DNA from: Chloroflexota bacterium
Lineage (GTDB): Bacteria; Chloroflexota; Anaerolineae; Anaerolineales; Villigracilaceae
Assembly: GCA_013388855.1 (NCBI GenBank)
Contig: JACAEM010000025.1
Coordinates: 1 to 64,000 of the forward strand
DNA length: 64,000 bases
Reading direction: 5' to 3'
Part shown: positions 1 to 64,000 of the stretch, piece after piece
Position numbering within the stretch: the stretch's first letter is position 1
Layout: each line of letters begins with the position of its first letter
Made by a program: the position numbers and the translations under genes
The notes under the pieces: generated by a model
Databases searched by the model: none
Told to the model about the DNA's origin: nothing
What the model saw: only the letters and a program-made list of their open reading frames with translations

Positions 1-909
1 GAAGAAGCGATTCTGCAAGGCAAGTTTGTCCCAGCCGAATTACAGCAGGCGTTCGAGAATACCGCCAAGAGCGGCAATCCGCTTGGGCAACCGCAGCGCA
101 AACGCGACGCGTGGATTCAGTCCGCGGGCGTGCCTGTGCCGATCATCAAAGATCTTGGTCGCAAAGTGAGCGTACTTTGGTATGTTGGCTCATATCCTTC
201 GTATCATCCACGCGGCATTGACGCGGCGGCAGCGGCGGCGCGAATCTTCAACGCGCTCGACATTGACTTCGCCATTCTCGGCAAGGAAGAAAAAGATGAC
301 GCCGACTCGCAGCGTTTGGCTGGCGAGAAGGGTCTGTTCGAGATGATGACCGAATACAACATCGAGACCTTCAATAAATATGAATGGGACGAACTGGTCG
401 TCACAGGTCCGCATGAGTTGAACGCCTTCAAGAATGTGTACCCGAAGTATGGCTTTGAACGCCCCGTCGTTCACTACACCACCTTCCTTGCGCGTTACCT
501 TGACCAACTCAAGCCCATGCTCAAGCACTCTGTCGAAAAGAAGATCACATATCACGACCCCTGCTATCTTGGGCGGCACAACGGCGAATACGAAGCGCCG
601 CGCAAACTACTCGAAGCCATCCCTGGCGTGGAGTTGGTTGAGATGCAGCGCAACCGCGAGAACGGTTACTGTTGCGGCGGCGGCGGCGGCGGCATGTGGA
701 TGGACTCATTCACCGCCAAACACACCACCATGCGCCTCTCTGAAAAACGCGCGATGGAAGCCGCGTCCACAGGCGCGAACGTGCTGGCAGTGGCTTGTCC
801 TTTCGAAGTCTCACGCTTCACCGACGCGGTCAAGTCCACGGGCAATGAGCATGTGGATGTGTTGGATATTTTGGAATTGTTGGATAGGTCAATGCGTGGC
901 GACGCGTAG
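1..909 (+). CDS. HdrD/HdrB3-like (Fe-S)-binding CCG-domain protein, 5' truncated by window edge
   Basis: The frame is open from base 1, so this is the C-terminal 302 residues of a longer protein; GTG/ATG codons inside it are not the true start. It aligns along its length with the C-terminal half of the EMO-like protein at 3828-5909, with shared HDPCYLGR, GLFE and CCGGGGGGMW-type segments. The second CCG unit has C188 in HDPCYLG, C224-C225 in the CCG, and C266 in ACPFE. The usual final CxxC cysteine is replaced by Glu (about residue 269). The first CCG unit has no cysteines; its CCG position reads DDA. CCG-domain proteins of the HdrB/HdrD/GlpC/EMO type carry thiol/disulfide or quinone-linked electron transfer on non-cubane [4Fe-4S] clusters. 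Etf genes follow downstream, suggesting a subunit of an Hdr-like or Etf-linked complex. The exact subfamily cannot be set without the N-terminus. Confidence 0.82.
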   Translation, partial: EEAILQGKFVPAELQQAFENTAKSGNPLGQPQRKRDAWIQSAGVPVPIIKDLGRKVSVLWYVGSYPSYHPRGIDAAAAAARIFNALDIDFAILGKEEKDDADSQRLAGEKGLFEMMTEYNIETFNKYEWDELVVTGPHELNAFKNVYPKYGFERPVVHYTTFLARYLDQLKPMLKHSVEKKITYHDPCYLGRHNGEYEAPRKLLEAIPGVELVEMQRNRENGYCCGGGGGGMWMDSFTAKHTTMRLSEKRAMEAASTGANVLAVACPFEVSRFTDAVKSTGNEHVDVLDILELLDRSMRGDA

Positions 910-924
910 CGGTTAAAGGCGTAG

Positions 925-944
925 TGGACGCTCTCTAGCGTCCA
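925..944. repeat. Perfect short inverted repeat
   Basis: TGGACGCT, a CTCT loop, then AGCGTCCA: 8-bp perfect arms just after the CCG gene. No T-tract follows on either strand, so a rho-independent terminator is not supported. It may be a small repeat or an RNA-processing hairpin. Confidence 0.5.
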
Positions 945-1005
945 GCGGCGTTACTGCCCTGATAGGCGGCGCCAGGGGAGAACGCCGAGTACGCGAAAAG
1001 CAATT

Positions 1006-1635
1006 ATGGAAATCGAAAGCGTTTATGCCTTCATTGATGAATCGGGAACCGTCGGCACGAAAACGGGAACGCGCTTTTTGATCGTTGTCGTTTTGAGTGT
1101 GAGCCAGCCCCGCGTTTTAGAGTTGACCATCCGCAGGGCAATCAAGAAATACGGATCAAAAGTCGCTTCGGGCGAGATCAAAGCCGCAGATTTCGAAGAA
1201 GCCGCTATCCTGCGTCTGCTTCAGGCGCTGGCAAAGGAAGACCTCACGGTTATGGCTGTGGTGTTGGATCAGCATACAATTCGCCGTGAGCCGAAGTATG
1301 TGGAAGAAATTTATCGGCGCGTGACGGCGCGGGCAGTTCGTCACCTTGTCCAGCAGTCGCCGCGCGTTGAGATTTGTCTTGACAAACGTTACACCAACGA
1401 ACGCCAGCGTCATCTGTTGGAAAAGGCGATTCGCGAAGAAATCGCCGACCTTCCGCAAGTGGTGTTGATCTCGCAGGAAAATTCATCGTCACGGAAAGAG
1501 TTGCAGGCGGCGGACGCAGTTGCCTGGGCATTCTTCCAGAAGTACGAGCGCGATGACTCGCGTTTTTACGACATCATCGCCTCCAAGGTTGTCATTGAAG
1601 ATGTTGCAAATGGAAAGGATTTGTTGGATGATTAA
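1006..1635 (+). CDS. DUF3800 domain-containing protein
   Basis: A 209-residue soluble protein starting MEIESVYAFIDESGT. The DESG near the N-terminus, the CLDKRYT segment mid-protein and LQAADAVAWA near the C-terminus are the conserved acidic signature of DUF3800. The acidic residues suggest a metal-dependent active site, and an RNase H-like fold has been proposed for such proteins, but no function is established. It sits between an Hdr-like gene and etfB without an obvious link to either, and its 3' end abuts the terminator of a minus-strand RNA. It may be a cargo insertion into the redox operon. The family call is confident; function is unknown. Confidence 0.85.
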   Translation: MEIESVYAFIDESGTVGTKTGTRFLIVVVLSVSQPRVLELTIRRAIKKYGSKVASGEIKAADFEEAAILRLLQALAKEDLTVMAVVLDQHTIRREPKYVEEIYRRVTARAVRHLVQQSPRVEICLDKRYTNERQRHLLEKAIREEIADLPQVVLISQENSSSRKELQAADAVAWAFFQKYERDDSRFYDIIASKVVIEDVANGKDLLDD

Positions 1636-1640
1636 AACGA

Positions 1641-1662
1641 AAATCCCTTTTGCAAGGGATTT
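1641..1662 (-). terminator. Rho-independent terminator of the minus-strand ncRNA
   Basis: On the minus strand AAATCCCTT, loop GCAA, AAGGGATTT forms a 9-bp perfect stem and continues into TTCGTTTT. On the plus strand no T-run follows the stem, so it works for minus-strand transcription, ending just before the convergent DUF3800 gene. Confidence 0.78.
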
Positions 1663-1779
1663 CGCGGGAGCGGCTCACCCTGGGCTCTGATTTCAGTCTG
1701 GATGGGTCCCGTTTCATTTCAGAAACGGCTAGGACACTCTACGAGTGACCGAAGTCACCAGGCGTTACGATACCGCTCG
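1641..1779 (-). ncRNA. Structured small RNA of unknown family (6S-like architecture possible)
   Basis: About 139 nt on the minus strand, bounded by a consensus promoter and an intrinsic terminator. No reading frame is evident. Read 5' to 3' on the minus strand: GCGAGCGG pairs with CCGCTCCCGC near the 3' end (8 bp with a 2-nt bulge), then CCTGG with CCAGG. These enclose a GTGAC-TTCG-GTCAC hairpin, an alternative CACTC-GTA-GAGTG hairpin and a CCGTTTC-TGAAAT-GAAACGG stem. A closing stem, a central bubble with a small hairpin and an apical stem-loop resemble 6S RNA, though this RNA is shorter than usual 6S. It does not match the tmRNA, SRP or RNase P signatures I know. It could also be an antisense regulator of the DUF3800/etfB junction. 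Confidence 0.65.
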
Positions 1780-1784
1780 CAATT

Positions 1785-1813
1785 ATTCTAGCACTTTTGA
1801 GAATATGCGTCAA
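1785..1813 (-). promoter_or_regulatory. Sigma70-type promoter of the minus-strand ncRNA
   Basis: On the minus strand a -35 TTGACG (1808-1813) and a -10 TAGAAT (1785-1790) are separated by exactly 17 nt. Initiation is expected near 1778-1780, at the first G of the RNA closing stem. Confidence 0.72.
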
Positions 1814-1839
1814 TTCAGAAAATTAAGGAGAAAGAGTAG

Positions 1840-2595
1840 ATGAACATTGTTGTAGCAATCAAACATATCCCCAGCATTGCCGATGACGTGCCCGTCAAAG
1901 GCAATAACGTGGATTTCGACTCGGTGGATTTTGTCCTCAATGAATGGGACGAGCATTCCATCGAGCAAGCTGTGTTGATCAAGGAAGCCGTCGGTGGGAC
2001 GGTGACCGTGATCGGCGTGGACTTGATCGGGGAGTTGGATAACGCGCTTCATCTCGCGCTGGCAAAGGGCGCCGATAAAGTGGTCAAGATCACCGCTGAC
2101 GACCCCGCCGCTGATTCGCACATGCAAGCCAAATGGTTGTCAGAAGCGATCAAGGGCATGGGAGCAAACATGGTCTTTGCAGGCGTGCAGGCGTCGAACG
2201 ATCTTGATGGACAAATTGGTCCGATGATCGCGGCGTATTTGGACATGCCCTATATCGGCGGCGTGAGTTCTGTCGAAGCCAACAGCGACTCTGCCACGGT
2301 CAACAAGGAATTTGCGGGCGGGGCAGGCGCGAAGTATTCCGTGTCCATGCCGTTCGTGGCGGGTGTGCAGGCTGCTCCCAAGCCGCCGCGCTATGCGCCT
2401 GTGAGCAAAGTCCGCCAGATGGCGCAATCTGCCACGGTGGAGAAGGTCGCTCCGTCGGGTGACGCTTCTTCGGGACTCACGTTCAAAAAGATGGCTCCGC
2501 CCGTGGTGACGGGTCATGCAGAGATGATCGAAGGTTCGTCGAAGGAAGTTGCGGCGAAGATCGTAGAGTTGTTGAAGAGTAAGGGATTGGCGTAG
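1840..2595 (+). CDS. etfB: Electron transfer flavoprotein beta subunit
   Basis: 251 residues, starting MNIVVAIKHIP with the Shine-Dalgarno AAGGAG 10 bases upstream. The N-terminal fold, the NEWDEHSIEQAV segment and the VFAGVQASNDLDGQIGP nucleotide-binding loop are typical of EtfB/FixA. It pairs with EtfA downstream to make a heterodimeric flavoprotein that takes electrons from dehydrogenases. Placement directly before etfA and an EMO-like membrane protein implies transfer to menaquinone. The leader upstream overlaps the promoter of the divergent small RNA. Confidence 0.93.
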   Translation: MNIVVAIKHIPSIADDVPVKGNNVDFDSVDFVLNEWDEHSIEQAVLIKEAVGGTVTVIGVDLIGELDNALHLALAKGADKVVKITADDPAADSHMQAKWLSEAIKGMGANMVFAGVQASNDLDGQIGPMIAAYLDMPYIGGVSSVEANSDSATVNKEFAGGAGAKYSVSMPFVAGVQAAPKPPRYAPVSKVRQMAQSATVEKVAPSGDASSGLTFKKMAPPVVTGHAEMIEGSSKEVAAKIVELLKSKGLA

Positions 2596-2691
2596 AGCAG
2601 AGATTAGAGAGTAGAGAATAGTGAATAGTAAAAACAACTAATCATCTAATCTCTAATTATCTATATCTATTCTCTCTCCAAAGGAGCAAAC
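2596..2691. repeat. AT-rich low-complexity intergenic repeat
   Basis: The gap between etfB and etfA is filled by degenerate runs of TAGAGAGTAGAGAATAG and TCTAATCTCTAATTATC type. The two halves are roughly inverted copies of each other and can fold back. Similar text recurs at 3640-3827, 5910-5980, 6758-6820 and 8986-9009. The etfA Shine-Dalgarno lies after it. Confidence 0.55.
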
Positions 2692-3639
2692 ATGAGCAAT
2701 GATATTCTCGTAATCACCGAACACATGGACGGCAAGTTTTCCGATGTGTCGTTTGAGTTGGTAGGAAAAGCCAAAGAGTTGGCAAAAGCCCTGGGAGGGC
2801 AGGCAGCTGCGGTCGTGGTCGGAGGCGGAGTGGACGCGAATGTCTTCGCCTCCGATTCCACCATCCAGGTGGACGACGCGGCGCTGAGTCAGTTCAATCC
2901 CGAAGCGTATGCGAAAGTCGTCGAAGCGCTGGTCAAGGAGAAGTCGCCGAAGGTTGTGATGTTCGGCTGGACGGTGACAGGCATGGATATTGCCGCGTGG
3001 CTTTCGGCGCGGCTCGGCGTTCCGTGCGCGGCGTATGCGAAGGACGTGCGCGTCGAAGGGGGCGGCATTGTCGTGAGTTGTCAGGCGTATGGCGGCAAGT
3101 TGACGGCGGAAGTTGCGCCCGAAGGGGAGACGGCAATCGTGGCGTGCCTGGCGGGTTCGTTCCCCGCCGAGGCGGGACAGGGCGCGACGGCGGCGGAGAA
3201 AATCGCCTCGCCCGTTGACTTGAGCGGGCTGAAGATGAAGTTTATCGAGATGGTCAAACCTGCTGGCGGCGACGTGGACATCACCGCGCAGACGAAACTG
3301 GTTTCGGTGGGGCGCGGCATCGGCGGCAAGGAGAACATCGAACTCGCCGAAGAGTTGGCGGCGAAACTGGGGGCGGTGGTCTCCGCTTCGCGTCCTGTGG
3401 TGGATGCGGGCTGGCTGCCGCGTACAAGGCAGGTGGGCAAATCGGGTCTCAAGGTCAAGCCGAAGTTGTATCTCATGCTCGGCATCTCTGGCGCGCCCGA
3501 ACATCTCGAAGGCATGAAAGGCGCGGAATTGATTATCGCCATCAACACCGATAAGAAAGCGCCGATCTTCAACGTGGCGCATTACGGCGCAACGGCGGAC
3601 TTGTTTGAGGTCGCGGAAGCGATGCTTGAATTGCTGTAA
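2692..3639 (+). CDS. etfA: Electron transfer flavoprotein alpha subunit
   Basis: 315 residues; start ATG preceded by AAAGGAG. The C-terminal FAD domain shows SASRPVVDAGWLPRTRQVG, LYLMLGISGAPEHLEGMK and AINTDKKAPIF. The typical GQTGK appears as GKSGLK, and the canonical ADYG-VGD loop reads AHYGATAD, so this is a divergent EtfA rather than the mitochondrial type. It forms the Etf dimer with the preceding gene. The likely electron exit is the EMO-like protein encoded next. Confidence 0.93.
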   Translation: MSNDILVITEHMDGKFSDVSFELVGKAKELAKALGGQAAAVVVGGGVDANVFASDSTIQVDDAALSQFNPEAYAKVVEALVKEKSPKVVMFGWTVTGMDIAAWLSARLGVPCAAYAKDVRVEGGGIVVSCQAYGGKLTAEVAPEGETAIVACLAGSFPAEAGQGATAAEKIASPVDLSGLKMKFIEMVKPAGGDVDITAQTKLVSVGRGIGGKENIELAEELAAKLGAVVSASRPVVDAGWLPRTRQVGKSGLKVKPKLYLMLGISGAPEHLEGMKGAELIIAINTDKKAPIFNVAHYGATADLFEVAEAMLELL

Positions 3640-3827
3640 TTGGCAAGTAGTAATTGGAGATTGCCTGAAAGAACCATCCACGAATACGACACGAATACTC
3701 GAATGAGTTGTGCAAATTCGTTTATTCGTGAATCATTCGTGGATGGTCGTCTAGTGAAAACCAAAACCATCACGCAATCACCAAGTACCAATCTCTAATT
3801 ACCAATTCCCATCTTCGGGAGGGCACG
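3640..3827. repeat. Composite palindromic intergenic element
   Basis: A 13-bp perfect inverted repeat, ACCATCCACGAAT (3673-3685) and ATTCGTGGATGGT (3735-3747), encloses further CGAAT-rich short repeats. It is flanked by AAGTAGTAATTGGAGATTG on the left and an approximately inverted copy (ACCAATCTCTAATTACCAAT) on the right. It separates etfA from the EMO-like gene and has no coding capacity. It looks like a non-autonomous palindromic repeat. Confidence 0.65.
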
Positions 3828-5909
3828 TTGCTCACACCTATCGAAAAAATCCTCTTCATCCTTCTTGCGCTGGTTTCGGCGGGATTCACGTTTCACGGCT
3901 TCAAGACCATCATTGACACCGTCCGCAAGGGACGCCCTGCGCCTGAGTTGAAGAACATCCCCGCCAGCCTGCTCAAAGCGGGCGTGACGGTCTTGTTCCA
4001 GCGCACCATCTTCAAAGCGCGCAAAGCGTTGAGCGCGGTTCACCTGGGACTGTTTTTCGGTCTCATCACCTACGCCTTCGTCAACCTTTTCGATGTGCTG
4101 GAAGGACTCATCCCCAACTTCGACCTCACTTACAGCGGCAAACATCTCGCGCCTCCTGCGTGGACGATTCCGCTCATCAACATCTACAGTCTCGTTTCCG
4201 ATGTGATGAGCATGTTCCTGCTGATTGCCATCACGATCTTTCTTGTGCGCCGCTTCATCGTCAAAGACAAGGCGCTCACCTATCGCGAGAACGTGCTTTT
4301 GAATCCCAAAGTCAAAGCGGGCGGGCAGGCAAAAGATTCGCTCATCGTCGGCGTGTTTGTCATCATGCACGTCACCGCGCATGTGCTCAGTCAAGCCTAC
4401 CGCCTCACCGAAGGCGCGGACCCGTTCATGCCGTTCGCCAGTTTTCTCAATTCCATCTTCGGCGCGTCCGAAACGGGCATGCATGTTGCCTGGTGGGTCA
4501 GCATTGGCTGGGTGATGTTCATCATCCCCTACCTCTCGCGTTCCAAGCACACACACTTTTTCATGGCGCCCATCAATCTCGGTTTGGCGAAACAGAATCC
4601 GCGCGGTCAACTCGACCCCGCCATTCCGCTCAAGGTTATTGATGGACGCAAGTACGACCCTGGCGCAAAGGTCATCACCGACCTCGCCTGGAAGCGCATC
4701 CTGGACGCCTACGCCTGCGTGCAATGTAATCGCTGTCAGGATGTCTGTCCCGCGAATTTTTATCAGCGACCGCTCTCCCCTTCGGCTTTGGAGGTGAACA
4801 AGCGTTACCTCCTCAAGGAGGCGACCTTCGGCTCTCATCCCGACCTCTTGCTGGCTCCGTTGACCGAGACCGTGATCTCCCCCGAGGCGGTTTGGTCCTG
4901 CACAACCTGCTATGCGTGCGTCCGCGTGTGTCCTGTTGGCAATGAACCGATGGCGGACATCGTGGACATCCGCCGCCGCATGTTGATTGACGGCTTCGAG
5001 ATTGACAGCGGCGTGCAGACCGCGCTGCAATCGCTCGCCACCAACGGCAACTGGATGGGCAAGGGCAAACGTCTGCGCGGACGCTGGGCGAAAGAACTGG
5101 AATTCCCCGTCAAGAACGCGACCGAAGAACCCGTCGAAGTTCTCTGGTTCGTGGGCGATACTGCTTCGTTCGACGAGCGCGTCATACCGAACACCAAGAT
5201 GGTGGCGCGCATCTTCCATCAGGCGGGCTTGGACTTCGGCATTCTCTACCAGAACGAATCCAACGCGGGCAACGACGTGCGCCGCGTGGGCGAGGAAGGT
5301 CTGTTCGAGCAACTGGTCGAGCAGAACATGGCGGCGTTCGGCAAGGCGCAGTTCCAGCGCATCGTCACCACCGACCCGCACTCGTTCAACACACTCAAGA
5401 ACGAGTATCCGCAATTCGGCGGGAAGTTCGAAGTCAAGCACTATACCGTGACCCTGCTCAAACTCTTTGAAGAAGGAAAACTCACGGTCAAGAACAAACT
5501 CTCACATTACAAAGTCACCTTCCACGACCCGTGCTATCTCGGTCGCTACAACGGCGGATTCACCGCTCCGCGCAAGTTACTCGAACTGCTCGGCGTGGAA
5601 TTCCACGAAATGCCGCGCAATTGCGAGAACTCGTTCTGCTGCGGCGCGGGCGGCGGTCAGATTTGGATGGGCAAGGTCGCGCCGGGTGAACGTCCCGCCG
5701 AGAACCGCATCAAGGAGGCGTTGTCCACTTTCGAGAAACACCCCAGCGACAAGAAGCAGTTGTTCATCGTCACCTGCCCCAAGGACATGGTCATGTACTC
5801 CGACGCGGTCAAGACGACGGGCAACGAAGGCAAAATCGAAGTCCGCGACATCATTCAGTTGGTGGCGGAGGCGGTTGGGGTGGAAGAAGTTAGTCCAATA
5901 GTCGGATAG
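3828..5909 (+). CDS. Membrane (Fe-S) oxidoreductase, Etf:menaquinone oxidoreductase (EMO)-like
   Basis: 693 residues with a TTG start after GGGAGGGC. Residues about 1-250 form a NarI/cytochrome-b-like membrane domain with several helices and conserved His in HGFK, AVHLG, HVTAHV and GMHVAWW, candidate heme ligands. Two 4Fe-4S motifs follow (C297/300/303/307 and C358/361/364/368), then two CCG units. The C-terminal unit has C569, C604-C605 and C650, but the final CxxC Cys is Asp (CPKD). The first unit has NAG in place of CCG. This layout is that described for EMO, which passes electrons from EtfAB to menaquinone. Position straight after etfBA supports that. Loss of some cluster cysteines is unusual and could mean one cluster instead of two. 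Confidence 0.85.
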   Translation: MLTPIEKILFILLALVSAGFTFHGFKTIIDTVRKGRPAPELKNIPASLLKAGVTVLFQRTIFKARKALSAVHLGLFFGLITYAFVNLFDVLEGLIPNFDLTYSGKHLAPPAWTIPLINIYSLVSDVMSMFLLIAITIFLVRRFIVKDKALTYRENVLLNPKVKAGGQAKDSLIVGVFVIMHVTAHVLSQAYRLTEGADPFMPFASFLNSIFGASETGMHVAWWVSIGWVMFIIPYLSRSKHTHFFMAPINLGLAKQNPRGQLDPAIPLKVIDGRKYDPGAKVITDLAWKRILDAYACVQCNRCQDVCPANFYQRPLSPSALEVNKRYLLKEATFGSHPDLLLAPLTETVISPEAVWSCTTCYACVRVCPVGNEPMADIVDIRRRMLIDGFEIDSGVQTALQSLATNGNWMGKGKRLRGRWAKELEFPVKNATEEPVEVLWFVGDTASFDERVIPNTKMVARIFHQAGLDFGILYQNESNAGNDVRRVGEEGLFEQLVEQNMAAFGKAQFQRIVTTDPHSFNTLKNEYPQFGGKFEVKHYTVTLLKLFEEGKLTVKNKLSHYKVTFHDPCYLGRYNGGFTAPRKLLELLGVEFHEMPRNCENSFCCGAGGGQIWMGKVAPGERPAENRIKEALSTFEKHPSDKKQLFIVTCPKDMVMYSDAVKTTGNEGKIEVRDIIQLVAEAVGVEEVSPIVG

Positions 5910-5980
5910 TCCAATAGTCAAATGGTCAAATAGTCCCTCACAACTCTCTACTCTCTACTTTCTACTCTCTAAAATCTCTC
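5910..5980. repeat. Short direct-repeat intergenic tract
   Basis: Tandem variants of ATAGTCC/AATAGTCAAATGGTC followed by CTCTACTCTCTACTTTCTA. It has no coding potential and leaves no Shine-Dalgarno before the next ATG. Confidence 0.5.
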
Positions 5981-6292
5981 ATGTGGAATTGCCCCTATTG
6001 CGATTTTAGCGGTAAGCGTTCCGAAGTCCACAACCATCTGGCGGAGAATCACGGCGATACGCTCGGCGTGCGCGTGGACGAATTTACAAAGCACACGTTT
6101 TACGTGGTTACCTGTCCCGTGTGCGGCGCGAGTTACGAACAGGTCACAAAGAAGGCGCGCCGCGACCCGAATTTTGTGTCAGAATATGAGTACGAGATTC
6201 GGCTGGTTGTTTTCGATTTGCTTTTGTATCACTTGCAAGGTGAACATAATTTACCCTCCCCCCCGTCCCCTCTCCCATTGGGAGAGGGGTGA
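5981..6292 (+). CDS. Small zinc-finger-like protein
   Basis: 103 residues. MWNCPYCDF with HNHLAENH forms a C2H2-type zinc site near the N-terminus, and VTCPVCGASYEQV gives a second CxxC. No known family is recognised. The last residues (PSPPSPLPLGEG) and the stop codon come from the CCCTCTCCC palindromic repeat, so the native C-terminus may have been replaced. No clear ribosome-binding site precedes the ATG. Its place between the EMO-like gene and the lipoyl carriers suggests an accessory role, perhaps in Fe-S or lipoyl assembly, but this is a guess. Confidence 0.6.
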   Translation: MWNCPYCDFSGKRSEVHNHLAENHGDTLGVRVDEFTKHTFYVVTCPVCGASYEQVTKKARRDPNFVSEYEYEIRLVVFDLLLYHLQGEHNLPSPPSPLPLGEG

Positions 6293-6302
6293 AGGGGCGA
6301 GG
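6255..6302. repeat. CCCTCTCCC palindromic repeat
   Basis: Arms CCCCTCTCCC (6267-6276) and GGGAGAGGGG (6280-6289) with loop ATT, in a CCCC/GGGG-rich context. A second copy family lies at 10714-10793. It overlaps the 3' end of the zinc-finger gene and stops just before the AAGGAGG of the next gene. Confidence 0.75.
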
Positions 6303-6319
6303 GCAACAAGGAGGCATAA

Positions 6320-6757
6320 ATGGCAACAGTTCGCGGATGCAACATCCCTGAAAATCTCTACTACTGGGTGGAGAAGCACGCCTGGGCGCTGCCCATGGAC
6401 GACGGTACGGTGAAAATCGGCATCACCGACGTGGCGCAGAACCTGGCGAAGGGCATCGTCAACGTCACGCCGAAGGAAGCGGGGCGCACCGTGCAGAAGG
6501 GCAAATCGGCGGGGACACTTGAAAGCGGCAAATGGGTGGGACCCGTCACATCGCCCATTACGGGGGAGATTGTCGAAGTGAACGAAGCGGCGCGGGCAAA
6601 ACCCTCGCTCATCAACAGCGACCCCTACGGCGAAGGCTGGTTCGTCAAACTCAAACCTGCGGATTGGGCGGGCGAATCCGCCTCGCTCGTCACGGGTGAA
6701 GCGGCGGTGGAGGCGTATCGAAAATTTATGGAAGAGCAGAATCTCAATTTCGAGTGA
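6320..6757 (+). CDS. GcvH-like lipoyl carrier protein (LbpA-type), copy 1
   Basis: 145 residues with strong AAGGAGG upstream. The lipoyl-domain hairpin reads TLESGKWVGP with K71 as the predicted lipoylated lysine, then SPITGEIVEVNE and the GEGWFVKL motif of GcvH folds. The ESGKWVGP context differs from the ESVKA of glycine-cleavage H proteins, and no gcvT or gcvP is nearby. Lipoate-binding proteins (LbpA) of the sHdr sulfur-oxidation pathway are such GcvH-like carriers with a dedicated ligase. The Hdr-like, Etf/EMO and ligase genes around it favour that reading. An alternative is a carrier for another uncharacterised lipoate-dependent oxidation. Confidence 0.85.
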   Translation: MATVRGCNIPENLYYWVEKHAWALPMDDGTVKIGITDVAQNLAKGIVNVTPKEAGRTVQKGKSAGTLESGKWVGPVTSPITGEIVEVNEAARAKPSLINSDPYGEGWFVKLKPADWAGESASLVTGEAAVEAYRKFMEEQNLNFE

Positions 6758-6820
6758 TCAAGATGCTGGAGACTGGTAATTAGTAAGTGGTAATTACCAA
6801 TCTCCAATTACCATTTCCCC
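6758..6820. repeat. GGTAATTACC-type intergenic repeat
   Basis: Contains GGTAATTAGTAAGTGGTAAT and TACCAATCTCCAATTACCAT, which are mutually inverted and can form a hairpin. It separates the two lipoyl-carrier genes and leaves the second without a visible Shine-Dalgarno. Confidence 0.5.
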
Positions 6821-7267
6821 ATGATCTTCTACGCCTGTGACATCCCCGAAGACCTGACCTACGACATCGAGCGCGATGTGTGGATTCGCTTCGACGGCGA
6901 GATTGCCACGCTCGGCATGACCGATGTGGCGCAGACACGCTGCGGAAAGATCGCCGTGATCAGTTTTCGGGATGTCGGGAAGAAAGTGGCGCAAGGCAAA
7001 GCGCTGGCGACGGTTGAGTCTGCAAAATGGGTGGGACCCTTCCCCGCGCCATTCTCATGTGAAATCGTGGCGACGAATGAAGAAGCATTTGCAAGGAATA
7101 TCCTGCTCGCCAACAAGGAACCGTACACCGAAGGCTGGTTCGTCAAAGTGCGACCGACGAATCTCGAAGCAGAGTCCAGTCACCTAGTCACGGGTGAAGC
7201 GGCAGCAGAGAAGTACAAGGAACGAATCAAGGAGTTAAAGGTCAATTGTTTGAGGTGTATTGATTAG
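6821..7267 (+). CDS. GcvH-like lipoyl carrier protein (LbpA-type), copy 2
   Basis: 148 residues, a divergent paralogue of the gene just upstream. Both begin with a Cys-Asn/Asp-Ile-Pro-Glu segment (GCNIPE versus ACDIPE) and share TDVAQ, WVGP and GEAA. The lipoyl lysine is K69 in TVESAKWVGP. This copy has extra cysteines, including SCEI after the hairpin, QTRCG, and a C-terminal CLRC. Two carriers in one operon suggest two partner enzymes or sequential transfer steps. Translation start lacks a Shine-Dalgarno because of the upstream repeat, so coupling or a leaderless start is possible. Confidence 0.83.
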   Translation: MIFYACDIPEDLTYDIERDVWIRFDGEIATLGMTDVAQTRCGKIAVISFRDVGKKVAQGKALATVESAKWVGPFPAPFSCEIVATNEEAFARNILLANKEPYTEGWFVKVRPTNLEAESSHLVTGEAAAEKYKERIKELKVNCLRCID

Positions 7268-7275
7268 GAGTTTCC

Positions 7276-7872
7276 ATGTTAATAATTTATTGGTTAATCG
7301 CTGGCTCAATCGCAATGGCTGTTGGCGCAATTGTTCTCGGTGTTTGGCTGCGCAGAAATCCATCCAAAGAAAATGCGGAGAGATCAAGCCGTGTCTTGCA
7401 CTTCCTATTCTTTGCAGGACAGATCGCTCCACCGATTGTCGCGTTTTTCTACCCTGGGATATCTCATCTCGATGAACTGATCGGATTGAACCCTTTGCCC
7501 ATGCGACCTGTCTTTCTCGGAATCGGTATCTTGCTTGCCATCCCAGGTTTTTATTTCATGACAGTGACCAATAAACTACTGCGTGCCATTGGAAAGGGCA
7601 CAAATGCCTTTGTGTTGACCAGGCATGTCGTCAATGATGATATTTACAAACGCACCCGAAACCCAATGTCATTAAGTTTTTACCTGCTTGCCATCGCGCT
7701 GGGATTCGTGACGGGCTCGACCTTTGCCACGCTTGCCGCTGTTCTAGGCATCATCCCATCTCATTTGATCTTCATTAAGTATTTTGAAGAAAAAGAATTG
7801 GAACTTCGCTTCGGCGAATCCTATCTTGAATATAAAAAGAACGTCCCGTTTCTCTTTCCAAAATTCGGCTAG
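7276..7872 (+). CDS. Isoprenylcysteine carboxyl methyltransferase (ICMT)/PEMT-family membrane protein
   Basis: 198 residues with about five hydrophobic helices and an AGGAG Shine-Dalgarno. The C-terminal half has the family signature YKRTRNPMSLSFYLL followed by EEKELELRFGESYLEYKK, which bind S-adenosylmethionine in ICMT/PEMT relatives. Bacterial members methylate varied small or lipid substrates and are poorly defined. It sits between the second lipoyl carrier and its ligase, so it is probably co-transcribed, but no role in lipoate chemistry is known. Confidence 0.8.
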   Translation: MLIIYWLIAGSIAMAVGAIVLGVWLRRNPSKENAERSSRVLHFLFFAGQIAPPIVAFFYPGISHLDELIGLNPLPMRPVFLGIGILLAIPGFYFMTVTNKLLRAIGKGTNAFVLTRHVVNDDIYKRTRNPMSLSFYLLAIALGFVTGSTFATLAAVLGIIPSHLIFIKYFEEKELELRFGESYLEYKKNVPFLFPKFG

Positions 7873-7899
7873 ATAAAACTTTACTAGAGGAGTCTCCCA

Positions 7900-8985
7900 A
7901 TGTCCAAGAAAATCCGTTTGCTTTACATGGAAGGCGTCTCGCCCCTCCGCTCGCAGACCGTTTACCACGCGGTCGGGTATGCGATGAAGCAGGACACGCC
8001 GAACACCATCATTCTCGTCTCGCCGAACGCGCCGTATGTGTCCATCGGCTATCACCAGGATTTGCAAAAGGAAGTGGACCTGGATTACTGCGCGGCGCAC
8101 AACCTTCCCGTCTATCGCCGCGAGGTCGGCGGCGGCGCGGTGTACCTCGACAGCGGTCAACTCTTTACGCAATGGATTTTCCACAAGGAGGATTTGCCTG
8201 CCTCGCTCGAAGAACGCTTCGCCCTCTACATTGACCCCATCGTGCAGACCTACAAGGAACTGGGTATCAACGCCAACTACCGCCCCATCAACGACATTCA
8301 CGTCAACGGCAAGAAGATCGGCGGCACAGGCGCGGCGCAGATGGGCATTGCGGAGATTCTCGTCGGCAGTTTGATGTACACCTTCGACAAGAAGACCATG
8401 TCGCAGGTGTTGAAAGTCCCCTCCGAGAAAATGCGCGACAAAATCTTCGAGTCGCTCGAAGCCTACATGACCACCATGACCGAGCAACTCGGTTACACGC
8501 CCGACCGCGCCATGGTCAAAGACCTGTATCTGAAGAAGGTCTCCGAAGCGCTGGGCGCGGAAATCGTTGCGGGCGAATGGACCGCCGAAGAAGAAGCCAT
8601 GGCAAAGGAGATTGACGCCCGCTTCACATCCGATGAATGGCTCTATCAGAAGGGTCAACTCAAACAGCAGGGCGTGAAAATCCATCAGGATGTCCACATC
8701 GTCGAAGCGGCGTTCAAGGCACAGGGCGGTTTGATCCGCGTCATCGCCCGCCTGCGCGAAGGGCGCATTGACGACGTCACCATCTCTGGCGATTTCACCC
8801 TGCTCCCCGTTTTCGCCGTCGGCGCGCTCGAACAATCCTTGCGCGGGGTTTCCGCCACGCCCGAAACGCTCAAATCCAAAATCGAAGAAGCGTACTACCG
8901 CCTCAACATTCAATCCCCTGGCGTCACGCCCGCCGATTTCACCACCGCCATCATGAACGCGGTTGCCCCTCCGCAAGCCGCTTAA
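7900..8985 (+). CDS. Lipoate-protein ligase A family
   Basis: 361 residues; AGGAG eight bases before ATG. The catalytic domain has RREVGGGAVYLD, the lipoyl-AMP loop, and NDIHVNGKKIGGTG with the conserved Lys. The C-terminal accessory domain (from about residue 260) is present in the same chain, as in bipartite LplA. It is expected to attach lipoate (or octanoate) to the two carriers encoded 0.6-1.6 kb upstream. Dedicated ligases next to LbpA genes are a known feature of sHdr loci. No lipA or lipB partner is in the window, so lipoate supply or sulfur insertion must be encoded elsewhere. Confidence 0.9.
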   Translation: MSKKIRLLYMEGVSPLRSQTVYHAVGYAMKQDTPNTIILVSPNAPYVSIGYHQDLQKEVDLDYCAAHNLPVYRREVGGGAVYLDSGQLFTQWIFHKEDLPASLEERFALYIDPIVQTYKELGINANYRPINDIHVNGKKIGGTGAAQMGIAEILVGSLMYTFDKKTMSQVLKVPSEKMRDKIFESLEAYMTTMTEQLGYTPDRAMVKDLYLKKVSEALGAEIVAGEWTAEEEAMAKEIDARFTSDEWLYQKGQLKQQGVKIHQDVHIVEAAFKAQGGLIRVIARLREGRIDDVTISGDFTLLPVFAVGALEQSLRGVSATPETLKSKIEEAYYRLNIQSPGVTPADFTTAIMNAVAPPQAA

Positions 8986-9009
8986 CCAATTCCCAATTAC
9001 TACTTGCCA

Positions 9010-10710
9010 ATGCCAAACTACGGCTTCCTCATAGACCAATCCAAATGCATCGGCTGTCACGCCTGCTCGACGGCGTGCAAATCCGAGAATCAAGTGCCGC
9101 TCGGCGTGTACCGCACATGGGTCAAGTATGTGGAGACGGGCGCGTATCCCGACGTGCGCCGCCGCTTTCAGGTGACGCGCTGCAACCACTGTGCCAACCC
9201 GCCCTGCGTCCGCATTTGCCCCGTCACCGCGATGTACCAGCGCGATGACGGCATTGTCGAGTTCGATCCCAGCGTTTGCATCGGGTGCAAATCCTGTATG
9301 CAAGCCTGTCCCTACGACTCGATTTATCTCGACCCCGAAACGAATACCGCCGCGAAATGTCATTTCTGCGCGCATCGTTTGGATGTGGGACTCGAACCCG
9401 CCTGCGTCGTCGTCTGCCCCGAACATGCGATTCTCGCTGGCGACTTGAACGACCCCGCTTCGGAAATCAGCCGAAAGTTGGCAACCGCCCAAGCGACCGT
9501 TCGCAAGCCCGAGCAGGGAACCGCCCCGAAACTGTTCTACATCAACGGCAACGACTGGGCATTGCATCCCACCGCCTCCCCCGCCCATGACTCGTTCCTG
9601 TGGGCGGACAAAGTCACCGAGCAAAACACGGCGTTGTATGAATTGCCTGTAATCAGCGGCGGCTCAGGCGATGGACGAGTGGGCGGGGTCGCGGTACAGA
9701 CTTCGTCTTACTCGACCGCCGCCTCGAAACCACAATCCAAATCGGGCGCGCCCATCCGCACCCCGCGCGAACAGGGACGCCCGCTCTACGGTCCCATCCA
9801 AATCGGCGGGCGAGTCGCCGAACACATGGTGCAGACCGCTTACAACGCGCAGCACAAAATCAACTGGCATTGGGAACTGCCCGCCTACCTCGTCACCAAA
9901 AACATCGCGGGCGGACTCTTCATGCTCTTGAGCCTCGGCGTGATGTTCAATCTTTTCACCTTCGACTCCGCCGCGTTCCTCGCCGCAGGTTTTACTGCGA
10001 TGGTCTTCATGCTCGTCACGGTCATCCTGCTCATCAAGGATTTGTCGCAGCCCAAACGCTTCCTCAACATCCTGCTCCGCCCGCAATGGAAATCGTGGGT
10101 GGCGCGCGGCGCGTTCATTCTGGTCGGTTTCACCGCCGTTGCGGGATTGTGGTGGCTGTTCGAAGGCGCGGCTCAAGTGAAGATTCTGCCCCTCGAAACG
10201 GCAGCCGCCGTCCGTCCGTTTGCCGCGTGGGTGACGTTCCCGCTCGCGCTGTTCGCCGTCATCTACACCGCCTTCCTGCTCGGTCAGGCGGAGGGACGCG
10301 ACATGTGGCAGAGTCCGCTGCTGCCCTTCCAACTCTTCACGCAGTCCATGATGGTTGCCAGCGGAACGCTCATCGTCCTCAACCTGTTCGTTTCCTATCC
10401 CGAATCGCTCAGCGGCATGCTCTTCCGCCTCTTCCCCGCCAGCATTGCGCTGAACCTGCTCCTGACTCTGGCAAGCAGATTCAACTCCTTCGCTTCCGAG
10501 ATCGCTTTGTTGGGCTACCGCGAAATGACGCGGGGACGCTTCCGCAATCACTACTGGTGGGGCGGCATCGCGCTGGCGCATCTCCTCCCGCTGGCGATGA
10601 TTTTCCTCCTGCCAACTTCCATGCCTCTCGCCGCCCTGTGCGCCGCCGTCGGTTTGTTCTTCTACGAATATGCCTTCGTGATGGCGCCGCAGTATATTCC
10701 GAATTCGTAA
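9010..10710 (+). CDS. Fused 4x[4Fe-4S] ferredoxin / NrfD-type membrane subunit
   Basis: 566 residues from ATG 9010 (an in-frame TTG lies two codons upstream). The N-terminus has four ferredoxin-type cysteine groups: C13/16/19/23, then RCNHCANPPCVRIC, CIGCKSCMQAC, and CHFC with ACVVVC. This is the DmsB/PsrB pattern. After a Pro/Ser/Gly-rich linker (about residues 205-275) comes a NrfD/PsrC domain with about eight helices. The fusion joins electron-transfer and quinone-reactive subunits into one chain. It directly precedes the molybdopterin catalytic subunit and should connect it to the menaquinone pool. Confidence 0.9.
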   Translation: MPNYGFLIDQSKCIGCHACSTACKSENQVPLGVYRTWVKYVETGAYPDVRRRFQVTRCNHCANPPCVRICPVTAMYQRDDGIVEFDPSVCIGCKSCMQACPYDSIYLDPETNTAAKCHFCAHRLDVGLEPACVVVCPEHAILAGDLNDPASEISRKLATAQATVRKPEQGTAPKLFYINGNDWALHPTASPAHDSFLWADKVTEQNTALYELPVISGGSGDGRVGGVAVQTSSYSTAASKPQSKSGAPIRTPREQGRPLYGPIQIGGRVAEHMVQTAYNAQHKINWHWELPAYLVTKNIAGGLFMLLSLGVMFNLFTFDSAAFLAAGFTAMVFMLVTVILLIKDLSQPKRFLNILLRPQWKSWVARGAFILVGFTAVAGLWWLFEGAAQVKILPLETAAAVRPFAAWVTFPLALFAVIYTAFLLGQAEGRDMWQSPLLPFQLFTQSMMVASGTLIVLNLFVSYPESLSGMLFRLFPASIALNLLLTLASRFNSFASEIALLGYREMTRGRFRNHYWWGGIALAHLLPLAMIFLLPTSMPLAALCAAVGLFFYEYAFVMAPQYIPNS

Positions 10711-10713
10711 AAA

Positions 10714-10793
10714 TCCCTCACCCTAACCCTCTCCCATAGGGAGAGGGGACTCGACTCCCTTCTCCCCTCGGGAGAAGGGTTGGGGATGAGGGT
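10714..10793. repeat. CCCTCTCCC palindromic repeat, double hairpin
   Basis: Two hairpins: CCCTCTCCC/GGGAGAGGG (10727-10747) and CCCTTCTCCC/GGGAGAAGGG (10757-10779). They are nested in an outer CCTCACCCTAACC...GGTTGGGGATGAGGG pairing. Same family as 6255-6302. It lies between the FeS/NrfD and Mo-subunit genes; no T-tract, so not a typical terminator. Confidence 0.75.
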
Positions 10794-10830
10794 AAACGCC
10801 GAATATCGAATAACGATTATCGAGAAACCA

Positions 10831-13767
10831 ATGACCAAAACCAAATCTGTCCCTCAAACCTCCGCAGGAACCGCCGTTCCGCAATTCGCGGCGTCCGACC
10901 GCAAGCCCGTCAAACTGACCGAAGTCGTCCACCCCGACGGGCGCATCAGTCAATACCCGCCTCCCGAAGTCTGGGATGACTGGGTGGAATGGGACGGCAA
11001 GGAATGGCCGCGCAAAGTGGCGCGGCGTTACACGCTCGTGCCGACCGTGTGCTTCAACTGCGAATCCGCGTGCGGGCTGCTCGCCTACGTGGACAAAGAC
11101 ACCTACGAGATTCGCAAACTCGAAGGCAATCCCGTCCACCCTGGCTCACGCGGACGCAACTGCGCCAAGGGTCCCGCCACCCACAATCAGGTCTATGACC
11201 CTGAGCGGATTTTGTATCCGCTGAAGCGTGTCGGCAAGCGCGGCGAAGGCAAATGGGAGCGCATCACCTGGGAGCAGGCGCTGACCGAAATCGCGGAGAA
11301 GATGCGCGAAAGCAAACTGCGCCGCCCGAACGGAATCGTCTATCACGTCGGCCGCCCTGGAGAAGACGGATACACCAACCGCGTCGTGCAGACCTGGGGC
11401 ATGGACGGTCACAACAGCCACACCAACATCTGTTCGTCGTCATCGCGAGCAGGCTACAACTTTTGGATCGGACAAGACCGTCCCAGCCCTGACTTTGCGA
11501 ATGCGCGAGTCATCCTCTTGATCTCCAGCCACCTCGAAACGGGACATTACTTCAACCCGCATGCCCAGCGCATCATCGAAGCCAAGACCGACGGCGCGAA
11601 ACTCATCACCTTCGACCCGCGCCTCTCCAACACCGCCTCCATGAGCGACGTGTGGCTGCCCACCTACCCTGGCAGTGAAAACACGATTCTGCTTGCCATT
11701 GCGAATCACTTAATTCAAAACGACCTTTACAACAAAGACTTCATGCGGAAATGGGTCAACTGGAAGGAGACGCTTCAGGCTGTCGCCGATGGAAAGCTGT
11801 CAGTAAACAGCGACGAGTTAGCGGCGAAGATTCGAAGCGCCGCATCCGACCTTCGGCTTTTGACCTTCGACCTGTTCGACGCATTACTGAAAGACCTCTA
11901 CGCCAAATACACCTTCGAACGCGCCGCCGCAGAATCCGAAGTCCCCATTGAGCGCATCAAAGAAACCGCGCGCCTTGTCGCCAACTGCGACGGCAAACTC
12001 GCCACGCACGTCTGGCGCAGCGCCAGCGTGGGCAACCTGGGCGGGTGGCAGGTCTCACGCTGTCTGTTCTTCCTCAACGTCCTGACGGGAAGCGTGGGCA
12101 ACAAGGGCGGCACGTCGTTGACGGGCTGGAACAAGTTCGTGCCAAAGCCGTTCAAAGGCGCGCCCGCTCCCGAAACATGGAACGAACTGCACTACCCCAT
12201 CGAGTACCCGCTCGCGCATTACGAGATGTCCATCCTTTTGCCGCACATGCTCGAAGAAGGACGCGGCGAAATTGACGTGTACTTCACGCGCGTCTATAAC
12301 CCCATCTGGGTCAACCCCGACGGCTTTATGTGGCTCAAGGCGCTCAAAGACGAAAACTCGAAAATCAAATGTTACGTCGCCCTCACGCCCACATGGAATG
12401 AGACCGCCTGGTTCGCCGATTACGTCCTGCCGATGGGACACGGACCCGAACGCCACGACCTGATGAGTCAGGAAACGCACGCGGGGCAGTGGATTGCCTT
12501 CCGTCAGCCCGTGCGCCGCGTGGCGATGGAACGCGCCGGCCTCAAGGTGGACTTCACCTACGAAGCCAACCCCGGCGAAGTGTGGGAAGAGAACGAGTTT
12601 TGGATTCAACTCTCCGCGAAAATGGACCCCGACGGCTCGCTCGGCGTCCGTCAGTGGTTCGAGAGTCCGTACCGCCCCGGCGAAATCATCACGGTGGAAG
12701 AATACTACCGCTGGATTTTCGAAAACTCCGTGCCGGGTCTGCCCGAAGCCGCCGCCAAGGAAGGACTGACCCCGCTCGAATACATGCGCAAGTATGGCGT
12801 CTTTGAAGTGAAGAAGGAGAACTACGCGCCGTTCAACAAAACGCTTCAATCTGGACCTCAGGCTGGATTCGCCTCCGATGAGTTTGACCACGCTCTAGAC
12901 TCTTCTGGCGCAGTTGTCGGTCTCATGGTGGATGGTCAACCCAAAGCGGGCTTCGACACCCCATCCAAAAAACTCGAATTTTTCAGCCAGACGCTTCACG
13001 ACTGGGGCTGGAGCGAAAAACAATACGTCATCCCCTGGGCGGTCAAGAGTCACGTCTCCCCCGATACGATTGACCGCTCCAAAGGCGAGATGATTCTGCT
13101 GCCCAACTTCCGCCTGCCCACGCTCATTCACACGCGCTCGGCAAACGCCAAGTGGCTGTACGAAATCTCGCACAAGAATCCCATCTGGATGAATCCCGAA
13201 GATGCGCGCCGTCTCGGCTTGGAAACAGGCGACCTCGCCAAAGTGGAAACGGAGATCGGCTACTTCGTGGACACGGTCTGGGTTACCGAGGGCATCAAGC
13301 CCGGCGTCATCGCCGTCAGCCATCACCTGGGGCGCTGGCGTTTGCAGGAAGATAAAGGCGTGAGCAAAGGCTCTTCCAACCTCGTGGAAATTCACGAAGA
13401 CGGCAAGGGCGGCTTCCTCATGCGTGTCATTCACGGCGCGCAGGCGTGGGAATCCTCCGATCCCGATACCAGCCGCATCTGGTGGAGCAACGTGGGCGTG
13501 AACCAGAACCTCGCTCACGCCGTCCACCCCGACCCCGTCAGCGGAGTGCACTGCTGGCTGCAAAAGGTGTTCAGGGTCAGCAAGGCAGCGCCCGGCGAAA
13601 AAGCAGGCGACCTGTTCGTGGATACCAACAAGTCCATGCAAGTCTATCGTCAGTGGCTGGGGATGACGAGACCCGCAGACAAGTTCAGTCCCGACGGCAC
13701 GCGCCGACCGTATTGGCTGGCGCGCCCTCTCAAGCCAGTCAAAGAGGCGTATAAATTGCCGAGGTAA
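10831..13767 (+). CDS. Molybdopterin oxidoreductase catalytic subunit (DMSO reductase superfamily)
   Basis: 978 residues from ATG 10831; an upstream in-frame TTG would lie inside the repeat and is rejected. A [4Fe-4S] site is seen at C74/C77/C81 and C111 (CAKG). C201 in NICSSSS is the likely Mo/W ligand. The MGD-binding Moco_4 region is near residues 780-900. No twin-arginine signal is present, so the enzyme should be cytoplasmic, as in SoeABC-type sulfite dehydrogenases and unlike periplasmic Psr/Phs. Together with the fused FeS/NrfD protein it forms a two-gene quinone-linked oxidoreductase. Substrate cannot be read from the sequence; sulfite would fit the proposed sulfur pathway, but formate or another oxyanion is possible. 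Confidence 0.88.
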   Translation: MTKTKSVPQTSAGTAVPQFAASDRKPVKLTEVVHPDGRISQYPPPEVWDDWVEWDGKEWPRKVARRYTLVPTVCFNCESACGLLAYVDKDTYEIRKLEGNPVHPGSRGRNCAKGPATHNQVYDPERILYPLKRVGKRGEGKWERITWEQALTEIAEKMRESKLRRPNGIVYHVGRPGEDGYTNRVVQTWGMDGHNSHTNICSSSSRAGYNFWIGQDRPSPDFANARVILLISSHLETGHYFNPHAQRIIEAKTDGAKLITFDPRLSNTASMSDVWLPTYPGSENTILLAIANHLIQNDLYNKDFMRKWVNWKETLQAVADGKLSVNSDELAAKIRSAASDLRLLTFDLFDALLKDLYAKYTFERAAAESEVPIERIKETARLVANCDGKLATHVWRSASVGNLGGWQVSRCLFFLNVLTGSVGNKGGTSLTGWNKFVPKPFKGAPAPETWNELHYPIEYPLAHYEMSILLPHMLEEGRGEIDVYFTRVYNPIWVNPDGFMWLKALKDENSKIKCYVALTPTWNETAWFADYVLPMGHGPERHDLMSQETHAGQWIAFRQPVRRVAMERAGLKVDFTYEANPGEVWEENEFWIQLSAKMDPDGSLGVRQWFESPYRPGEIITVEEYYRWIFENSVPGLPEAAAKEGLTPLEYMRKYGVFEVKKENYAPFNKTLQSGPQAGFASDEFDHALDSSGAVVGLMVDGQPKAGFDTPSKKLEFFSQTLHDWGWSEKQYVIPWAVKSHVSPDTIDRSKGEMILLPNFRLPTLIHTRSANAKWLYEISHKNPIWMNPEDARRLGLETGDLAKVETEIGYFVDTVWVTEGIKPGVIAVSHHLGRWRLQEDKGVSKGSSNLVEIHEDGKGGFLMRVIHGAQAWESSDPDTSRIWWSNVGVNQNLAHAVHPDPVSGVHCWLQKVFRVSKAAPGEKAGDLFVDTNKSMQVYRQWLGMTRPADKFSPDGTRRPYWLARPLKPVKEAYKLPR

Positions 13768-13971
13768 CCCAGTACCACAACGTTCACGTTGCACATGTTT
13801 GCAAGATAAATCTTGCAGTGTGCGGCGTGCCGAGTCGGTTTCAATCGAATTCATGGGTGAGGCAGGATTTCAATCCGTTGCCGAGGCCCAAAGTATAGAA
13901 AACGCTCCTCGAAACTGAATCAACCTCGAGTAAGTTTGAGGCGAAGCCTTATCCACAGAAAGAAAAATCAA
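13768..13971. other. Intergenic region with nested hairpin
   Basis: Contains GCACA (13791-13795) / TGTGC (13819-13823) enclosing GCAAGAT-AA-ATCTTGC (13801-13816). No T-run follows, so it is not a canonical terminator. No coding sequence is seen in the rest. It presumably ends the redox operon and holds the DUF2270 gene promoter, which I could not assign. Confidence 0.45.
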
Positions 13972-15036
13972 ATGCCAGCCAAATCCACTAAATCAAAACA
14001 AGACCCCCAACCTGAGGAAGCTGAAGAGCCGGTTTGGACGTATCGCGGTTATCACCTCAAAACCAGCGAATTCGTCACTGCCATGGTGCATTTCTTTCGC
14101 GCCGAGATTCAGCGCGCCAACGTTTGGCGCACAAGGTTGGATACAACCACGAACTGGGCGGTGGTCGCGACAGGCGCGGTGTTGTCCATTGCTTTCAGCC
14201 AGCCCAATGTTCATCATAGCATTATCATTTTGAATACATTGCTTGTGCTGTGGTTTTTGTTTATCGAGGCGCGGCGCTATCGATACTATGAGTTGTGGAG
14301 TTATCGTGTGCGTTTGATGGAAACGGATTTTTATGCGGCGATGCTTGTGCCGCCGTTCCACCCTTCGCCGGAATGGGCGGAGAACCTCGCCGAGAATTTG
14401 CTCACGCCCAGTTTTCCCATCTCGATGTGGGAAGCGTTTGGCAGGCGTTTGCGTAGAAATTACTTCTGGATATTTCTTATTTTGTATGCTTCATGGGTGG
14501 CGAAGATCTGGCTCTTCCCGGAACCTGCCACAAGCCTGACGGAATTTGTCAGCCGCAGTGCGGTGGGGATAATTCCCGGCGAGATCATGATCGTTCTGGG
14601 TTTGATCTATTATTCGATCCTGACGGTCATTGCGCTTGCGACCATCACCATGACGCGCGCCACCGGCGAGATCCTGCCCCGCTTTGGCGATGAAAGCGCG
14701 CCCGCGGCGCCATCGGAGCAGGGTAAGCATGCCGGCTTGCGCGCCCTTCTTGTGCCGCGCCGCAGGCGCAGACAATTGCTCGCGCTCATCATCACCGACA
14801 AAGCCGAAACCGTTTCCAAACGAATCTTGAGCGACTTGAAACGCGGCGTGACCGCCATGCAGGGCAAGGGCATGTACACCGGTGCGGACCGTTCGATCCT
14901 GATGTGTGCTTTGACGATCACAGAGGTGCATAACTTGAAGTCTGCTGTTGCGAAGGAAGACCCGCAGGCGTTTGTAATCGTCTCGCCTGCCCAGGAGGTG
15001 TTGGGACGCGGCTTCAACCCTTTGGAAGAGAAGTGA
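13972..15036 (+). CDS. DUF2270 family predicted membrane protein
   Basis: 354 residues from ATG 13972 (an in-frame TTG 36 bases upstream is less likely). An acidic/basic N-tail is followed by FRAEIQRANVWRTRLDTTTNWA and two helices (about residues 55-105). Then come REARRYRYYELW-type positive residues and two more helices (about 165-235), a pattern of DUF2270 (COG4420-like) proteins. A soluble C-terminal extension of about 110 residues follows the last helix and is longer than expected. Function is unknown. It converges on the large minus-strand surface protein, sharing a terminator. Confidence 0.75.
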   Translation: MPAKSTKSKQDPQPEEAEEPVWTYRGYHLKTSEFVTAMVHFFRAEIQRANVWRTRLDTTTNWAVVATGAVLSIAFSQPNVHHSIIILNTLLVLWFLFIEARRYRYYELWSYRVRLMETDFYAAMLVPPFHPSPEWAENLAENLLTPSFPISMWEAFGRRLRRNYFWIFLILYASWVAKIWLFPEPATSLTEFVSRSAVGIIPGEIMIVLGLIYYSILTVIALATITMTRATGEILPRFGDESAPAAPSEQGKHAGLRALLVPRRRRRQLLALIITDKAETVSKRILSDLKRGVTAMQGKGMYTGADRSILMCALTITEVHNLKSAVAKEDPQAFVIVSPAQEVLGRGFNPLEEK

Positions 15037-15176
15037 TGCGCGCTGGATGATTTCCTTTGGGAAAACTCGCCAGGTCGTGGACATCTAGGTCCTTGTCGGA
15101 TTCCAGGCGTGCGCGCGGCATTATTTTCAGAAAGACTTGGGTTGTGATTTGCTCTCAATTAGCCCGTGAAATAATA

Positions 15177-15207
15177 AAAAGAGCCTTACGCAATGAAGGC
15201 TCTTTTT
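15177..15207. terminator. Bidirectional rho-independent terminator
   Basis: AAAAAGAGCCTT, loop ACGCAATG, AAGGCTCTTTTT: an 11-bp stem with A-run and T-run on either side. It serves the convergent DUF2270 gene (+) and the sortase-fusion gene (-). Confidence 0.85.
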
Positions 15208-15220
15208 GACTCGTACAGTT

Positions 15221-18200
15221 CTACTTTTCTGTGGTTACGCTGACCAATACCGCGCGGACCATACGCCGGGAGGAGTAATCCTTTGTCACCTCCTGGAAAC
15301 CCTCACAGGTGATGAGCGTCAGCCAGGATTTCTCCTGAGGCTTGAGCATGGCGGAGGTGTCTGTGGGGGTTATAGTTGTTGTCTCACGAACTTCGTATAT
15401 GTAAACCTGGCCAAAAGCGTGGATTTTGACCTGGTCACCGTATTTCAATTCCTTCAAGCGGGCGAATGGACCGGGCTTGTTAAGCGCGTCCCAGACGTGC
15501 GCGGTGATGACCGAGTTCCCCTTCCATGTGGGGAAGGCGGAACCATTCAACCAGCCGGCGTTGCGGTTCAGCCAGGTCACATCCCAACCGGCGCTGGTCT
15601 TGGGAACGCCCAGGACCGCGATCTTCACGCCGAGGGTGGGAATCTCGATCCACATATCGGTGGATGAATATGTCAGACCAGCAGGCTGGGTGGGGATGTC
15701 TGTCACTGTGCCCATCGCGAAACCGGTCTTGGGCACCGACGCTGTCGCCTGAACCACTCTGAAGTCGATGATTGTGTCAGCCGCGCCGTCGTTGAGTTCG
15801 TTGCCGGTCAGGTCTTCAATGGAGGTTGTGCCGCACACAAACAGATGATAGGAGCCGACAGGCAATGGTGTGCCGCCGTTGATGTCCAGTGTGGCAACGA
15901 ACGGCCCACCGCCTCCGTTATTGGTGTACGTTGCGGCGTCGAGGGCAATCTGTACATCGTCGCCCTGAACGCCGAGGGCGCAGGAGGCCGTATCCAGTGT
16001 ACGGTTTGCTCCGTTTTGGATGAGCAGATAATTGACGAGGTTGTTCACCGCGCCCGCCGAGCCATCATTCTTCACGTCTTCGTTAAATGCAACCCTGAGT
16101 TGGCTCGGTCCGCCGGAAACAGTCGCCCCATCTGCAGGGACAGTGTTGGCGTCGAATAGCACAACGGGTCCGGCATTATCGACGAGGAAGGGTACGGAAG
16201 GTCCCGCGGCGAGACTGATATTTCCGCCTGCGTCCGTTGCGATGCCCGCGGCGATGGAAATGCCGATGGTGCCGCTCCCGGTCACGCCGCTGATAGTAAC
16301 GGTCGGATTGGCGGTATTCCCGTTCGTGATCGTGACCGTGGTCGCCGCGGCGCTGCCGGTGGTATTCAGGGTCACATCTGCGGGTGTGAGATTGACGGTC
16401 GTCGCTCCGGCGACGGTCACCGCAAAATCAACGGGACCCGTGACCGTTGCCGCGGGAACCGGAGTTCCAATTGTCACGATGGGCCCGGTGGTGTCGTACG
16501 TCACGGTATTGTCTGTGCTGGTGGATGCGGCATTGCCGTTCCCGGCGTCATCTGTGACAACGCCGCCGTTGATGGTTGCGATTACTGTGCCTTCGCCGGT
16601 CATCCCGCTCACCGCCACGTTGTAGATGGCAGGTCCGCCGGTCACGACTGCGGTGGTCGCGCCCGCCGTACCAGAGAGGGTCACATCGCTTGCGCTAAAA
16701 CCGTTCACATCCTCATTGAATGTGACTGTGAAATTGATGGGCGACGCATTGGTAGGGTCAGGTTGTGTGCCCGCCTGATTGATGGTGACGGTGGGCCCTG
16801 TAGTGTCGTAAGTGACGGTATTGTCGGCGCTGGTGGATGCAAGATTAAGATTCCCAGCGGAATCAGACGCCACACCGGCAGGGATGGATGCGATCACGGT
16901 TCCATCTCCGCTCATGCCTGATACCGCTATGTTATAGGTGGTGCCGCTCCCGGTGACGACGGCGGTGGTCGCGCCCGCCGTACCAGAGAGGGTCACATCG
17001 CTTGGAACAAAGTCATTGACCAGGGCGCTGAACGTGACGGTAAAGTTAATGGGCGACGCATTGGTTGGATCGGTCTGTGAGCCAGCCTGGTTGATCGTGA
17101 CGTCTATCGGCGTGCCGGTGATGACGCCCGTGAAATCCTGTACGAAGGTGACATCATAGTTGTTGCCGCCGTTACCGTCGGTGACCGTCCCGGCGGGGGT
17201 GAGGGTTTTGCCCACGCCGACCAGCGGGGTGTCGAAGGTCTGCGTCCAGACAGCGGTGTCGCCGGGAGCCAGCGAGCCGGACGTGATGGTTGGAACGCCC
17301 GTCGAAGTGACTGTCCCGTCATAGGGCTTGGTATCTGTAACGGCGGTGACTGTGATGGCTCGCTGGATGATCTCGCCGGTCGTATTGTCGATGAAGGTGA
17401 CATCATAGTTGTTCCCGCCGTTGCCGTCGTTGACTGTTCCGGCAGGGGTGAGGGTCTTGCCGGTACCGACATGTTTGGCGTCGAAGGTCTGCGTCCAGTT
17501 GGCAGTGTCGCCGGTTGCCAGCGCCCCCGTGGTGATCGAGGGTATGCCAATTGAAGCGGTGGTGCCGTCGTAGGTTTTGGTGTCTGTTGCGGCGGTCACT
17601 GTGATTGCCAGCGATGTGATATCGGCATTGTCGGTGTCGGTCGTTGTTGCGAGCGTATAATTTCCGCTGTCTGTGCCGCTGAGGACGAGGCCTGTTGCGG
17701 TGACAAGTTTATTCACCCCGACATGTTTGTCTGAAAAATCAGCAGTCCCGCCCGTGCAGGTCACATCGTCCATGCCGATGACGCCTGAAAGAGTGCAAGT
17801 GAAGGTCGCGGCGGTCGTACCATCATAGATCTTGTCATTGGCAGTGATGTTTGGCGTGACGGCAAGTCCCGTGATCGTGAACGTGGCGGTGTTATAGGTG
17901 ATGTTATAGTTTCCCAGCACCCCTGCTGGACTCAGGGCCGCGCTGATGGTGTAGTTTCCAACACCCTCACCCGCAGTACGAGTATACGTGGCAGTGACCC
18001 CATCCGCTGGCAGGAAGCCGGTCAACGTTCCATTCGTCAGCGGGATGGGATCGGGGTCGCCATATGCTTTGTCTGCGTCGTTGGGGGTGACGGAAGCATC
18101 GCGAGCAATGATGTTGAAATCTGTTGAAACAAAGGTGAGGGCGTAATTTGCATTTGCAGAGAGGGTTCCCTGCGTAATCGCGTAGTTGCCAACAGTCTCG

Positions 18201-20140
18201 CCAGCCGCGCGGCTGAGCGCACCGGTAAGGGTGTCTGATCCGGCCAGAGAGCCGGATGTGATCTGGTAGGTAAAGACTGGGTCCACATCGCCGTACACCT
18301 TGCTTTGTCCGCTATCCGCGGTGACTGTGATGGCGCGCATCGCAATGGTGAGCGTGCCGTTATTGGCGGGGTTACTGGTGCTAGAAAGAAAGCTGCCGAA
18401 GCCTGAAAACTCTGCGCGGACCGTGTAATTGCCGACATTCAATGCGCTGGGGTTATAGGTGAGCGTGGCAATACCAGTCCCGGCGTTCACAGATACAGGA
18501 GCGCCAACGGGGTTCCCGTCAACATAGAATTGAACCGTTCCGCCGCCCGGATTGGGAAAGACAGTAGCGGAAAGGTCCACCGACACATCCCCATAGGTCG
18601 CGTTGGCATTTGCGACAGTTGTGGATGTTGCCGTGCCGCCAGCCTCGAATGCGCCGATGTCGCAGGCAATTCCTTGCGGACGCGTCACGCCGCGTTGGTC
18701 GGTCGCGGCGCAGGCAGTGGTGACTCCGCCCGTGTCAAGCGCCGAACTCCCGGCGCTGATTGCCATTGTTTGTGTAAAGCCGCCGTTATTGGAAAGCGCG
18801 CTCAGGTTGGGATTCGTTGTGATGATATTCGTCCCGCCTGCAAACCCGCCCTGCACGACGCTGTCGGATATGGTCGTCGTACCGGTTCCGTCGCTGACAA
18901 TCTCGCTGGAATCTCCCCAGAAGATGCTGTTGCGAATGACAGGATTGCTGGTCAGAACAAGCCCGGCAGGGTCAATGACATTTCGGATCGCCCCCCCGGT
19001 GATACCGTTGGCGGTGCTGATATTGCCGCTGAAGGTAACATTGTTCAAAACCGGATTACTGGCAATGTTCAAGATTCCGCCGCCGCCGCGCGGGTCGGCT
19101 CCCACATTGTTTGATGTGTTCCCGTTAAACGTCACGTTGGTCAGCGTCGGGTTAGCAAATTCGTTCAACATGCCTCCGCCTCTGCGAGTGGCGGTATTTC
19201 CGCTGAACGTGACGTTGTTCAAGATCGAATCGCTGTACGTATTGAATAGACCGCCGCCTCCGGTGGCAGTGTTATTGCTGAATGTAACGTCCGTTAATCT
19301 TGGGATGCTGCGCGCATCGGTGGCGGCATTGTAAACCTGACTGTTCATCCCACCGCCCGCACCGTTGTTGGCGACATTTCCGCTGAAAACGACTCTGGTC
19401 AGTATTGGGCTGGCGTTCTGGGCAAAGAGCCCTCCACCGCGTCCGGCAGTGTTGTTGCTGAATGTAACGTCGGTAAACGAGGGTCTGGAATAACTGGCTT
19501 CCGGCAGGAGGTTGTTGACCGTGGTGACGAAGACGCCGCCGCCATTTGATGTCACTGAATTGTTTGTGATGACCAAGTTGGCAAGCGTAGGACTGCTGTC
19601 AGAGAGATACATCCCGCCGCCGATTCCGGTGCCTGAATTGTCGTTCCCATCCCTGATTGTGAAGCCGTCAAGAATCGTTCCACTCGAAACATTGAACGCG
19701 ACGACAACATGATAGGCATTGTTTGCATTGCCTGCCACTCCATCGATATCGCCGCTCAGGATGGTCACATTGACAGCTGGGTTGCGATCCGTGCGGACAG
19801 TCTCCGTGCCGTTGAATCCACCATACACCGACACGCCATTGACCAATTGAAATGTGCTGGTACGCGCGTTATTAGTCTGTCCTGCCCCCTCATCGGGATA
19901 ATATGTCCCCTCGGCCACCCAAATTTCATCTCCACTTGCCAGGGAGCCAAGGGTCAATGCATCCTGCAAAGTGGGGAAGGCAAGCGCCCAACTACAGCCG
20001 GTGGGGCTTCCTGCTGTCGAATCTTTATCGACATAGACGATCCCACTGCATGCGGCGGAAACCGGGCTAGGATGGAAGAACTGAAAAGCCAATGTTAGAA
20101 GAATTAAGAATGTAAACAGGAAATTTTTCGTGAACCTCAT
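15221..20140 (-). CDS. Secreted beta-helix / MBG-YDG repeat protein with C-terminal sortase domain
   Basis: 1639 residues. Signal peptide at residues 1-30 (cleavage near VSAAC). Residues about 30-490 are a choice-of-anchor-Q-like right-handed beta-helix with repeated NVTFSGN/NTA..GGG turns. Then an Ig-like domain, two MBG repeats (KVYGD, KAYGD), three YDG repeats (KIYDGTT, KTYDGTT, KPYDGT), three near-identical Ig-like repeats starting VTINQAG, and a final Ig-like unit. The last about 140 residues are a sortase: catalytic H1548 in VITAHVW, C1612 in TLITCEG, Arg in YSSRRMVR. VPKTGF (1469-1473 plus F) just before it resembles an LPxTG sorting signal. The sortase may act on its own chain or on other surface proteins. 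A perfect TATAAT lies upstream on the minus strand at about 20175-20185. Confidence 0.88.
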   Translation of the reverse strand: MRFTKNFLFTFLILLTLAFQFFHPSPVSAACSGIVYVDKDSTAGSPTGCSWALAFPTLQDALTLGSLASGDEIWVAEGTYYPDEGAGQTNNARTSTFQLVNGVSVYGGFNGTETVRTDRNPAVNVTILSGDIDGVAGNANNAYHVVVAFNVSSGTILDGFTIRDGNDNSGTGIGGGMYLSDSSPTLANLVITNNSVTSNGGGVFVTTVNNLLPEASYSRPSFTDVTFSNNTAGRGGGLFAQNASPILTRVVFSGNVANNGAGGGMNSQVYNAATDARSIPRLTDVTFSNNTATGGGGLFNTYSDSILNNVTFSGNTATRRGGGMLNEFANPTLTNVTFNGNTSNNVGADPRGGGGILNIASNPVLNNVTFSGNISTANGITGGAIRNVIDPAGLVLTSNPVIRNSIFWGDSSEIVSDGTGTTTISDSVVQGGFAGGTNIITTNPNLSALSNNGGFTQTMAISAGSSALDTGGVTTACAATDQRGVTRPQGIACDIGAFEAGGTATSTTVANANATYGDVSVDLSATVFPNPGGGTVQFYVDGNPVGAPVSVNAGTGIATLTYNPSALNVGNYTVRAEFSGFGSFLSSTSNPANNGTLTIAMRAITVTADSGQSKVYGDVDPVFTYQITSGSLAGSDTLTGALSRAAGETVGNYAITQGTLSANANYALTFVSTDFNIIARDASVTPNDADKAYGDPDPIPLTNGTLTGFLPADGVTATYTRTAGEGVGNYTISAALSPAGVLGNYNITYNTATFTITGLAVTPNITANDKIYDGTTAATFTCTLSGVIGMDDVTCTGGTADFSDKHVGVNKLVTATGLVLSGTDSGNYTLATTTDTDNADITSLAITVTAATDTKTYDGTTASIGIPSITTGALATGDTANWTQTFDAKHVGTGKTLTPAGTVNDGNGGNNYDVTFIDNTTGEIIQRAITVTAVTDTKPYDGTVTSTGVPTITSGSLAPGDTAVWTQTFDTPLVGVGKTLTPAGTVTDGNGGNNYDVTFVQDFTGVITGTPIDVTINQAGSQTDPTNASPINFTVTFSALVNDFVPSDVTLSGTAGATTAVVTGSGTTYNIAVSGMSGDGTVIASIPAGVASDSAGNLNLASTSADNTVTYDTTGPTVTINQAGTQPDPTNASPINFTVTFNEDVNGFSASDVTLSGTAGATTAVVTGGPAIYNVAVSGMTGEGTVIATINGGVVTDDAGNGNAASTSTDNTVTYDTTGPIVTIGTPVPAATVTGPVDFAVTVAGATTVNLTPADVTLNTTGSAAATTVTITNGNTANPTVTISGVTGSGTIGISIAAGIATDAGGNISLAAGPSVPFLVDNAGPVVLFDANTVPADGATVSGGPSQLRVAFNEDVKNDGSAGAVNNLVNYLLIQNGANRTLDTASCALGVQGDDVQIALDAATYTNNGGGGPFVATLDINGGTPLPVGSYHLFVCGTTSIEDLTGNELNDGAADTIIDFRVVQATASVPKTGFAMGTVTDIPTQPAGLTYSSTDMWIEIPTLGVKIAVLGVPKTSAGWDVTWLNRNAGWLNGSAFPTWKGNSVITAHVWDALNKPGPFARLKELKYGDQVKIHAFGQVYIYEVRETTTITPTDTSAMLKPQEKSWLTLITCEGFQEVTKDYSSRRMVRAVLVSVTTEK

Positions 20141-20268
20141 TAGCGACCCTTTTCATCGATTGCTGGCAGATTGCGAATTATAATAGCGGAATGCTGACGA
20201 AAAATTGGCTTTTTCAAGACGGTAATTATTAGAAAATGTAACAAAATCAAGGCTCTTAATGAGGAGAG
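20141..20268. promoter_or_regulatory. Divergent promoter region between sortase-fusion and NusG-like genes
   Basis: 128 bp separating two divergent genes. ATTATAAT near 20175-20185 offers a perfect -10 hexamer on both strands, but no convincing -35 at 16-18 nt is seen for either. AAAAGGG before the minus-strand ATG and GAGGAG before the plus-strand ATG are the Shine-Dalgarno sites. Both the surface protein and the glycan operon likely start here. Confidence 0.45.
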
Positions 20269-20781
20269 ATGACTATTTCCTGGTATGCAGTCCGCAGCAA
20301 GCCAAATAAAGAGGATTTCCTTGCCGGGCAGCTTGATTCCTATGGAATCGAAGTCTTTTACCCGCGTATCCATGTGACCCCGGTCAATCCGCGGGCACGA
20401 AAGTTCCTTCCGTATTTTCCAAATTATCTCTTTGTGCATGTGGATTTGGATGTTGTCAATATATCCACACTCCGCTGGATGCCCGGCGCCTCGGGCCTGG
20501 TCAGTTTCGACGGGGAACCCGCTTCCGTTCCCGACGTTTTGATTGGCACCCTGCAAAAGCATCTCGACCACCTGAACGCGTCCTCCCGACGCCTGCTCGA
20601 TGAGATCAAACCCGGGGACCCGGTCATTGTGCAGTCCGGTCCCTTTGCAGGGTATGAAGCGATCTTTGACGGGCGCATTCCAGGTCGTGACCGGGTTCGC
20701 GTTTTATTGGGGTTCCTGCAGAAGCGTCAGATTCCGCTTGAGTTGCAGGAGCAGCAGATCGGGCGCGTGAAGCGTTCCTGA
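20269..20781 (+). CDS. Specialised NusG/RfaH-family transcription antiterminator
   Basis: 170 residues with GAGGAG Shine-Dalgarno. The NGN domain starts SWYAVRSKPNKEDFLAGQL and includes the YFPNYLFVHVD segment. A KOW motif follows (IKPGDPVIVQSGPFAGYEA). The short length and position at the head of a glycan locus of about 40 kb match RfaH/UpxY/LoaP-type paralogues that let polymerase read long surface-polysaccharide operons. The housekeeping NusG would be in the secE-rpl region, absent here. It probably binds an element in the leader of the downstream sugar transferase; a GGCGG-containing hairpin lies at about 20941-20958. Confidence 0.88.
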   Translation: MTISWYAVRSKPNKEDFLAGQLDSYGIEVFYPRIHVTPVNPRARKFLPYFPNYLFVHVDLDVVNISTLRWMPGASGLVSFDGEPASVPDVLIGTLQKHLDHLNASSRRLLDEIKPGDPVIVQSGPFAGYEAIFDGRIPGRDRVRVLLGFLQKRQIPLELQEQQIGRVKRS

Positions 20782-21014
20782 AAATTTGTCTTACAACTTT
20801 TGAATGGGGAATATTGGGGGATATATCCTGTCTGAACCTCAAACTCGTCAAAGTAACCTTTTATTTGTTCGCTCGTCATGCTGTTGCTGTACATGGTGTA
20901 CTTTTTCTACAGGGATTCACACAAGATCGACCAAGTGTGTGGGCGGTTTGATAACCTGTATTGATGATTAGAACTTTCATTGACCAAGTTGCGGAGTTTA
21001 TCGAGGAGCGTTTC

Positions 21015-22526
21015 ATGATGGGCATCAGAACCAACGTTGACAGGTTTAACATCATCTCAATGGGAAAAAAGATTGGTCGAGCCAATTCAGTCCTTTCGCG
21101 CCAGACACAGTGGCGTTTATTTCGTGGCGCCTTGTTTGTCATGGATATTATCATGATCGTGGCGGCATTTCGCCTTGCCTACTTTTTCCGTTTTGAGGTT
21201 CCGTTCAGTTTCTTCGACCCCACAGCGGCAATTGACCCGGTCTATTATCGTAACCTTGTCTATGTTGCTTCAATTTTGTGGATAGTAATCTTTGCGTTTA
21301 ATGGCCTGTATAACCCCCAGAATCTTTTAGGCGGCACCCGCGAATATTCCATGATCTTCCGTTCGTCGACCGAGGGCTTCCTGGCGGTTGTCATTTTTGG
21401 ATTTCTGATACCTGACCTCTTGATCGCGCGCGGTTGGTTGTTGATGACCTGGGGCTTTACTTTCATCTTGGCTTCTTTTGGCAGATTCCTCATGCGCCGG
21501 GCAGTCTACGTATTGCGGAAGTACGGTTTTTTCCTGACCCCCGCGATCATCGTTGGCGCCAACCAGGAAGGTCGCTGGCTGGCTGAGCAGTTATTAAGCT
21601 GGGAGACGTCCGGTTTGCATCTGGTCGGTTTTGTCGATAAAAAGGAGCCGGTAACTACTCCGCTTTTTCATAATCTTGTGTGTCTGGGTTCAGTGGATCA
21701 ACTGGGAGAGATCATCGAACGTTACCAGATCGGCGAAGTAATCTTAGCGTCCAGCGCCATTTCCACGCGTGATTATTTGCTGGAAATTTTCAAGCGATAC
21801 GGTGTTTCCGACAAGGTCAACCTCCGGTTGTCTTCCGGTCTGTACGAGATCATCACCACTGGGTTGACAGTCAATGAGTTCGCCTATGTTCCGTTGGTCT
21901 ATGTGAACAAGGTGCGCCTGACCGGTTCGGATGAGATGCTAAAGCTGGTGTTGGATATGTTTATCACAATTCCGGCGCTGATTCTGCTTTCACCCGTTCT
22001 GTTGGTCATTGCCCTATTAATAAAGTTGTCATCCCCCGGGCCAATCGTCCACAAGCGGCGCGTAATGGGGTTAAATGGGAAACAGTTTTATGCTCTGAAG
22101 TTCCGCACGATGGTGGTGAACGGCGATGAGGTGCTGGCGAAACATCCTGAATTGAAGGCGGAACTTGAAGCGAACCATAAACTTAAGAACGATCCGCGTG
22201 TGACGAAGATCGGCGCGTTCCTGCGCAAGTTCAGTCTGGATGAATTGCTGCAGCTAATCAACGTCCTCAAACGCGAAATGTCGCTGGTCGGTCCGCGCAT
22301 GATCTCTCCGGAGGAGGTTGCCATGTATAAACAGTTTGACATGAACCTTCTGACAGTAAGACCGGGTATCACAGGACTGTGGCAGGTCAGCGGTCGTTCT
22401 GATATAACCTACGATGAACGCGTGCGTTTGGATATGTACTACATCCGCAATTGGAGTATCTGGCTCGATCTGCAACTCCTGTTCCAAACCATTCCTGCGG
22501 TTCTTAAAGGACGCGGGGCATACTAA
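21015..22526 (+). CDS. Exopolysaccharide polyprenyl-phosphate sugar-1-phosphate transferase (WbaP/WcaJ type)
   Basis: 503 residues from ATG 21015, chosen because GAGGAG lies 6 bases upstream; an ATG at 20964 would add 17 residues. Four N-terminal helices, a CoA-binding-like/Rossmann domain (AIIVGANQEGRWLAEQLL), one further helix and the catalytic bacterial sugar transferase domain with YALKFRTM, KIGAFLRKFSLDELLQL and SLVGPRM. It starts glycan assembly by moving a sugar-1-phosphate from a nucleotide sugar to undecaprenyl phosphate on the inner membrane face. As the first structural gene it defines the locus as undecaprenyl-linked. Sugar specificity (Glc, Gal or other) is not readable. Confidence 0.92.
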   Translation: MMGIRTNVDRFNIISMGKKIGRANSVLSRQTQWRLFRGALFVMDIIMIVAAFRLAYFFRFEVPFSFFDPTAAIDPVYYRNLVYVASILWIVIFAFNGLYNPQNLLGGTREYSMIFRSSTEGFLAVVIFGFLIPDLLIARGWLLMTWGFTFILASFGRFLMRRAVYVLRKYGFFLTPAIIVGANQEGRWLAEQLLSWETSGLHLVGFVDKKEPVTTPLFHNLVCLGSVDQLGEIIERYQIGEVILASSAISTRDYLLEIFKRYGVSDKVNLRLSSGLYEIITTGLTVNEFAYVPLVYVNKVRLTGSDEMLKLVLDMFITIPALILLSPVLLVIALLIKLSSPGPIVHKRRVMGLNGKQFYALKFRTMVVNGDEVLAKHPELKAELEANHKLKNDPRVTKIGAFLRKFSLDELLQLINVLKREMSLVGPRMISPEEVAMYKQFDMNLLTVRPGITGLWQVSGRSDITYDERVRLDMYYIRNWSIWLDLQLLFQTIPAVLKGRGAY

Positions 22527-22546
22527 ATCCACAAAAAGGAATCTTT

Positions 22547-23482
22547 ATGGCAAAAATAGTAGTGACGGGTGGGGCCGGTTTTATCGGTTCCCACGTTGTT
22601 GACCTGTTTATCGCGCAAGGATATGAGGTTGTGATCGTGGATGACCTTTCGACCGGACGCGCTTCGAATTTGAATCCGGCGGCAAAATTCTATAAAATGG
22701 ATATCCGTGACCCGAAAATCCGGGAAGTATTTGAAGTGGAAAAACCGGATTTTGTTAGTCACCATGCGGCGCAAATGGATGTTCGCCGTTCGGTTGCCCA
22801 GCCTTTGTTTGATGCCGATGTGAATATTCTTGGCTCCATCAATTTGATCGAAGCTGCCAAAGCGGTAAATCTGAAACGATTTATTTACATCTCGACAGGC
22901 GGTGCGGTTTATGGCGAACCAGAACGTGTTCCGGTGGAGGAGACCGATCCTATCAATCCCATTTGCCAGTATGGGGCGAGCAAGCATACTGTCGAACACT
23001 ATCTGTTCATGTACCATTACAACTATGGCTTAAAATACACAGTGCTTCGTTACCCGAATGTCTTTGGTCCGCGCCAAGACCCGCACGGTGAAGCGGGTGT
23101 GGTGGCAATCTTTACCGGCAAGATGATGGCTGGGGAGCAGGTGGTCATCAATGGGGATGGGGAACAGACTCGTGACTTTGTTTACGTTGGTGATTGTGCT
23201 CGCGCTAATTTTCTTGCCGCAACGGTCGAGCATGAGCCGGGTATCTATAACATTGGCTGGGGGCGCCCCACCTCAGTCAATGACATCTTTTCCACGCTGG
23301 CAAAGGTGACCGGATATGCACTTTCTGCCCAATATGGACCGGCAAAGGTGGGGGAAACGCGTCACATCTATTTGAATGCCGCCAAAGCCCAAAAAGACCT
23401 CGGTTGGACGCCGACCATTTCGTTGGAAGAGGGTCTGACAAAGACCGTGGAATATTTCAAGGTTGCGGAGAAGGTCGCTTGA
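22547..23482 (+). CDS. NAD-dependent sugar-nucleotide epimerase (GalE-like, extended SDR)
   Basis: 311 residues; AAAGGAA upstream. [12 protein letters not shown] gives the NAD-binding glycine motif; [10 protein letters not shown] holds the catalytic Ser/Thr; Y142-GAS-K146 is the YxxxK active site. The C-terminal [12 protein letters not shown] segment is typical of UDP-glucose 4-epimerase relatives. It supplies an epimerised or modified UDP-sugar for the glycan. Its stop overlaps the TTG start of the next gene (TTGA), pointing to translational coupling. Confidence 0.88.
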
Positions 23483-24459
23483 TTATTGTCCAGACACCGT
23501 TACGGATCAGTTTTTTTGGGGGCGGCACAGACTTTCCTTCCTTCTTCATGGAAGAGGGAGGGTGCGTCTTAAGTTCCGCCATTGACAAATATATCTTTGT
23601 CACTGTGAAGGAACGCTTCGATAAGAAACTGAGAATTGGTTATACCCAAACCGAAATGGTCGATAGCATCGACCAGATCCAGCATGAATTGATTCGGGAA
23701 GCCTTGCGCATCACCGGTATTTATCAAGGTATCGAGGTCACCACAATGGGTGATATCCCTTCGGAAGGATCCGGGCTTGGCTCTTCCAGCACTGTAACGG
23801 TAGGTGCTTTGCATGCCCTATACGCTTATTCAGGTGAGATTGTCTCTGCCGAAAGACTTGCAAAAGAAGCCTGTGATATTGAAATCGGGAAACTGAAAAA
23901 ACCCATTGGCGTTCAGGATCAGTATATTGCCGCCTACGGAAATTTGCGTTTTATTGAATTCTGCCGGGATGGGCAGGTAAAAGTCGAGAAGCTGAATATC
24001 GGGGAGGATTTCCGCCGCGCGTTAAACGATTGCTTCTTGCTTTTCTTTACAGGAGTCAGCCGCCGTGCCGACACGATCCTTGCCGAACAGAAAAACAATA
24101 TCAAGGATCGCATGAGCGTGCTTCGTGAGATCAAGCAAATGGCATATGAAGCGCGCAAGGAATTGGAGAACGGGAATGCTGATGCCTTTGGCTCCTTGAT
24201 GCATCAAGCATGGGAGTCGAAAAAGCGTCTGGCGGATCAGATCAGCAATGGAAACCTGAACGATATTTACGATACTGCGAGGCGAGCGGGCGCGATCGGC
24301 GGAAAAATTGCAGGAGCGGGTGGCGGGGGGTTTATTTTGTTGTATGCCCCGTACGAAAAGCATCAGGCGATCCGCAGGGCATTGAGCGGTTTGCAGGAAT
24401 TGCCGTTCCGCCTCGAACCGGACGGCACAAAAACGATCTTTAATTATAGAAGGTCATGA
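23479..24459 (+). CDS. GHMP-family sugar kinase, D-glycero-alpha-D-manno-heptose-7-phosphate kinase (HddA)-like
   Basis: 326 residues using TTG 23479, which overlaps the upstream stop and has GGAGAAGG before it. Upstream ATG codons in frame would sit inside the epimerase gene and give a non-homologous extension. The start [17 protein letters not shown] is the family N-terminus; [13 protein letters not shown] is the ATP loop; [14 protein letters not shown] is the C-terminal motif. Neighbouring gmhA- and gmhB-like genes make a heptose-7-phosphate 1-kinase likely. Its 3' end overlaps a possible upstream start of the next gene (ATGA). Confidence 0.85.
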
Positions 24460-24476
24460 ATAGGAAGGGCGTTTCC

Positions 24477-25091
24477 ATGGAGCAATTATCAGAATATATC
24501 GCGGTACTGCAAAAAACAATTGATCGATTGCCTCGGAACTTGATTGCTCAGGTGATTGATATTTTGCATGAAGCGCGCATGACCGGGAGACAGGTTTTCA
24601 TCATGGGGAACGGCGGCTCGGCATCCACGGCAACGCATTTTGTCTGTGACCTTGCCAAGAACACCCGCAGGGATGGTATTCCGCATTTTCGCGTGATTGG
24701 TTTGACCGACAACATGGCGATCTTCTCCGCTTATGCCAATGACGAAGGCTATGATCAGGTCTTTGCCCAGCAATTGGCAAACCTGATCAAGCCCGGTGAC
24801 ATTGTAATTGGTATTTCTGCGAGTGGAAACTCAGCGAACGTTTTGAATGGGATCGAGGAGGCAAAGAAAAACCAGGCAACGACGATTGCCTTCACCGGTT
24901 TTAGCGGTGGACGGCTGGGATCGATGGTCGATATAAATATCCATGTGGACAGCAACATCATCGAACATGTGGAGGATATCCACCTAATGCTGGAACACAT
25001 GATCGTAAAGACGATCAAGGAACGTGAATATACCGATTCCAGCTTTGCCGATGTGATGGAGGAACGTCCAATCAACATAGTAGACGCGTAG
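24477..25091 (+). CDS. gmhA: Sedoheptulose-7-phosphate isomerase (GmhA-like, SIS domain)
   Basis: 204 residues from ATG 24477, preceded by GGAAGGG at 7 bases. The alternative ATG 24456 (ATGA overlap) adds 7 residues. FIMGNGGSASTATHFVCDL and ISASGNSANVLNGI are the sugar-phosphate-binding loops; the EHVEDIHLMLEHM segment has the catalytic His/Glu pattern of GmhA. It converts sedoheptulose 7-phosphate to D-glycero-D-manno-heptose 7-phosphate, feeding the HddA-like kinase. It ends directly against the convergent gmhB gene, with no bases between the stop codons. Confidence 0.88.
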   Translation: MEQLSEYIAVLQKTIDRLPRNLIAQVIDILHEARMTGRQVFIMGNGGSASTATHFVCDLAKNTRRDGIPHFRVIGLTDNMAIFSAYANDEGYDQVFAQQLANLIKPGDIVIGISASGNSANVLNGIEEAKKNQATTIAFTGFSGGRLGSMVDINIHVDSNIIEHVEDIHLMLEHMIVKTIKEREYTDSSFADVMEERPINIVDA

Positions 25092-25661
25092 TCAGCCCTT
25101 TTTCACGAATGCCCCGAGTTTGCTGATTGCATCCAGTGCCTCCGAGAGTCCGTCGAACACAAGAAAATCCCCGATGTTTTCGGGTCTGGATTGCTGTAAC
25201 TGATTGGCTCCTCGTCCCGTCTTTAACATAATCACCCCCTGCAGGTTGGCCTCCTGACCGGCGAGCAGATCGCTCCAAGCGTCACCAATCATCCAGGAAG
25301 CCCTGAGGTCTATGGATAATTCCCGCGCCGCCTGTAGAAAAAGCCCCGGTCGAGGTTTCCGGCATTCACACTGTTCTTCGGGCGCATGTGGACACATGTA
25401 AATGGCATCGATCCTGCCGCCTTGTTCTTCGACCACCTTGGCGAGTTTGTGGTTGATTTCTTCTGCGGTGTTCAAGGACATCAAGCCACGCCCAACAGCA
25501 GATTGATTGGTAACCAGGACAATTTTATAGTCCATGTTTCGGAATCTGGATAAAGCGGTGATGGCTTCAGGCAATAAGACGACCTGTGACCAATCCCGGA
25601 CATAGTCCGCACGATTTTCGATCAGAACGCCATCACGGTCGAGAAAAACAGCAGGAAGCAT
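25092..25661 (-). CDS. gmhB: D-glycero-D-manno-heptose-1,7-bisphosphate 7-phosphatase (GmhB-like, HAD)
   Basis: 189 residues on the minus strand. FLDRDGVLIEN is the HAD motif I with nucleophile Asp; VTNQSAVGRG is motif II; MCPHAPEEQCECRKPRPG is the structural zinc loop characteristic of GmhB; GDAWSDLLAGQEA is motif IV. It removes the 7-phosphate from heptose 1,7-bisphosphate. It is the only reversed gene within the glycan locus and lies tail to tail with gmhA, so it needs its own promoter; TATAAT lies 12 bases before its ATG. Confidence 0.9.
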   Translation of the reverse strand: MLPAVFLDRDGVLIENRADYVRDWSQVVLLPEAITALSRFRNMDYKIVLVTNQSAVGRGLMSLNTAEEINHKLAKVVEEQGGRIDAIYMCPHAPEEQCECRKPRPGLFLQAARELSIDLRASWMIGDAWSDLLAGQEANLQGVIMLKTGRGANQLQQSRPENIGDFLVFDGLSEALDAISKLGAFVKKG

Positions 25662-25730
25662 GTTTTTATTATATACTATCTGCTGTCTTCAAACTGAGGT
25701 AATAAAATATTTGACCCGCAACATGTCGGG

Positions 25731-26498
25731 ATGGCGGAGCACGCCAACAGTCAGGAACCTTTGCCCATGCTATCTGCCATACAACTTTATCTGAGCCGCC
25801 AGGCCTCTTCAGTGTTCCGGTATTTTTACGAGCAATTTTTTCTGATTCTGTTCGGTTGGATCCCCACCGTGATCGGAATTGCTATCCGTGGAGTATTTTA
25901 TCGGTTGATACTAAAGATGAATGGCTCCGCCGCCATTGAGAACGGCGTTCGCCTCCGATTTGCGGATCACATCAAACTGGGGCATGGTGTCTATCTCGAT
26001 CAAGGCTCCTACCTCCACGCGTGCCCGCGGGGGATCGAAATCGGCGATGGCACCATCGTGATGCATGGGGCGATCCTGCATGTATACAACTTCCGTGGGA
26101 TGCCACAGTCTGGAATCAAGATCGGACGTAACAGCCTTGTGGGCGAATACTCGGTTATTCGCGGGCAGGGCGGTGTGGTGATCGGTGACCGGGTGTACAC
26201 CTCGCCCTTTACCCAGATTATTGCCGTCAACCATGTTTTTGATGACCCGGACAAGCCTTTTGTTGATCAGGGCATTACCGCTCAAGGGATTGTCATCGAG
26301 GACGATGTCTGGTTGGGGGCGGGAGCCGTGATCACAGACGGCGTCCGGGTGGGGAAGGGGTCCGTGGTTGCCGCCGGCGCGGTTGTTACAAAGGATGTGC
26401 CGCCGCATACCGTGGTGGGCGGAGTCCCTGCAAAGGTAATCAAGCAAATCGATGGCAGTGTCAGCAAGCCTGACCGCCAGATTTATCTTTCCAAATAA
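25731..26498 (+). CDS. LbH (hexapeptide-repeat) acyltransferase
   Basis: 255 residues; start uncertain (ATG 25731 or a later Met at residue 13), no clear Shine-Dalgarno. After an N-terminal amphipathic or hydrophobic stretch ([17 protein letters not shown] type) a left-handed beta-helix runs through [39 protein letters not shown] and ends [17 protein letters not shown]. The catalytic His is likely in AVNHVFDDP. It resembles the maltose/galactoside O-acetyltransferase group and would O-acetylate a sugar or lipid-linked intermediate. It starts the second plus-strand block after the reversed gmhB. Confidence 0.85.
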
Positions 26499-26510
26499 GG
26501 ATGGAATTTC

Positions 26511-27707
26511 ATGACGATCTTATCTGTGGTCATCCCTGCATACAATGAAGAGAACGGTATCGCTGAAATAGCCAAACGCGTGCTAGCCGTGGAACCCGCG
26601 TTGAAGAGTGCGGGCGTGGATAGACTTGAACTCCTCGTTGTGGACGACGGCTCGAAGGATAAGACAGCCGAAGCGGCATCGAGCATCCCCGGGGTGAGTC
26701 TGATCCGGCATCCCAAGAATAAGGGATACGGTGCAGCGCTCAAGACCGGGTTTTCCAAAGCCAGCGGCGAGTTGATTGGGTTCCTGGATGCGGATGGCAC
26801 CTATCCGCCGGAATATTTCCCACAACTTTGCCAGGCGGCATTAAAGGGAACAGACCTCGTGATCGGTTCCCGTATGGCGGGGGCTGACAGCAAAATGCCC
26901 CTTACCCGGCGCGTCGGAAATTTCTTTTTTGCCACCCTGCTCACCCTGTTGGGACGCCAAAAGGTCACCGACAGCGCCAGCGGGATGCGAGTGTTCAAAA
27001 AGGAAATCCTCGAACAGATTTATCCCTTACCCGATGGTTTGAACCTGACACCCGTGATGAGCACGCGCGCCCTTCATGAGGGCATCAAGATCGAGGAAGT
27101 CCCCATTCCATACAGTGAGCGAGTGGGGCGTTCCAAACTGAGCGTGATCCGCGATGGACGCATTTTCCTGCAAAGCATGGTCTGGACGGCGCTCTCCTAT
27201 AATCCGGTCAGGATTTTGGGAATGCTCGGATTGGCAGGCGTGGGAGTCGCAGGGTTGATCTTCCTCGGCTTGGTCATTGCCAGGCTTAACGGGATCACCA
27301 CCCTAGGTTCCTGGGGTGTGGCGGCATTGTTCACAGCATTGATCTCTGTTGTTTCCGGGGTGAATGTTTTTGCGCTTGGCGTAACATTCAACTATCTGGT
27401 TTCCTTGTTCTACAAGAAGCCGATACGTCAGGGTTTGTTCGGTAAGCCAATCTTCAAGACCCCGCTTGACCAGCAGTTCGGCTGGATGGGCATCCTGGCG
27501 GTTGTTCTTGGGATTGCCATCGGAATCGTTAGCATCGTGCTTGGAGTGAGGGGTTGGGATATTGACCGTCTATGGTTCTATTTACTGAGCAGCGCCATGG
27601 TCTTTCTGGTAGGCGTTCAACTGTTTGTCTACTGGTTGTTATTGCGCATTCTCGAAGAACTCAGCCAACGCGAAGTGAAGACCAAAAATGATTTGGGTTT
27701 GAATTAG
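26511..27707 (+). CDS. GT2 glycosyltransferase, dolichyl/polyprenyl-phosphate-sugar synthase-like with C-terminal membrane helices
   Basis: 398 residues; AAGGATGG upstream. SVVIPAYNEENGI, LLVVDDGSKDKT and GFLDADGTYPP (DxD-like) define the GT-A core (residues 1-220). GYGAALKTGF and DSASGMRVFKKE are dolichol-phosphate-mannose-synthase-like. Four helices follow (about 230-390), as in GtrB/DPMS type III. It likely transfers a sugar to undecaprenyl phosphate, making a membrane donor that the GT39-like or ligase-like proteins in the locus could use outside. Confidence 0.87.
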   Translation: MTILSVVIPAYNEENGIAEIAKRVLAVEPALKSAGVDRLELLVVDDGSKDKTAEAASSIPGVSLIRHPKNKGYGAALKTGFSKASGELIGFLDADGTYPPEYFPQLCQAALKGTDLVIGSRMAGADSKMPLTRRVGNFFFATLLTLLGRQKVTDSASGMRVFKKEILEQIYPLPDGLNLTPVMSTRALHEGIKIEEVPIPYSERVGRSKLSVIRDGRIFLQSMVWTALSYNPVRILGMLGLAGVGVAGLIFLGLVIARLNGITTLGSWGVAALFTALISVVSGVNVFALGVTFNYLVSLFYKKPIRQGLFGKPIFKTPLDQQFGWMGILAVVLGIAIGIVSIVLGVRGWDIDRLWFYLLSSAMVFLVGVQLFVYWLLLRILEELSQREVKTKNDLGLN

Positions 27708-27728
27708 CAGTAGTGAAAGGAGAAAAAA

Positions 27729-29411
27729 ATGAACACAAACGAATTTGATGATTTAAATAACCCTCAATCTGTAAATCTCGGCACCCGCCGCCTCGCCAAA
27801 CTGCGTATGGCGGATTTCCCCAATGCCGATACCATCGTGCGAGAAGGACTTCTCGCCGCTCCCCGCTCGGAAGAGGCAGTTGATATCATGCTGGTGAATC
27901 CACCCACACCCGATGGCGAGTTATGGATTCGTACCCAACATCGCGTCGGACGCCGCACACGCGAGAACATGATCTGGCCCCAGGTATCTCTGGCGCAGAT
28001 GGCGGCATTATTACATCCAGTCTATAAAGTAAAGGTTGTGGATTGCAATGCCGAGCGGATGGGTTGGCCTGAATTCACGAAATTGTTGGACAAATACCAG
28101 CCTAAGTATTATCTGACCCAGCTGACCGCGCCAACGCTTGAGAACGATATGTACGGCTGTTTTCTGGCGCATGCACGCGGGGCGAAGACCATTGCCTTTG
28201 GGACGCATATCACCCCCATCCCGGTGGAGACGATGCGCCCGTATCCATCCCTCGACTTTGCACTGGTCGGTGAACCCGACCTGACCATTCGTGACCTGCT
28301 CGACCATCTCGAAAATCGATTCGGCGAGCGTTCCCCTGAAATCGTAAAATTGTTCGAGAAACACGATCCCAGCTACAAACCCTCTCTAAACGAAGATGGG
28401 ACCGTGAATATGCGCGGTATCAAAGGTATCGCCTGGCGCAAAGGGGATGAGATCATGCTCAATTTCCCGCGCCCGTTCGTAGCGGACCTGGATGACATGC
28501 CGATCCCCATGCACGAACTTCTGCCTTTGCAGAAATATCGCATGCCGTATATCAAGGGACCGTTCACCTTCATTGTGACCAGCCGCGGCTGCCCGGCAGG
28601 CTGTACGTATTGTATCAAGCACGTCAGCTATCAATATTCCGCCCGTATCCGTTCACCCAAGTTGATCATGGAGGAAATGTGGCGGTTGAAGAAACTGGGC
28701 ATCAATAATATCCACATGTATGCCGACTTGTTCACCGTTAACCGTGACCAGGTCATCGAACTTTGCAAACTGATGATCGAGGAGAAAATCGATCTTCATT
28801 GGACATCCAACAGCCGTGTGGACTATGTGGACGAGGAGATGTTGACTCTCATGGGCAAAGCCGGTTGCCGCCTGATTTCCTGGGGTATCGAAAGTGGCAA
28901 TGAACAGATTCTCAGGCACGCCCGCAAAGGCGCTTATCCAGATAAAGCGGAACGCGCCCTGCGCTGGGCAAAGAAGGCCGGCATCATGAACTGGGGATAC
29001 TTCATCATTGGTCTGCCCGGCGAAACAGAGGAAACGATTCAGCAGACCATTGCCTTTGCCAAGAAATTGCCGTTGGATATTGCCCTCTTCCACGTTGCCG
29101 CGCCGTATCCCGGCACGCCCTTCTTCTTCGAAGTGGTCGAGAACAAGTGGTTCCGCCCCGGCACTCGCTGGGAGCATGTGGACATGGATAAGGGTACAGT
29201 GCTGGATTATCCAGACATGCCTGCCGAGCGTCTGCTGTACTGGCAGAAACGCGCTTTCCGCGAGTGGGCTTTCCGACCGGGTCCCGCGTTCACCTACTTA
29301 AAGATGCTGCTGTACGATTGGTCCACCATGAAGACGGCGATCAACGTCGGTCTGCAACACCTCTTCTGGGCAAATTCGGATTCCGGCGCGCCGATCGGCG
29401 GGGCGAGTTAA
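27729..29411 (+). CDS. B12-binding-domain radical SAM protein
   Basis: 560 residues; AGGAG upstream. Residues about 50-190 form a cobalamin-binding-like Rossmann domain (DIMLVNPPTPDG). The radical SAM core has C288-x3-C292-x2-C295 (CPAGCTYC). GIESGNEQIL and GYFIIGLPGETEETI are the later core motifs, followed by a C-terminal extension. The family does methylation of unactivated carbons, ring changes and similar chemistry, such as HpnJ or BchE relatives. Inside a glycan cluster it may modify a sugar or lipid carrier, for example C-methylation. Substrate is unknown. Confidence 0.88.
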   Translation: MNTNEFDDLNNPQSVNLGTRRLAKLRMADFPNADTIVREGLLAAPRSEEAVDIMLVNPPTPDGELWIRTQHRVGRRTRENMIWPQVSLAQMAALLHPVYKVKVVDCNAERMGWPEFTKLLDKYQPKYYLTQLTAPTLENDMYGCFLAHARGAKTIAFGTHITPIPVETMRPYPSLDFALVGEPDLTIRDLLDHLENRFGERSPEIVKLFEKHDPSYKPSLNEDGTVNMRGIKGIAWRKGDEIMLNFPRPFVADLDDMPIPMHELLPLQKYRMPYIKGPFTFIVTSRGCPAGCTYCIKHVSYQYSARIRSPKLIMEEMWRLKKLGINNIHMYADLFTVNRDQVIELCKLMIEEKIDLHWTSNSRVDYVDEEMLTLMGKAGCRLISWGIESGNEQILRHARKGAYPDKAERALRWAKKAGIMNWGYFIIGLPGETEETIQQTIAFAKKLPLDIALFHVAAPYPGTPFFFEVVENKWFRPGTRWEHVDMDKGTVLDYPDMPAERLLYWQKRAFREWAFRPGPAFTYLKMLLYDWSTMKTAINVGLQHLFWANSDSGAPIGGAS

Positions 29412-29447
29412 TCGTACATTGATGTTCGATCTTAACATTCAGGAAGC

Positions 29448-31286
29448 GTGATCGTTTTGCGCGAAGTTGTTAAAAGCGGCTGGTTTGCCCGGTTTGATTT
29501 GCTTCTGGTGATCGCAAGCGGCGTAGTCTGGTCATTGTGGCCGGACTACGTCGGTGCGTCGCCCTTGCTCCTTCTAATGCTTCCGTGGGCGCTGAGGATG
29601 CTCGCGAAGGAATTTCCCTTTCAGCGGACGCGTTTCGATTGGCTGATCGTTATCTTCCTGATCACAGCCTGGGTGGGTTATTGGGCTTCCTTTAACGAGT
29701 CAGAAGCCTTGACAAAAGCCTGGCTGATCACGACATCCGTTTTTTTGTATTTTGCGTTGAGCGCCCAGCCGGAGGAAAACCTTGTATGGATCACAAGTGG
29801 TTTGTTCCTGATCGGCGTGGGAGTGTCGGTATACTTTTTCCTAACGCATGATTTTGTCCAGGGACCACGCAAGATCGAAGCATTCAGTTGGATTGGTGCG
29901 TTGTGGGCGGCGGTCAGACCGCAACTTTCCTGGGCGCCCATACATCCGAATTATGTTTCCGGTACCGCGGCATTGACCGCAATATTTGGTCTCTACCCAT
30001 TGCAGAAATCCAGCCAGGGTAGCTTCGTTCGAGCGAGCATCCTGACGGGATTTTTTGTTGTACTGTCTGCGATTATCATGGCGACTTCGCGCGGCGTCTG
30101 GATGGCGCTTGCCAGCGCAGCGGGAATATGGCTGTTGTGGAGGCTGGCGCGCGCAAACGGGATCCTGTCCCGGCTTGGAACAGAAGCGTTCTTTCCCATC
30201 CTTGTTTTGATCTGCTTGTTTATCGTCGTTGTTTTCCTGTACGTGGGTCCCGCCAATTCGGCAAGCAGTATACCTGGATCACCGGATTACGGCATTGGCA
30301 GTCGTGCCGAGTTGTTTGCCCGCGGTCTGTATTTTGTCGGTGACTATCCGATCACAGGCGCCGGGCTGGAGTCCTTCCCTGGGTTGTATTCGCAATACAT
30401 GCTGGGCATTCCGTATTTTTATGTGCTCAACAGCCACAACCTGTTTCTTGATGTGTTTATCGAACAGGGAGTTGCTGGAGGGCTTGTTTTTTTTCTGCTT
30501 TATTTTGGTTCCATCTGGTTGGTATCCAAAGCCCTGGTACGGGCGGAGACCTCCGAACATAGGTTGTTCACCGAACTGGTATTGTCTGCATTGGTGATCG
30601 CGGTAATCCATGGGATGGTGGATGACTATCTTTATAATGGACGCGGTGCAATTCTTTCGATGCTCCTGATTGGTATTTCGATGATCGCAGCAAGACGAAA
30701 TATTTCCCTCCATACAGTGGAGGGGCACTCATTGACGAAGATGAAGCCCCTATCGCGGCAATGGTATACTTTTATCCTGCTTGCCGCATGTTTTGTCTTG
30801 GCAGGTTTCAATCTTGATGCACTGCGCGCGATGTGGTACGCGAATCTTGGCGCTGTTCAACTATCGAAAACCGAACTTGCCGGCTTTCCTTTTACTGAAT
30901 GGCGGCAACCAAGTTCTATTCCCCAGCTTGATCAAGCGGACGTTTCGCTTCGTGCCGCGCTTGAGCTTGATCCCGATAACCGGACAGCCCATCACCGCCT
31001 CGGCTTGATCTCCATGATGCGCTTGGATTTTTCATCAGCAGTCGACCACTTGACCGCTGCCTATCAGAAGGCGCCGCATCATCGTGGCATTATCAAAGCC
31101 CTTGGATTCAGTCATGCATGGCTTGGTGATTCGGAACGTGCGATGTCCTTTTTGAAAGATATTCCGGAAGCAAAGGACGAATTCGACTCGTATTACACGT
31201 ATTGGAAGGCGCAGGGGAGAGACGACCTTTCAAACAAGGCGTATTCAATGTATAAACTTTTTGGATCGTTATCAATCCAACCCTGA
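29448..31286 (+). CDS. O-antigen ligase/polymerase-like membrane protein with C-terminal TPR region
   Basis: 612 residues with a GTG start after AGGAAGC. About twelve helices span residues 15-450. The large periplasmic loop and the SHNLFLDVFIEQGVAGGLVFF segment are the Wzy_C/WaaL signature, including the conserved His. Residues about 490-605 contain TPR-like helices (ALELDPDNRTAHHRLGLISM). The protein would polymerise repeat units or ligate finished glycan to a protein or lipid acceptor on the outer face. It is followed at 14 bases by the first Asp-box protein, a possible acceptor or partner. Confidence 0.85.
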   Translation: MIVLREVVKSGWFARFDLLLVIASGVVWSLWPDYVGASPLLLLMLPWALRMLAKEFPFQRTRFDWLIVIFLITAWVGYWASFNESEALTKAWLITTSVFLYFALSAQPEENLVWITSGLFLIGVGVSVYFFLTHDFVQGPRKIEAFSWIGALWAAVRPQLSWAPIHPNYVSGTAALTAIFGLYPLQKSSQGSFVRASILTGFFVVLSAIIMATSRGVWMALASAAGIWLLWRLARANGILSRLGTEAFFPILVLICLFIVVVFLYVGPANSASSIPGSPDYGIGSRAELFARGLYFVGDYPITGAGLESFPGLYSQYMLGIPYFYVLNSHNLFLDVFIEQGVAGGLVFFLLYFGSIWLVSKALVRAETSEHRLFTELVLSALVIAVIHGMVDDYLYNGRGAILSMLLIGISMIAARRNISLHTVEGHSLTKMKPLSRQWYTFILLAACFVLAGFNLDALRAMWYANLGAVQLSKTELAGFPFTEWRQPSSIPQLDQADVSLRAALELDPDNRTAHHRLGLISMMRLDFSSAVDHLTAAYQKAPHHRGIIKALGFSHAWLGDSERAMSFLKDIPEAKDEFDSYYTYWKAQGRDDLSNKAYSMYKLFGSLSIQP

Positions 31287-31300
31287 ATAGGAATGCCATT

Positions 31301-33967
31301 GTGAACAGAAAATTATTCAGACTGATGTTCCCGGTTTTACTGCTCATCTCCATGCTGGCGGCTTCTCTTGCTGGAGGAGTGTCGCAAGTCCGTGCCCAAT
31401 CCTCCCGCTCTTGGTCGGACCCAATCAATCTCTCGAATTCCGGCGCCACATCGAACCCGGAGATTATTGTCGATCAATTGGGTGTCATGCATGCCTTGTG
31501 GGTGGATCAATACGAAGGCTATATGTACACGCAAAGCACAGATGGAATCGAGTGGACGGCATCTCAAAAGGTGAGTTATCCCTTCGATAAAAATCTGCCT
31601 CCGTTGCTGGTCCCGGCGCCAGATGGTTTTATCCATGTCTTTTGGCTGAGTATCGAAAAGAACCTGGAATACGCCCAGTCGCATTCCGAACTTATCGGAG
31701 AGCCGGCGGCCAATTGGGCCTTTCGGACGCAAGTATCGAAGACTGTTCTGACATTCGATGCCGCGGTCGACCCTCAGGGTGTATTGCACCTTGCATACAT
31801 TAGAAACGTAAATAGCGACTTGGGCCCGGCTGGAGTCTATTATGTACAGTCGATAGATAACGGTAGAACCTGGTCGAACGAGAAATTGCTGTACGAATCC
31901 CAATATTTCCGCGCGACCAAAGCTGAAGCGGCGCATATTCGTGTGGTGGTCCCAGATGAAGCCGGGGATGGAAAAGTAATTATTGCATGGGATAATACAT
32001 CGCTCAAACGCATGTTTATGTCTGCATCGGCTGATTCAGGTAAGAGTTGGGCGGAGCCGATGCAGTTGAAGGGTCCTGAAGATACCGGCGGTTATGACAT
32101 GCCATATAATGTCGAGATGAGTATCCTGGGGGAAAAGACCCTCCTGATGTGGCAAGTCGGGGAACCCGGCGCGAATCAATGCACTCTTTACGGAGAATGG
32201 TCGGATGATGGAGGAACCACTTGGGGCACCCCGGTCGCCATATTGGGTAATCAATCCATTTGTCCATTGAAGCTTGAATTCCTGACCCAGAAATATGATT
32301 CGCTGATTGCCTTGCTTTACTATCAAGGTAATCCATCACTGGTTGCATGGAATGGAACAGAATGGAGCGAGCCTCAAATCCAGGACGAACTTTCCTTCTT
32401 CTCCAATCCCGCCACTCGGGAAACAATCGTGTTGGGATCTCATTATGGTCTTGTCAAGGGAGACCAATTATTCCTGGTTGGAAGCGACCAGGGAAGCGGC
32501 GGAGATGTCTGGCTGACCTCGCGCCCGATTGGCTCCATCACCGATTGGACCTTTTCAGAGTCGCTTTGGAGTTTACCTGTTCCCTTGACCACTACATCCC
32601 AACGAATCCCATATATGACCTATGCTGCCGACGAGGAATATCTGCATGTTCTTTGGTCGCAATCCCCGAGGTCTGCAGAAGGCAATCTGGATGAAACCAT
32701 TTATTATTCCAGATGGAATGGAGTGGAATGGACTCCCGCCCGTGAAGTCATTGTTGGTTTGACCGGGACCGCAGGTGAATTGTCGGCAGCATCCAATGGG
32801 TTGGGCAGGCTTTTTGTCGTTTGGTCGGACGAAAAAAATGGAAACCTGTTATTTAGCTGGGCAAATTCGGGCAAGGCAAACAGCGCCACGGAATGGGCGG
32901 CGCCGCGTGCGTTGCCGTCGCAATCTCAATGGACCAGTGCCCCCGACATTTTGATAGACACATCGGGCAGGATTGCGGTTGTTTATGCAGTGCCACTTAA
33001 CGAAGGACGTGGGATTTATCTGGTTCAATCTGTCGATAATGGAGTTACCTGGTCGGACCCGGTCACTGTGTTCGATGCGGTAACCGCTGGTTGGGTCATG
33101 GTGAGTCAACCCAAGATTGCTCTGAGTGGAGATGGGCGATTGCACGTGCTTTTCACAAATTACTCCGGGATTAATGGTCAGCCTGCCGACATGTATTATT
33201 CGCAATCATCAGACGGTGGAACTTCCTGGAGCGCCCCCGAAGTTGTCAGCGAAAGCTCCGTGGTTTGGAGCGATATCGTTACCCCTGACGATAAGACGAT
33301 TCACAGGATGTGGCAACAGGTTAACAATGGCGTAGTGGCTACCATGCATCAGATGTCGACCGATAGCGGGTTGAACTGGGGCAAGGCGGTTGAAATTACT
33401 GGGGTGAGCAATATTGCCTTGCCGGTGACGCTTGCTTCGAATAAAACCGGGAATCTGCATTTTATTCAACTGGTCCAGGAGAATATCCCTTCCTACATTC
33501 AGGAATATCAACTGGAAGTTCAGGATTGGATGTGGAACGGAGGAACCTGGGAACGTCAGCCATCCCAGGAGATAACCATCAAGGGCGATAAGGCTCAATA
33601 CTCCGTAGCGGCAGGCATTTCTTCGAAAGGATTCCTGAACGTTGCGCTGGTTGTGGAATACTATGACTTGGAAGGGGAATTGATAACCGAGATTTACAAC
33701 ATCGGTCGTTCACTCAAGGATTTTGATGTAGAACGGACCCCATTTCCCGCTTACATCACTGAGGCTGTAACTGCTGTGTCAGTGTCAACCGAGCCTGTAG
33801 GCGTTCAGCCGAATCCGTCCCCGATACCAACTTCGCTTCCTGATTTGACAGGCGGCTCCTCGTCGGCATTAAGCAAGAATTTGGTGGGCATATCCCTGGT
33901 CCTGCTTGTTCTTGGTCTGACCATTTTCATTTTTGTGCGAAGGGTAAAAAGAAGCGGAGAAGGATAA
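31301..33967 (+). CDS. Membrane-anchored Asp-box (sialidase/BNR-fold) surface protein
   Basis: 888 residues, GTG start. Signal peptide residues 1-33 (ending VRAQ). Most of the chain is beta-propeller-like with repeated Asp-box motifs SxDxGxxW: SIDNGRTW, SADSGKSW, SDDGGTTW, SVDNGVTW, SSDGGTSW, STDSGLNW. A Pro/Thr/Ser linker (about 825-850) leads to a C-terminal helix and a basic tail (FVRRVKRSGEG), so the body faces outward. The number of boxes suggests two propellers. I see no clear sialidase Arg triad, so a lectin or glycan-binding role is as likely as hydrolysis. A shorter homologue follows directly. Confidence 0.82.
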   Translation: MNRKLFRLMFPVLLLISMLAASLAGGVSQVRAQSSRSWSDPINLSNSGATSNPEIIVDQLGVMHALWVDQYEGYMYTQSTDGIEWTASQKVSYPFDKNLPPLLVPAPDGFIHVFWLSIEKNLEYAQSHSELIGEPAANWAFRTQVSKTVLTFDAAVDPQGVLHLAYIRNVNSDLGPAGVYYVQSIDNGRTWSNEKLLYESQYFRATKAEAAHIRVVVPDEAGDGKVIIAWDNTSLKRMFMSASADSGKSWAEPMQLKGPEDTGGYDMPYNVEMSILGEKTLLMWQVGEPGANQCTLYGEWSDDGGTTWGTPVAILGNQSICPLKLEFLTQKYDSLIALLYYQGNPSLVAWNGTEWSEPQIQDELSFFSNPATRETIVLGSHYGLVKGDQLFLVGSDQGSGGDVWLTSRPIGSITDWTFSESLWSLPVPLTTTSQRIPYMTYAADEEYLHVLWSQSPRSAEGNLDETIYYSRWNGVEWTPAREVIVGLTGTAGELSAASNGLGRLFVVWSDEKNGNLLFSWANSGKANSATEWAAPRALPSQSQWTSAPDILIDTSGRIAVVYAVPLNEGRGIYLVQSVDNGVTWSDPVTVFDAVTAGWVMVSQPKIALSGDGRLHVLFTNYSGINGQPADMYYSQSSDGGTSWSAPEVVSESSVVWSDIVTPDDKTIHRMWQQVNNGVVATMHQMSTDSGLNWGKAVEITGVSNIALPVTLASNKTGNLHFIQLVQENIPSYIQEYQLEVQDWMWNGGTWERQPSQEITIKGDKAQYSVAAGISSKGFLNVALVVEYYDLEGELITEIYNIGRSLKDFDVERTPFPAYITEAVTAVSVSTEPVGVQPNPSPIPTSLPDLTGGSSSALSKNLVGISLVLLVLGLTIFIFVRRVKRSGEG

Positions 33968-33997
33968 GTCTCTTGTCAATCAATTCAAGGTTGTCTT

Positions 33998-35533
33998 ATG
34001 ACTAGAAAGATCATACACGGCGTGTTGGCCATCCTTCTTGCAGGTATCTTATTTGCCACTTCGCGCGTGCCCTTTGTTACAGCGGAAAAGTCGAGCGGGT
34101 GGACACCCAATCAGAGAGTTCCCGGCTATTTCTCCGATACATTTACCCCATACCTGCTGGCCGATCAAAATCGGACCGTCCATGCGTTTGCGAGTCAATG
34201 GGTGGGGGATGCACCTCGTCAACTTGCCATTGTCTATCGGCAGTGGAGCCTGATGGGGGGCTGGACCAAGCCTGTTGATATCATTTTGCCCCTGATAGGC
34301 GAGTCCCGGATTCAGGAAGCATTTCTGGATTCTTCCGGGATGATGCACGTTATATTTTGGGGCGGTACTTCACGGGAGGCATACATTTTCTACTCCAAAG
34401 CTCCCGTGGAAAGTGCCGATGAGAGTTCAGCCTGGTCTTCTCCCATTGTGATCGGTGACAAGGCGGTGGAGCCAAGTTCAGCAGCTCTGACGGGAGACGG
34501 GCAGGGGAATCTGTTCATGATCTACACCGGGAACCTCGACGGGGCAGGTGTCTATGAGACTCATTCGAACGATTCGGGTGAAACATGGTCGAAAGCTAGA
34601 CCCATTTTCATGCCTTATGATATCGGTCTTGTGCCATATAGCCTCAAGTTGGTTTTGGGTAAATCCGGGCAATTGCATGCTACGTGGAATGTGGTCACGA
34701 GCCGGGGTACGGATATGTCGCTCCATTATGCTCAATACGATATTGCTGCAGATCAGTGGAGCGAAGTGGTGACACTAAGCAAGCGAGTGGATAATTCTGT
34801 GGATTATTTTGGACCATCCTTTCCATCGATTGTGGACAATGGAAAATATGTTGTCATAATGTACAACAACGGCAACCCATTCAATTCCCGGCCCGTCCCA
34901 GCGGGACGCCCCATACAGATGGTCAGTGTTTCCGAAGATGGCGGTCGGAGTTGGAACGACCCTGTTGTGCCTTTTTACCGACACCTCGGCAGGAGTGGTG
35001 AACACAGCCTGGTTGTGGATAGCGATAATGTTGTACATGCATTGTTCGTGCAACGTATTGAGTATACCGTCGACGGCGAAAATCGTTTGCTTGGTGGTGT
35101 TTGGCATAGTGCATTTCAGGATGGGATATGGAGTGATCCCGACCGATTCGTTACCTCGTACCCTCCGCATGATGTGCGGGCTGTGGTTAGTCAGGGAAAT
35201 GTTCTCCTCGTGGTCTGGCGTCAGGACCCGGGCGCCGAAGAACTGCACGGTGTCTGGTATTCGTACACCATTTTGGACTCCCCTGAATTGCCTGTGATCA
35301 TACCTCCATCCCAAACACCGGAGTCCGCGCCTGCCACAGCCCCCGCATCGGTTCCCAATCCGGAAGAGACCGCTGTGCCTGTGACGAAAATCCCAACGAT
35401 CAGCCTGGAAGATGTCCCGTCCGGTATTGCGAGTAATCCCGCCGGACCGTTGATTATTGCAATAATCCCTGTTTTGTTGGTCCTTGCAGGTGTTATTTTC
35501 ATGTATCGTATTTATAGCAATAAGAATGGTTAG
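33998..35533 (+). CDS. Membrane-anchored Asp-box (sialidase/BNR-fold) surface protein, shorter paralogue
   Basis: 511 residues. Signal peptide 1-29 (ending FVTA). Asp-boxes SNDSGETW and SEDGGRSW plus related strands give one six-bladed propeller. A Pro/Ala/Thr linker (about 440-480) and a single C-terminal helix with YRIYSNKNG as the cytoplasmic tail follow. It shares layout with the 888-residue protein just upstream. The pair is inserted between the ligase-like gene and the Wzt/Wzm exporter, so they may be coats or receptors of the exported glycan. Enzymatic activity is not established. Confidence 0.8.
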   Translation: MTRKIIHGVLAILLAGILFATSRVPFVTAEKSSGWTPNQRVPGYFSDTFTPYLLADQNRTVHAFASQWVGDAPRQLAIVYRQWSLMGGWTKPVDIILPLIGESRIQEAFLDSSGMMHVIFWGGTSREAYIFYSKAPVESADESSAWSSPIVIGDKAVEPSSAALTGDGQGNLFMIYTGNLDGAGVYETHSNDSGETWSKARPIFMPYDIGLVPYSLKLVLGKSGQLHATWNVVTSRGTDMSLHYAQYDIAADQWSEVVTLSKRVDNSVDYFGPSFPSIVDNGKYVVIMYNNGNPFNSRPVPAGRPIQMVSVSEDGGRSWNDPVVPFYRHLGRSGEHSLVVDSDNVVHALFVQRIEYTVDGENRLLGGVWHSAFQDGIWSDPDRFVTSYPPHDVRAVVSQGNVLLVVWRQDPGAEELHGVWYSYTILDSPELPVIIPPSQTPESAPATAPASVPNPEETAVPVTKIPTISLEDVPSGIASNPAGPLIIAIIPVLLVLAGVIFMYRIYSNKNG

Positions 35534-35593
35534 ATATCGATTCTTGGCAAGTAATTTACACACGATAAATGGTGTAACAGAAGGAGTTTTTTT

Positions 35594-36904
35594 GTGAAAA
35601 GGGTGATCAGTTTTGAGAATGTATCAAAAAAATACAAGCTGGGTATTGCCCGTACCAGTCTTCCATCATTGGTGGCACAGGGGGTCAAGAAGGCGTTCCG
35701 ACCTTCCGCAGTGAAAGCACCGGGTAACGATGTGCTATGGGCGTTGAAAGATGTCAGTTTTGACCTGGAGAAGGGGCAGTCCATGGCATTGGTGGGATCA
35801 AACGGTGCTGGCAAGACCACCACTTTAAAACTCCTTGCCAATATTACAAAACCGACCTCAGGCCGGATCGAAACCAGCGGAAAACTTTCCGCCCTGATCG
35901 AACTGGGCGCAGGCTTTCATCCCGATCTGACAGGACGGGAAAATATTTACCTCAACGGGTCGATCTTGGGGTTGAAGCGTCACGAAATCCACGGCCGTTT
36001 CGAAGAGATCGTGGAATTTTCGGAATTGGGCCGTTTCATCGATACGCCTGTAAAACGATACTCGTCGGGCATGATCGTACGGCTTGGTTTTGCGGTCGCC
36101 TCCTGTATCGAGCCTGAAATCCTGTTGGTGGATGAGGTCCTGGCTGTCGGGGACGCGTCCTTCCGGCAAAAATCTTTAAAACGGATTCAATCCCTGATCC
36201 ATGCAGGTACGAGTATCCTGTTCGTTTCCCATAACCTTTATATGGTACAAGCGGTCTGTCAAAAGGCGTTGTATCTGAAAAAAGGACAGGTGCAATTGTG
36301 GGATGATACCAAGAAAGTGATCGAAGCCTACGAACATGACCTCCATGCCGAGCGTGCCAGTAAGTTTGCAGGCAGCGCGCTTGATTTGGGAGGGACCGAA
36401 ACCGGATTGGAGATTACAAAAGTGGAGATTTTGGGTGTAAATGGCGAGCGACCCGAAAGATTCATGAGCAACCAACCTGCCCAGATCCGGGTGCATTACA
36501 ATGCCTATCAAGATATGGGCAGGGTCAGTATGTCGATCTTTGTCATCCGCTCAGATGGCTTGACCTGTTTTATGTTGAGGACAAAACTCGATAAATTCAA
36601 CCTAGTGGTGGAGCGCGGCGTAGGCACCGTATTGGTGGATTTGGAACCGTTGCAACTCATTACCGGGACCTATTTCATTGAGGCCTGGTTCCTTGACGAA
36701 GCCGATTCGATTGGACTCACGCCCATGGGAGGGCGGTCTGACTGGTTTACGGTCAAGGGATCGGCGAGAAGCTATGAGGAAAGCAGCGGGGTATATGAGC
36801 CGATAGGGCGATGGTCACATCAACACAGCGATATGATCGCGGCGAACGAGAGCCAATCGAAGACCACGCCACCGGTAAGTGTCGAGAGTCGTCAAGCCGA
36901 ATAG
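35594..36904 (+). CDS. wzt: ABC transporter ATP-binding protein, polysaccharide export (Wzt-like)
   Basis: 436 residues; GTG start after AAGGAG. Walker A GSNGAGKTT, signature YSSGMIVRLGFA and Walker B ILLVDEVLAVGD are intact. Residues about 250-405 form the Wzt_C beta-sandwich that in O-antigen exporters binds the modified non-reducing end of the glycan. It works with the permease encoded 15 bp downstream to export an undecaprenyl-linked polymer. The C-terminal domain implies recognition of a terminal modification, for which the acyltransferases or radical SAM enzyme are candidates. Confidence 0.93.
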   Translation: MKRVISFENVSKKYKLGIARTSLPSLVAQGVKKAFRPSAVKAPGNDVLWALKDVSFDLEKGQSMALVGSNGAGKTTTLKLLANITKPTSGRIETSGKLSALIELGAGFHPDLTGRENIYLNGSILGLKRHEIHGRFEEIVEFSELGRFIDTPVKRYSSGMIVRLGFAVASCIEPEILLVDEVLAVGDASFRQKSLKRIQSLIHAGTSILFVSHNLYMVQAVCQKALYLKKGQVQLWDDTKKVIEAYEHDLHAERASKFAGSALDLGGTETGLEITKVEILGVNGERPERFMSNQPAQIRVHYNAYQDMGRVSMSIFVIRSDGLTCFMLRTKLDKFNLVVERGVGTVLVDLEPLQLITGTYFIEAWFLDEADSIGLTPMGGRSDWFTVKGSARSYEESSGVYEPIGRWSHQHSDMIAANESQSKTTPPVSVESRQAE

Positions 36905-36919
36905 TTTGGGAATATTCAT

Positions 36920-37690
36920 ATGATTAACCTGTTTCACTCAAGAGATTTGCTCCGGGAATGGACTTCCCGAAATATTCGGGCGCGTTATCAGCAATCGGTG
37001 CTCGGCTGGTTTTGGGCGATCATCCAGCCGACGGCGCAGGTGGCTATTTATACGATTGTTTTTACGATGGTCGTGCGAATCGATACAGAGAATATCCCGT
37101 ACGTCATCTTTTCCTACATCGCGATGGTTCCCTGGACCCTGCTGGCAACATCGTTGACAGATATGTCGAATTCCCTCGTCGATAACATGACGCTGGTCAA
37201 CAAGATCTATTTTCCGCGCGAAATACTGCCTATTGCCGCCCTGCTGGCGCGGTTGATGGATTTCGGAGTGGCAGCACTCCTGATTATTGTGTTGATGGCA
37301 ATTTACAAGGTGAGTGTCTTTCCGCTGGGGCTTTTGTTCCTGCCGGTTATCCTGTTGATACAGCTTTTTTTGATCCTGGGTATCGGGTTGGCGACCGCGG
37401 CGGCGAACGTGTTCATACGCGATATTCGCTCCATTATTGTACTGGGTCTCCAGCTTTGGTTCTACGCATCTCCAATCATTTATCCGGTCTCGGCTGTGCC
37501 CGAGAATTTACGTCCATATTATTATCTTAACCCGATGAATGGCATCATCGAAGCATATCGAGATGTGTTGTTGCGCTCGCATCTGCCCGGTAGTTATCTC
37601 GTCCCGGCGGCGGTGATTTCGGTGGTGCTGTTCATAGTCGGCTACTGGTTTTTTAAACGGGTCGAATTTCAGTTTGCGGACATTGTCTAA
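36920..37690 (+). CDS. wzm: ABC transporter permease, polysaccharide export (Wzm-like)
   Basis: 256 residues with six helices of the ABC-2 type. The N-terminal amphipathic LFHSRDLLREWTSRNIRARY leads into SVLGWFWAIIQP, the signature segment of Wzm/TagG permeases. The C-terminal PMNGIIEAYRDVL is also typical. It pairs with Wzt, and together they indicate ABC-transporter-dependent export rather than, or in addition to, Wzx/Wzy. Confidence 0.93.
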   Translation: MINLFHSRDLLREWTSRNIRARYQQSVLGWFWAIIQPTAQVAIYTIVFTMVVRIDTENIPYVIFSYIAMVPWTLLATSLTDMSNSLVDNMTLVNKIYFPREILPIAALLARLMDFGVAALLIIVLMAIYKVSVFPLGLLFLPVILLIQLFLILGIGLATAAANVFIRDIRSIIVLGLQLWFYASPIIYPVSAVPENLRPYYYLNPMNGIIEAYRDVLLRSHLPGSYLVPAAVISVVLFIVGYWFFKRVEFQFADIV

Positions 37691-37703
37691 AAGGAAGTAT
37701 TCC

Positions 37704-39113
37704 ATGACCGAGCCGCTTGTCAGCGTGATCATACCCACTTATAACGGAGCCAGATTTCTGGGAAGAGCGATCCGAAGCGTCCTGAACCAGACATACTCCA
37801 ACCTTGAGTTGATCGTTGTCGATGACAGGTCTCCCGATAATACGGAGGAGGTCGTGAAGCAATTCAATGATCCCCGGCTCAGTTATTTTCGGCATGAGGT
37901 CAATCAGGGTGCGTCGGCTGCCAGGGGAACGGGACGTCGTCATTCGTCTGGGGAGATCATTGCGTTTCTGGATCAGGACGACATGTTTCATCCTGAAAAG
38001 CTGGAGGCGCATGTCACGTTCCTGAAGGATCATCCCGAGGTTGGTTTTACGTACAACCCTTATTTTGAACTTGTTCATTCATCGGAGGAGGTTCGCACTG
38101 TCTGGCAGCCGCCCAGGGATATTTCCCTAGCGCATCTGACACTGGGCTTTTATCTGCCTCCCAGCTCCTGGGTGGTGAGGCGGGAGTGGGCCGTTCAGGA
38201 GGAAATCTGGGATTCGCATGGGAGGTTGAATGGGAAGGAAATCATCATTTGTGGCAGGCTTTTCATGGCGGGTTGTAAATTTGCGCGGATCGACAGGGTG
38301 CTTCATTCCCGCGGTTATCATGCCGGACGCAGGTTCAAGGACCTTGAGAAGAACTGCGAAGAGGAGCTGATCTGTCAGGAAACGATCTTTTCCGACCCGC
38401 GCTGCCCGGCTGATGTTTTGAGTTTGCGTCCCATTGCCAATATGGTGATCAACCTAATGTGGGCAAATGATGCGTTCAACCAAAATGAAACTGCATTGGG
38501 GCAAAAATTACTCAGGAAGGCATTACAGGCAAATCCCGGTATGTTCGAAGGTCATCCTTCGATGTTTATGAGCTTTTTGATGGGCTATTGTGTCGATGAC
38601 GAAAGCCAGGATTACGAGGTTATCTTAAAAAAGTTATTTTCCCAGTTCCCGCCTGAAGTTCCGGACGCGGATGCAAAGTATCGATGGGCAATTCCGCGAG
38701 GATATCTTGTAAGAGGCGTGAGGGCGTTGATATGGAACCGCCCGGCGGACGCCGACACTTATTTTTCGAAGGCGCTCGAACATAAATGTGAGGTCGATGA
38801 GGAAATCATTCAGCAGGCAACTCATGAATTGCTTGGATATGAGCTGAGCCGTGGAACTGATGCCGCTTCCGAAATGCTTGTAACATTGTGCTCGCGCTTC
38901 GCGCAGGTGGGCAACAGGAGGGATGCGAATTGGCTTAAGGGAAGTTATTGGGTCAACAAAGCTAACCAGGATTATCAATCAGGCAGGCGGGAGGCGGTTC
39001 CGGGTGCCATTTTGAGCGCGGTGGTGAGCCGCCCAGGGTATTTATTCGACCGGGGCGTTCTGGCAACGCTGGTCAAATCAATGGTCGGGATTAAGTCTGT
39101 TGCTGGCAGGTAG
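37704..39113 (+). CDS. GT2 family glycosyltransferase with helical C-terminal extension
   Basis: 469 residues from ATG 37704 (AAAAGGAAG upstream). The GT-A core has SVIIPTYNGARFLG, LIVVDDRSPDNT and IIAFLDQDDMF. The last about 200 residues are helical and resemble the C-terminal extension of the GT2 at 45113, including an LxxALQANPG-like stretch and the ending RPGYLFDRGVLATLVKSMVG. It likely adds one sugar of the repeat unit in the cytoplasm. Acceptor and donor unknown. Confidence 0.87.
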   Translation: MTEPLVSVIIPTYNGARFLGRAIRSVLNQTYSNLELIVVDDRSPDNTEEVVKQFNDPRLSYFRHEVNQGASAARGTGRRHSSGEIIAFLDQDDMFHPEKLEAHVTFLKDHPEVGFTYNPYFELVHSSEEVRTVWQPPRDISLAHLTLGFYLPPSSWVVRREWAVQEEIWDSHGRLNGKEIIICGRLFMAGCKFARIDRVLHSRGYHAGRRFKDLEKNCEEELICQETIFSDPRCPADVLSLRPIANMVINLMWANDAFNQNETALGQKLLRKALQANPGMFEGHPSMFMSFLMGYCVDDESQDYEVILKKLFSQFPPEVPDADAKYRWAIPRGYLVRGVRALIWNRPADADTYFSKALEHKCEVDEEIIQQATHELLGYELSRGTDAASEMLVTLCSRFAQVGNRRDANWLKGSYWVNKANQDYQSGRREAVPGAILSAVVSRPGYLFDRGVLATLVKSMVGIKSVAGR

Positions 39114-39167
39114 GCAAGGTCTGGAGTGGGGAATTTTAGTCGAACGTGATTCTGGAGAAATACAGGT

Positions 39168-40349
39168 GTGTTCATGAAAAAAGTGCTTATCCTCGGAGCC
39201 GGTGTATATCAGGTTCCTCTCATCCGCAAGGCAAAGGAGAGAGGATTTTACACAGTGGTCGCCAGTTTGCCAGGCAATTATCCCGGTTTCTCTCTCGCCG
39301 ACAAGTCTTGTTATGTGGATACGACGAATCGTGAGGAGATTGTGCGGTTGGCGCGTGAAGAGAATATCGATTGCGTCTGTACGACCGGGACAGATGTTGC
39401 CATGCAATCCCTGGGGGCGGTCTGTGACGCATTGAACCTGCCAGGCATCACGGAACAAGCAGGCTTGCTGGCGACCAATAAGAGAGAGATGAAACGGAAT
39501 TTTGAAGCCGGGGGAGTCTGCACTGCCCGTTTTCGAGAGGTAAAATCTCTGAAAGAAATGCAAGCCGCTTTCGACCTTTTCAACAAACCTGTAATATGCA
39601 AAGCCGTTGATGTGTCGGGAAGCCGGGGGATCATCCGGGTGGATACAGTCGATCAGCTTCAAAGCGCATTCAGCTATGTAATGGATGCCACCCATAAGGA
39701 TTATTTTATTGTAGAGGAGTTCATCAGCGGAGTGGAATTTGGCGCGCAGTCTGCCGTGATCGATGGCGAAGTGCAGTTCGTGATGGCGCATGGCGATATC
39801 CTGTATCATGGCAAGACCGATGTGCCCATCGGTCATTATGTTCCATACTCGATTCCCTCGTCGGTCGAGAAGGAGGCGCGGCGACAGGTGGAATTGTCGG
39901 TCAAGGCATTGGGATTGTCCACGTGCGCGGTCAATGTCGATTTTATTCTGCGCGACAACCAGATCTATGTCCTGGAAATCGGCGCCAGAGGCGGCGCCAC
40001 CTGCCTGCCCGAACTGGTCTCCACTCATTATGGGATCGATTACTACGGTTATATTCTGGACCTTAGTTTTGGGCATCGACCCCAGGTGCAGTTCACGCCT
40101 CAACATGCCTGCGGCAATCTGTTGATCACTTCCAAGCGGGAAGGGATTTTGGACGGGATCACGATTGCCAGTGATGGATTGGATATTGTGGAAACGGTCT
40201 TTGATTACAAACCAGGCGACTCGGTGCCAGCCTTCAAGGTGGGCCCCGACCGGTTGGGTCACGTGGTATTGAAAGCAGCTGATGAAGCGGCGGTGATCAG
40301 CGATTTAAAAAAATTGGAAGAGAGAATCGTCATTTCCTTCCGGGAGTGA
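39168..40349 (+). CDS. ATP-grasp domain enzyme
   Basis: 393 residues; GTG 39168 lies 10 bases after GGAG (ATG 39174 is an alternative). The N-terminal Rossmann-like part KKVLILGAGVYQVPLIRKAKERG is followed by an ATP-grasp fold with KAVDVSGSRGI, FIVEEFISGVEFGAQ and NVDFILRDNQIYVLEIGARGGA. These are PurK/carbamoyl-phosphate-synthase-like carboxylate-amine ligase motifs. It would couple a carboxylate to an amine or similar nucleophile, perhaps amidating a uronic acid or amino-sugar of the glycan. Substrate unknown. Confidence 0.85.
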   Translation: MFMKKVLILGAGVYQVPLIRKAKERGFYTVVASLPGNYPGFSLADKSCYVDTTNREEIVRLAREENIDCVCTTGTDVAMQSLGAVCDALNLPGITEQAGLLATNKREMKRNFEAGGVCTARFREVKSLKEMQAAFDLFNKPVICKAVDVSGSRGIIRVDTVDQLQSAFSYVMDATHKDYFIVEEFISGVEFGAQSAVIDGEVQFVMAHGDILYHGKTDVPIGHYVPYSIPSSVEKEARRQVELSVKALGLSTCAVNVDFILRDNQIYVLEIGARGGATCLPELVSTHYGIDYYGYILDLSFGHRPQVQFTPQHACGNLLITSKREGILDGITIASDGLDIVETVFDYKPGDSVPAFKVGPDRLGHVVLKAADEAAVISDLKKLEERIVISFRE

Positions 40350-40409
40350 TGTTTTGCGAGCGATCGTGCCGGGATGTAAAATGAATTTTTTAGCGGGATT
40401 GGGATGTGA

Positions 40410-41714
40410 ATGAGAATATGCATGGTTCTTTATGATATGCAGGAATTCGGTGGATTGGAGGAATATGCCACCACATTGTCCATTGAGCTGCAGGGAAGGG
40501 GACATCCGGTGAGCATCCTCTCCACCGCGTGGGTTTCACCTGTCAATCAGTATCTTCGCCGGTTGCGCGAAAACGGTATTTCCTTCGTCCAGTTGCCCAG
40601 GTGGATTTCACATCCCGCATCGGATTGGCAGACCAAGGAGACAATCCTGAATATCGTCACGTGGTTGTTCAGCCCGTTTATCCTGCTGATGGGTATTCCA
40701 CTAATGTTCATCCGGAAACAATCCGGGGTGGATGCGCTTCGGAGTGCGCGGAACTGGTTCCGGGGTCAGGCGATGAAGCGCTTCATTGGTCCAGATTGGC
40801 GTAAACCATTTACCCGTCTCATGCTTGGGTTTTGGAAACTGTTCTGGCGTCCGGACATCCTCCATATTCAGGGGTTTACCAGCCTGACCGGGTTGTTGTT
40901 TGTGCTTGATTGGGCGCATTCGCATAAGCTGCGGGTGGTGTATGAGGAACATCAGACGCCCGACTCGCAGGTTGATTGGTGGGACGAGTACCGCCGAAGC
41001 ATCAATAAAGCAGATGTGGTGGTTGCAGTATCCGAAAAAAGCGCGGAGGTCCTTCGGAATGTGTGCGGGGTTACACAGCCTATTGCAATTCAGGGACCGC
41101 TTGTCCCCGACCCGGTTGCATCGGGCTTTGAGACGAGTTTGAGATCGAATCATAATGGCGCGATACAGCTTACTGCTCTCGCCCGGCTTGTGCCTGTTAA
41201 AGGGCTTGTGCATCTTCTCGATGCGCTGAAAATGGTCAGGGAAAAATATCCAGCTACGCGCCTCAAGGTATATGGCGAAGGACCATTGCGGGATGAGTTG
41301 CTGGCACACGCATCCCGGCTGGGACTGGATGGAAATGAGATTCTGATGGGTGCCTTCACTGACCGGGATGAACTCGCCGGTATCATGCAGGAAACGGATG
41401 TTTTTGTCATGCCGTCACTGCTGGAGGGGCAACCGGTTTCGCTGGTGGAAGCAATGTCGTACAGCCGACCGATCCTGGCCTCCGCGGTAGGTGGTATTCC
41501 TGAATTGATTAAGGACGGTGTCAATGGGATGCTCTGCATGCCGGGCGACGCGGACCGCCTGGCGGAAAAGATCAGTCGATTGATCGAGGACCCTTCTCTA
41601 CGAGTGCGCTTGGGAACTGCGGCGAGAAAATCCTATGAACAGGGACCTTTTCAACCGGCATCGGTTTGTGATAATTTTTTGAAAATCTACGAAAGCATAT
41701 TGCAAAGGAAATGA
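40410..41714 (+). CDS. GT4 family glycosyltransferase
   Basis: 434 residues; GT-B fold. MVLYDMQEFGGLEEYATTLS is the acceptor-side Gly loop. The C-terminal donor domain has ALARLVPVKGLVHLLDAL, the VFVMPSLLEGQPVSLVEAMS motif with E-x7-E, and GIPELIKDGVNGML. A hydrophobic patch around residues 80-115 may associate with the membrane. It adds a sugar from a nucleotide donor; donor unknown. Confidence 0.9.
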   Translation: MRICMVLYDMQEFGGLEEYATTLSIELQGRGHPVSILSTAWVSPVNQYLRRLRENGISFVQLPRWISHPASDWQTKETILNIVTWLFSPFILLMGIPLMFIRKQSGVDALRSARNWFRGQAMKRFIGPDWRKPFTRLMLGFWKLFWRPDILHIQGFTSLTGLLFVLDWAHSHKLRVVYEEHQTPDSQVDWWDEYRRSINKADVVVAVSEKSAEVLRNVCGVTQPIAIQGPLVPDPVASGFETSLRSNHNGAIQLTALARLVPVKGLVHLLDALKMVREKYPATRLKVYGEGPLRDELLAHASRLGLDGNEILMGAFTDRDELAGIMQETDVFVMPSLLEGQPVSLVEAMSYSRPILASAVGGIPELIKDGVNGMLCMPGDADRLAEKISRLIEDPSLRVRLGTAARKSYEQGPFQPASVCDNFLKIYESILQRK

Positions 41715-41753
41715 GGTCGATTTATATCTCTTCAACTGGGGAGTATTGCAGCC

Positions 41754-42362
41754 ATGATTCATAAATCCGCAACTTTGCCATTTTGGGTTTTCGCAAGGAA
41801 GCCCTCCGAAGACACAACGCTCGAAAAAGATATCGTCAGATGGATTCGGATCTGTGCTCCTGAAAGGTCCAACCGCTGGATTATCGCAAATGTCCTGTGG
41901 CTTTTGAGACAGTATCCGGAATTTCGTAATGTCTTTTATTTTCGCCTTGAAGCATATCGTACCATTTTCTCCCGGTTATTAATGACGCTTGCCAGGTTTT
42001 TCTACAAGCCTCTTGGCACTTTGAAATTTTTCATGTCCGCAATTGGACCCGGCCTATATATCCAATATGGTCTTGGAACTATTGTGGGCGCCAAGGTGAT
42101 TGGCAGGGATTGCTGGATATGCCAGGGGGTTACCATCGGCTTTAGGAATGAGAACAGCGGTCTGGCAACCATTGGGAACAATGTGTTTGTCGGGGCCGGC
42201 TCGAAGATTCTGGGATCCGTGACCATCGGTGATAATGTGATCATCGGGGCAAATTCCATTGTTATAAAGGATGTCCCTGCAAATTGCACTGTGGCGGGTG
42301 TGCCTGCACGCATTATCAAGAAAGATGGCGTAAAGATTCTTCACCCGTTTTCCTCCACCTGA
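41754..42362 (+). CDS. LbH acetyltransferase, serine-acetyltransferase-like, tandem copy 1
   Basis: 202 residues. The N-terminal helical domain has EKDIVRWIRI and EFRNVFYFRL; the LbH part has IGPGLYIQYG, IGRDCWICQGVTIG, IGNNVFVGAGSKIL, IGDNVIIGANSIV and KDVPANCTVAGVPARII. This is CysE-like in fold, but with a different N-domain. It is the first of three adjacent paralogues that share an (E/D)(K/R)D-RW helix. Likely a sugar O- or N-acetyltransferase rather than a cysteine-synthesis enzyme, given the context. Confidence 0.86.
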   Translation: MIHKSATLPFWVFARKPSEDTTLEKDIVRWIRICAPERSNRWIIANVLWLLRQYPEFRNVFYFRLEAYRTIFSRLLMTLARFFYKPLGTLKFFMSAIGPGLYIQYGLGTIVGAKVIGRDCWICQGVTIGFRNENSGLATIGNNVFVGAGSKILGSVTIGDNVIIGANSIVIKDVPANCTVAGVPARIIKKDGVKILHPFSST

Positions 42363-42405
42363 CCATTAGAATGACAGATAATATGAATTGAAAGAGGTAA
42401 TTGAG

Positions 42406-43047
42406 ATGATGCAGAAAACCAGGATGTTCCCTCATGTCGTATTATATAAGCGATCTTCCAATAGAGATGTGATCGACAGGGATATGAATCGCTGGGTGGA
42501 AATCTATCGCCCTGAGAAGATTGGCGATTCTCCCATCAATAAGCTGGCATGGCTTCTCGAAGCCCACCCCGAGTTTGTCAACCTTTTCTATGCCCGCATT
42601 GGGCGGTATTCGGGTATTGTGGGGAGGATGCTGGTGTACCTGGCAAAGAAAACGTACCAACCACTGTTGGAAACACTGCGGTTTGCGGAGCCGATCAATT
42701 CCATCGGTCCCGGCTTCTTCGCCAGAGTGGGATTTGGAGCCGTTGTCGCGGCCGAGAAGATCGGTGAAAACTGCTGGATCAATCCAGGCACCACGCTCGG
42801 GTACAGGGATGAAGGTAGCGGGCTACCTGTCATTGGTGATAATGTGTATATCGGTGCGGGAGCGAAGATATTGGGTTCAGTCATCGTTGGAGACAATGTG
42901 ATCGTGGGAGCCAATGCTGTAGTGACCAAGAACGTTCCGCCAAATTGCACAGTTGCCGGGGTGCCCGCGCGGATCATCAGGCGGGACGGTGTACGAGTGA
43001 AGGAGGCTTTGCACGCCTCTCACCCGCCAGCCGAGGCTGGAACTTGA
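42406..43047 (+). CDS. LbH acetyltransferase, serine-acetyltransferase-like, tandem copy 2
   Basis: 213 residues from ATG 42406 (AGAGGT 8 bases upstream; a TTG 18 bases earlier is less likely). Same layout as the flanking copies: IDRDMNRWVEI helix, EFVNLFYARI, then LbH rungs IGPGFFARVG, IGENCWINPGTTLG, IGDNVYIGAGAKILG, VGDNVIVGANAVV and KNVPPNCTVAGVPARII. The tail ends in HASHPPAEAGT. It is closest to copy 1. Confidence 0.86.
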   Translation: MMQKTRMFPHVVLYKRSSNRDVIDRDMNRWVEIYRPEKIGDSPINKLAWLLEAHPEFVNLFYARIGRYSGIVGRMLVYLAKKTYQPLLETLRFAEPINSIGPGFFARVGFGAVVAAEKIGENCWINPGTTLGYRDEGSGLPVIGDNVYIGAGAKILGSVIVGDNVIVGANAVVTKNVPPNCTVAGVPARIIRRDGVRVKEALHASHPPAEAGT

Positions 43048-43083
43048 TTCCCGAAGAATGTTGGGAAAGAGATTCTCATCATT

Positions 43084-43728
43084 ATGATACAAGTATTGCG
43101 AAAACTCACCCGAAAGATGGAGTTATACCCTCTTCGACTATTGCTTGAGAGGTCGCCCTCCAAAGCGATGATCGAAAAGGATATTCACCGTTGGATATTG
43201 ATGCACAATCGACCCATGTCCGGATCATCTGTACCTGAGAAGCTGGCATGGCTGATGTATGCCATGAATTTGGAGGAATTTCGAAACGTTCTTTTTTACC
43301 GGATCGGTACCCCCACGAAATTCCTCGACAGGTCGCTGTTGTCCCTTTGCAAAACCCTGTTCCCTCCGCGTGGTACGTTGCTGCTCGCCACCTCCGCGAT
43401 TGGTCCTGGACTTGTCATCATGCATGGATTCGGCACTTTTGTCGATGCGGAAAAGGTAGGCGAGAATTGTCTCATCTTTCAAGATGTCGTCATTGGATGC
43501 AAGAACGAGAAGAATGACCGTCCCACAATAGGCAATTATGTCCACATCAGTGTCGGCGCCAAGGTGCTGGGGAATATCACAATCGGCGACCATGCTGTAA
43601 TTGCGGCAAATTCCGTCGTGACAAAGGATATGCCTCCCAACAGCCTGGCAGTTGGAATACCCGCCCGTATCATACGCAATGCTGGCAATAGAGCGGAGTA
43701 TGTCGCCAGTGGGGATATCCCTGCATAG
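43084..43728 (+). CDS. LbH acetyltransferase, serine-acetyltransferase-like, tandem copy 3
   Basis: 214 residues. EKDIHRWILM, EFRNVLFYRI and then IGPGLVIMHGFGTFV, VGENCLIFQDVVIG, IGNYVHISVGAKVLG, IGDHAVIAANSVV, KDMPPNSLAVGIPARII. It is more divergent than copies 1 and 2, with HG at the catalytic His position (MHGFGT). No strong Shine-Dalgarno; translation may be coupled to the upstream gene (36 bp gap). Confidence 0.85.
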   Translation: MIQVLRKLTRKMELYPLRLLLERSPSKAMIEKDIHRWILMHNRPMSGSSVPEKLAWLMYAMNLEEFRNVLFYRIGTPTKFLDRSLLSLCKTLFPPRGTLLLATSAIGPGLVIMHGFGTFVDAEKVGENCLIFQDVVIGCKNEKNDRPTIGNYVHISVGAKVLGNITIGDHAVIAANSVVTKDMPPNSLAVGIPARIIRNAGNRAEYVASGDIPA

Positions 43729-43766
43729 GCTTCTGCATGCCTGAATGAAACATTATCGGATTCTTC

Positions 43767-45083
43767 GTGAAAGCAACCTCATCTCCACTTCCCGACAATA
43801 AAAAGAAATTGCGCATTGCCATTGGCGTTCCGGAATGGTTGCCCTTTTATCAAGTGATGAATGGACAGCCCGCGGACGCAACCTATGTAATCCAGGGGAA
43901 TCTCTCCAGGGGATTGTTGGCGCGCGGTCATTCGCTTACCTTCGTTGCCCCAAACAGTGTGGACGATTTTGTCATTACCACCGACCCCCTCCAGGCAAGG
44001 GTCGCCCCGCGTACATGGTCCGCTGGCGGATGGTTCGAACTGACGAGCAAACTCGTCTGGCGCATCCAGAAGTCGCTGGGCATCCCCTACCTGAATGTTT
44101 TTTCGAATTATCGATTCCTCGACGCGGCACTGCAGGGACTGAAGGACATTGACGTTATCTACGAACGGAACGGGCTGTATAATTCCGGGCTGGCGATGGC
44201 GGCGAAGCGCCTCAACCTGCCCTACGTGATCTTCTTCGAAGCCGACCAGATCATGGAACTGGACATCATGAATAAGCCCATCACCGGTCTGCTTCGCTGG
44301 AGGGCAAACCAGTTGCTTCGCTACAACCTGCACGCGGCGGATTGCATCATCTGCGTGACAGATGCGGGCAGACGGCACCTTGTCAACAAATGGGGCATCC
44401 CTGCAAAGAAGATTGTCGTATTCCCCAACGCGGTTCATGTGGACCGCTTCAAGCCGGATGCCGGGGCGCGGACACAAATCCGTTCTTCGCTGGGGATGCG
44501 TGAAGAACCGATGGTCATGTTCGTCGGCAACTTCTTCCACTGGCATGATGTCATCACGCTGTTGAAGGCTTTTGCCGGCGCGCTAAAAACCCGCCCTGAA
44601 GCGCGCCTCGTTCTGGTGGGAGACGGAGAGCGGCGGGCGGAAATGGTGAAACACGCCTCCGACCTTGGGCTGGAGCATGCTGTGAAATTCACCGGCATCG
44701 TGCCTCACGCCGAAGTGCCGCGCTACATTGCCGCGGCGGATATCGCCGTTGTGCCATACCCTCCCATGCAGCAGGAAATGTGGCTTTCGCCATTAAAAAT
44801 GTTCGAATATATGTCGTCGGGCAAGGCAGTGGTCGCATCGGCAGTTGGTCAGATCGTGGATGTGCTCCGTGACGGCGAGAACGGACTGCTCGTACCACCC
44901 GGCGATGTCACTGCCATGACGGAGGCATTGGTAAAATTGTTTCAGGATGTCCCCCTGCGTGAAAAACTGGGAAAGCAAGCTCGCGAGGATGCCGTGCATA
45001 AATTTTCCTGGGAAAGTTACCTTGCCCGTCTTGAACGAATATTCGACGCGGTCATCGCCCGCCAGCCCGTGGACTCGCTCTAA
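43767..45083 (+). CDS. GT4 family glycosyltransferase
   Basis: 438 residues, GTG start with weak Shine-Dalgarno; the ordered part begins KKLRIAIGVPEWL. The donor domain has MFVGNFFHWHDVITLLKAF, LVLVGDGERRAEM, the IAVVPYPPMQQEMWLSPLKMFEYMSSG segment (split E motif) and GENGLLVPPGDV. It lies at the head of a set of five glycosyltransferase genes with short gaps or overlaps. Donor unknown. Confidence 0.9.
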   Translation: MKATSSPLPDNKKKLRIAIGVPEWLPFYQVMNGQPADATYVIQGNLSRGLLARGHSLTFVAPNSVDDFVITTDPLQARVAPRTWSAGGWFELTSKLVWRIQKSLGIPYLNVFSNYRFLDAALQGLKDIDVIYERNGLYNSGLAMAAKRLNLPYVIFFEADQIMELDIMNKPITGLLRWRANQLLRYNLHAADCIICVTDAGRRHLVNKWGIPAKKIVVFPNAVHVDRFKPDAGARTQIRSSLGMREEPMVMFVGNFFHWHDVITLLKAFAGALKTRPEARLVLVGDGERRAEMVKHASDLGLEHAVKFTGIVPHAEVPRYIAAADIAVVPYPPMQQEMWLSPLKMFEYMSSGKAVVASAVGQIVDVLRDGENGLLVPPGDVTAMTEALVKLFQDVPLREKLGKQAREDAVHKFSWESYLARLERIFDAVIARQPVDSL

Positions 45084-45112
45084 CGCTTCAGACTCAACCG
45101 GAACCTGCTCCC

Positions 45113-46330
45113 ATGTCCAAGCCGAATCCTGCTGTCAGCATTATCATTCCCAACTACAATCATGCCCAATACGTGGGCGACGCAATCGATAGCGTGCTGA
45201 ACCAGACCTATACCGATTACGAAGTGATCGTTGTGGATGATGGCTCCAGGGACAACAGCCGCGAGGTGATTGATGCCTTCGGCGATAAAGTTCGCGCCAT
45301 TTACCAGCAAAACCAGGGACTCTCCGCCGCACGCAATACCGGAATCAACGCCGCGCGAGGCAGGTACATCGGTGTGCTGGATGCGGACGATATGTATGAA
45401 CCCGATTTTCTGGAAACGCTGGTCTCTGCCCTGGAAAGCCGCCCCGATGCCGACGGTATCTACTGCGGTTATCGCTTCGTTGACCATTTGAACAATCCCC
45501 TGCCACAAGTCGAGGCGCGGGAAGTGGCGCCGGAAAAACTGTATCAGGCGCTGGTGGATGGAAATTTCCTCGTCCCTGAGTCGATGTTCGTACGGAAATA
45601 TTGCTATGACAAAGTAGGTCCGTTCGATACCTCCCTGCGCGCGCTCGAAGACTTCGACATGTGGCTGAGGATCACGAGCCAATTCAAGATCATTTACACC
45701 ACAAAAGTGTTGACGCGCCATCGTATCCTGCCCGGAAGCATGTCCACCGACCCCACGCGGCAGCATCAGAATCGCATGAGCGTGGTTAAAAAGCATTTTG
45801 GCGCGGAGCCCATTTCCGGCGGCGTGTGGAGCGATGCGCAAAGGCGGGCATACGGACGCGCGTACCTCGTCTCCGCTGTCGAATATTTGCAGGCGCATAA
45901 TGAAGTCCGCGCTTACGAATGTGTGTATGCAATGGTCAATGCTTATCCGGGCCTGTTGGCACAGATGGAGACGTTCTATGAATTGGGATGCGGGGAGCAG
46001 CCCAAAGGATTTCGCGGCGAATTTGCATCGGTCGACATTGACCAGAATTATCCTGTTGTCATGCGCCTGTTGGAGAAGTTATCTCATGCCCCTGAATTAC
46101 GGGAGTTCAGGAAACTGAAACGGATTGCATATGCTAACGCACACTACGCCTTTGGTTTGCTGGCATATGGACAGGGAAACTCAAAAGCGGCGCGGCAATT
46201 TTTCCTCGCCGCCGTGCGGTATCATCCAAGGTTCATTCTTGACCGCGCCCTGACGGGTTTCTTGTTGCGATCCGTGGTCGGCGCAAAATTGATCCGTCGT
46301 TTCAAGCAACTGCGGGGAAAAACGGCCTGA
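45113..46330 (+). CDS. GT2 family glycosyltransferase with helical C-terminal extension
   Basis: 405 residues. SIIIPNYNHAQYVGDAIDSV, IVVDDGSRDNS and GVLDADDMYEP give the GT-A core. The C-terminal helical part resembles that of the 37704 protein (HPRFILDRALTGFLLRSVVG at the end). TGA overlaps the next ATG by one base (TGATG), so translation is coupled with the following GT4. Confidence 0.89.
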   Translation: MSKPNPAVSIIIPNYNHAQYVGDAIDSVLNQTYTDYEVIVVDDGSRDNSREVIDAFGDKVRAIYQQNQGLSAARNTGINAARGRYIGVLDADDMYEPDFLETLVSALESRPDADGIYCGYRFVDHLNNPLPQVEAREVAPEKLYQALVDGNFLVPESMFVRKYCYDKVGPFDTSLRALEDFDMWLRITSQFKIIYTTKVLTRHRILPGSMSTDPTRQHQNRMSVVKKHFGAEPISGGVWSDAQRRAYGRAYLVSAVEYLQAHNEVRAYECVYAMVNAYPGLLAQMETFYELGCGEQPKGFRGEFASVDIDQNYPVVMRLLEKLSHAPELREFRKLKRIAYANAHYAFGLLAYGQGNSKAARQFFLAAVRYHPRFILDRALTGFLLRSVVGAKLIRRFKQLRGKTA

Positions 46331-47592
46331 TGCGTATTTTATTTATTTCCAGTCAATACCCTCCATATGAATTGGGTGGTTATGAACAACTATGTCAGGA
46401 AGTGACGATTGACTTGCTCTCACGCGGGCATGAGGTACGGGTTCTGACCAGCCGCTACGGCGTTAAGTCGAAGGATGGCTTGCAGGCGGGAAATGTGTAC
46501 CGTACCCTGCACCTGATGGCGGATATCCACTATTACAAGCCGCTCGATTTCTTTTTCAAACTTCCCGCGCAGGAAAGGGAGAACCTGGCAGAGCTGAAAA
46601 GGCATCTCGACCAGTTCAGACCCGATGTTCTCATGTTCTGGGGCATGTTCGCCATGTCGCACAACCTGCCCTATTGGGCAGAGAAGTGGATGCCCGGACG
46701 CGTGACCTACTACATGGCTTCCTATTGGCCCATCGATGTGGATATTCACGCCTCATATTGGATGTCCCCAACGAATCGCTGGGTCACGGAATGGATCAAG
46801 CGCCCGCTCCGCACTCTGGCGCTGGCGCGATTGCGGCGTGAAGGCTATCCTCCCAAATTGCAGTTCGAGCATGTGATCTCGTGCAGCGAATATGTGCGCG
46901 ACAGGCTTGTTGATGCCGGAAAGTTTCCTCCGCACGCCGGAGTGGTCTATGCCGGAGCCGACCCCAGACCGTTCCATAATTATGTATCGAGAAAGGGAAT
47001 TTCACCGGGGCAACGGGTACGGCTGCTCTATTTCGGCAGATTGGTGCCAGACAAGGGTGTTCATACAGCGATTGAAGCGCTCGGTGTCCTCAAAGAAAAG
47101 GGACTCGCAGACCGCGTCGAATTGACGATCCTAGGCGATGGTCACCCGGATTACAAGAATTTTTTATGGCAGCGTGTCAGAGAACTAGGCATCGAGGACC
47201 GCGTACATTTTGCGGGCAAGGTCGCGCGCGAAGATATCCCGGAACAACTGAGTCGCTTTGACGTATTTCTTTTCACATCCACCTGGCCTGAGCCGTTCGG
47301 GCGCACAATTGTCGAGGCGATGATGGCGGGGTTGGTGGTAATCGGTTCGGATGTGGGAGGGAGCCGGGAGATCTTCCAGCATTACGAGAAGGATATGCTT
47401 TTCCAGCCGGAGGACGCACAGGGGCTGGCGGAACGAATCGACCGCCTCCTTTCCGATCCGGAATTGTGCCGCCGCTTAATTGACTCCGGTCGCCGTTTGG
47501 CGTTCGAGCGTTTCACGATCCACCAGATGACGAACGGTATCGAGGCCTTCCTTGCAGATGTCGCTGTACGCGCATCCGGGAAATCCCAATGA
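46330..47592 (+). CDS. GT4 family glycosyltransferase
   Basis: 420 residues. FISSQYPPYELGGYEQLCQE is the N-terminal acceptor loop; the donor half has LLYFGRLVPDKGVHTAIEAL, LTILGDGHPDYKN, FDVFLFTSTWPEPFGRTIVE and MAGLVVIGSDVGGSRE. It is a close paralogue of the next gene (shared GGYEQ, FWGM/IWGM, PEPFGR segments). Its stop overlaps the next start by ATGA. Confidence 0.91.
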   Translation: MRILFISSQYPPYELGGYEQLCQEVTIDLLSRGHEVRVLTSRYGVKSKDGLQAGNVYRTLHLMADIHYYKPLDFFFKLPAQERENLAELKRHLDQFRPDVLMFWGMFAMSHNLPYWAEKWMPGRVTYYMASYWPIDVDIHASYWMSPTNRWVTEWIKRPLRTLALARLRREGYPPKLQFEHVISCSEYVRDRLVDAGKFPPHAGVVYAGADPRPFHNYVSRKGISPGQRVRLLYFGRLVPDKGVHTAIEALGVLKEKGLADRVELTILGDGHPDYKNFLWQRVRELGIEDRVHFAGKVAREDIPEQLSRFDVFLFTSTWPEPFGRTIVEAMMAGLVVIGSDVGGSREIFQHYEKDMLFQPEDAQGLAERIDRLLSDPELCRRLIDSGRRLAFERFTIHQMTNGIEAFLADVAVRASGKSQ

Positions 47593-48815
47593 AGGTCCTG
47601 TTTCTGTCGAACTTTTTCCCGCCTGCCAGCCGCGGTGGATATGAGCAGTGGTCCCGGGAAGTTGCGGAGGGATTCATCGCGCGCGGGCATCGCATCCTGG
47701 TGTTGACCAGCGGCTACAGAAAAATCGATGTGCGTGAGCCTGATCCCGACTGGGTGCATCGCGACCTTCATTTGGAAATGGAGATTGCCTCGCTTCGCAA
47801 CGCATTCCAATTCTTTACCAGCCGGAAGACGCGTGAAAATGAAAACCTTTCTGTTCTGAAGCGGCACATCGAACAATTCGTCCCTGATGCCATCCTGATT
47901 TGGGGGATGTGGAATTTGCACCGTTCACTCCCCGCGCTGGCGGAACGCCTCCTGCCGGGGCGAACGGTATATTACATGGGCGATTACTGGCCCACCCTGC
48001 CGAATCAATTCGAGAATTACTGGAATTCCCCGGCGCGCAATCCGGTCAAGGGCCTGCCAAAATTGATCCTGAGACCAATCGCCCGGCGAATGTTGAAACG
48101 CGAACAGCGCGCAAACCTGAAATTGGAGCATGTTTTGTTTCCAACTGCGTTTATGCAGACGGAACTTGAGAGCAAGGGGATCAAACCGGGCAATGCAAAA
48201 GTAGTGTACGGGGGAAGCGACATAGGTCCTTATAAAAATATTCAACGCATGCCTGCACATCATCAGGGGCTGTCCCTGTTATTTGTAGGTCGGCTGACAT
48301 CCGAAAAAGGCGTCCACACTGCCATCGAGGCGCTGGCGCACCTTCGGGGAAGTCCAGTCAACTTGACGATTGTCGGCGATGGCGAGCCGGAATACGAGGC
48401 GCGTTTGCGTCACTTGGCAAAGACCGAAAACGTGGAACCGCTGGTGAAGTTCCTCCCTGCCCAGCCTAAGGAAAAACTTCCGGCGCTCTACCAGCAGGCG
48501 GATGTGTTCTTGTTCACATCCATCTGGCCCGAACCGTTTGGACGCGTGATTGTGGAAGCGATGGCTTCCGGTTTGGCGGTAATCGGCGCGGCGACGGGCG
48601 GCGCGGCAGAGATCATGACCGATAATGAGAACGCCCTGCTATTCACACCTGGCGACTCGAAAGACCTGGCTGACAAAATTATGAAGTTGATCGAGTCGCC
48701 CGAATTGCGTGAACGATTGAGCAAATCGGGGCGGGAGACTGCCATTGCAAAGTTCGACACCCAACGCATGACAACGGGAATCGAAGAATATCTTCAAGCG
48801 CTCGTGGCGAAATGA
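47589..48815 (+). CDS. GT4 family glycosyltransferase
   Basis: 408 residues, overlapping both neighbours by 4 bases (ATGA). FLSNFFPPASRGGYEQWSRE at the N-terminus; LLFVGRLTSEKGVHTAIEAL, LTIVGDGEPEYEA, VFLFTSIWPEPFGRVIVEAM in the donor domain. The similarity to the preceding gene suggests a local duplication followed by specialisation. Confidence 0.91.
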   Translation: MKVLFLSNFFPPASRGGYEQWSREVAEGFIARGHRILVLTSGYRKIDVREPDPDWVHRDLHLEMEIASLRNAFQFFTSRKTRENENLSVLKRHIEQFVPDAILIWGMWNLHRSLPALAERLLPGRTVYYMGDYWPTLPNQFENYWNSPARNPVKGLPKLILRPIARRMLKREQRANLKLEHVLFPTAFMQTELESKGIKPGNAKVVYGGSDIGPYKNIQRMPAHHQGLSLLFVGRLTSEKGVHTAIEALAHLRGSPVNLTIVGDGEPEYEARLRHLAKTENVEPLVKFLPAQPKEKLPALYQQADVFLFTSIWPEPFGRVIVEAMASGLAVIGAATGGAAEIMTDNENALLFTPGDSKDLADKIMKLIESPELRERLSKSGRETAIAKFDTQRMTTGIEEYLQALVAK

Positions 48816-49996
48816 AAATCCTTTTCCTTTCACGCTGGTTTCCATACCCTGCCAACAACGGCTCCAAATTGCGCATTTACAATCTGTTGCGCGGACTGGG
48901 GCAACATCACGATGTGACTCTGCTCAGTTTCGCGGACCAGCCGGAGGTGAGTCTCGAAGCGCCGGAGATCCGCTCGATCTGCCGGGAGGTGCATGTCGTC
49001 CCGTGGCGGGAATTTAATCCGCACAGTTGGCGGGCGCGCCTGGCATTTCTGAGTCTCAAACCACGTTCGGTCGTCGATACATTCTCTCCTGAGATGGCGC
49101 AAAAGATCATTGGATTGTTGAGCGGCCAGACGTTCGATCTCATCATTGCCTCACAATTGCCGATGGCGGCATATCATCCGTATTTCGGGAATATCCCTGC
49201 CTTATTCGAAGAGGTTGAATTGGGATTGAGCTATGGCGATGCCCACGATCCATCTGGCGGATGGAAAAGACGCCTCCGCCACAGCCTGACCTGGTTCAAA
49301 CTCCGCAGGTACTTTTCGCAACTTTTGGGCGCTTTTCAAGCCTGCACGGTCGTCTCCGAGCAGGAACGTCAATTGTTGAAAAAGATTTTCCCTGCCCACA
49401 AAAAGGAGATCGTTGTCATCCCGAATTGTGTGAATTTGAAGGATTACGAAAAAATCCGGGTGGAGCGCAAGCCGGATCAATTGGTATTCACCGGCTCATT
49501 TCGTTATCATGCCAATTACGAAGCGATGGTCTGGTTCGTCCAGGATGTGTTCCCCAAAATCCTGGCGAAACTGCCGCAGACACAACTGGTTATCACCGGG
49601 GACCATGCCGGGCTCCCACTTCCCTCTTCGCAAAATGTAACTCTTGCGGGTTATGTGGACGACATCGGCGCGTTGATCGCATCCTCCACCGTGAGTCTGG
49701 CTCCGCTATGGAGCGGGGGCGGGACGCGCCTGAAGATCCTCGAAGCGATGGGAATCGGGACTCCTGTGGTCGCCACCTCCAAAGGCGCAGAGGGGCTGGA
49801 TGCGCGTCACGGAGAGCATCTTTTCCTTGCCGATTCACCGGAGTCTTTTGCAGAGGATGTCATTCATCTTTTGCAAGACCAGGGGTTGTGTGAGCAAATT
49901 TCATCGAATGCACGACGGTTGGTGGGGGAGTATTACGACTGGATGGGGGTCATGCCCAGGTTATTAAGCCTTTTGGAACGGGTTTCCAAAAAATAA
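48812..49996 (+). CDS. GT4 family glycosyltransferase
   Basis: 394 residues, overlapping the previous stop by ATGA. FLSRWFPYPANNGSKLRIYN at the N-terminus, LVFTGSFRYHANYEAMVWFV and the SLAPLWSGGGTRLKILEAM signature in the donor domain. This subgroup is shared with the gene at 58203, which has the same SGGG/AGGG-(T/M)R motif. It is the last gene of the glycosyltransferase run before a 184-bp gap. Confidence 0.9.
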   Translation: MKILFLSRWFPYPANNGSKLRIYNLLRGLGQHHDVTLLSFADQPEVSLEAPEIRSICREVHVVPWREFNPHSWRARLAFLSLKPRSVVDTFSPEMAQKIIGLLSGQTFDLIIASQLPMAAYHPYFGNIPALFEEVELGLSYGDAHDPSGGWKRRLRHSLTWFKLRRYFSQLLGAFQACTVVSEQERQLLKKIFPAHKKEIVVIPNCVNLKDYEKIRVERKPDQLVFTGSFRYHANYEAMVWFVQDVFPKILAKLPQTQLVITGDHAGLPLPSSQNVTLAGYVDDIGALIASSTVSLAPLWSGGGTRLKILEAMGIGTPVVATSKGAEGLDARHGEHLFLADSPESFAEDVIHLLQDQGLCEQISSNARRLVGEYYDWMGVMPRLLSLLERVSKK

Positions 49997-50180
49997 CCCC
50001 CAATTTTCGTATAGGTTCTCTGTAATCATCCAGCAATGTTTTTCTGTAACCTTTCATTTTTGAAAGTGTCTTGTACTAGATTTTTCCCGTCTGCCTGAAA
50101 AGTGTCTTTGTATCCCTGCAACACGACTGAGACAAGCCTGTGGTTTTGGCATTTTAGTTTTGGATTTTTAGGAGAACATC

Positions 50181-53100
50181 ATGTTTGCAAAGCGACCTGC
50201 CCCCGCCTGGTACCTCTATTTTTTCACTGCCATTGCCATCCTGGCTTCCAGCGTTGGGGTAATATCCGTCTCAGCCCAGACCGGTTTCCCATCCACAGGC
50301 GTACTCGATACTTTCGACCGCGCCAACGGACCTCTGGGAGGAAATTGGACGGGCGCCACCTACGGTTATGCCATTGCCTCGAACCGTATGGATGTGGGAA
50401 CAGGGGACGCGGTCTTCTTCAACACCCAGTTTGGTTCTGATCAAGAGGCGTTCGTCACGCTGACAACGGTCGACTCGGCCAGTTCCCAGCAGGCGCTTAT
50501 TCTCAAGGCTCAAAGTACAAATTCGTTGACGGCCGGGCTGATCGCGGTCTTGTACGATGCGGTAAACAGCCGGGTGCAGGTCTATACCTATTCGAACGCG
50601 CAAGGATGGGTGCAGCGCGGGACGAACATTCCGGTCACATTTGCGAACGGGGATCAGTTTGGGGCGCGGGCAAATCAAACCGGCATTGTAGATGTGTACA
50701 AAAATGGGGCTTTGGTTGCATCCCGCACGGCGACTGCCTGGACCTACACCGCGAATGGCGGATATACCGGTCTTTGGTTTGTCGGCGCGAGTAACGCTGT
50801 TTTAGACAATTTTGGCGGTGGGACCGTCTCTACAACCCCACCCAATACACCCAGCATTACATCAACCAACACCCCGACCTTCACTCCAACCAATACATCG
50901 GCATCCACTTCCACAAATACGCCTGTTTTCACACCAACCCATACGGCAACCTTCACGCCGACCAGTGTTCCCGCCTCACCGACCTCGACAAGCACATTTA
51001 CCAATACCCCTCTGCCGACTTTTACTTTCACGCCGTCGCTTACCTTCACCCCGTCCAGTACATTCACCCCCACTGCTACGAGTGCTCCCGATGTATATCG
51101 CGTATCAACAGGCGGTTCGACGGTTTCTACTTGCGGTACAAGCTGGGCAGATCCCTGCGACCTGCAATATGCCTTGTCGCTTGCTTCCGCCGGGGATGAA
51201 CTCTGGGTGATGCAGGGCACGTATATGCCGGGCGCCGACCGCGCCTCCACCTTCCAACTCAAGCATGGGGTGGCAGTGTACGGCGGGTTTACCGGCACGG
51301 AAACTGCGCGTACCCAGCGAAATTCCGACCCCGCCTCGAACGGAACGGTCTTGAGCGGCGATATCGGGACCGCAGGGGTGAATTCTGACAACGTTTATAA
51401 CGTGGTGACGATTACGGGGGCCTTGTCCAATATTTTCATCCTGGACGGTTTTACAATCACGCGTGGAAATTCGAATGGTTCCTCCGGTAACGGGGGAGGC
51501 ATTTACATTTCGAATGCCAGTCCAATGCTTGTCAATCTGATTGTGAGCAATAACAACGCCAGCGCAAATGGCGGCGGTTTATTTGTCAATACACCCAGCG
51601 CCACCCAGCGCGCTAATTATAGCGGACCCACGCTCACAAACGTCACTTTTAGCAATAATACTGCAGCGCGCGGCGGCGGCATGTATGCCATCAACGCCAA
51701 CCCTGTGTTGACGAATGTCACCTTCATCGGCAACTCTGCCAGTGGCGGGGCAGGTGGCGGTATGAACAACCAGACACTCAACGGTGCTCCCACCGACGAA
51801 TACAGCATTCCAGTGCTGACCAACGTCACTTTCAGCGGGAACACCGCGACCGGTGGCGGCGGCATGGCGAATATCAATAGTTATGCCATCCTGAACAATG
51901 TCACCTTTAATGGGAACTCTGCGACTCGGCGCGGCGGTGCAATCCTGAATGAGTATGCCGATCCGGTATTGACCAACGTTACCTTTAGCGGAAACAGTTC
52001 CAACGACTCCGGAACCGCGCCCGTCGGTGGCGGCGCGATCATGAACCTGGAAAGTGATCCGGTGTTCAGAAATGTCACATTTACCGGTAATTCCAGCGCA
52101 TCCGGCGGCGCGATCCGAAATGTCCAAAACAGCAATCCCCAAATCAGCAACAGTATCCTCTGGGACGATACAACCGGTGAGGTTACCAGTGACGGGACAG
52201 GCAACACAACGATCATCGACAGTGTTGTCGAGGGCGGTTTTGCCGGGACCAATATCATTACTACAGATCCCAATTTGAGCGCGTTGGCAAACCATGGCGG
52301 GTATACACAAACCCATGCGTTAGGGTCGGGTAGTTCTGCGCTGGATGCTGGTGGAGCAAATAGCACCTGCGCGGCGGCGGACCAACGCGGCGTGACGCGT
52401 CCGCAGGGCGTTGCCTGTGATATGGGTGCCTTCGAGTATGATGGCGCTCCATTCCCGACGCCCACCAATACAGCTACTGCTACGTTGACGAGTACTCCTT
52501 CCAATACGCCGACCATCACGCCGACGAATATTCCCGGCACGCCCACGTTGACGAGTACGGCTACGAATACCCCAATTCCCACTTTTACCTTTACGCCCAC
52601 GAATACATCAATGCCCACTGCAACCAGCGTACCAGACGTATATCGTGTATCGACGAATGGATCGACTATTCCTACTTGTGGTACAAGCTGGGCAAATCCC
52701 TGCGACCTGCAATATGTCTTGTCGTTTGCCTCCGCCGGGGATGAACTTTGGGTCATGCAGGGCGTTTATAAACCCGGCAATGACCGTACCTCCACATTCC
52801 AACTCAGGAATGGTGTGGCGGTTTATGGTGGCTTCACAGGCACCGAGACAAACCGCAGCCAGCGCAACTCAAATCCGTCCACGAATGGGACGGTTTTGAG
52901 CGGTGATATTGGTACAACAGGCGTCAATACCGATAATGTCTATAATGTAGTGACCATTCTCGGCAATGTTTCGGATGTGTATCTGCTGGATGGGTTTACT
53001 GTTACTGCCGGGAATTCGAACGGATCTTCAGGCAATGGCGGCGGTTTCCTGATCTCGAATGCCAGCCCAACCCTCTCCAACCTGATCATCAGCAACAATA

Positions 53101-54842
53101 ACGCCAGCGCGAATGGCGGCGGTCTGTTTGTCAATTCACCGAGCGCCACCTTGCGCGCCAACTATAGCAGCCCCACACTTACGAATGTGACCTTTAGTAG
53201 TAACACTGCAGCGCGCGGCGGCGGAATGTTTACACAAAATAGCAGCCCCGTATTGCTCAACGTGGTCTTTACCGGGAATGTGGCGAACGGTGGAGCGGGC
53301 GGCGGCATTAACAATCAGATACTCAATGAAGTGACCGATGAATATAGTATCCCGGTGCTCACCAATGTCACCTTCAGCGGTAACACGGCCAACGGCGGCG
53401 GGGGCCTGTTCAATAATCATAGTTATGCTGTTCTGACCAATGTCACGTTCAGTGGAAACACTGCCAATATCCGGGGCGGGGCGATCTTGAACGAGGGTGC
53501 GAACCCCATCCTGCGGAACGTGACCATTACCGGTAATGTTGCTCCGGCGGGAATGGGCGGCGCGATTCGGAACATCTTGAATGTTTCCCAAGTACCGAGT
53601 TACCCCCAGATCTATAACAGTATCTTGTGGGGCAATGGCGCCGACGAAATCACCAGCGATGGTACCGGCAGCACCACGATCATGGACAGTGTTGTACAGG
53701 GAGGATTCGCCGGGACAAACATCATCACGTCCGATCCCAATCTGGGTTCGCTTTCCAGTAATGGTGGGTTTACACAGACCCATGCATTGGGAGCGGGAAG
53801 TTCTGCCATCGATTCTGGCGGAGTGAATAGCGCCTGTGCTTCAACCGACCAACGCGGCGTTACCCGCCCGCAGGGCATTGCTTGTGATATTGGCGCATAT
53901 GAATATGATGGCATTCCAGCGCCGACGGCTACGAACACACCGATCACACTGACCGCCACACCCGTTCCTCCCACAACCACGTTTACCCCAACTGTCACGG
54001 CGACATTCATCCCGACGAATACCCCTGTTTCACCCACAGCCACCTTCACGCCAACAGCTACAAACACACCGCTCCCGGGCGCAAATGATATTCTCTACGT
54101 CAGTTCCACAACCGATGGCACAGTGGGCGGCGTTACATTTGCCGATGAGGATATTCTGTCTCTCAACAGGGCTACCGGCACGTGGTCCATGTATTTCGAC
54201 GGCTCGGATGTCGGCATTACCAGCGATGTTGATGCATTCGAACTGATGTCCAATGGAACGATATTGTTAAGTCTCGACGCCGATGGAACTGTGACAGGCT
54301 TCGGTTCCGTGGACGACTCGGATATCATCCGTTTTACCCCGACTTCGCTCGGCGCAAATACAGCGGGAACATTCAGCTGGTATTTTGATGGATCCGATGT
54401 TGGGTTAACCGCCACTGCAGAAGATGTGGATGCCATTGGCTTCGCCCCCGATGGAAGATTGATCGTCAGTACAAATGGCTCGTTTAGTGTTACCGGGGCA
54501 TCCGGCAATGACGAAGACCTGATTGCGTTCACTGCCACAGCGCTCGGCTCGACGACCAGCGGCACGTGGTCCATGTATTTCGACGGCTCGGATGTCGGCT
54601 TGAACGAAGCGACCTCCGAACAAATCAACGGTATTTGGATAGATCCGACCAACGCGAAGATCCATGTCACCACGATTGGTAATTTCTCTGTAACAGGCTT
54701 GAGTGGAAACGGCTCGGATATTTTTATCTGCACCCCCGGCACTTTGGGAGCCACTACAACCTGCACCTATTCATCCTATTGGCTTGGCGCTTCGAATGGC
54801 TTTGGCGGTGAAATAACGGACGGTATTCATATCATCCGATAG
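50181..54842 (+). CDS. Secreted beta-helix protein with duplicated choice-of-anchor-Q-like units and Thr/Pro linkers
   Basis: 1553 residues; AGGAG upstream, signal peptide 1-33 (ending VSA). Residues about 38-212 form a LamG-like jelly-roll. A Thr/Pro linker (FTPTNT-type repeats) leads to beta-helix unit 1 (from D304, VYRVST) and, after another linker, a near-copy unit 2 (from D819). Both have QLxxGVAVYGGFTGTET, NVTFSGNTA..GGG rungs and RGVTRPQG ends. After a third linker, residues about 1301-1553 hold three copies of a repeat with SMYFDGSDVG or SWYFDGSDVG. No membrane anchor or LPxTG is seen. It is homologous to the beta-helix of the sortase-fusion protein at 15221-20140. Likely an adhesin or extracellular matrix protein. 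Confidence 0.85.
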   Translation: MFAKRPAPAWYLYFFTAIAILASSVGVISVSAQTGFPSTGVLDTFDRANGPLGGNWTGATYGYAIASNRMDVGTGDAVFFNTQFGSDQEAFVTLTTVDSASSQQALILKAQSTNSLTAGLIAVLYDAVNSRVQVYTYSNAQGWVQRGTNIPVTFANGDQFGARANQTGIVDVYKNGALVASRTATAWTYTANGGYTGLWFVGASNAVLDNFGGGTVSTTPPNTPSITSTNTPTFTPTNTSASTSTNTPVFTPTHTATFTPTSVPASPTSTSTFTNTPLPTFTFTPSLTFTPSSTFTPTATSAPDVYRVSTGGSTVSTCGTSWADPCDLQYALSLASAGDELWVMQGTYMPGADRASTFQLKHGVAVYGGFTGTETARTQRNSDPASNGTVLSGDIGTAGVNSDNVYNVVTITGALSNIFILDGFTITRGNSNGSSGNGGGIYISNASPMLVNLIVSNNNASANGGGLFVNTPSATQRANYSGPTLTNVTFSNNTAARGGGMYAINANPVLTNVTFIGNSASGGAGGGMNNQTLNGAPTDEYSIPVLTNVTFSGNTATGGGGMANINSYAILNNVTFNGNSATRRGGAILNEYADPVLTNVTFSGNSSNDSGTAPVGGGAIMNLESDPVFRNVTFTGNSSASGGAIRNVQNSNPQISNSILWDDTTGEVTSDGTGNTTIIDSVVEGGFAGTNIITTDPNLSALANHGGYTQTHALGSGSSALDAGGANSTCAAADQRGVTRPQGVACDMGAFEYDGAPFPTPTNTATATLTSTPSNTPTITPTNIPGTPTLTSTATNTPIPTFTFTPTNTSMPTATSVPDVYRVSTNGSTIPTCGTSWANPCDLQYVLSFASAGDELWVMQGVYKPGNDRTSTFQLRNGVAVYGGFTGTETNRSQRNSNPSTNGTVLSGDIGTTGVNTDNVYNVVTILGNVSDVYLLDGFTVTAGNSNGSSGNGGGFLISNASPTLSNLIISNNNASANGGGLFVNSPSATLRANYSSPTLTNVTFSSNTAARGGGMFTQNSSPVLLNVVFTGNVANGGAGGGINNQILNEVTDEYSIPVLTNVTFSGNTANGGGGLFNNHSYAVLTNVTFSGNTANIRGGAILNEGANPILRNVTITGNVAPAGMGGAIRNILNVSQVPSYPQIYNSILWGNGADEITSDGTGSTTIMDSVVQGGFAGTNIITSDPNLGSLSSNGGFTQTHALGAGSSAIDSGGVNSACASTDQRGVTRPQGIACDIGAYEYDGIPAPTATNTPITLTATPVPPTTTFTPTVTATFIPTNTPVSPTATFTPTATNTPLPGANDILYVSSTTDGTVGGVTFADEDILSLNRATGTWSMYFDGSDVGITSDVDAFELMSNGTILLSLDADGTVTGFGSVDDSDIIRFTPTSLGANTAGTFSWYFDGSDVGLTATAEDVDAIGFAPDGRLIVSTNGSFSVTGASGNDEDLIAFTATALGSTTSGTWSMYFDGSDVGLNEATSEQINGIWIDPTNAKIHVTTIGNFSVTGLSGNGSDIFICTPGTLGATTTCTYSSYWLGASNGFGGEITDGIHIIR

Positions 54843-54943
54843 ATTTGTCGGACAACCCGCTGCTTTACCAAGCCTGCGCCTCCCTCCGTTTTCGGATTTT
54901 GTCCGCGCTTTGAAAGATTTTTCCATGCCTGTTGATGTAAAAT

Positions 54944-56386
54944 ATGAACATCGGCAGGCATGGGCATATGCCTCCGGCTGCATGTATCGAATTAATGAAT
55001 ACTATTTTTGATTCGAAACTATTTTCATCCATTCGCAATATCTCGATTGGGAAGAACGAGATTCGGTTTGGGATCATCGCCGCCACAGTGCTGGTGAGCC
55101 TCATCGCATCCTATTGGGGTTCGATGACCGTCCTTATTTTATTGATTGCGGCGGTTGCGGGCATTCCTGTTCTGCTTCTGCTGTTGAAGTATCCCAACCT
55201 TGGTTTTATCTTCATCCTATTGGGAGGATGGTTTGTCCCTGTCAAAGGACCTGGCGGATTCAACGCCTCCATCCTGATGGTGATCCTGATGCTGGTACTC
55301 TGGCTGATGGATATGTTCATTGTTAAACGGAAGTTTGAATTTATTCATTCCCGGGTCATTCGTCCAGCCGTATATTTTATGGTCGTATCTGTTGTTGCTT
55401 TTGGAGTGGGGCAGATCAAATGGTTCTCTTTTGCCAATCAGGCGCCGCTGGATGCACAGATTGGTGGTTTTGCGATCTATTTCTTCCTGGTTGCCGCCAT
55501 GATTATGACGGCGAACATTCTGCATGATGTCCGCTGGCTGAAGGCATTTGTCTGGACCTTTGTTGGATTGGGAACAATCTATGTTCTGTTTCGCGTGGCG
55601 AACCTGTCATTCATCGACAAGGTCTATTCAAGCGGAGTCTATGCCAACAGCATGTTTTGGACGTGGCTGGTGGCAATCCCATTGAGTCAGGCAATATTCA
55701 ACCATGAGCTAAAACTGAACCAGAGGCTGGTATTGTTTGCGATTGTGGGGGCAACCTTTTTTGTTGCGTTCTACCAGCAATACGACTGGAAATCGGGGTG
55801 GGTTCCGCCAGCGGTGGTGGTAGGTACGTTGCTGGCTCTGCGCTTTAAGAGATTGGCGCTCATGGCAATACCATTTGCCGTAATTATCGCGGGGTATCTT
55901 GCAATCGACCTAATCGCCACAGACAAATACAGCTGGGGTACGCGCGTCGATGCGTGGATTGTTGTTTTGGATATCAGCAAGACAAGCCCTTTGATCGGTT
56001 TGGGCTTTGCTAATTATTATTGGTACGCGCAGATCTTCGCCATTCGCGGGTATCATATTCGATTCAATTCCCACAGCCAGTTTGTCGATATCATTGCCCA
56101 GACTGGACTCTTGGGCTTAATTTTCTTCTTCTGGATATTATTCGAAATAGGCCGTCTCAGTTGGAATCTTTTGACCAGATTGTCATCCGGTTTTGAGCGC
56201 GGATATGCCTACGGCGTCTTTGCCGGGGTCATGGGCTCGCTCATGGCATCATTTCTGGTGGACTGGGTTCTGCCTTTCGCCTACAACATCGGACTGGATG
56301 GGGTCCGTGCAAGCATACTACCTTGGATATTTTTCGGCGCTTTGGTCGCCCTTGAACAGATCAACAAAGAAAAATTATATTCATAG
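54944..56386 (+). CDS. O-antigen ligase/polymerase family membrane protein
   Basis: 480 residues; the start is uncertain (ATG 54944, 54968 or 54995, none with a clear Shine-Dalgarno). About eleven helices. The Wzy_C-like part contains GLGFANYYWYAQ and the FNSHSQFVDIIAQTGLLGLIFFF segment with the conserved His. It is distinct from the ligase-like protein at 29448, without TPRs. It could be the repeat-unit polymerase while the other acts as a ligase, or the reverse. Confidence 0.85.
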   Translation: MNIGRHGHMPPAACIELMNTIFDSKLFSSIRNISIGKNEIRFGIIAATVLVSLIASYWGSMTVLILLIAAVAGIPVLLLLLKYPNLGFIFILLGGWFVPVKGPGGFNASILMVILMLVLWLMDMFIVKRKFEFIHSRVIRPAVYFMVVSVVAFGVGQIKWFSFANQAPLDAQIGGFAIYFFLVAAMIMTANILHDVRWLKAFVWTFVGLGTIYVLFRVANLSFIDKVYSSGVYANSMFWTWLVAIPLSQAIFNHELKLNQRLVLFAIVGATFFVAFYQQYDWKSGWVPPAVVVGTLLALRFKRLALMAIPFAVIIAGYLAIDLIATDKYSWGTRVDAWIVVLDISKTSPLIGLGFANYYWYAQIFAIRGYHIRFNSHSQFVDIIAQTGLLGLIFFFWILFEIGRLSWNLLTRLSSGFERGYAYGVFAGVMGSLMASFLVDWVLPFAYNIGLDGVRASILPWIFFGALVALEQINKEKLYS

Positions 56387-56397
56387 AGAGGTCATAC

Positions 56398-57150
56398 ATG
56401 GAAGAATTGATCGGTCTAATCCCTGCGGCTGGGAAGGGAGTTCGATTGGGATTGCCGTACCCCAAAGAGTTGTATCCTGTTATTCGGAATAATCACTATA
56501 AGCCGATCTCGCAGTTTGTGGTGGATAACCTGGTCAACGCCGGGTTGAAACATATCGTCTTTGTCATCAACGAGACCAAGCATCAGTTGATCGGCTACTT
56601 CGGCAACGGAATGCGCTTCGGCTGCGACATCAGTTATGTGGTGCAGGAGGTGGTGGAAGGCAAGACCAAGTCCACCTCGCCGGGGCTGGCGCACGCGCTG
56701 GATTCGGCGTATCACCTCGTGAAGGGCAAGACGGTCTTCTTCGGCATGGCGGACACGCTGATGAAGCCCAACGACATCTTCAAGCGGGTCTATGCTGCCG
56801 CCTCGCCCGATGACGATGTGTTATTCGGCATGTTCACCACCGACCGCCCCGAAAAGTTCGGCATGGTGCGCATGGACGGGAGCAACCGCGTCATCCAGAT
56901 CGACGATAAGCCGAAGCAGACTGATCTGACCCAGATGTGGGGCTGTATCGTATGGCGTCCGAAGTTCACCGAATATTTGCACAAATGCGTCTTCGAGGAG
57001 GGCATCTCCGATTTTGCGAAGATCATGAATGACGCCATTGCGCTGGGGATGAAATTCAAGGGTGTTCATATGGAAGATGGTACATACATCGACCTGGGAA
57101 CATACGACGAGATCGCCGAACTAGACCGCAAATATCGAGGGGAGGAATAG
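56398..57150 (+). CDS. Sugar-1-phosphate nucleotidyltransferase (RmlA/GlmU-N like)
   Basis: 250 residues; GAGAGGT upstream. LIPAAGKGVRLGLPYPKEL is the nucleotide-binding loop, then GMADTLMKP with the metal-binding Asp and DGTYIDLGTYDEIAEL near the C-terminus. It makes an NDP-sugar donor for the locus, perhaps dTDP- or UDP-glucose-like. It could supply the missing heptose guanylyl/adenylyl-transferase step, but the sequence looks closer to RmlA/GalU types. Codon use is richer in G+C than in the gene before it. Confidence 0.85.
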   Translation: MEELIGLIPAAGKGVRLGLPYPKELYPVIRNNHYKPISQFVVDNLVNAGLKHIVFVINETKHQLIGYFGNGMRFGCDISYVVQEVVEGKTKSTSPGLAHALDSAYHLVKGKTVFFGMADTLMKPNDIFKRVYAAASPDDDVLFGMFTTDRPEKFGMVRMDGSNRVIQIDDKPKQTDLTQMWGCIVWRPKFTEYLHKCVFEEGISDFAKIMNDAIALGMKFKGVHMEDGTYIDLGTYDEIAELDRKYRGEE

Positions 57151-58107
57151 ATGTCAGGAAGAACAACCAAATCGCAGGTCCAGAAAGGAATCGATGGACA
57201 GGTCGTGGATATGTCCATTGTGCTGGTGTGCTGGAACAACAAGGCATATCTCGATCCGTGTTTGAAATCCCTTTACGAAGGCGGGTTGAAGTGTTCGTTC
57301 GATGTGGTGGTGGTGGATAACGGCTCGACGGACGGCAGTCAGCAGATGCTGGCGGAGAAGTATCCGCAGGTGAAGTTGATTCAGAACGCGAGCAATGTAG
57401 GCTTGGGCAAGGCGAGCAACCAGGGCATCGAGGCGACGAACGGACGCTATGTGCTGCTGCTGAACAACGATACGATTGTGAACGGTCCCGCGCTGGACGT
57501 GCTGGTGGAATATCTGGACGCGCATCCCGAAGCGGGCGCGGCGGCGGGAAAACTGCTCAACCCCGACGGTTCGTTCCAGTCGGGATACGCGCCGTTTTCC
57601 ACGCTGCTGGAGGAGTTCCTGATTGTCACGCACATCGGCGAGAGGTTGTGGCCCGGCTATCCCTCGCACGGTGACTCGAACGAAATCAAGGAAACGGGCT
57701 GGATGAGTTCGGCGTGTCTGTTGGTGCGCCGCGCCGCGCTCGACCAGATCGGTCTGCTCGATGAGAGTTACTTCATTTACGGCGACGAGGCGGATTTGCA
57801 ATACCGTTTGAACAAGGCGGGCTGGAAGGTAGTCTTTCTACCAAACTCCTCCATCATCCACTTCGGCGGGCGGAGCATGGATCGCTGGAAGCGGCGCAAG
57901 ATGGTCTATCGCGGCAAGATGATGTTCTATAAAAAGAACTACGGTTTTTTTAGCACGCTTCTCCTGCGGGCAATGTTCTTCGTGATGAGCCTGTTGAAAT
58001 TGCTGATTTGGTGCATCGGTTTTCTGATCCCCAGCCGCAATGACCAGGCAAAGAAGGAGCTGCGCTCCAATATCGATGTAATGGCGCTATGCCTTAACCT
58101 GAAGTAA
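57151..58107 (+). CDS. GT2 family glycosyltransferase, rhamnosyltransferase (WbbL)-like
   Basis: 318 residues; ATG follows directly after the previous stop, GGGGAGG upstream. SIVLVCWNNKAYLDPCLKS, VVVVDNGSTDGSQQ, VGLGKASNQGIE and LLLNNDTIV are the hallmark motifs of the rhamnosyltransferase-like GT2 group; TGWMSSACLLVRR and DEADLQYRLNKAGW follow. A C-terminal helix (about residues 268-292) anchors it. Donor is probably a dTDP- or UDP-sugar from the previous gene. Confidence 0.9.
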   Translation: MSGRTTKSQVQKGIDGQVVDMSIVLVCWNNKAYLDPCLKSLYEGGLKCSFDVVVVDNGSTDGSQQMLAEKYPQVKLIQNASNVGLGKASNQGIEATNGRYVLLLNNDTIVNGPALDVLVEYLDAHPEAGAAAGKLLNPDGSFQSGYAPFSTLLEEFLIVTHIGERLWPGYPSHGDSNEIKETGWMSSACLLVRRAALDQIGLLDESYFIYGDEADLQYRLNKAGWKVVFLPNSSIIHFGGRSMDRWKRRKMVYRGKMMFYKKNYGFFSTLLLRAMFFVMSLLKLLIWCIGFLIPSRNDQAKKELRSNIDVMALCLNLK

Positions 58108-58128
58108 AGTTGTCCAACAACCTTTCCA

Positions 58129-58185
58129 GCCACAGGGCTCACAGAGTCCCTTGAGTTTTCTCAGAGTCTCTGCGTTCTCTGTGGC
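58129..58185. repeat. GCCACAG...CTGTGGC palindromic repeat
   Basis: Outer arms GCCACAG and CTGTGGC enclose CACAGAGTCCC, CTCAGAGTCTC and TGCGTTCTCTG segments that can pair imperfectly. It lies in the gap between two glycosyltransferase genes; no coding content. Confidence 0.6.
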
Positions 58186-58202
58186 AAAATTTTAAACCCG
58201 CC

Positions 58203-59429
58203 ATGAAAATCCTTTTCCTCACCCAGATCGTACCTTTTCCTCCCGATGCAGGACCCAAAGTCAAGACCTATCATGTATTAAGAGCATTAATAGGACAGGG
58301 GCATTCTGTAACTTTGGTCTCATTTGTTCGTCCAGAAGAAGTGTCACATATTTCTGCTTTGGAGAAAATCTGTGACTCCGTCCACGTGGTGCCGATCCGT
58401 CGGTCTCGAATAGCGGATATTGGCTACATGATCCGAAGTTATCTGACAACTCGTCCATTCCTGATCGAAAGGGACGATTTGCGCCCAATGCAGGAGCTTG
58501 TCAACAAGCTGGTCAAGGAAGGCGATTTCCAATTTATCCATGCCGACCAGTTGACCATGGTGCAGTTCGCAATCAGGGGGGCATCCGCCTTTCCCGATAA
58601 AAAACCGAAAGTTATCTTCGATGCTCACAACGCGGTCTGGTCCATCGTGGAAAGGATGCAAGAGAATGCGCGCTGGTTTCTGAAGCCGGTCCTTGGCGTG
58701 GAAGCCAGACGGGTGAAGCGCTACGAAGGCGAATTGCTGAAAACGGTTGATCACGTACTGGCGGTCACCGATGTGGACCGTGTTGGGTTGCAAGAAGCGT
58801 TGCACTTTTCAAAGATAAAGCAAGGCGACCGCGTTGCCCCAATCACGGTGGTGCCCATTGCAGTGGATACGCAGAAACTTCAACCGGTGAAGCGCAAGGC
58901 GGGCTCCAGAAACATCGTCACGCTGGGGACCTTGCACTATCCGCCCAATGCTGATGGCATCCGTTGGTTCTTCAATGAGGTGTTTCCGTTGATCCGCAAG
59001 CGCGTACCGGAGGCAACGCTGACCATCATCGGCAAGAATCCGCCGCAGGATTTTCTCGATCTGGCCGCGCGCGAGCCGGATGCCGTTAAAGTGACCGGCT
59101 ACGTCCCCGAACTGGTTCCCTATCTGGAGCAAAGTGCTTTGATGGTGGTGCCGGTCCGGGCGGGCGGCGGGATGCGTGTCCGCATTTTGGAAGCGTTTGC
59201 CTATGCCATGCCCGTCGTCACGACAACCATTGGCTTGGAGGGCATTCATGCCGAGCTGGAAAAGGATGTGTTGGTTGCGGATACGGCAGAGGATTTTGCG
59301 AATCGGGTCAGTAATTTACTGGAAGATATTTCATTGCAGGAAAAACTCTCAAAGAATGGAAGGCATTTAGCGGAAACAAAGTACGATTGGCAGGTTGTAT
59401 TGGATGCAATGAGACCGATTTATGAGTGA
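58203..59429 (+). CDS. GT4 family glycosyltransferase
   Basis: 408 residues. FLTQIVPFPPDAGPKVKTYH at the N-terminus, IVTLGTLHYPPNADGIRWFF and ALMVVPVRAGGGMRVRILEAF in the donor domain. It is a paralogue of the gene at 48812 (same N-terminal and RAGGG/SGGG motifs). Its stop overlaps the next ATG by 8 bases. No strong Shine-Dalgarno. Confidence 0.9.
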   Translation: MKILFLTQIVPFPPDAGPKVKTYHVLRALIGQGHSVTLVSFVRPEEVSHISALEKICDSVHVVPIRRSRIADIGYMIRSYLTTRPFLIERDDLRPMQELVNKLVKEGDFQFIHADQLTMVQFAIRGASAFPDKKPKVIFDAHNAVWSIVERMQENARWFLKPVLGVEARRVKRYEGELLKTVDHVLAVTDVDRVGLQEALHFSKIKQGDRVAPITVVPIAVDTQKLQPVKRKAGSRNIVTLGTLHYPPNADGIRWFFNEVFPLIRKRVPEATLTIIGKNPPQDFLDLAAREPDAVKVTGYVPELVPYLEQSALMVVPVRAGGGMRVRILEAFAYAMPVVTTTIGLEGIHAELEKDVLVADTAEDFANRVSNLLEDISLQEKLSKNGRHLAETKYDWQVVLDAMRPIYE

Positions 59430-60759
59430 TGCAATGAGCAGGAATTCAATTCAGAGGATCTGGAGTCAGGTTGGGCGGCGCCCTCTTCCACTGATCATTT
59501 TAATATCTGTGTTGCTCCGAGTGGCAGTCGCTTTTGCGATGGGCGATACCGTCGTTGAATTGCCGGGCGTCTTCGACCAGGTCTCGTATCACAACCTGGC
59601 GCTGCGTGTGCTCGGCGGTCACGGCTTTTCTTTTGGCGAATTGTGGTGGCCCATCACCCCTGCGGATGCCCCGACCGCGCACTGGAGTTTTCTCTACACA
59701 CTTTATCTGGTATTTGTCTATTTCCTCTTTGGCCCGCATCCCCTCGTCGCACGGATTTTGCAAGCCATCATCGTCGGCATTCTCCATCCCTACATCACCT
59801 ATCATCTTGGCGAAAAGCTTTTCTCCAGGAACATCGGTCTTGTTGCTGCCGCAATCACAGCAGTGTACGTTTACTTCTTCTATTACGGCGCGGCGCTCAT
59901 GACCGAACCGTTCTACATCACCGCCATCCTGCTCACTCTGTGGATTGGAATCCGGCTTTCCGAAAGCACTAACACCAAACTGGATGTCAAACTCGGTCTT
60001 GCCTTGGGACTTTCCCTTGCAATCACACTTTTATTGAGACAGGTCTTTTTACTCTTAATCCCGTTCTTTTTTATCTGGATCTGGATCGCCCGTTTCCGAC
60101 TCGGCCGACGCGTGCCTCTGTTTTCGACAATCCTTTCAATCGTCGTAGTTGCTGCCCTTATCCTGCCGGTTACGCTCTACAATTATTCCCGCTTTGGAAG
60201 ATTTGTCCTGCTCAACACCAATTCGGGCTATGCCTTCTTCTGGGGGAATAACCCCATCTACGGGACGAAGTTCATCCCCATCCTTTCGACTCCCGAATAT
60301 CAGACGATGATCCCTGAAGAGGTTCGGCATTTGGACGAAGCGGCATTAGACCAGGAACTGCTCAAACGCGGTATCCAGTTCGTGATTGACGATCCGATGC
60401 GTTATGTCCTGTTGTCACTGAGTCGCATCCCCCCTTATTTCATGTTCTGGTACTCGTCCGAATCCAGCATGTTGAGCAATATCTCGCGCATCGGCAGTTT
60501 CGGGGTCTTTCTGCCGTTCATGCTGTATGGATTGTTCCTGACGATCAGAAAGAACCGTGGATTCTGGAACCTGGTGTTTTCACCGCAGGGATTGATGATG
60601 CTTTTTGCTCTGGTGTATTCCGGCGTGCATATCCTCACATGGACATTGATCCGCTACCGGCTTCCCGTGGACGCGGTTTTGATCCCGTTTGCTGGTCTGG
60701 CTTTATTGGATGTCGCAGAACGATTGACCAAAGGTCGTTATAAACTGGTAACTGTATAG
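59422..60759 (+). CDS. GT39/ArnT-like polytopic membrane glycosyltransferase
   Basis: 445 residues, about ten helices. After the first helix, VVELPGVFDQVSYHNLALRVL has the acidic loop residues (Asp) of PMT/ArnT proteins, and ADAPTAHWSFLYTLYLVFVY resembles the RxPlY-type segment. Such enzymes transfer sugars from polyprenyl-phosphate donors on the outer face; the GT2 polyprenyl-phosphate-sugar synthase at 26511 is a candidate donor source. It could glycosylate a protein or decorate the polymer. Confidence 0.8.
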   Translation: MSDAMSRNSIQRIWSQVGRRPLPLIILISVLLRVAVAFAMGDTVVELPGVFDQVSYHNLALRVLGGHGFSFGELWWPITPADAPTAHWSFLYTLYLVFVYFLFGPHPLVARILQAIIVGILHPYITYHLGEKLFSRNIGLVAAAITAVYVYFFYYGAALMTEPFYITAILLTLWIGIRLSESTNTKLDVKLGLALGLSLAITLLLRQVFLLLIPFFFIWIWIARFRLGRRVPLFSTILSIVVVAALILPVTLYNYSRFGRFVLLNTNSGYAFFWGNNPIYGTKFIPILSTPEYQTMIPEEVRHLDEAALDQELLKRGIQFVIDDPMRYVLLSLSRIPPYFMFWYSSESSMLSNISRIGSFGVFLPFMLYGLFLTIRKNRGFWNLVFSPQGLMMLFALVYSGVHILTWTLIRYRLPVDAVLIPFAGLALLDVAERLTKGRYKLVTV

Positions 60760-60768
60760 GGAGTTGGC

Positions 60769-61947
60769 ATGAAAAAGATCAATCGCGTTATTGTTATTGT
60801 TTTGGATGGTGTTGGTGCCGGTGAAGCGCCCGATGCGGCGGCATACGGTGATGTGGGCAGCAACTCACTTGGCAATGTGGCGCGCGCCATCGGCGGGTTG
60901 AAGACCCCACACATGTACGAACTGGGGTTGGGCAACATCACTCCGATCCTTGGCGTGCCCGAAAATAAAAATGCGCGCGGCGCCTTTGGCAGGTTTCAAC
61001 CGAAATCGGCGGGCAAGGACACAGTTATCGGTCACTGGGAGATGATGGGCATCTATCTGCCGGTGGCTTTCCCGACTTACCCAAACGGTTTCCCAGCCGA
61101 TGTGCTTGATTCGTTCCGAAAAGCGACCGGACGCGATGTGCTCGGCAACAAGCCTGCTTCCGGCACGGAGATTCTCGTTGAACTCGGCGTCGAACACATG
61201 CAGACGGGCAAACCTATCGTCTACACCTCCGCCGACAGTGTCTTTCAGATCGCGGCGCATGAAGAAGTGATTCCGCTCGAAGAGTTGTACGATATGTGCC
61301 TGAAGGCGCGTAGCGTCCTAGTGGGGGAGCATGGCGTCGGTCGTGTGATTGCTCGCCCGTTTTTGGGAGACAAGCCGGAGAATTTCAAGCGCACCCACCA
61401 CCGCAGAGACTATCCGCGCGACCCCGAATATCCCACCATGATGCAAAAGCTGGTGGCAGCCGGGAAGGATGTCTACTCGGTCGGCAAGATCGACGATATT
61501 TTCAATCATCAGGGTATCACGAAAAAGAATCATGTCCTGACCAATGTGGAAAGCCTCGATGTCACGCTCAAATTGCTCGAAGAGGATTTTGAAGGTTTGA
61601 TGTTCATTAACCTGATCGAATTCGACATGATCTATGGCCACCGCAACGACCCGCGCGGGTATGCAGATGCCCTCGAACAGTTTGACAGCTACATCCCTGA
61701 GATCGAAAAACGGCTCAAGCCCGGTGACATGGTCATTGTCACCGGCGATCACGGCGTGGATCCCACCACACCTGGCACCGATCATTCGCGCGAATACGTT
61801 CCACTGTTGGTGTTTGGTCCGCATATCAAACACGGCGTGAATCTGGGTGATCGTGGCAGCCTTGCCGACATTGCCGGGACAATGGCCGAAATCTTCTCGT
61901 TGGAACCCCAGCCCATCGGTGAAAGCTTCTTAAAGGAAATTATTTAA
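60769..61947 (+). CDS. deoB: Phosphopentomutase
   Basis: 392 residues; GGAG upstream. IVIVLDGVGAGEAPDA holds metal-binding Asp; AGKDTVIGHWEMMG has the catalytic Thr (KDT); NLIEFDMIYGHRNDPRGYA and VTGDHGVDPTTPGTDHSREY are alkaline-phosphatase-superfamily metal sites; PLLVFGP near the end. It interconverts ribose 1- and 5-phosphate in nucleoside salvage. It lies downstream of the glycan genes with a 9-bp gap from the GT39-like gene, so it may be co-transcribed, but its role is housekeeping. Confidence 0.95.
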   Translation: MKKINRVIVIVLDGVGAGEAPDAAAYGDVGSNSLGNVARAIGGLKTPHMYELGLGNITPILGVPENKNARGAFGRFQPKSAGKDTVIGHWEMMGIYLPVAFPTYPNGFPADVLDSFRKATGRDVLGNKPASGTEILVELGVEHMQTGKPIVYTSADSVFQIAAHEEVIPLEELYDMCLKARSVLVGEHGVGRVIARPFLGDKPENFKRTHHRRDYPRDPEYPTMMQKLVAAGKDVYSVGKIDDIFNHQGITKKNHVLTNVESLDVTLKLLEEDFEGLMFINLIEFDMIYGHRNDPRGYADALEQFDSYIPEIEKRLKPGDMVIVTGDHGVDPTTPGTDHSREYVPLLVFGPHIKHGVNLGDRGSLADIAGTMAEIFSLEPQPIGESFLKEII

Positions 61948-62117
61948 CCTGTCGTTGCGAGCGGCCTTGTAGCGCCGCAAAGCAATTTCAAAGACTGTAC
62001 TCAGATTGTTTTATCGGACTCACCTGCACTTGCGTCAGGTGCAAGTGTCATCCTCCTCGTAACACCGCACCTGTGGTGGGTGCAGGTGTGACGTAACACT
62101 ACTGTAGGAATCTTAGA
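61948..62117. repeat. Intergenic region with several palindromic repeats
   Basis: Begins with GTTGCGAGCGG...CGCCGCAAAGCAATTTC, an element reminiscent of dispersed bacterial REP-like repeats. Then CACTTGC (62027-62033) / GCAAGTG (62041-62047), and CACCGCACCTGTGG / GGTGCAGGTGTG in the final third. These could end deoB transcription, but there is no T-tract. No coding sequence seen. Confidence 0.55.
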
Positions 62118-63188
62118 ATGAAATTTATCTCTGTTGTGGGCGCACGCCCGGAGTTTATTCAGGCAACGCCGGTCAGCCGCGCCCTGCGAAAGAACCATCA
62201 GGAAATCCTCGTCCACACCGGTCAACATTACGACTATTTGATGTCGCAGACCTTCTTCGACGAACTTGGAATCCCTGCGCCCGACTACAACCTCGAAGTC
62301 GGTTCCGGCACCCATGCAGCTCAGACCGCTGAGATTCTCGTCCGTTTTGAAGAACTGGTTTTGAAGGAAAAACCCGATGCTGTGATTATCCGCGGCGATA
62401 CCAATTCCACCCTGGCGGGCGCGCTAGTCGCGAGCAAACTGCATATCCCAACCGTTCATATCGAAGCGGGTGAGCGCAGTTTCGACCGCCGCATGCCTGA
62501 AGAGATCAATCGCCTTGTCGCGGATCAACTCTCTTCAGCATACTTTTGCGTGAGTCAGGCTGCGGTCGATCAACTTGCCAGGGAAGGCATCACGAAGAAC
62601 GTCTTTTGGGTGGGGGATGTGATGCTGGACGCCAACCTTGCTAACCGTCCGCTTGCCCGACAGAAGTCCACAGTCCTTTCCAAACTGGAGCTTGATCCCG
62701 GCAAATATAGCTTGGTCACTGTCCACCGCGCCGCCAATACCGACGATCTCGCCCGTTTGTCGAACATTGTCACAGCCTTGAGTAATGTCGGCGAAACAGT
62801 GATTTTCCCCGTTCACCCGCGGACGCGTGGCGCGCTCCAAAAACTGGATGTGCAATTTGGCGATAATGTCCGCCAGATAGAACCAGTGGGCTACTACGAC
62901 ATGATGGTACTGGAAGAGAATGCCCGTATAATCGCTACGGATTCGGGCGGCGTGCAGCGCGAAGCCTATTTTTGGAGCAAGCCCTGCCTCACCTTGCGCG
63001 ATGAAACCGAATGGACGGAAACTGTGCAGGTGGGGTGGAACAAACTCGTTGGCGTGGATGTGGATTGCATTTTGAGCGCATGGAAGACCTTCACACCTCC
63101 CGCGGAACAGCCACCAATATTTGGCGATGGGACTGCCGGAGAAAAGATTGCGAATATTTTGGGTCAAATTCAATTATCTGTTCATTAG
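62118..63188 (+). CDS. wecB: UDP-N-acetylglucosamine 2-epimerase (non-hydrolysing)
   Basis: 356 residues. VVGARPEFIQATPVSRAL, VHTGQHYDYLMSQTFFDEL, IIRGDTNSTLAGALVA and HIEAGERSFDRRMPEEINRL are conserved epimerase motifs, here with EAGERS instead of the more common EAGLRS. TDSGGVQREAYFWSKPCLTL is the C-terminal UDP-binding motif. It produces UDP-ManNAc for surface glycan. Although separated from the main locus by deoB and repeats, it belongs to the same function. It is followed at 17 bp by a FAD oxidoreductase. Confidence 0.93.
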   Translation: MKFISVVGARPEFIQATPVSRALRKNHQEILVHTGQHYDYLMSQTFFDELGIPAPDYNLEVGSGTHAAQTAEILVRFEELVLKEKPDAVIIRGDTNSTLAGALVASKLHIPTVHIEAGERSFDRRMPEEINRLVADQLSSAYFCVSQAAVDQLAREGITKNVFWVGDVMLDANLANRPLARQKSTVLSKLELDPGKYSLVTVHRAANTDDLARLSNIVTALSNVGETVIFPVHPRTRGALQKLDVQFGDNVRQIEPVGYYDMMVLEENARIIATDSGGVQREAYFWSKPCLTLRDETEWTETVQVGWNKLVGVDVDCILSAWKTFTPPAEQPPIFGDGTAGEKIANILGQIQLSVH

Positions 63189-63205
63189 TAAGTGGAAAAA
63201 ACATC

Positions 63206-64000
63206 ATGGATAAAACATCAGATCAAAAAGTCGGCATCATTGGCGGTGGGATCATGGGCATCAGCCTGGGATACTTCCTCTCGAAGCAGGGTGTCAAGGT
63301 CACAATCTACGAAGCCTCGCCGGTGTTGGGCGGATTGGCGGGTCCCATTGTCCTCGAAGATGGCACAGAAGTGGACCGCTTTTATCACGCCATACTTTCC
63401 AGTGACCGCCACTTGAGCGACTTGTGCAAAGAACTGGGTATTCATGACCAATTGCGTTTCAAAGAGACCAAGACCGGTTTCTATTACAAAGGCGCGATCC
63501 ATCCGATGAATAACATCATCGAGTTCTTGAAGTTCCCGCCCCTCGGCTGGATCGACCGCTTTCGCCTCGGTCTTACCGTGCTTGCCGCGCAATTTGTCAG
63601 GGATTGGAAAAGCCTCGAATCGATCAGTGTGCAATCTTGGCTGTTGAAATGGAGTGGTCCGGGGACCTTCCATAACATTTGGCGCCCGATGCTCAAAGCC
63701 AAATTCGACGGTGGCTTTGATAATGTTCCGGCCACGTGGATCTGGTCGCGGCTCGTGCGCATGAAATCCACGCGTGAGGGTGCAAATCAGAAGGAGATGG
63801 CGGGGCACCTGATCGGCGGGTACATCACCCTCATCAAAGCCATGACTGAAAAGATCAAGGCGAACGGTGGGGAGGTGCTCCTCAAGACCCCGATCAAGGA
63901 AATTGTCATTGAGAACGGCAAAGCGACCGGAGTTCGCCTGACAAATGGCGAAGTTGCGAACTATGACAAGGTGGTTTGCACGATGCAGGCGCCCATCTTC
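63206..64000 (+). CDS. FAD-dependent oxidoreductase (amine-oxidase/protoporphyrinogen-oxidase-like), 3' truncated by window edge
   Basis: At least 265 residues; frame open to the last base. MDKTSDQKVGIIGGGIMGIS with GxGxxG Rossmann loop, then TIYEASPVLGGLAG (ExxxxxGG), DGTEVDRFYHAILSSD, and a FAD-linked helical region. Relatives include squalene/phytoene-type desaturases and UDP-galactopyranose-mutase-like or PPO-like enzymes. In glycan loci such proteins often sit next to glycosyltransferases. Substrate unknown; the C-terminal part is missing. Confidence 0.85.
   Translation, partial: MDKTSDQKVGIIGGGIMGISLGYFLSKQGVKVTIYEASPVLGGLAGPIVLEDGTEVDRFYHAILSSDRHLSDLCKELGIHDQLRFKETKTGFYYKGAIHPMNNIIEFLKFPPLGWIDRFRLGLTVLAAQFVRDWKSLESISVQSWLLKWSGPGTFHNIWRPMLKAKFDGGFDNVPATWIWSRLVRMKSTREGANQKEMAGHLIGGYITLIKAMTEKIKANGGEVLLKTPIKEIVIENGKATGVRLTNGEVANYDKVVCTMQAPIF

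Follow-up and report, generated by a model that had tools for sequence, protein, structure and literature searches.

Sortases are generally thought of as shared membrane enzymes that act in trans on many tagged proteins. The locus described here raises the question of why a very long surface protein would carry, within one chain, both a sortase and a motif that a sortase could cut, and of what such an enzyme would do to the chain that bears it. The gene lies in the window, i.e. the whole stretch of 64,000 nucleotides of Chloroflexota DNA that was analysed, where its reading frame is open throughout and encodes 1639 aa. It and a polysaccharide-type cluster (NusG-like protein, sugar transferase, epimerase) are arranged divergently. 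The window also includes, at 50181-54842 (+), a gene for a 1553-aa secreted-looking protein with Chlam_PMP repeats, which shows neither a sortase match nor an LPxTG-type motif near its C-terminus. The features of the 1639-aa protein are listed in Table 1.

Table 1. Features of the gene encoding the 1639-aa protein, with window coordinates; numbers in brackets are residues.
Feature	Position	Strand	Basis or remark
Exported surface protein of 1639 aa with a candidate C-terminal self-sorting module	15221..20140	-	ATG start, stop codon included
Putative Sec-type signal peptide (1-29)	20054..20140	-	By eye; cleavage predicted after VSA
Beta-helix-like repeat region (Chlam_PMP repeats), then choice-of-anchor Q domain (443-500) at its end	18641..20053	-	Pfam, NCBIfam
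Big_3_5 Ig-like domain (508-592)	18365..18619	-	Pfam
MBG_2 domain (604-674), best of 2 stretches	18119..18331	-	Pfam
YDG domain (762-834), best of 3 stretches	17639..17857	-	Pfam
CopC-like (Ig-like) stretch, weak (1333-1361)	16058..16144	-	Pfam
VPKTGF sorting motif (1469-1474), scissile bond expected at Thr1472-Gly1473	15719..15736	-	Motif conservation
Motif-to-sortase linker	15650..15718	-	Near-fixed length; pLDDT ~96 in model block 31-40
Sortase domain PF04203 (1498-1633), without its own membrane anchor	15242..15649	-	Pfam, AlphaFold2, structure comparison
Catalytic His1548	15497..15499	-	Kept in 130/130 homologous modules
Catalytic Cys1612	15305..15307	-	Kept in 130/130 homologous modules
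Catalytic Arg1625	15266..15268	-	Kept in 124/130 homologous modules

The earlier note had described a giant chain carrying a sortase with an intact His, Cys and Arg and a sorting-like motif about 75 residues before the catalytic His, and this description holds. Indeed, PF04203 is matched with 83.8 bits (cut-off 26.6) and the NCBIfam sortase model TIGR01076 with 60.7 bits (cut-off 39.35), VPKTGF is the only P-x-T-G of the protein and Thr1472 is located 76 residues before His1548. The three catalytic residues fall in conserved columns of the family and align with the sortase site in both sequence and structure comparisons. None of the NCBIfam models of sortase classes C, D, E and F reaches its cut-off (C 55.4/160, D 38.1/165, E 34.8/160 and F 45.7/166 bits); the NCBIfam scan of the protein added the choice_anch_Q domain to its layout. 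The absence of a hydrophobic anchor after the motif, also pointed out in the earlier note, is borne out: past residue 60, the highest hydropathy over 19 residues is 1.38 (at residue 1283), the maximum for the whole protein lying in the signal peptide region. The transmembrane (TM) segment and basic tail that follow the motif in an LPXTG sorting signal (TIGR01167/PF00746) are absent from the protein, as is, outside the signal peptide, the membrane anchor typical of a classical sortase.

Homologous C-terminal modules were drawn from genomes of the class and of the family and from multi-copy genomes. Among the 101 distinct modules first assembled, 99 have the motif at an identical offset, the two exceptions being L050 (shifted offset) and L049 (no motif), and the module terminates the protein with a C-terminal tail of 0-19 aa, one module of the set being truncated where its contig stops. 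Near-copies, this contig-end case (L097) and L049 were excluded from an alignment of 90 modules, in which Pro1470, Gly1473, Phe1474, His1548 and Cys1612 are invariant, Thr1472 is kept in 87 rows (Ser in the three others) and Arg1625 in 89. The widest set includes 130 distinct modules with a score of at least 130 bits; it displays the motif Pro in 126, Thr or Ser in 126, and Gly and Phe in 129 each, so that P.[TS]GF is found in 126 modules and the full [LIVM]P.[TS]GF in 125 (catalytic residues in Table 1). The residue at position P4 is L in 92 of the 130 modules, I in 23, V in 6 and M in 4. VPKTGF is therefore LPxTG-like, as had been noticed, and the Val in place of Leu, which had seemed worth a remark, is a normal variant and no oddity. 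Upstream of the motif, the alignment has no majority residue. Downstream, of 148 locus records (which include some loci twice), 136 have a distance of 27-28 residues between Phe1474 and Pro1501 in the first strand. As the Pro, Gly and Phe of the motif are as strictly kept as the catalytic His and Cys, the motif is more than a chance occurrence. Judging from these alignments, the motif and the sortase are one conserved C-terminal module. Neither of the two outcomes that the earlier note named as counting against its reading, a motif not conserved among homologues and catalytic residues out of line with the sortase site, was thus encountered.

Sortases of other types served as controls. Among 47 other sortase frames, none has [LIVMF]P.[TS]G within the 100 aa upstream of the domain; two of them, L052 and L056, carry it about 148 aa upstream, before two TM segments. 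When the search was widened to 400 aa, 48 of 52 frames were devoid of this pattern, the 52 including L276 (a broken module) and L307-L310 (picked for their long frames). The four frames with the motif are L052, L056, L307 and L310, the last of which looks like a spurious upstream reading frame. L308 carries LPNTSG, a form that the control pattern does not match, and L309 carries neither form. Within the modules, loss of the motif goes with loss of the catalytic Arg: Arg1625 is missing from all four modules devoid of the motif Pro and Thr, versus 1 of 125 complete P.[TS]GF modules. The truncated L049 lacks both the motif and the Arg, and its sister L050 keeps the motif but has His in place of the Arg; the next Arg is kept in both. 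As this joint loss concerns two lineages only, it supports a link between motif and triad, short of proof. Co-variation of the P4 residue with sortase columns was limited to two independent pairs on supported branches, too few for any power.

The module is not a one-off of this protein. The same architecture, which the earlier note had proposed to look for elsewhere, is widespread in one family: with a threshold of E 1e-15, the sortase part is matched in 119 of the 150 family genomes sampled and in 23 of 26 genera, with 1-7 matches per genome, the motif itself having been verified in the fetched modules. A survey of 199 genomes of the class gave 20 matches at E 4.4e-36 or better, all from the same family except three from two other families, and the named carriers are Anaerolineae, including records labelled Anaerolinea thermophila and Anaerolineaceae. 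The genome to which the window belongs has two matches, the 1639-aa protein and a 2490-aa second giant with the same module and LPGTGF (L117 4362-11834, contig C44). In ten genomes selected for their 5-7 copies each (54 modules), the full motif and the His-Cys-Arg triad are kept together in 49 copies, and 52 modules lie in frames of at least 522 aa. The exceptions are the orthologues L283-L285, the fragment L276 with internal stops, and L272, which carries NPPSGF with an intact triad. In L283, L284 and L285 (genomes G520, G537 and G543), the motif Pro and Thr are lost and Trp replaces the catalytic Arg, His and Cys being kept. The ectodomains vary among the eight that were scanned and include DUF11, SdrD_B, He_PIG, cadherin-like (below cut-off), Big_3_5 and List_Bact repeats; isopeptide-forming fimbrial domains are also found in ectodomains of module proteins.

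A fused module bearing its tag at a fixed distance and widespread in a family suggests that each protein probably fastens itself and then discards its enzyme. More precisely, we consider it slightly better than an even bet, from the sequences, that the motif and the sortase constitute a self-sorting anchor module, which would cleave its own LPxTGF, pass the ectodomain to an amine of the envelope and leave. With the architecture, the conserved motif, triad and linker length and the missing membrane anchor as observed facts, the process can be pictured as follows. The 1639-aa precursor would exit through Sec, and the sortase, being C-terminal, would fold last, with its own LPxTGF already in the groove; the enzyme would thus appear only after the whole ectodomain is out. 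Cys1612 would then attack Thr1472, leading to a thioester between ectodomain and enzyme. An envelope amine, most likely that of a peptidoglycan peptide or its cross-bridge, would take over the ectodomain, and an enzyme fragment of 167 residues starting at Gly1473 would be set free. Each sortase would be used a single time, doing duty for the membrane anchor and basic tail that a normal sorting signal has. Self-cleavage, one of the fates raised in the earlier note, is thus the best-supported one when coupled to transfer, as we infer from conservation and layout. Cyclisation, another of them, finds no support and was dropped: the mature protein, as predicted by eye, starts with ACSG... and has no N-terminal Gly. 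In favour of self-fastening are a motif about as strict as the active site, the near-fixed spacing, the paralogues that stay intact, the joint loss of motif and Arg, a position of the motif at or near the class C lid site by alignment ranges, an ordinary-looking LPxTGF signal in the genome, fused relatives with TM segments, genes that could supply an acceptor and an engineered fusion that reacts intramolecularly. Against it are the lack of an anchor that would hold the precursor at the cell, those structural registers that do not fit the lid of class C sortases, L050 with its motif and no Arg, L272 with NPPSGF and an intact triad, and the standalone sortases of the family.

AlphaFold2 gave confident models of the module of the 1639-aa protein (pLDDT 93.2) and of its paralogue L003 (92.8). 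In these models, the ten-residue block including the motif has a mean pLDDT of 86-88, the next block 96-98, and the segment has no regular secondary structure. Foldseek and VIA-align match the models to sortases of several classes (for example 5cuw: Z 18.6, rmsd 1.8 over 138 residues). A class E sortase is at the top of the fold ranking, with class A and C rows tied; by sequence, the two solved structures that match best are both pilus (class C) sortases. These pilus matches are consistent with the trans self-polymerisation of the chains, a possibility already evoked in the earlier note, in which the sortase of one chain would cut the motif of another and join it to a lysine of a neighbour to build a covalent polymer or mesh. 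The second giant, which carries six stretches of the fimbrial isopeptide-forming domain model TIGR04226, points in the same direction. Polymerisation is thus possible but appears unlikely: a reaction in cis would agree better with the near-fixed spacing and with the confidence at which motif and linker are modelled, the ectodomains differ between the scanned copies, and the fold ranking does not single out class C.

The location of the motif in the models raises a second alternative. Class C sortases carry a lid, namely D58/W60 in SrtC-1 according to the part of PMC5640630 drawn on here, and D84-P85-F86 in GBS SrtC2 and D90-Y92 in SrtC1 according to that of PMC3493515; the same part of PMC3493515 describes this lid as overlapping the LPAT peptide in its complex with SrtA, the two prolines coinciding. 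For many class C sortases that have a lid, the alignment with the first model begins at about residue 22 of the model; for others it begins only at residues 44-48. Placement was read from the first and last aligned residues, i.e. from alignment ranges, and 2w1j, 4g1h and 4g1j were assigned from structure titles to SrtC-1, GBS SrtC2 and SrtC1, respectively. At the start of the alignment, residue 22 of the first model pairs with residue 55 of 2w1j, 81 of 4g1h and 79 of 5k9a, and residue 18 pairs with residue 82 of 4g1j (lid 90-92). Read without gaps, 2w1j and 4g1h place Pro1470 on the lid proline, and 4g1j misses it by one residue. When the second model is read likewise, 2w1j and 2wts agree with this register, 4g1j deviates by 2 residues and 4g1h by 7. 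By these ranges, the motif is at or near the site of the class C pseudo-substrate lid in two models, and so probably sits in the substrate groove.

A motif docked in this way could equally be an inhibitory lid. The motif might then be nothing but a pseudo-substrate that closes the sortase, as the DPX lid does in class C, the real substrate being elsewhere; the position of the motif in both models and the high pLDDT of the segment agree with this. We nevertheless regard such a purely inhibitory role as improbable. The known lids, in the part of PMC3493515 drawn on here, are Asp-Pro-aromatic and not LPxTG, and the conserved Thr/Ser-Gly scissile pair would be superfluous for a lid. Moreover, the fetched modules end surface proteins of their own, and the genome scan found only one other LPxTGF-TM protein.

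That protein leads to a third alternative, in which the giant would be sorted in trans at VPKTGF by a separate membrane-anchored sortase, its fused sortase being accessory. The enzyme concerned would be a membrane-type standalone sortase of 305 aa (contig C17). Besides this one and the two fused sortases, the genome encodes a divergent, exported sortase-like protein of 244 aa (L004 1213-1947, contig C4), which is below the Pfam cut-off; apart from a segment resembling a signal peptide, no membrane anchor is seen in it by eye. A search of the genome for sorting signals gave nothing over cut-off with PF00746 and nothing at E 0.1 with TIGR01167. A scan for [LIVMF]P.[TS]GF, which requires Phe after the motif and may thus miss ordinary signals devoid of it, found 47 places, two being the fused modules; the 45 others were translated. 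One of them, LPNTGFVDEYG-TM-RRLRAAPVR, resembles an ordinary signal and terminates a protein of 179 aa (L301 7166-7705, also L255, contig C27), and the view that the genome has no ordinary LPxTG protein was dropped on finding it. Scanned alone, this protein reaches 17.7 bits with TIGR01167 (cut-off 15.9), so genome-wide model searches miss such signals. It has an orthologue with LPNTGL in genome G482 (L303 7445-7999). Both proteins have an N-terminal TM segment, a Thr/Pro-rich stretch and an LPNTG(F/L)-TM-RRLR end, and both genes lie behind similar genes (582-584 and 351 aa). In the family, TIGR01167 is over cut-off in 65 of 100 genomes; among 12 such loci fetched, an LPxTG-TM-basic end within 60 residues of the stop was found in L207 only. 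From these sequences, this lineage probably uses LPxTG(F) as a functional signal.

As this ordinary-looking protein exists, some sortase of the same genome probably sees LPxTGF in trans, and a standalone-size sortase frame (302-384 aa), found in all 17 family members surveyed, makes trans processing possible. That the giant itself is handled in this way nonetheless seems quite unlikely. The intact triad of 49 of 54 fused copies would lack any reason, no membrane anchor keeps the giant near a membrane enzyme, and the motif-less lineage has lost the fused Arg too. Furthermore, a single functional copy would suffice for every substrate in trans, and the paralogues of the ten high-copy genomes nevertheless mostly stay intact, which favours one enzyme per copy. 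Self-release, in which the module would cut its own motif with water as acceptor and shed the ectodomain, is very improbable: the chain has no anchor and sortases can hydrolyse where no amine is at hand, but the LPxTG-TM-loop-TM-sortase relatives described below look like wall anchoring, and a sortase would be an odd tool for plain secretion as leaving the module out would give the same result.

For self-fastening to the envelope, an acceptor amine is plausible, since the genome has eight peptidoglycan transpeptidase matches (two being pieces of one gene) and two FemAB-type ligase genes, the latter being a possible source of this amine. These two genes, of the peptidoglycan bridge type, are adjacent (contig C29:108285-110351).

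The fold and the motif are known; the arrangement appears to be new. It shares with the LPXTG sorting signal and class A/E sortases an LPxTG-type motif, the sortase fold and the His, Cys and Arg; it differs in that the enzyme is in the chain of the substrate, lacks a membrane anchor and occupies the usual place of the TM segment and basic tail. The likeness to class C sortases lies in the best sequence matches and, from alignment ranges, in an N-terminal segment at or near the lid site, whereas this segment is here LPxTGF (V/L/I-P-x-T-G-F) and not DP-aromatic/DPX, there is no TM segment, and the class C model stays under its cut-off. The Hedgehog autoprocessing domain, at the C-terminus of its protein, becomes linked by a thioester to the N-terminal part of the chain, hands that part over to an acceptor, cholesterol in its case, and leaves, much as is proposed here; its fold is different. 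The closest layout is that of the engineered STEPL, likewise a protein, LPxTG, a spacer and a sortase in one chain; the present module is natural, conserved across a bacterial family and has a linker of near-fixed length. The section of PMC10426327 drawn on here reports that protein-LPETG-spacer-SrtA reacts intramolecularly and that transpeptidation frees the sortase, and that of PMC2901362 reports engineered self-cleaving fusions with the sortase in front. For a natural LPxTG-sortase fusion, no precedent was found in the portions of the open-licence PMC literature covered, which gave engineered ones only. In the module, the membrane anchor of the tag is replaced by the enzyme itself. If self-fastening is true, wall anchoring would need neither the membrane anchor of a sorting signal nor a shared sortase. 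If it operates in cis, the module would be a self-contained anchoring cassette, a natural equivalent of what protein engineers have independently constructed. It would also illustrate one way of fixing giant proteins to the envelope in Anaerolineae-type bacteria, and would be a source of compact sortases with a built-in substrate.

Possible traces of the origin of the module are found in other fused proteins. L052, L056 and L307 (genomes G391, G443 and G409; frames of 3964, 1078 and 3492 aa) display in one frame an ectodomain, LPTTGQ, LPVTGV or LPATGQ respectively, a TM segment, a basic or polar loop, a second TM segment and the sortase. L308, from a genome that shares only the phylum (G079, 1141-aa frame), has LPNTSG, a TM segment, an Arg run, a TM segment and the sortase. 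A fused substrate and membrane sortase in one polypeptide is thus encountered in four genomes of the phylum. Each of these four chains has the appearance of a whole sorting-signal protein fused to a whole membrane sortase. They are perhaps an earlier stage, from which the type of the 1639-aa protein could have derived by loss of both helices, an order of events that we infer. In our estimation, the following broader proposal has about an even chance of being right: a natural single-use sortase would act in cis, ligate the ectodomain of its chain either to the envelope or to the next chain, and then be discarded; it would have arisen by fusion of a complete substrate gene and a complete sortase gene followed by the loss of both helices. 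In a tree of 120 domains (thinned rows, few columns, a quick method, SH-aLRT supports only, midpoint rooting, L307 and L308 outside), L056, on a long branch, is not beside the module clade, the long-branched L052 adjoins it (87), and this clade (SH-aLRT 97) unites all 71 rows with the motif and also takes in two rows without it.
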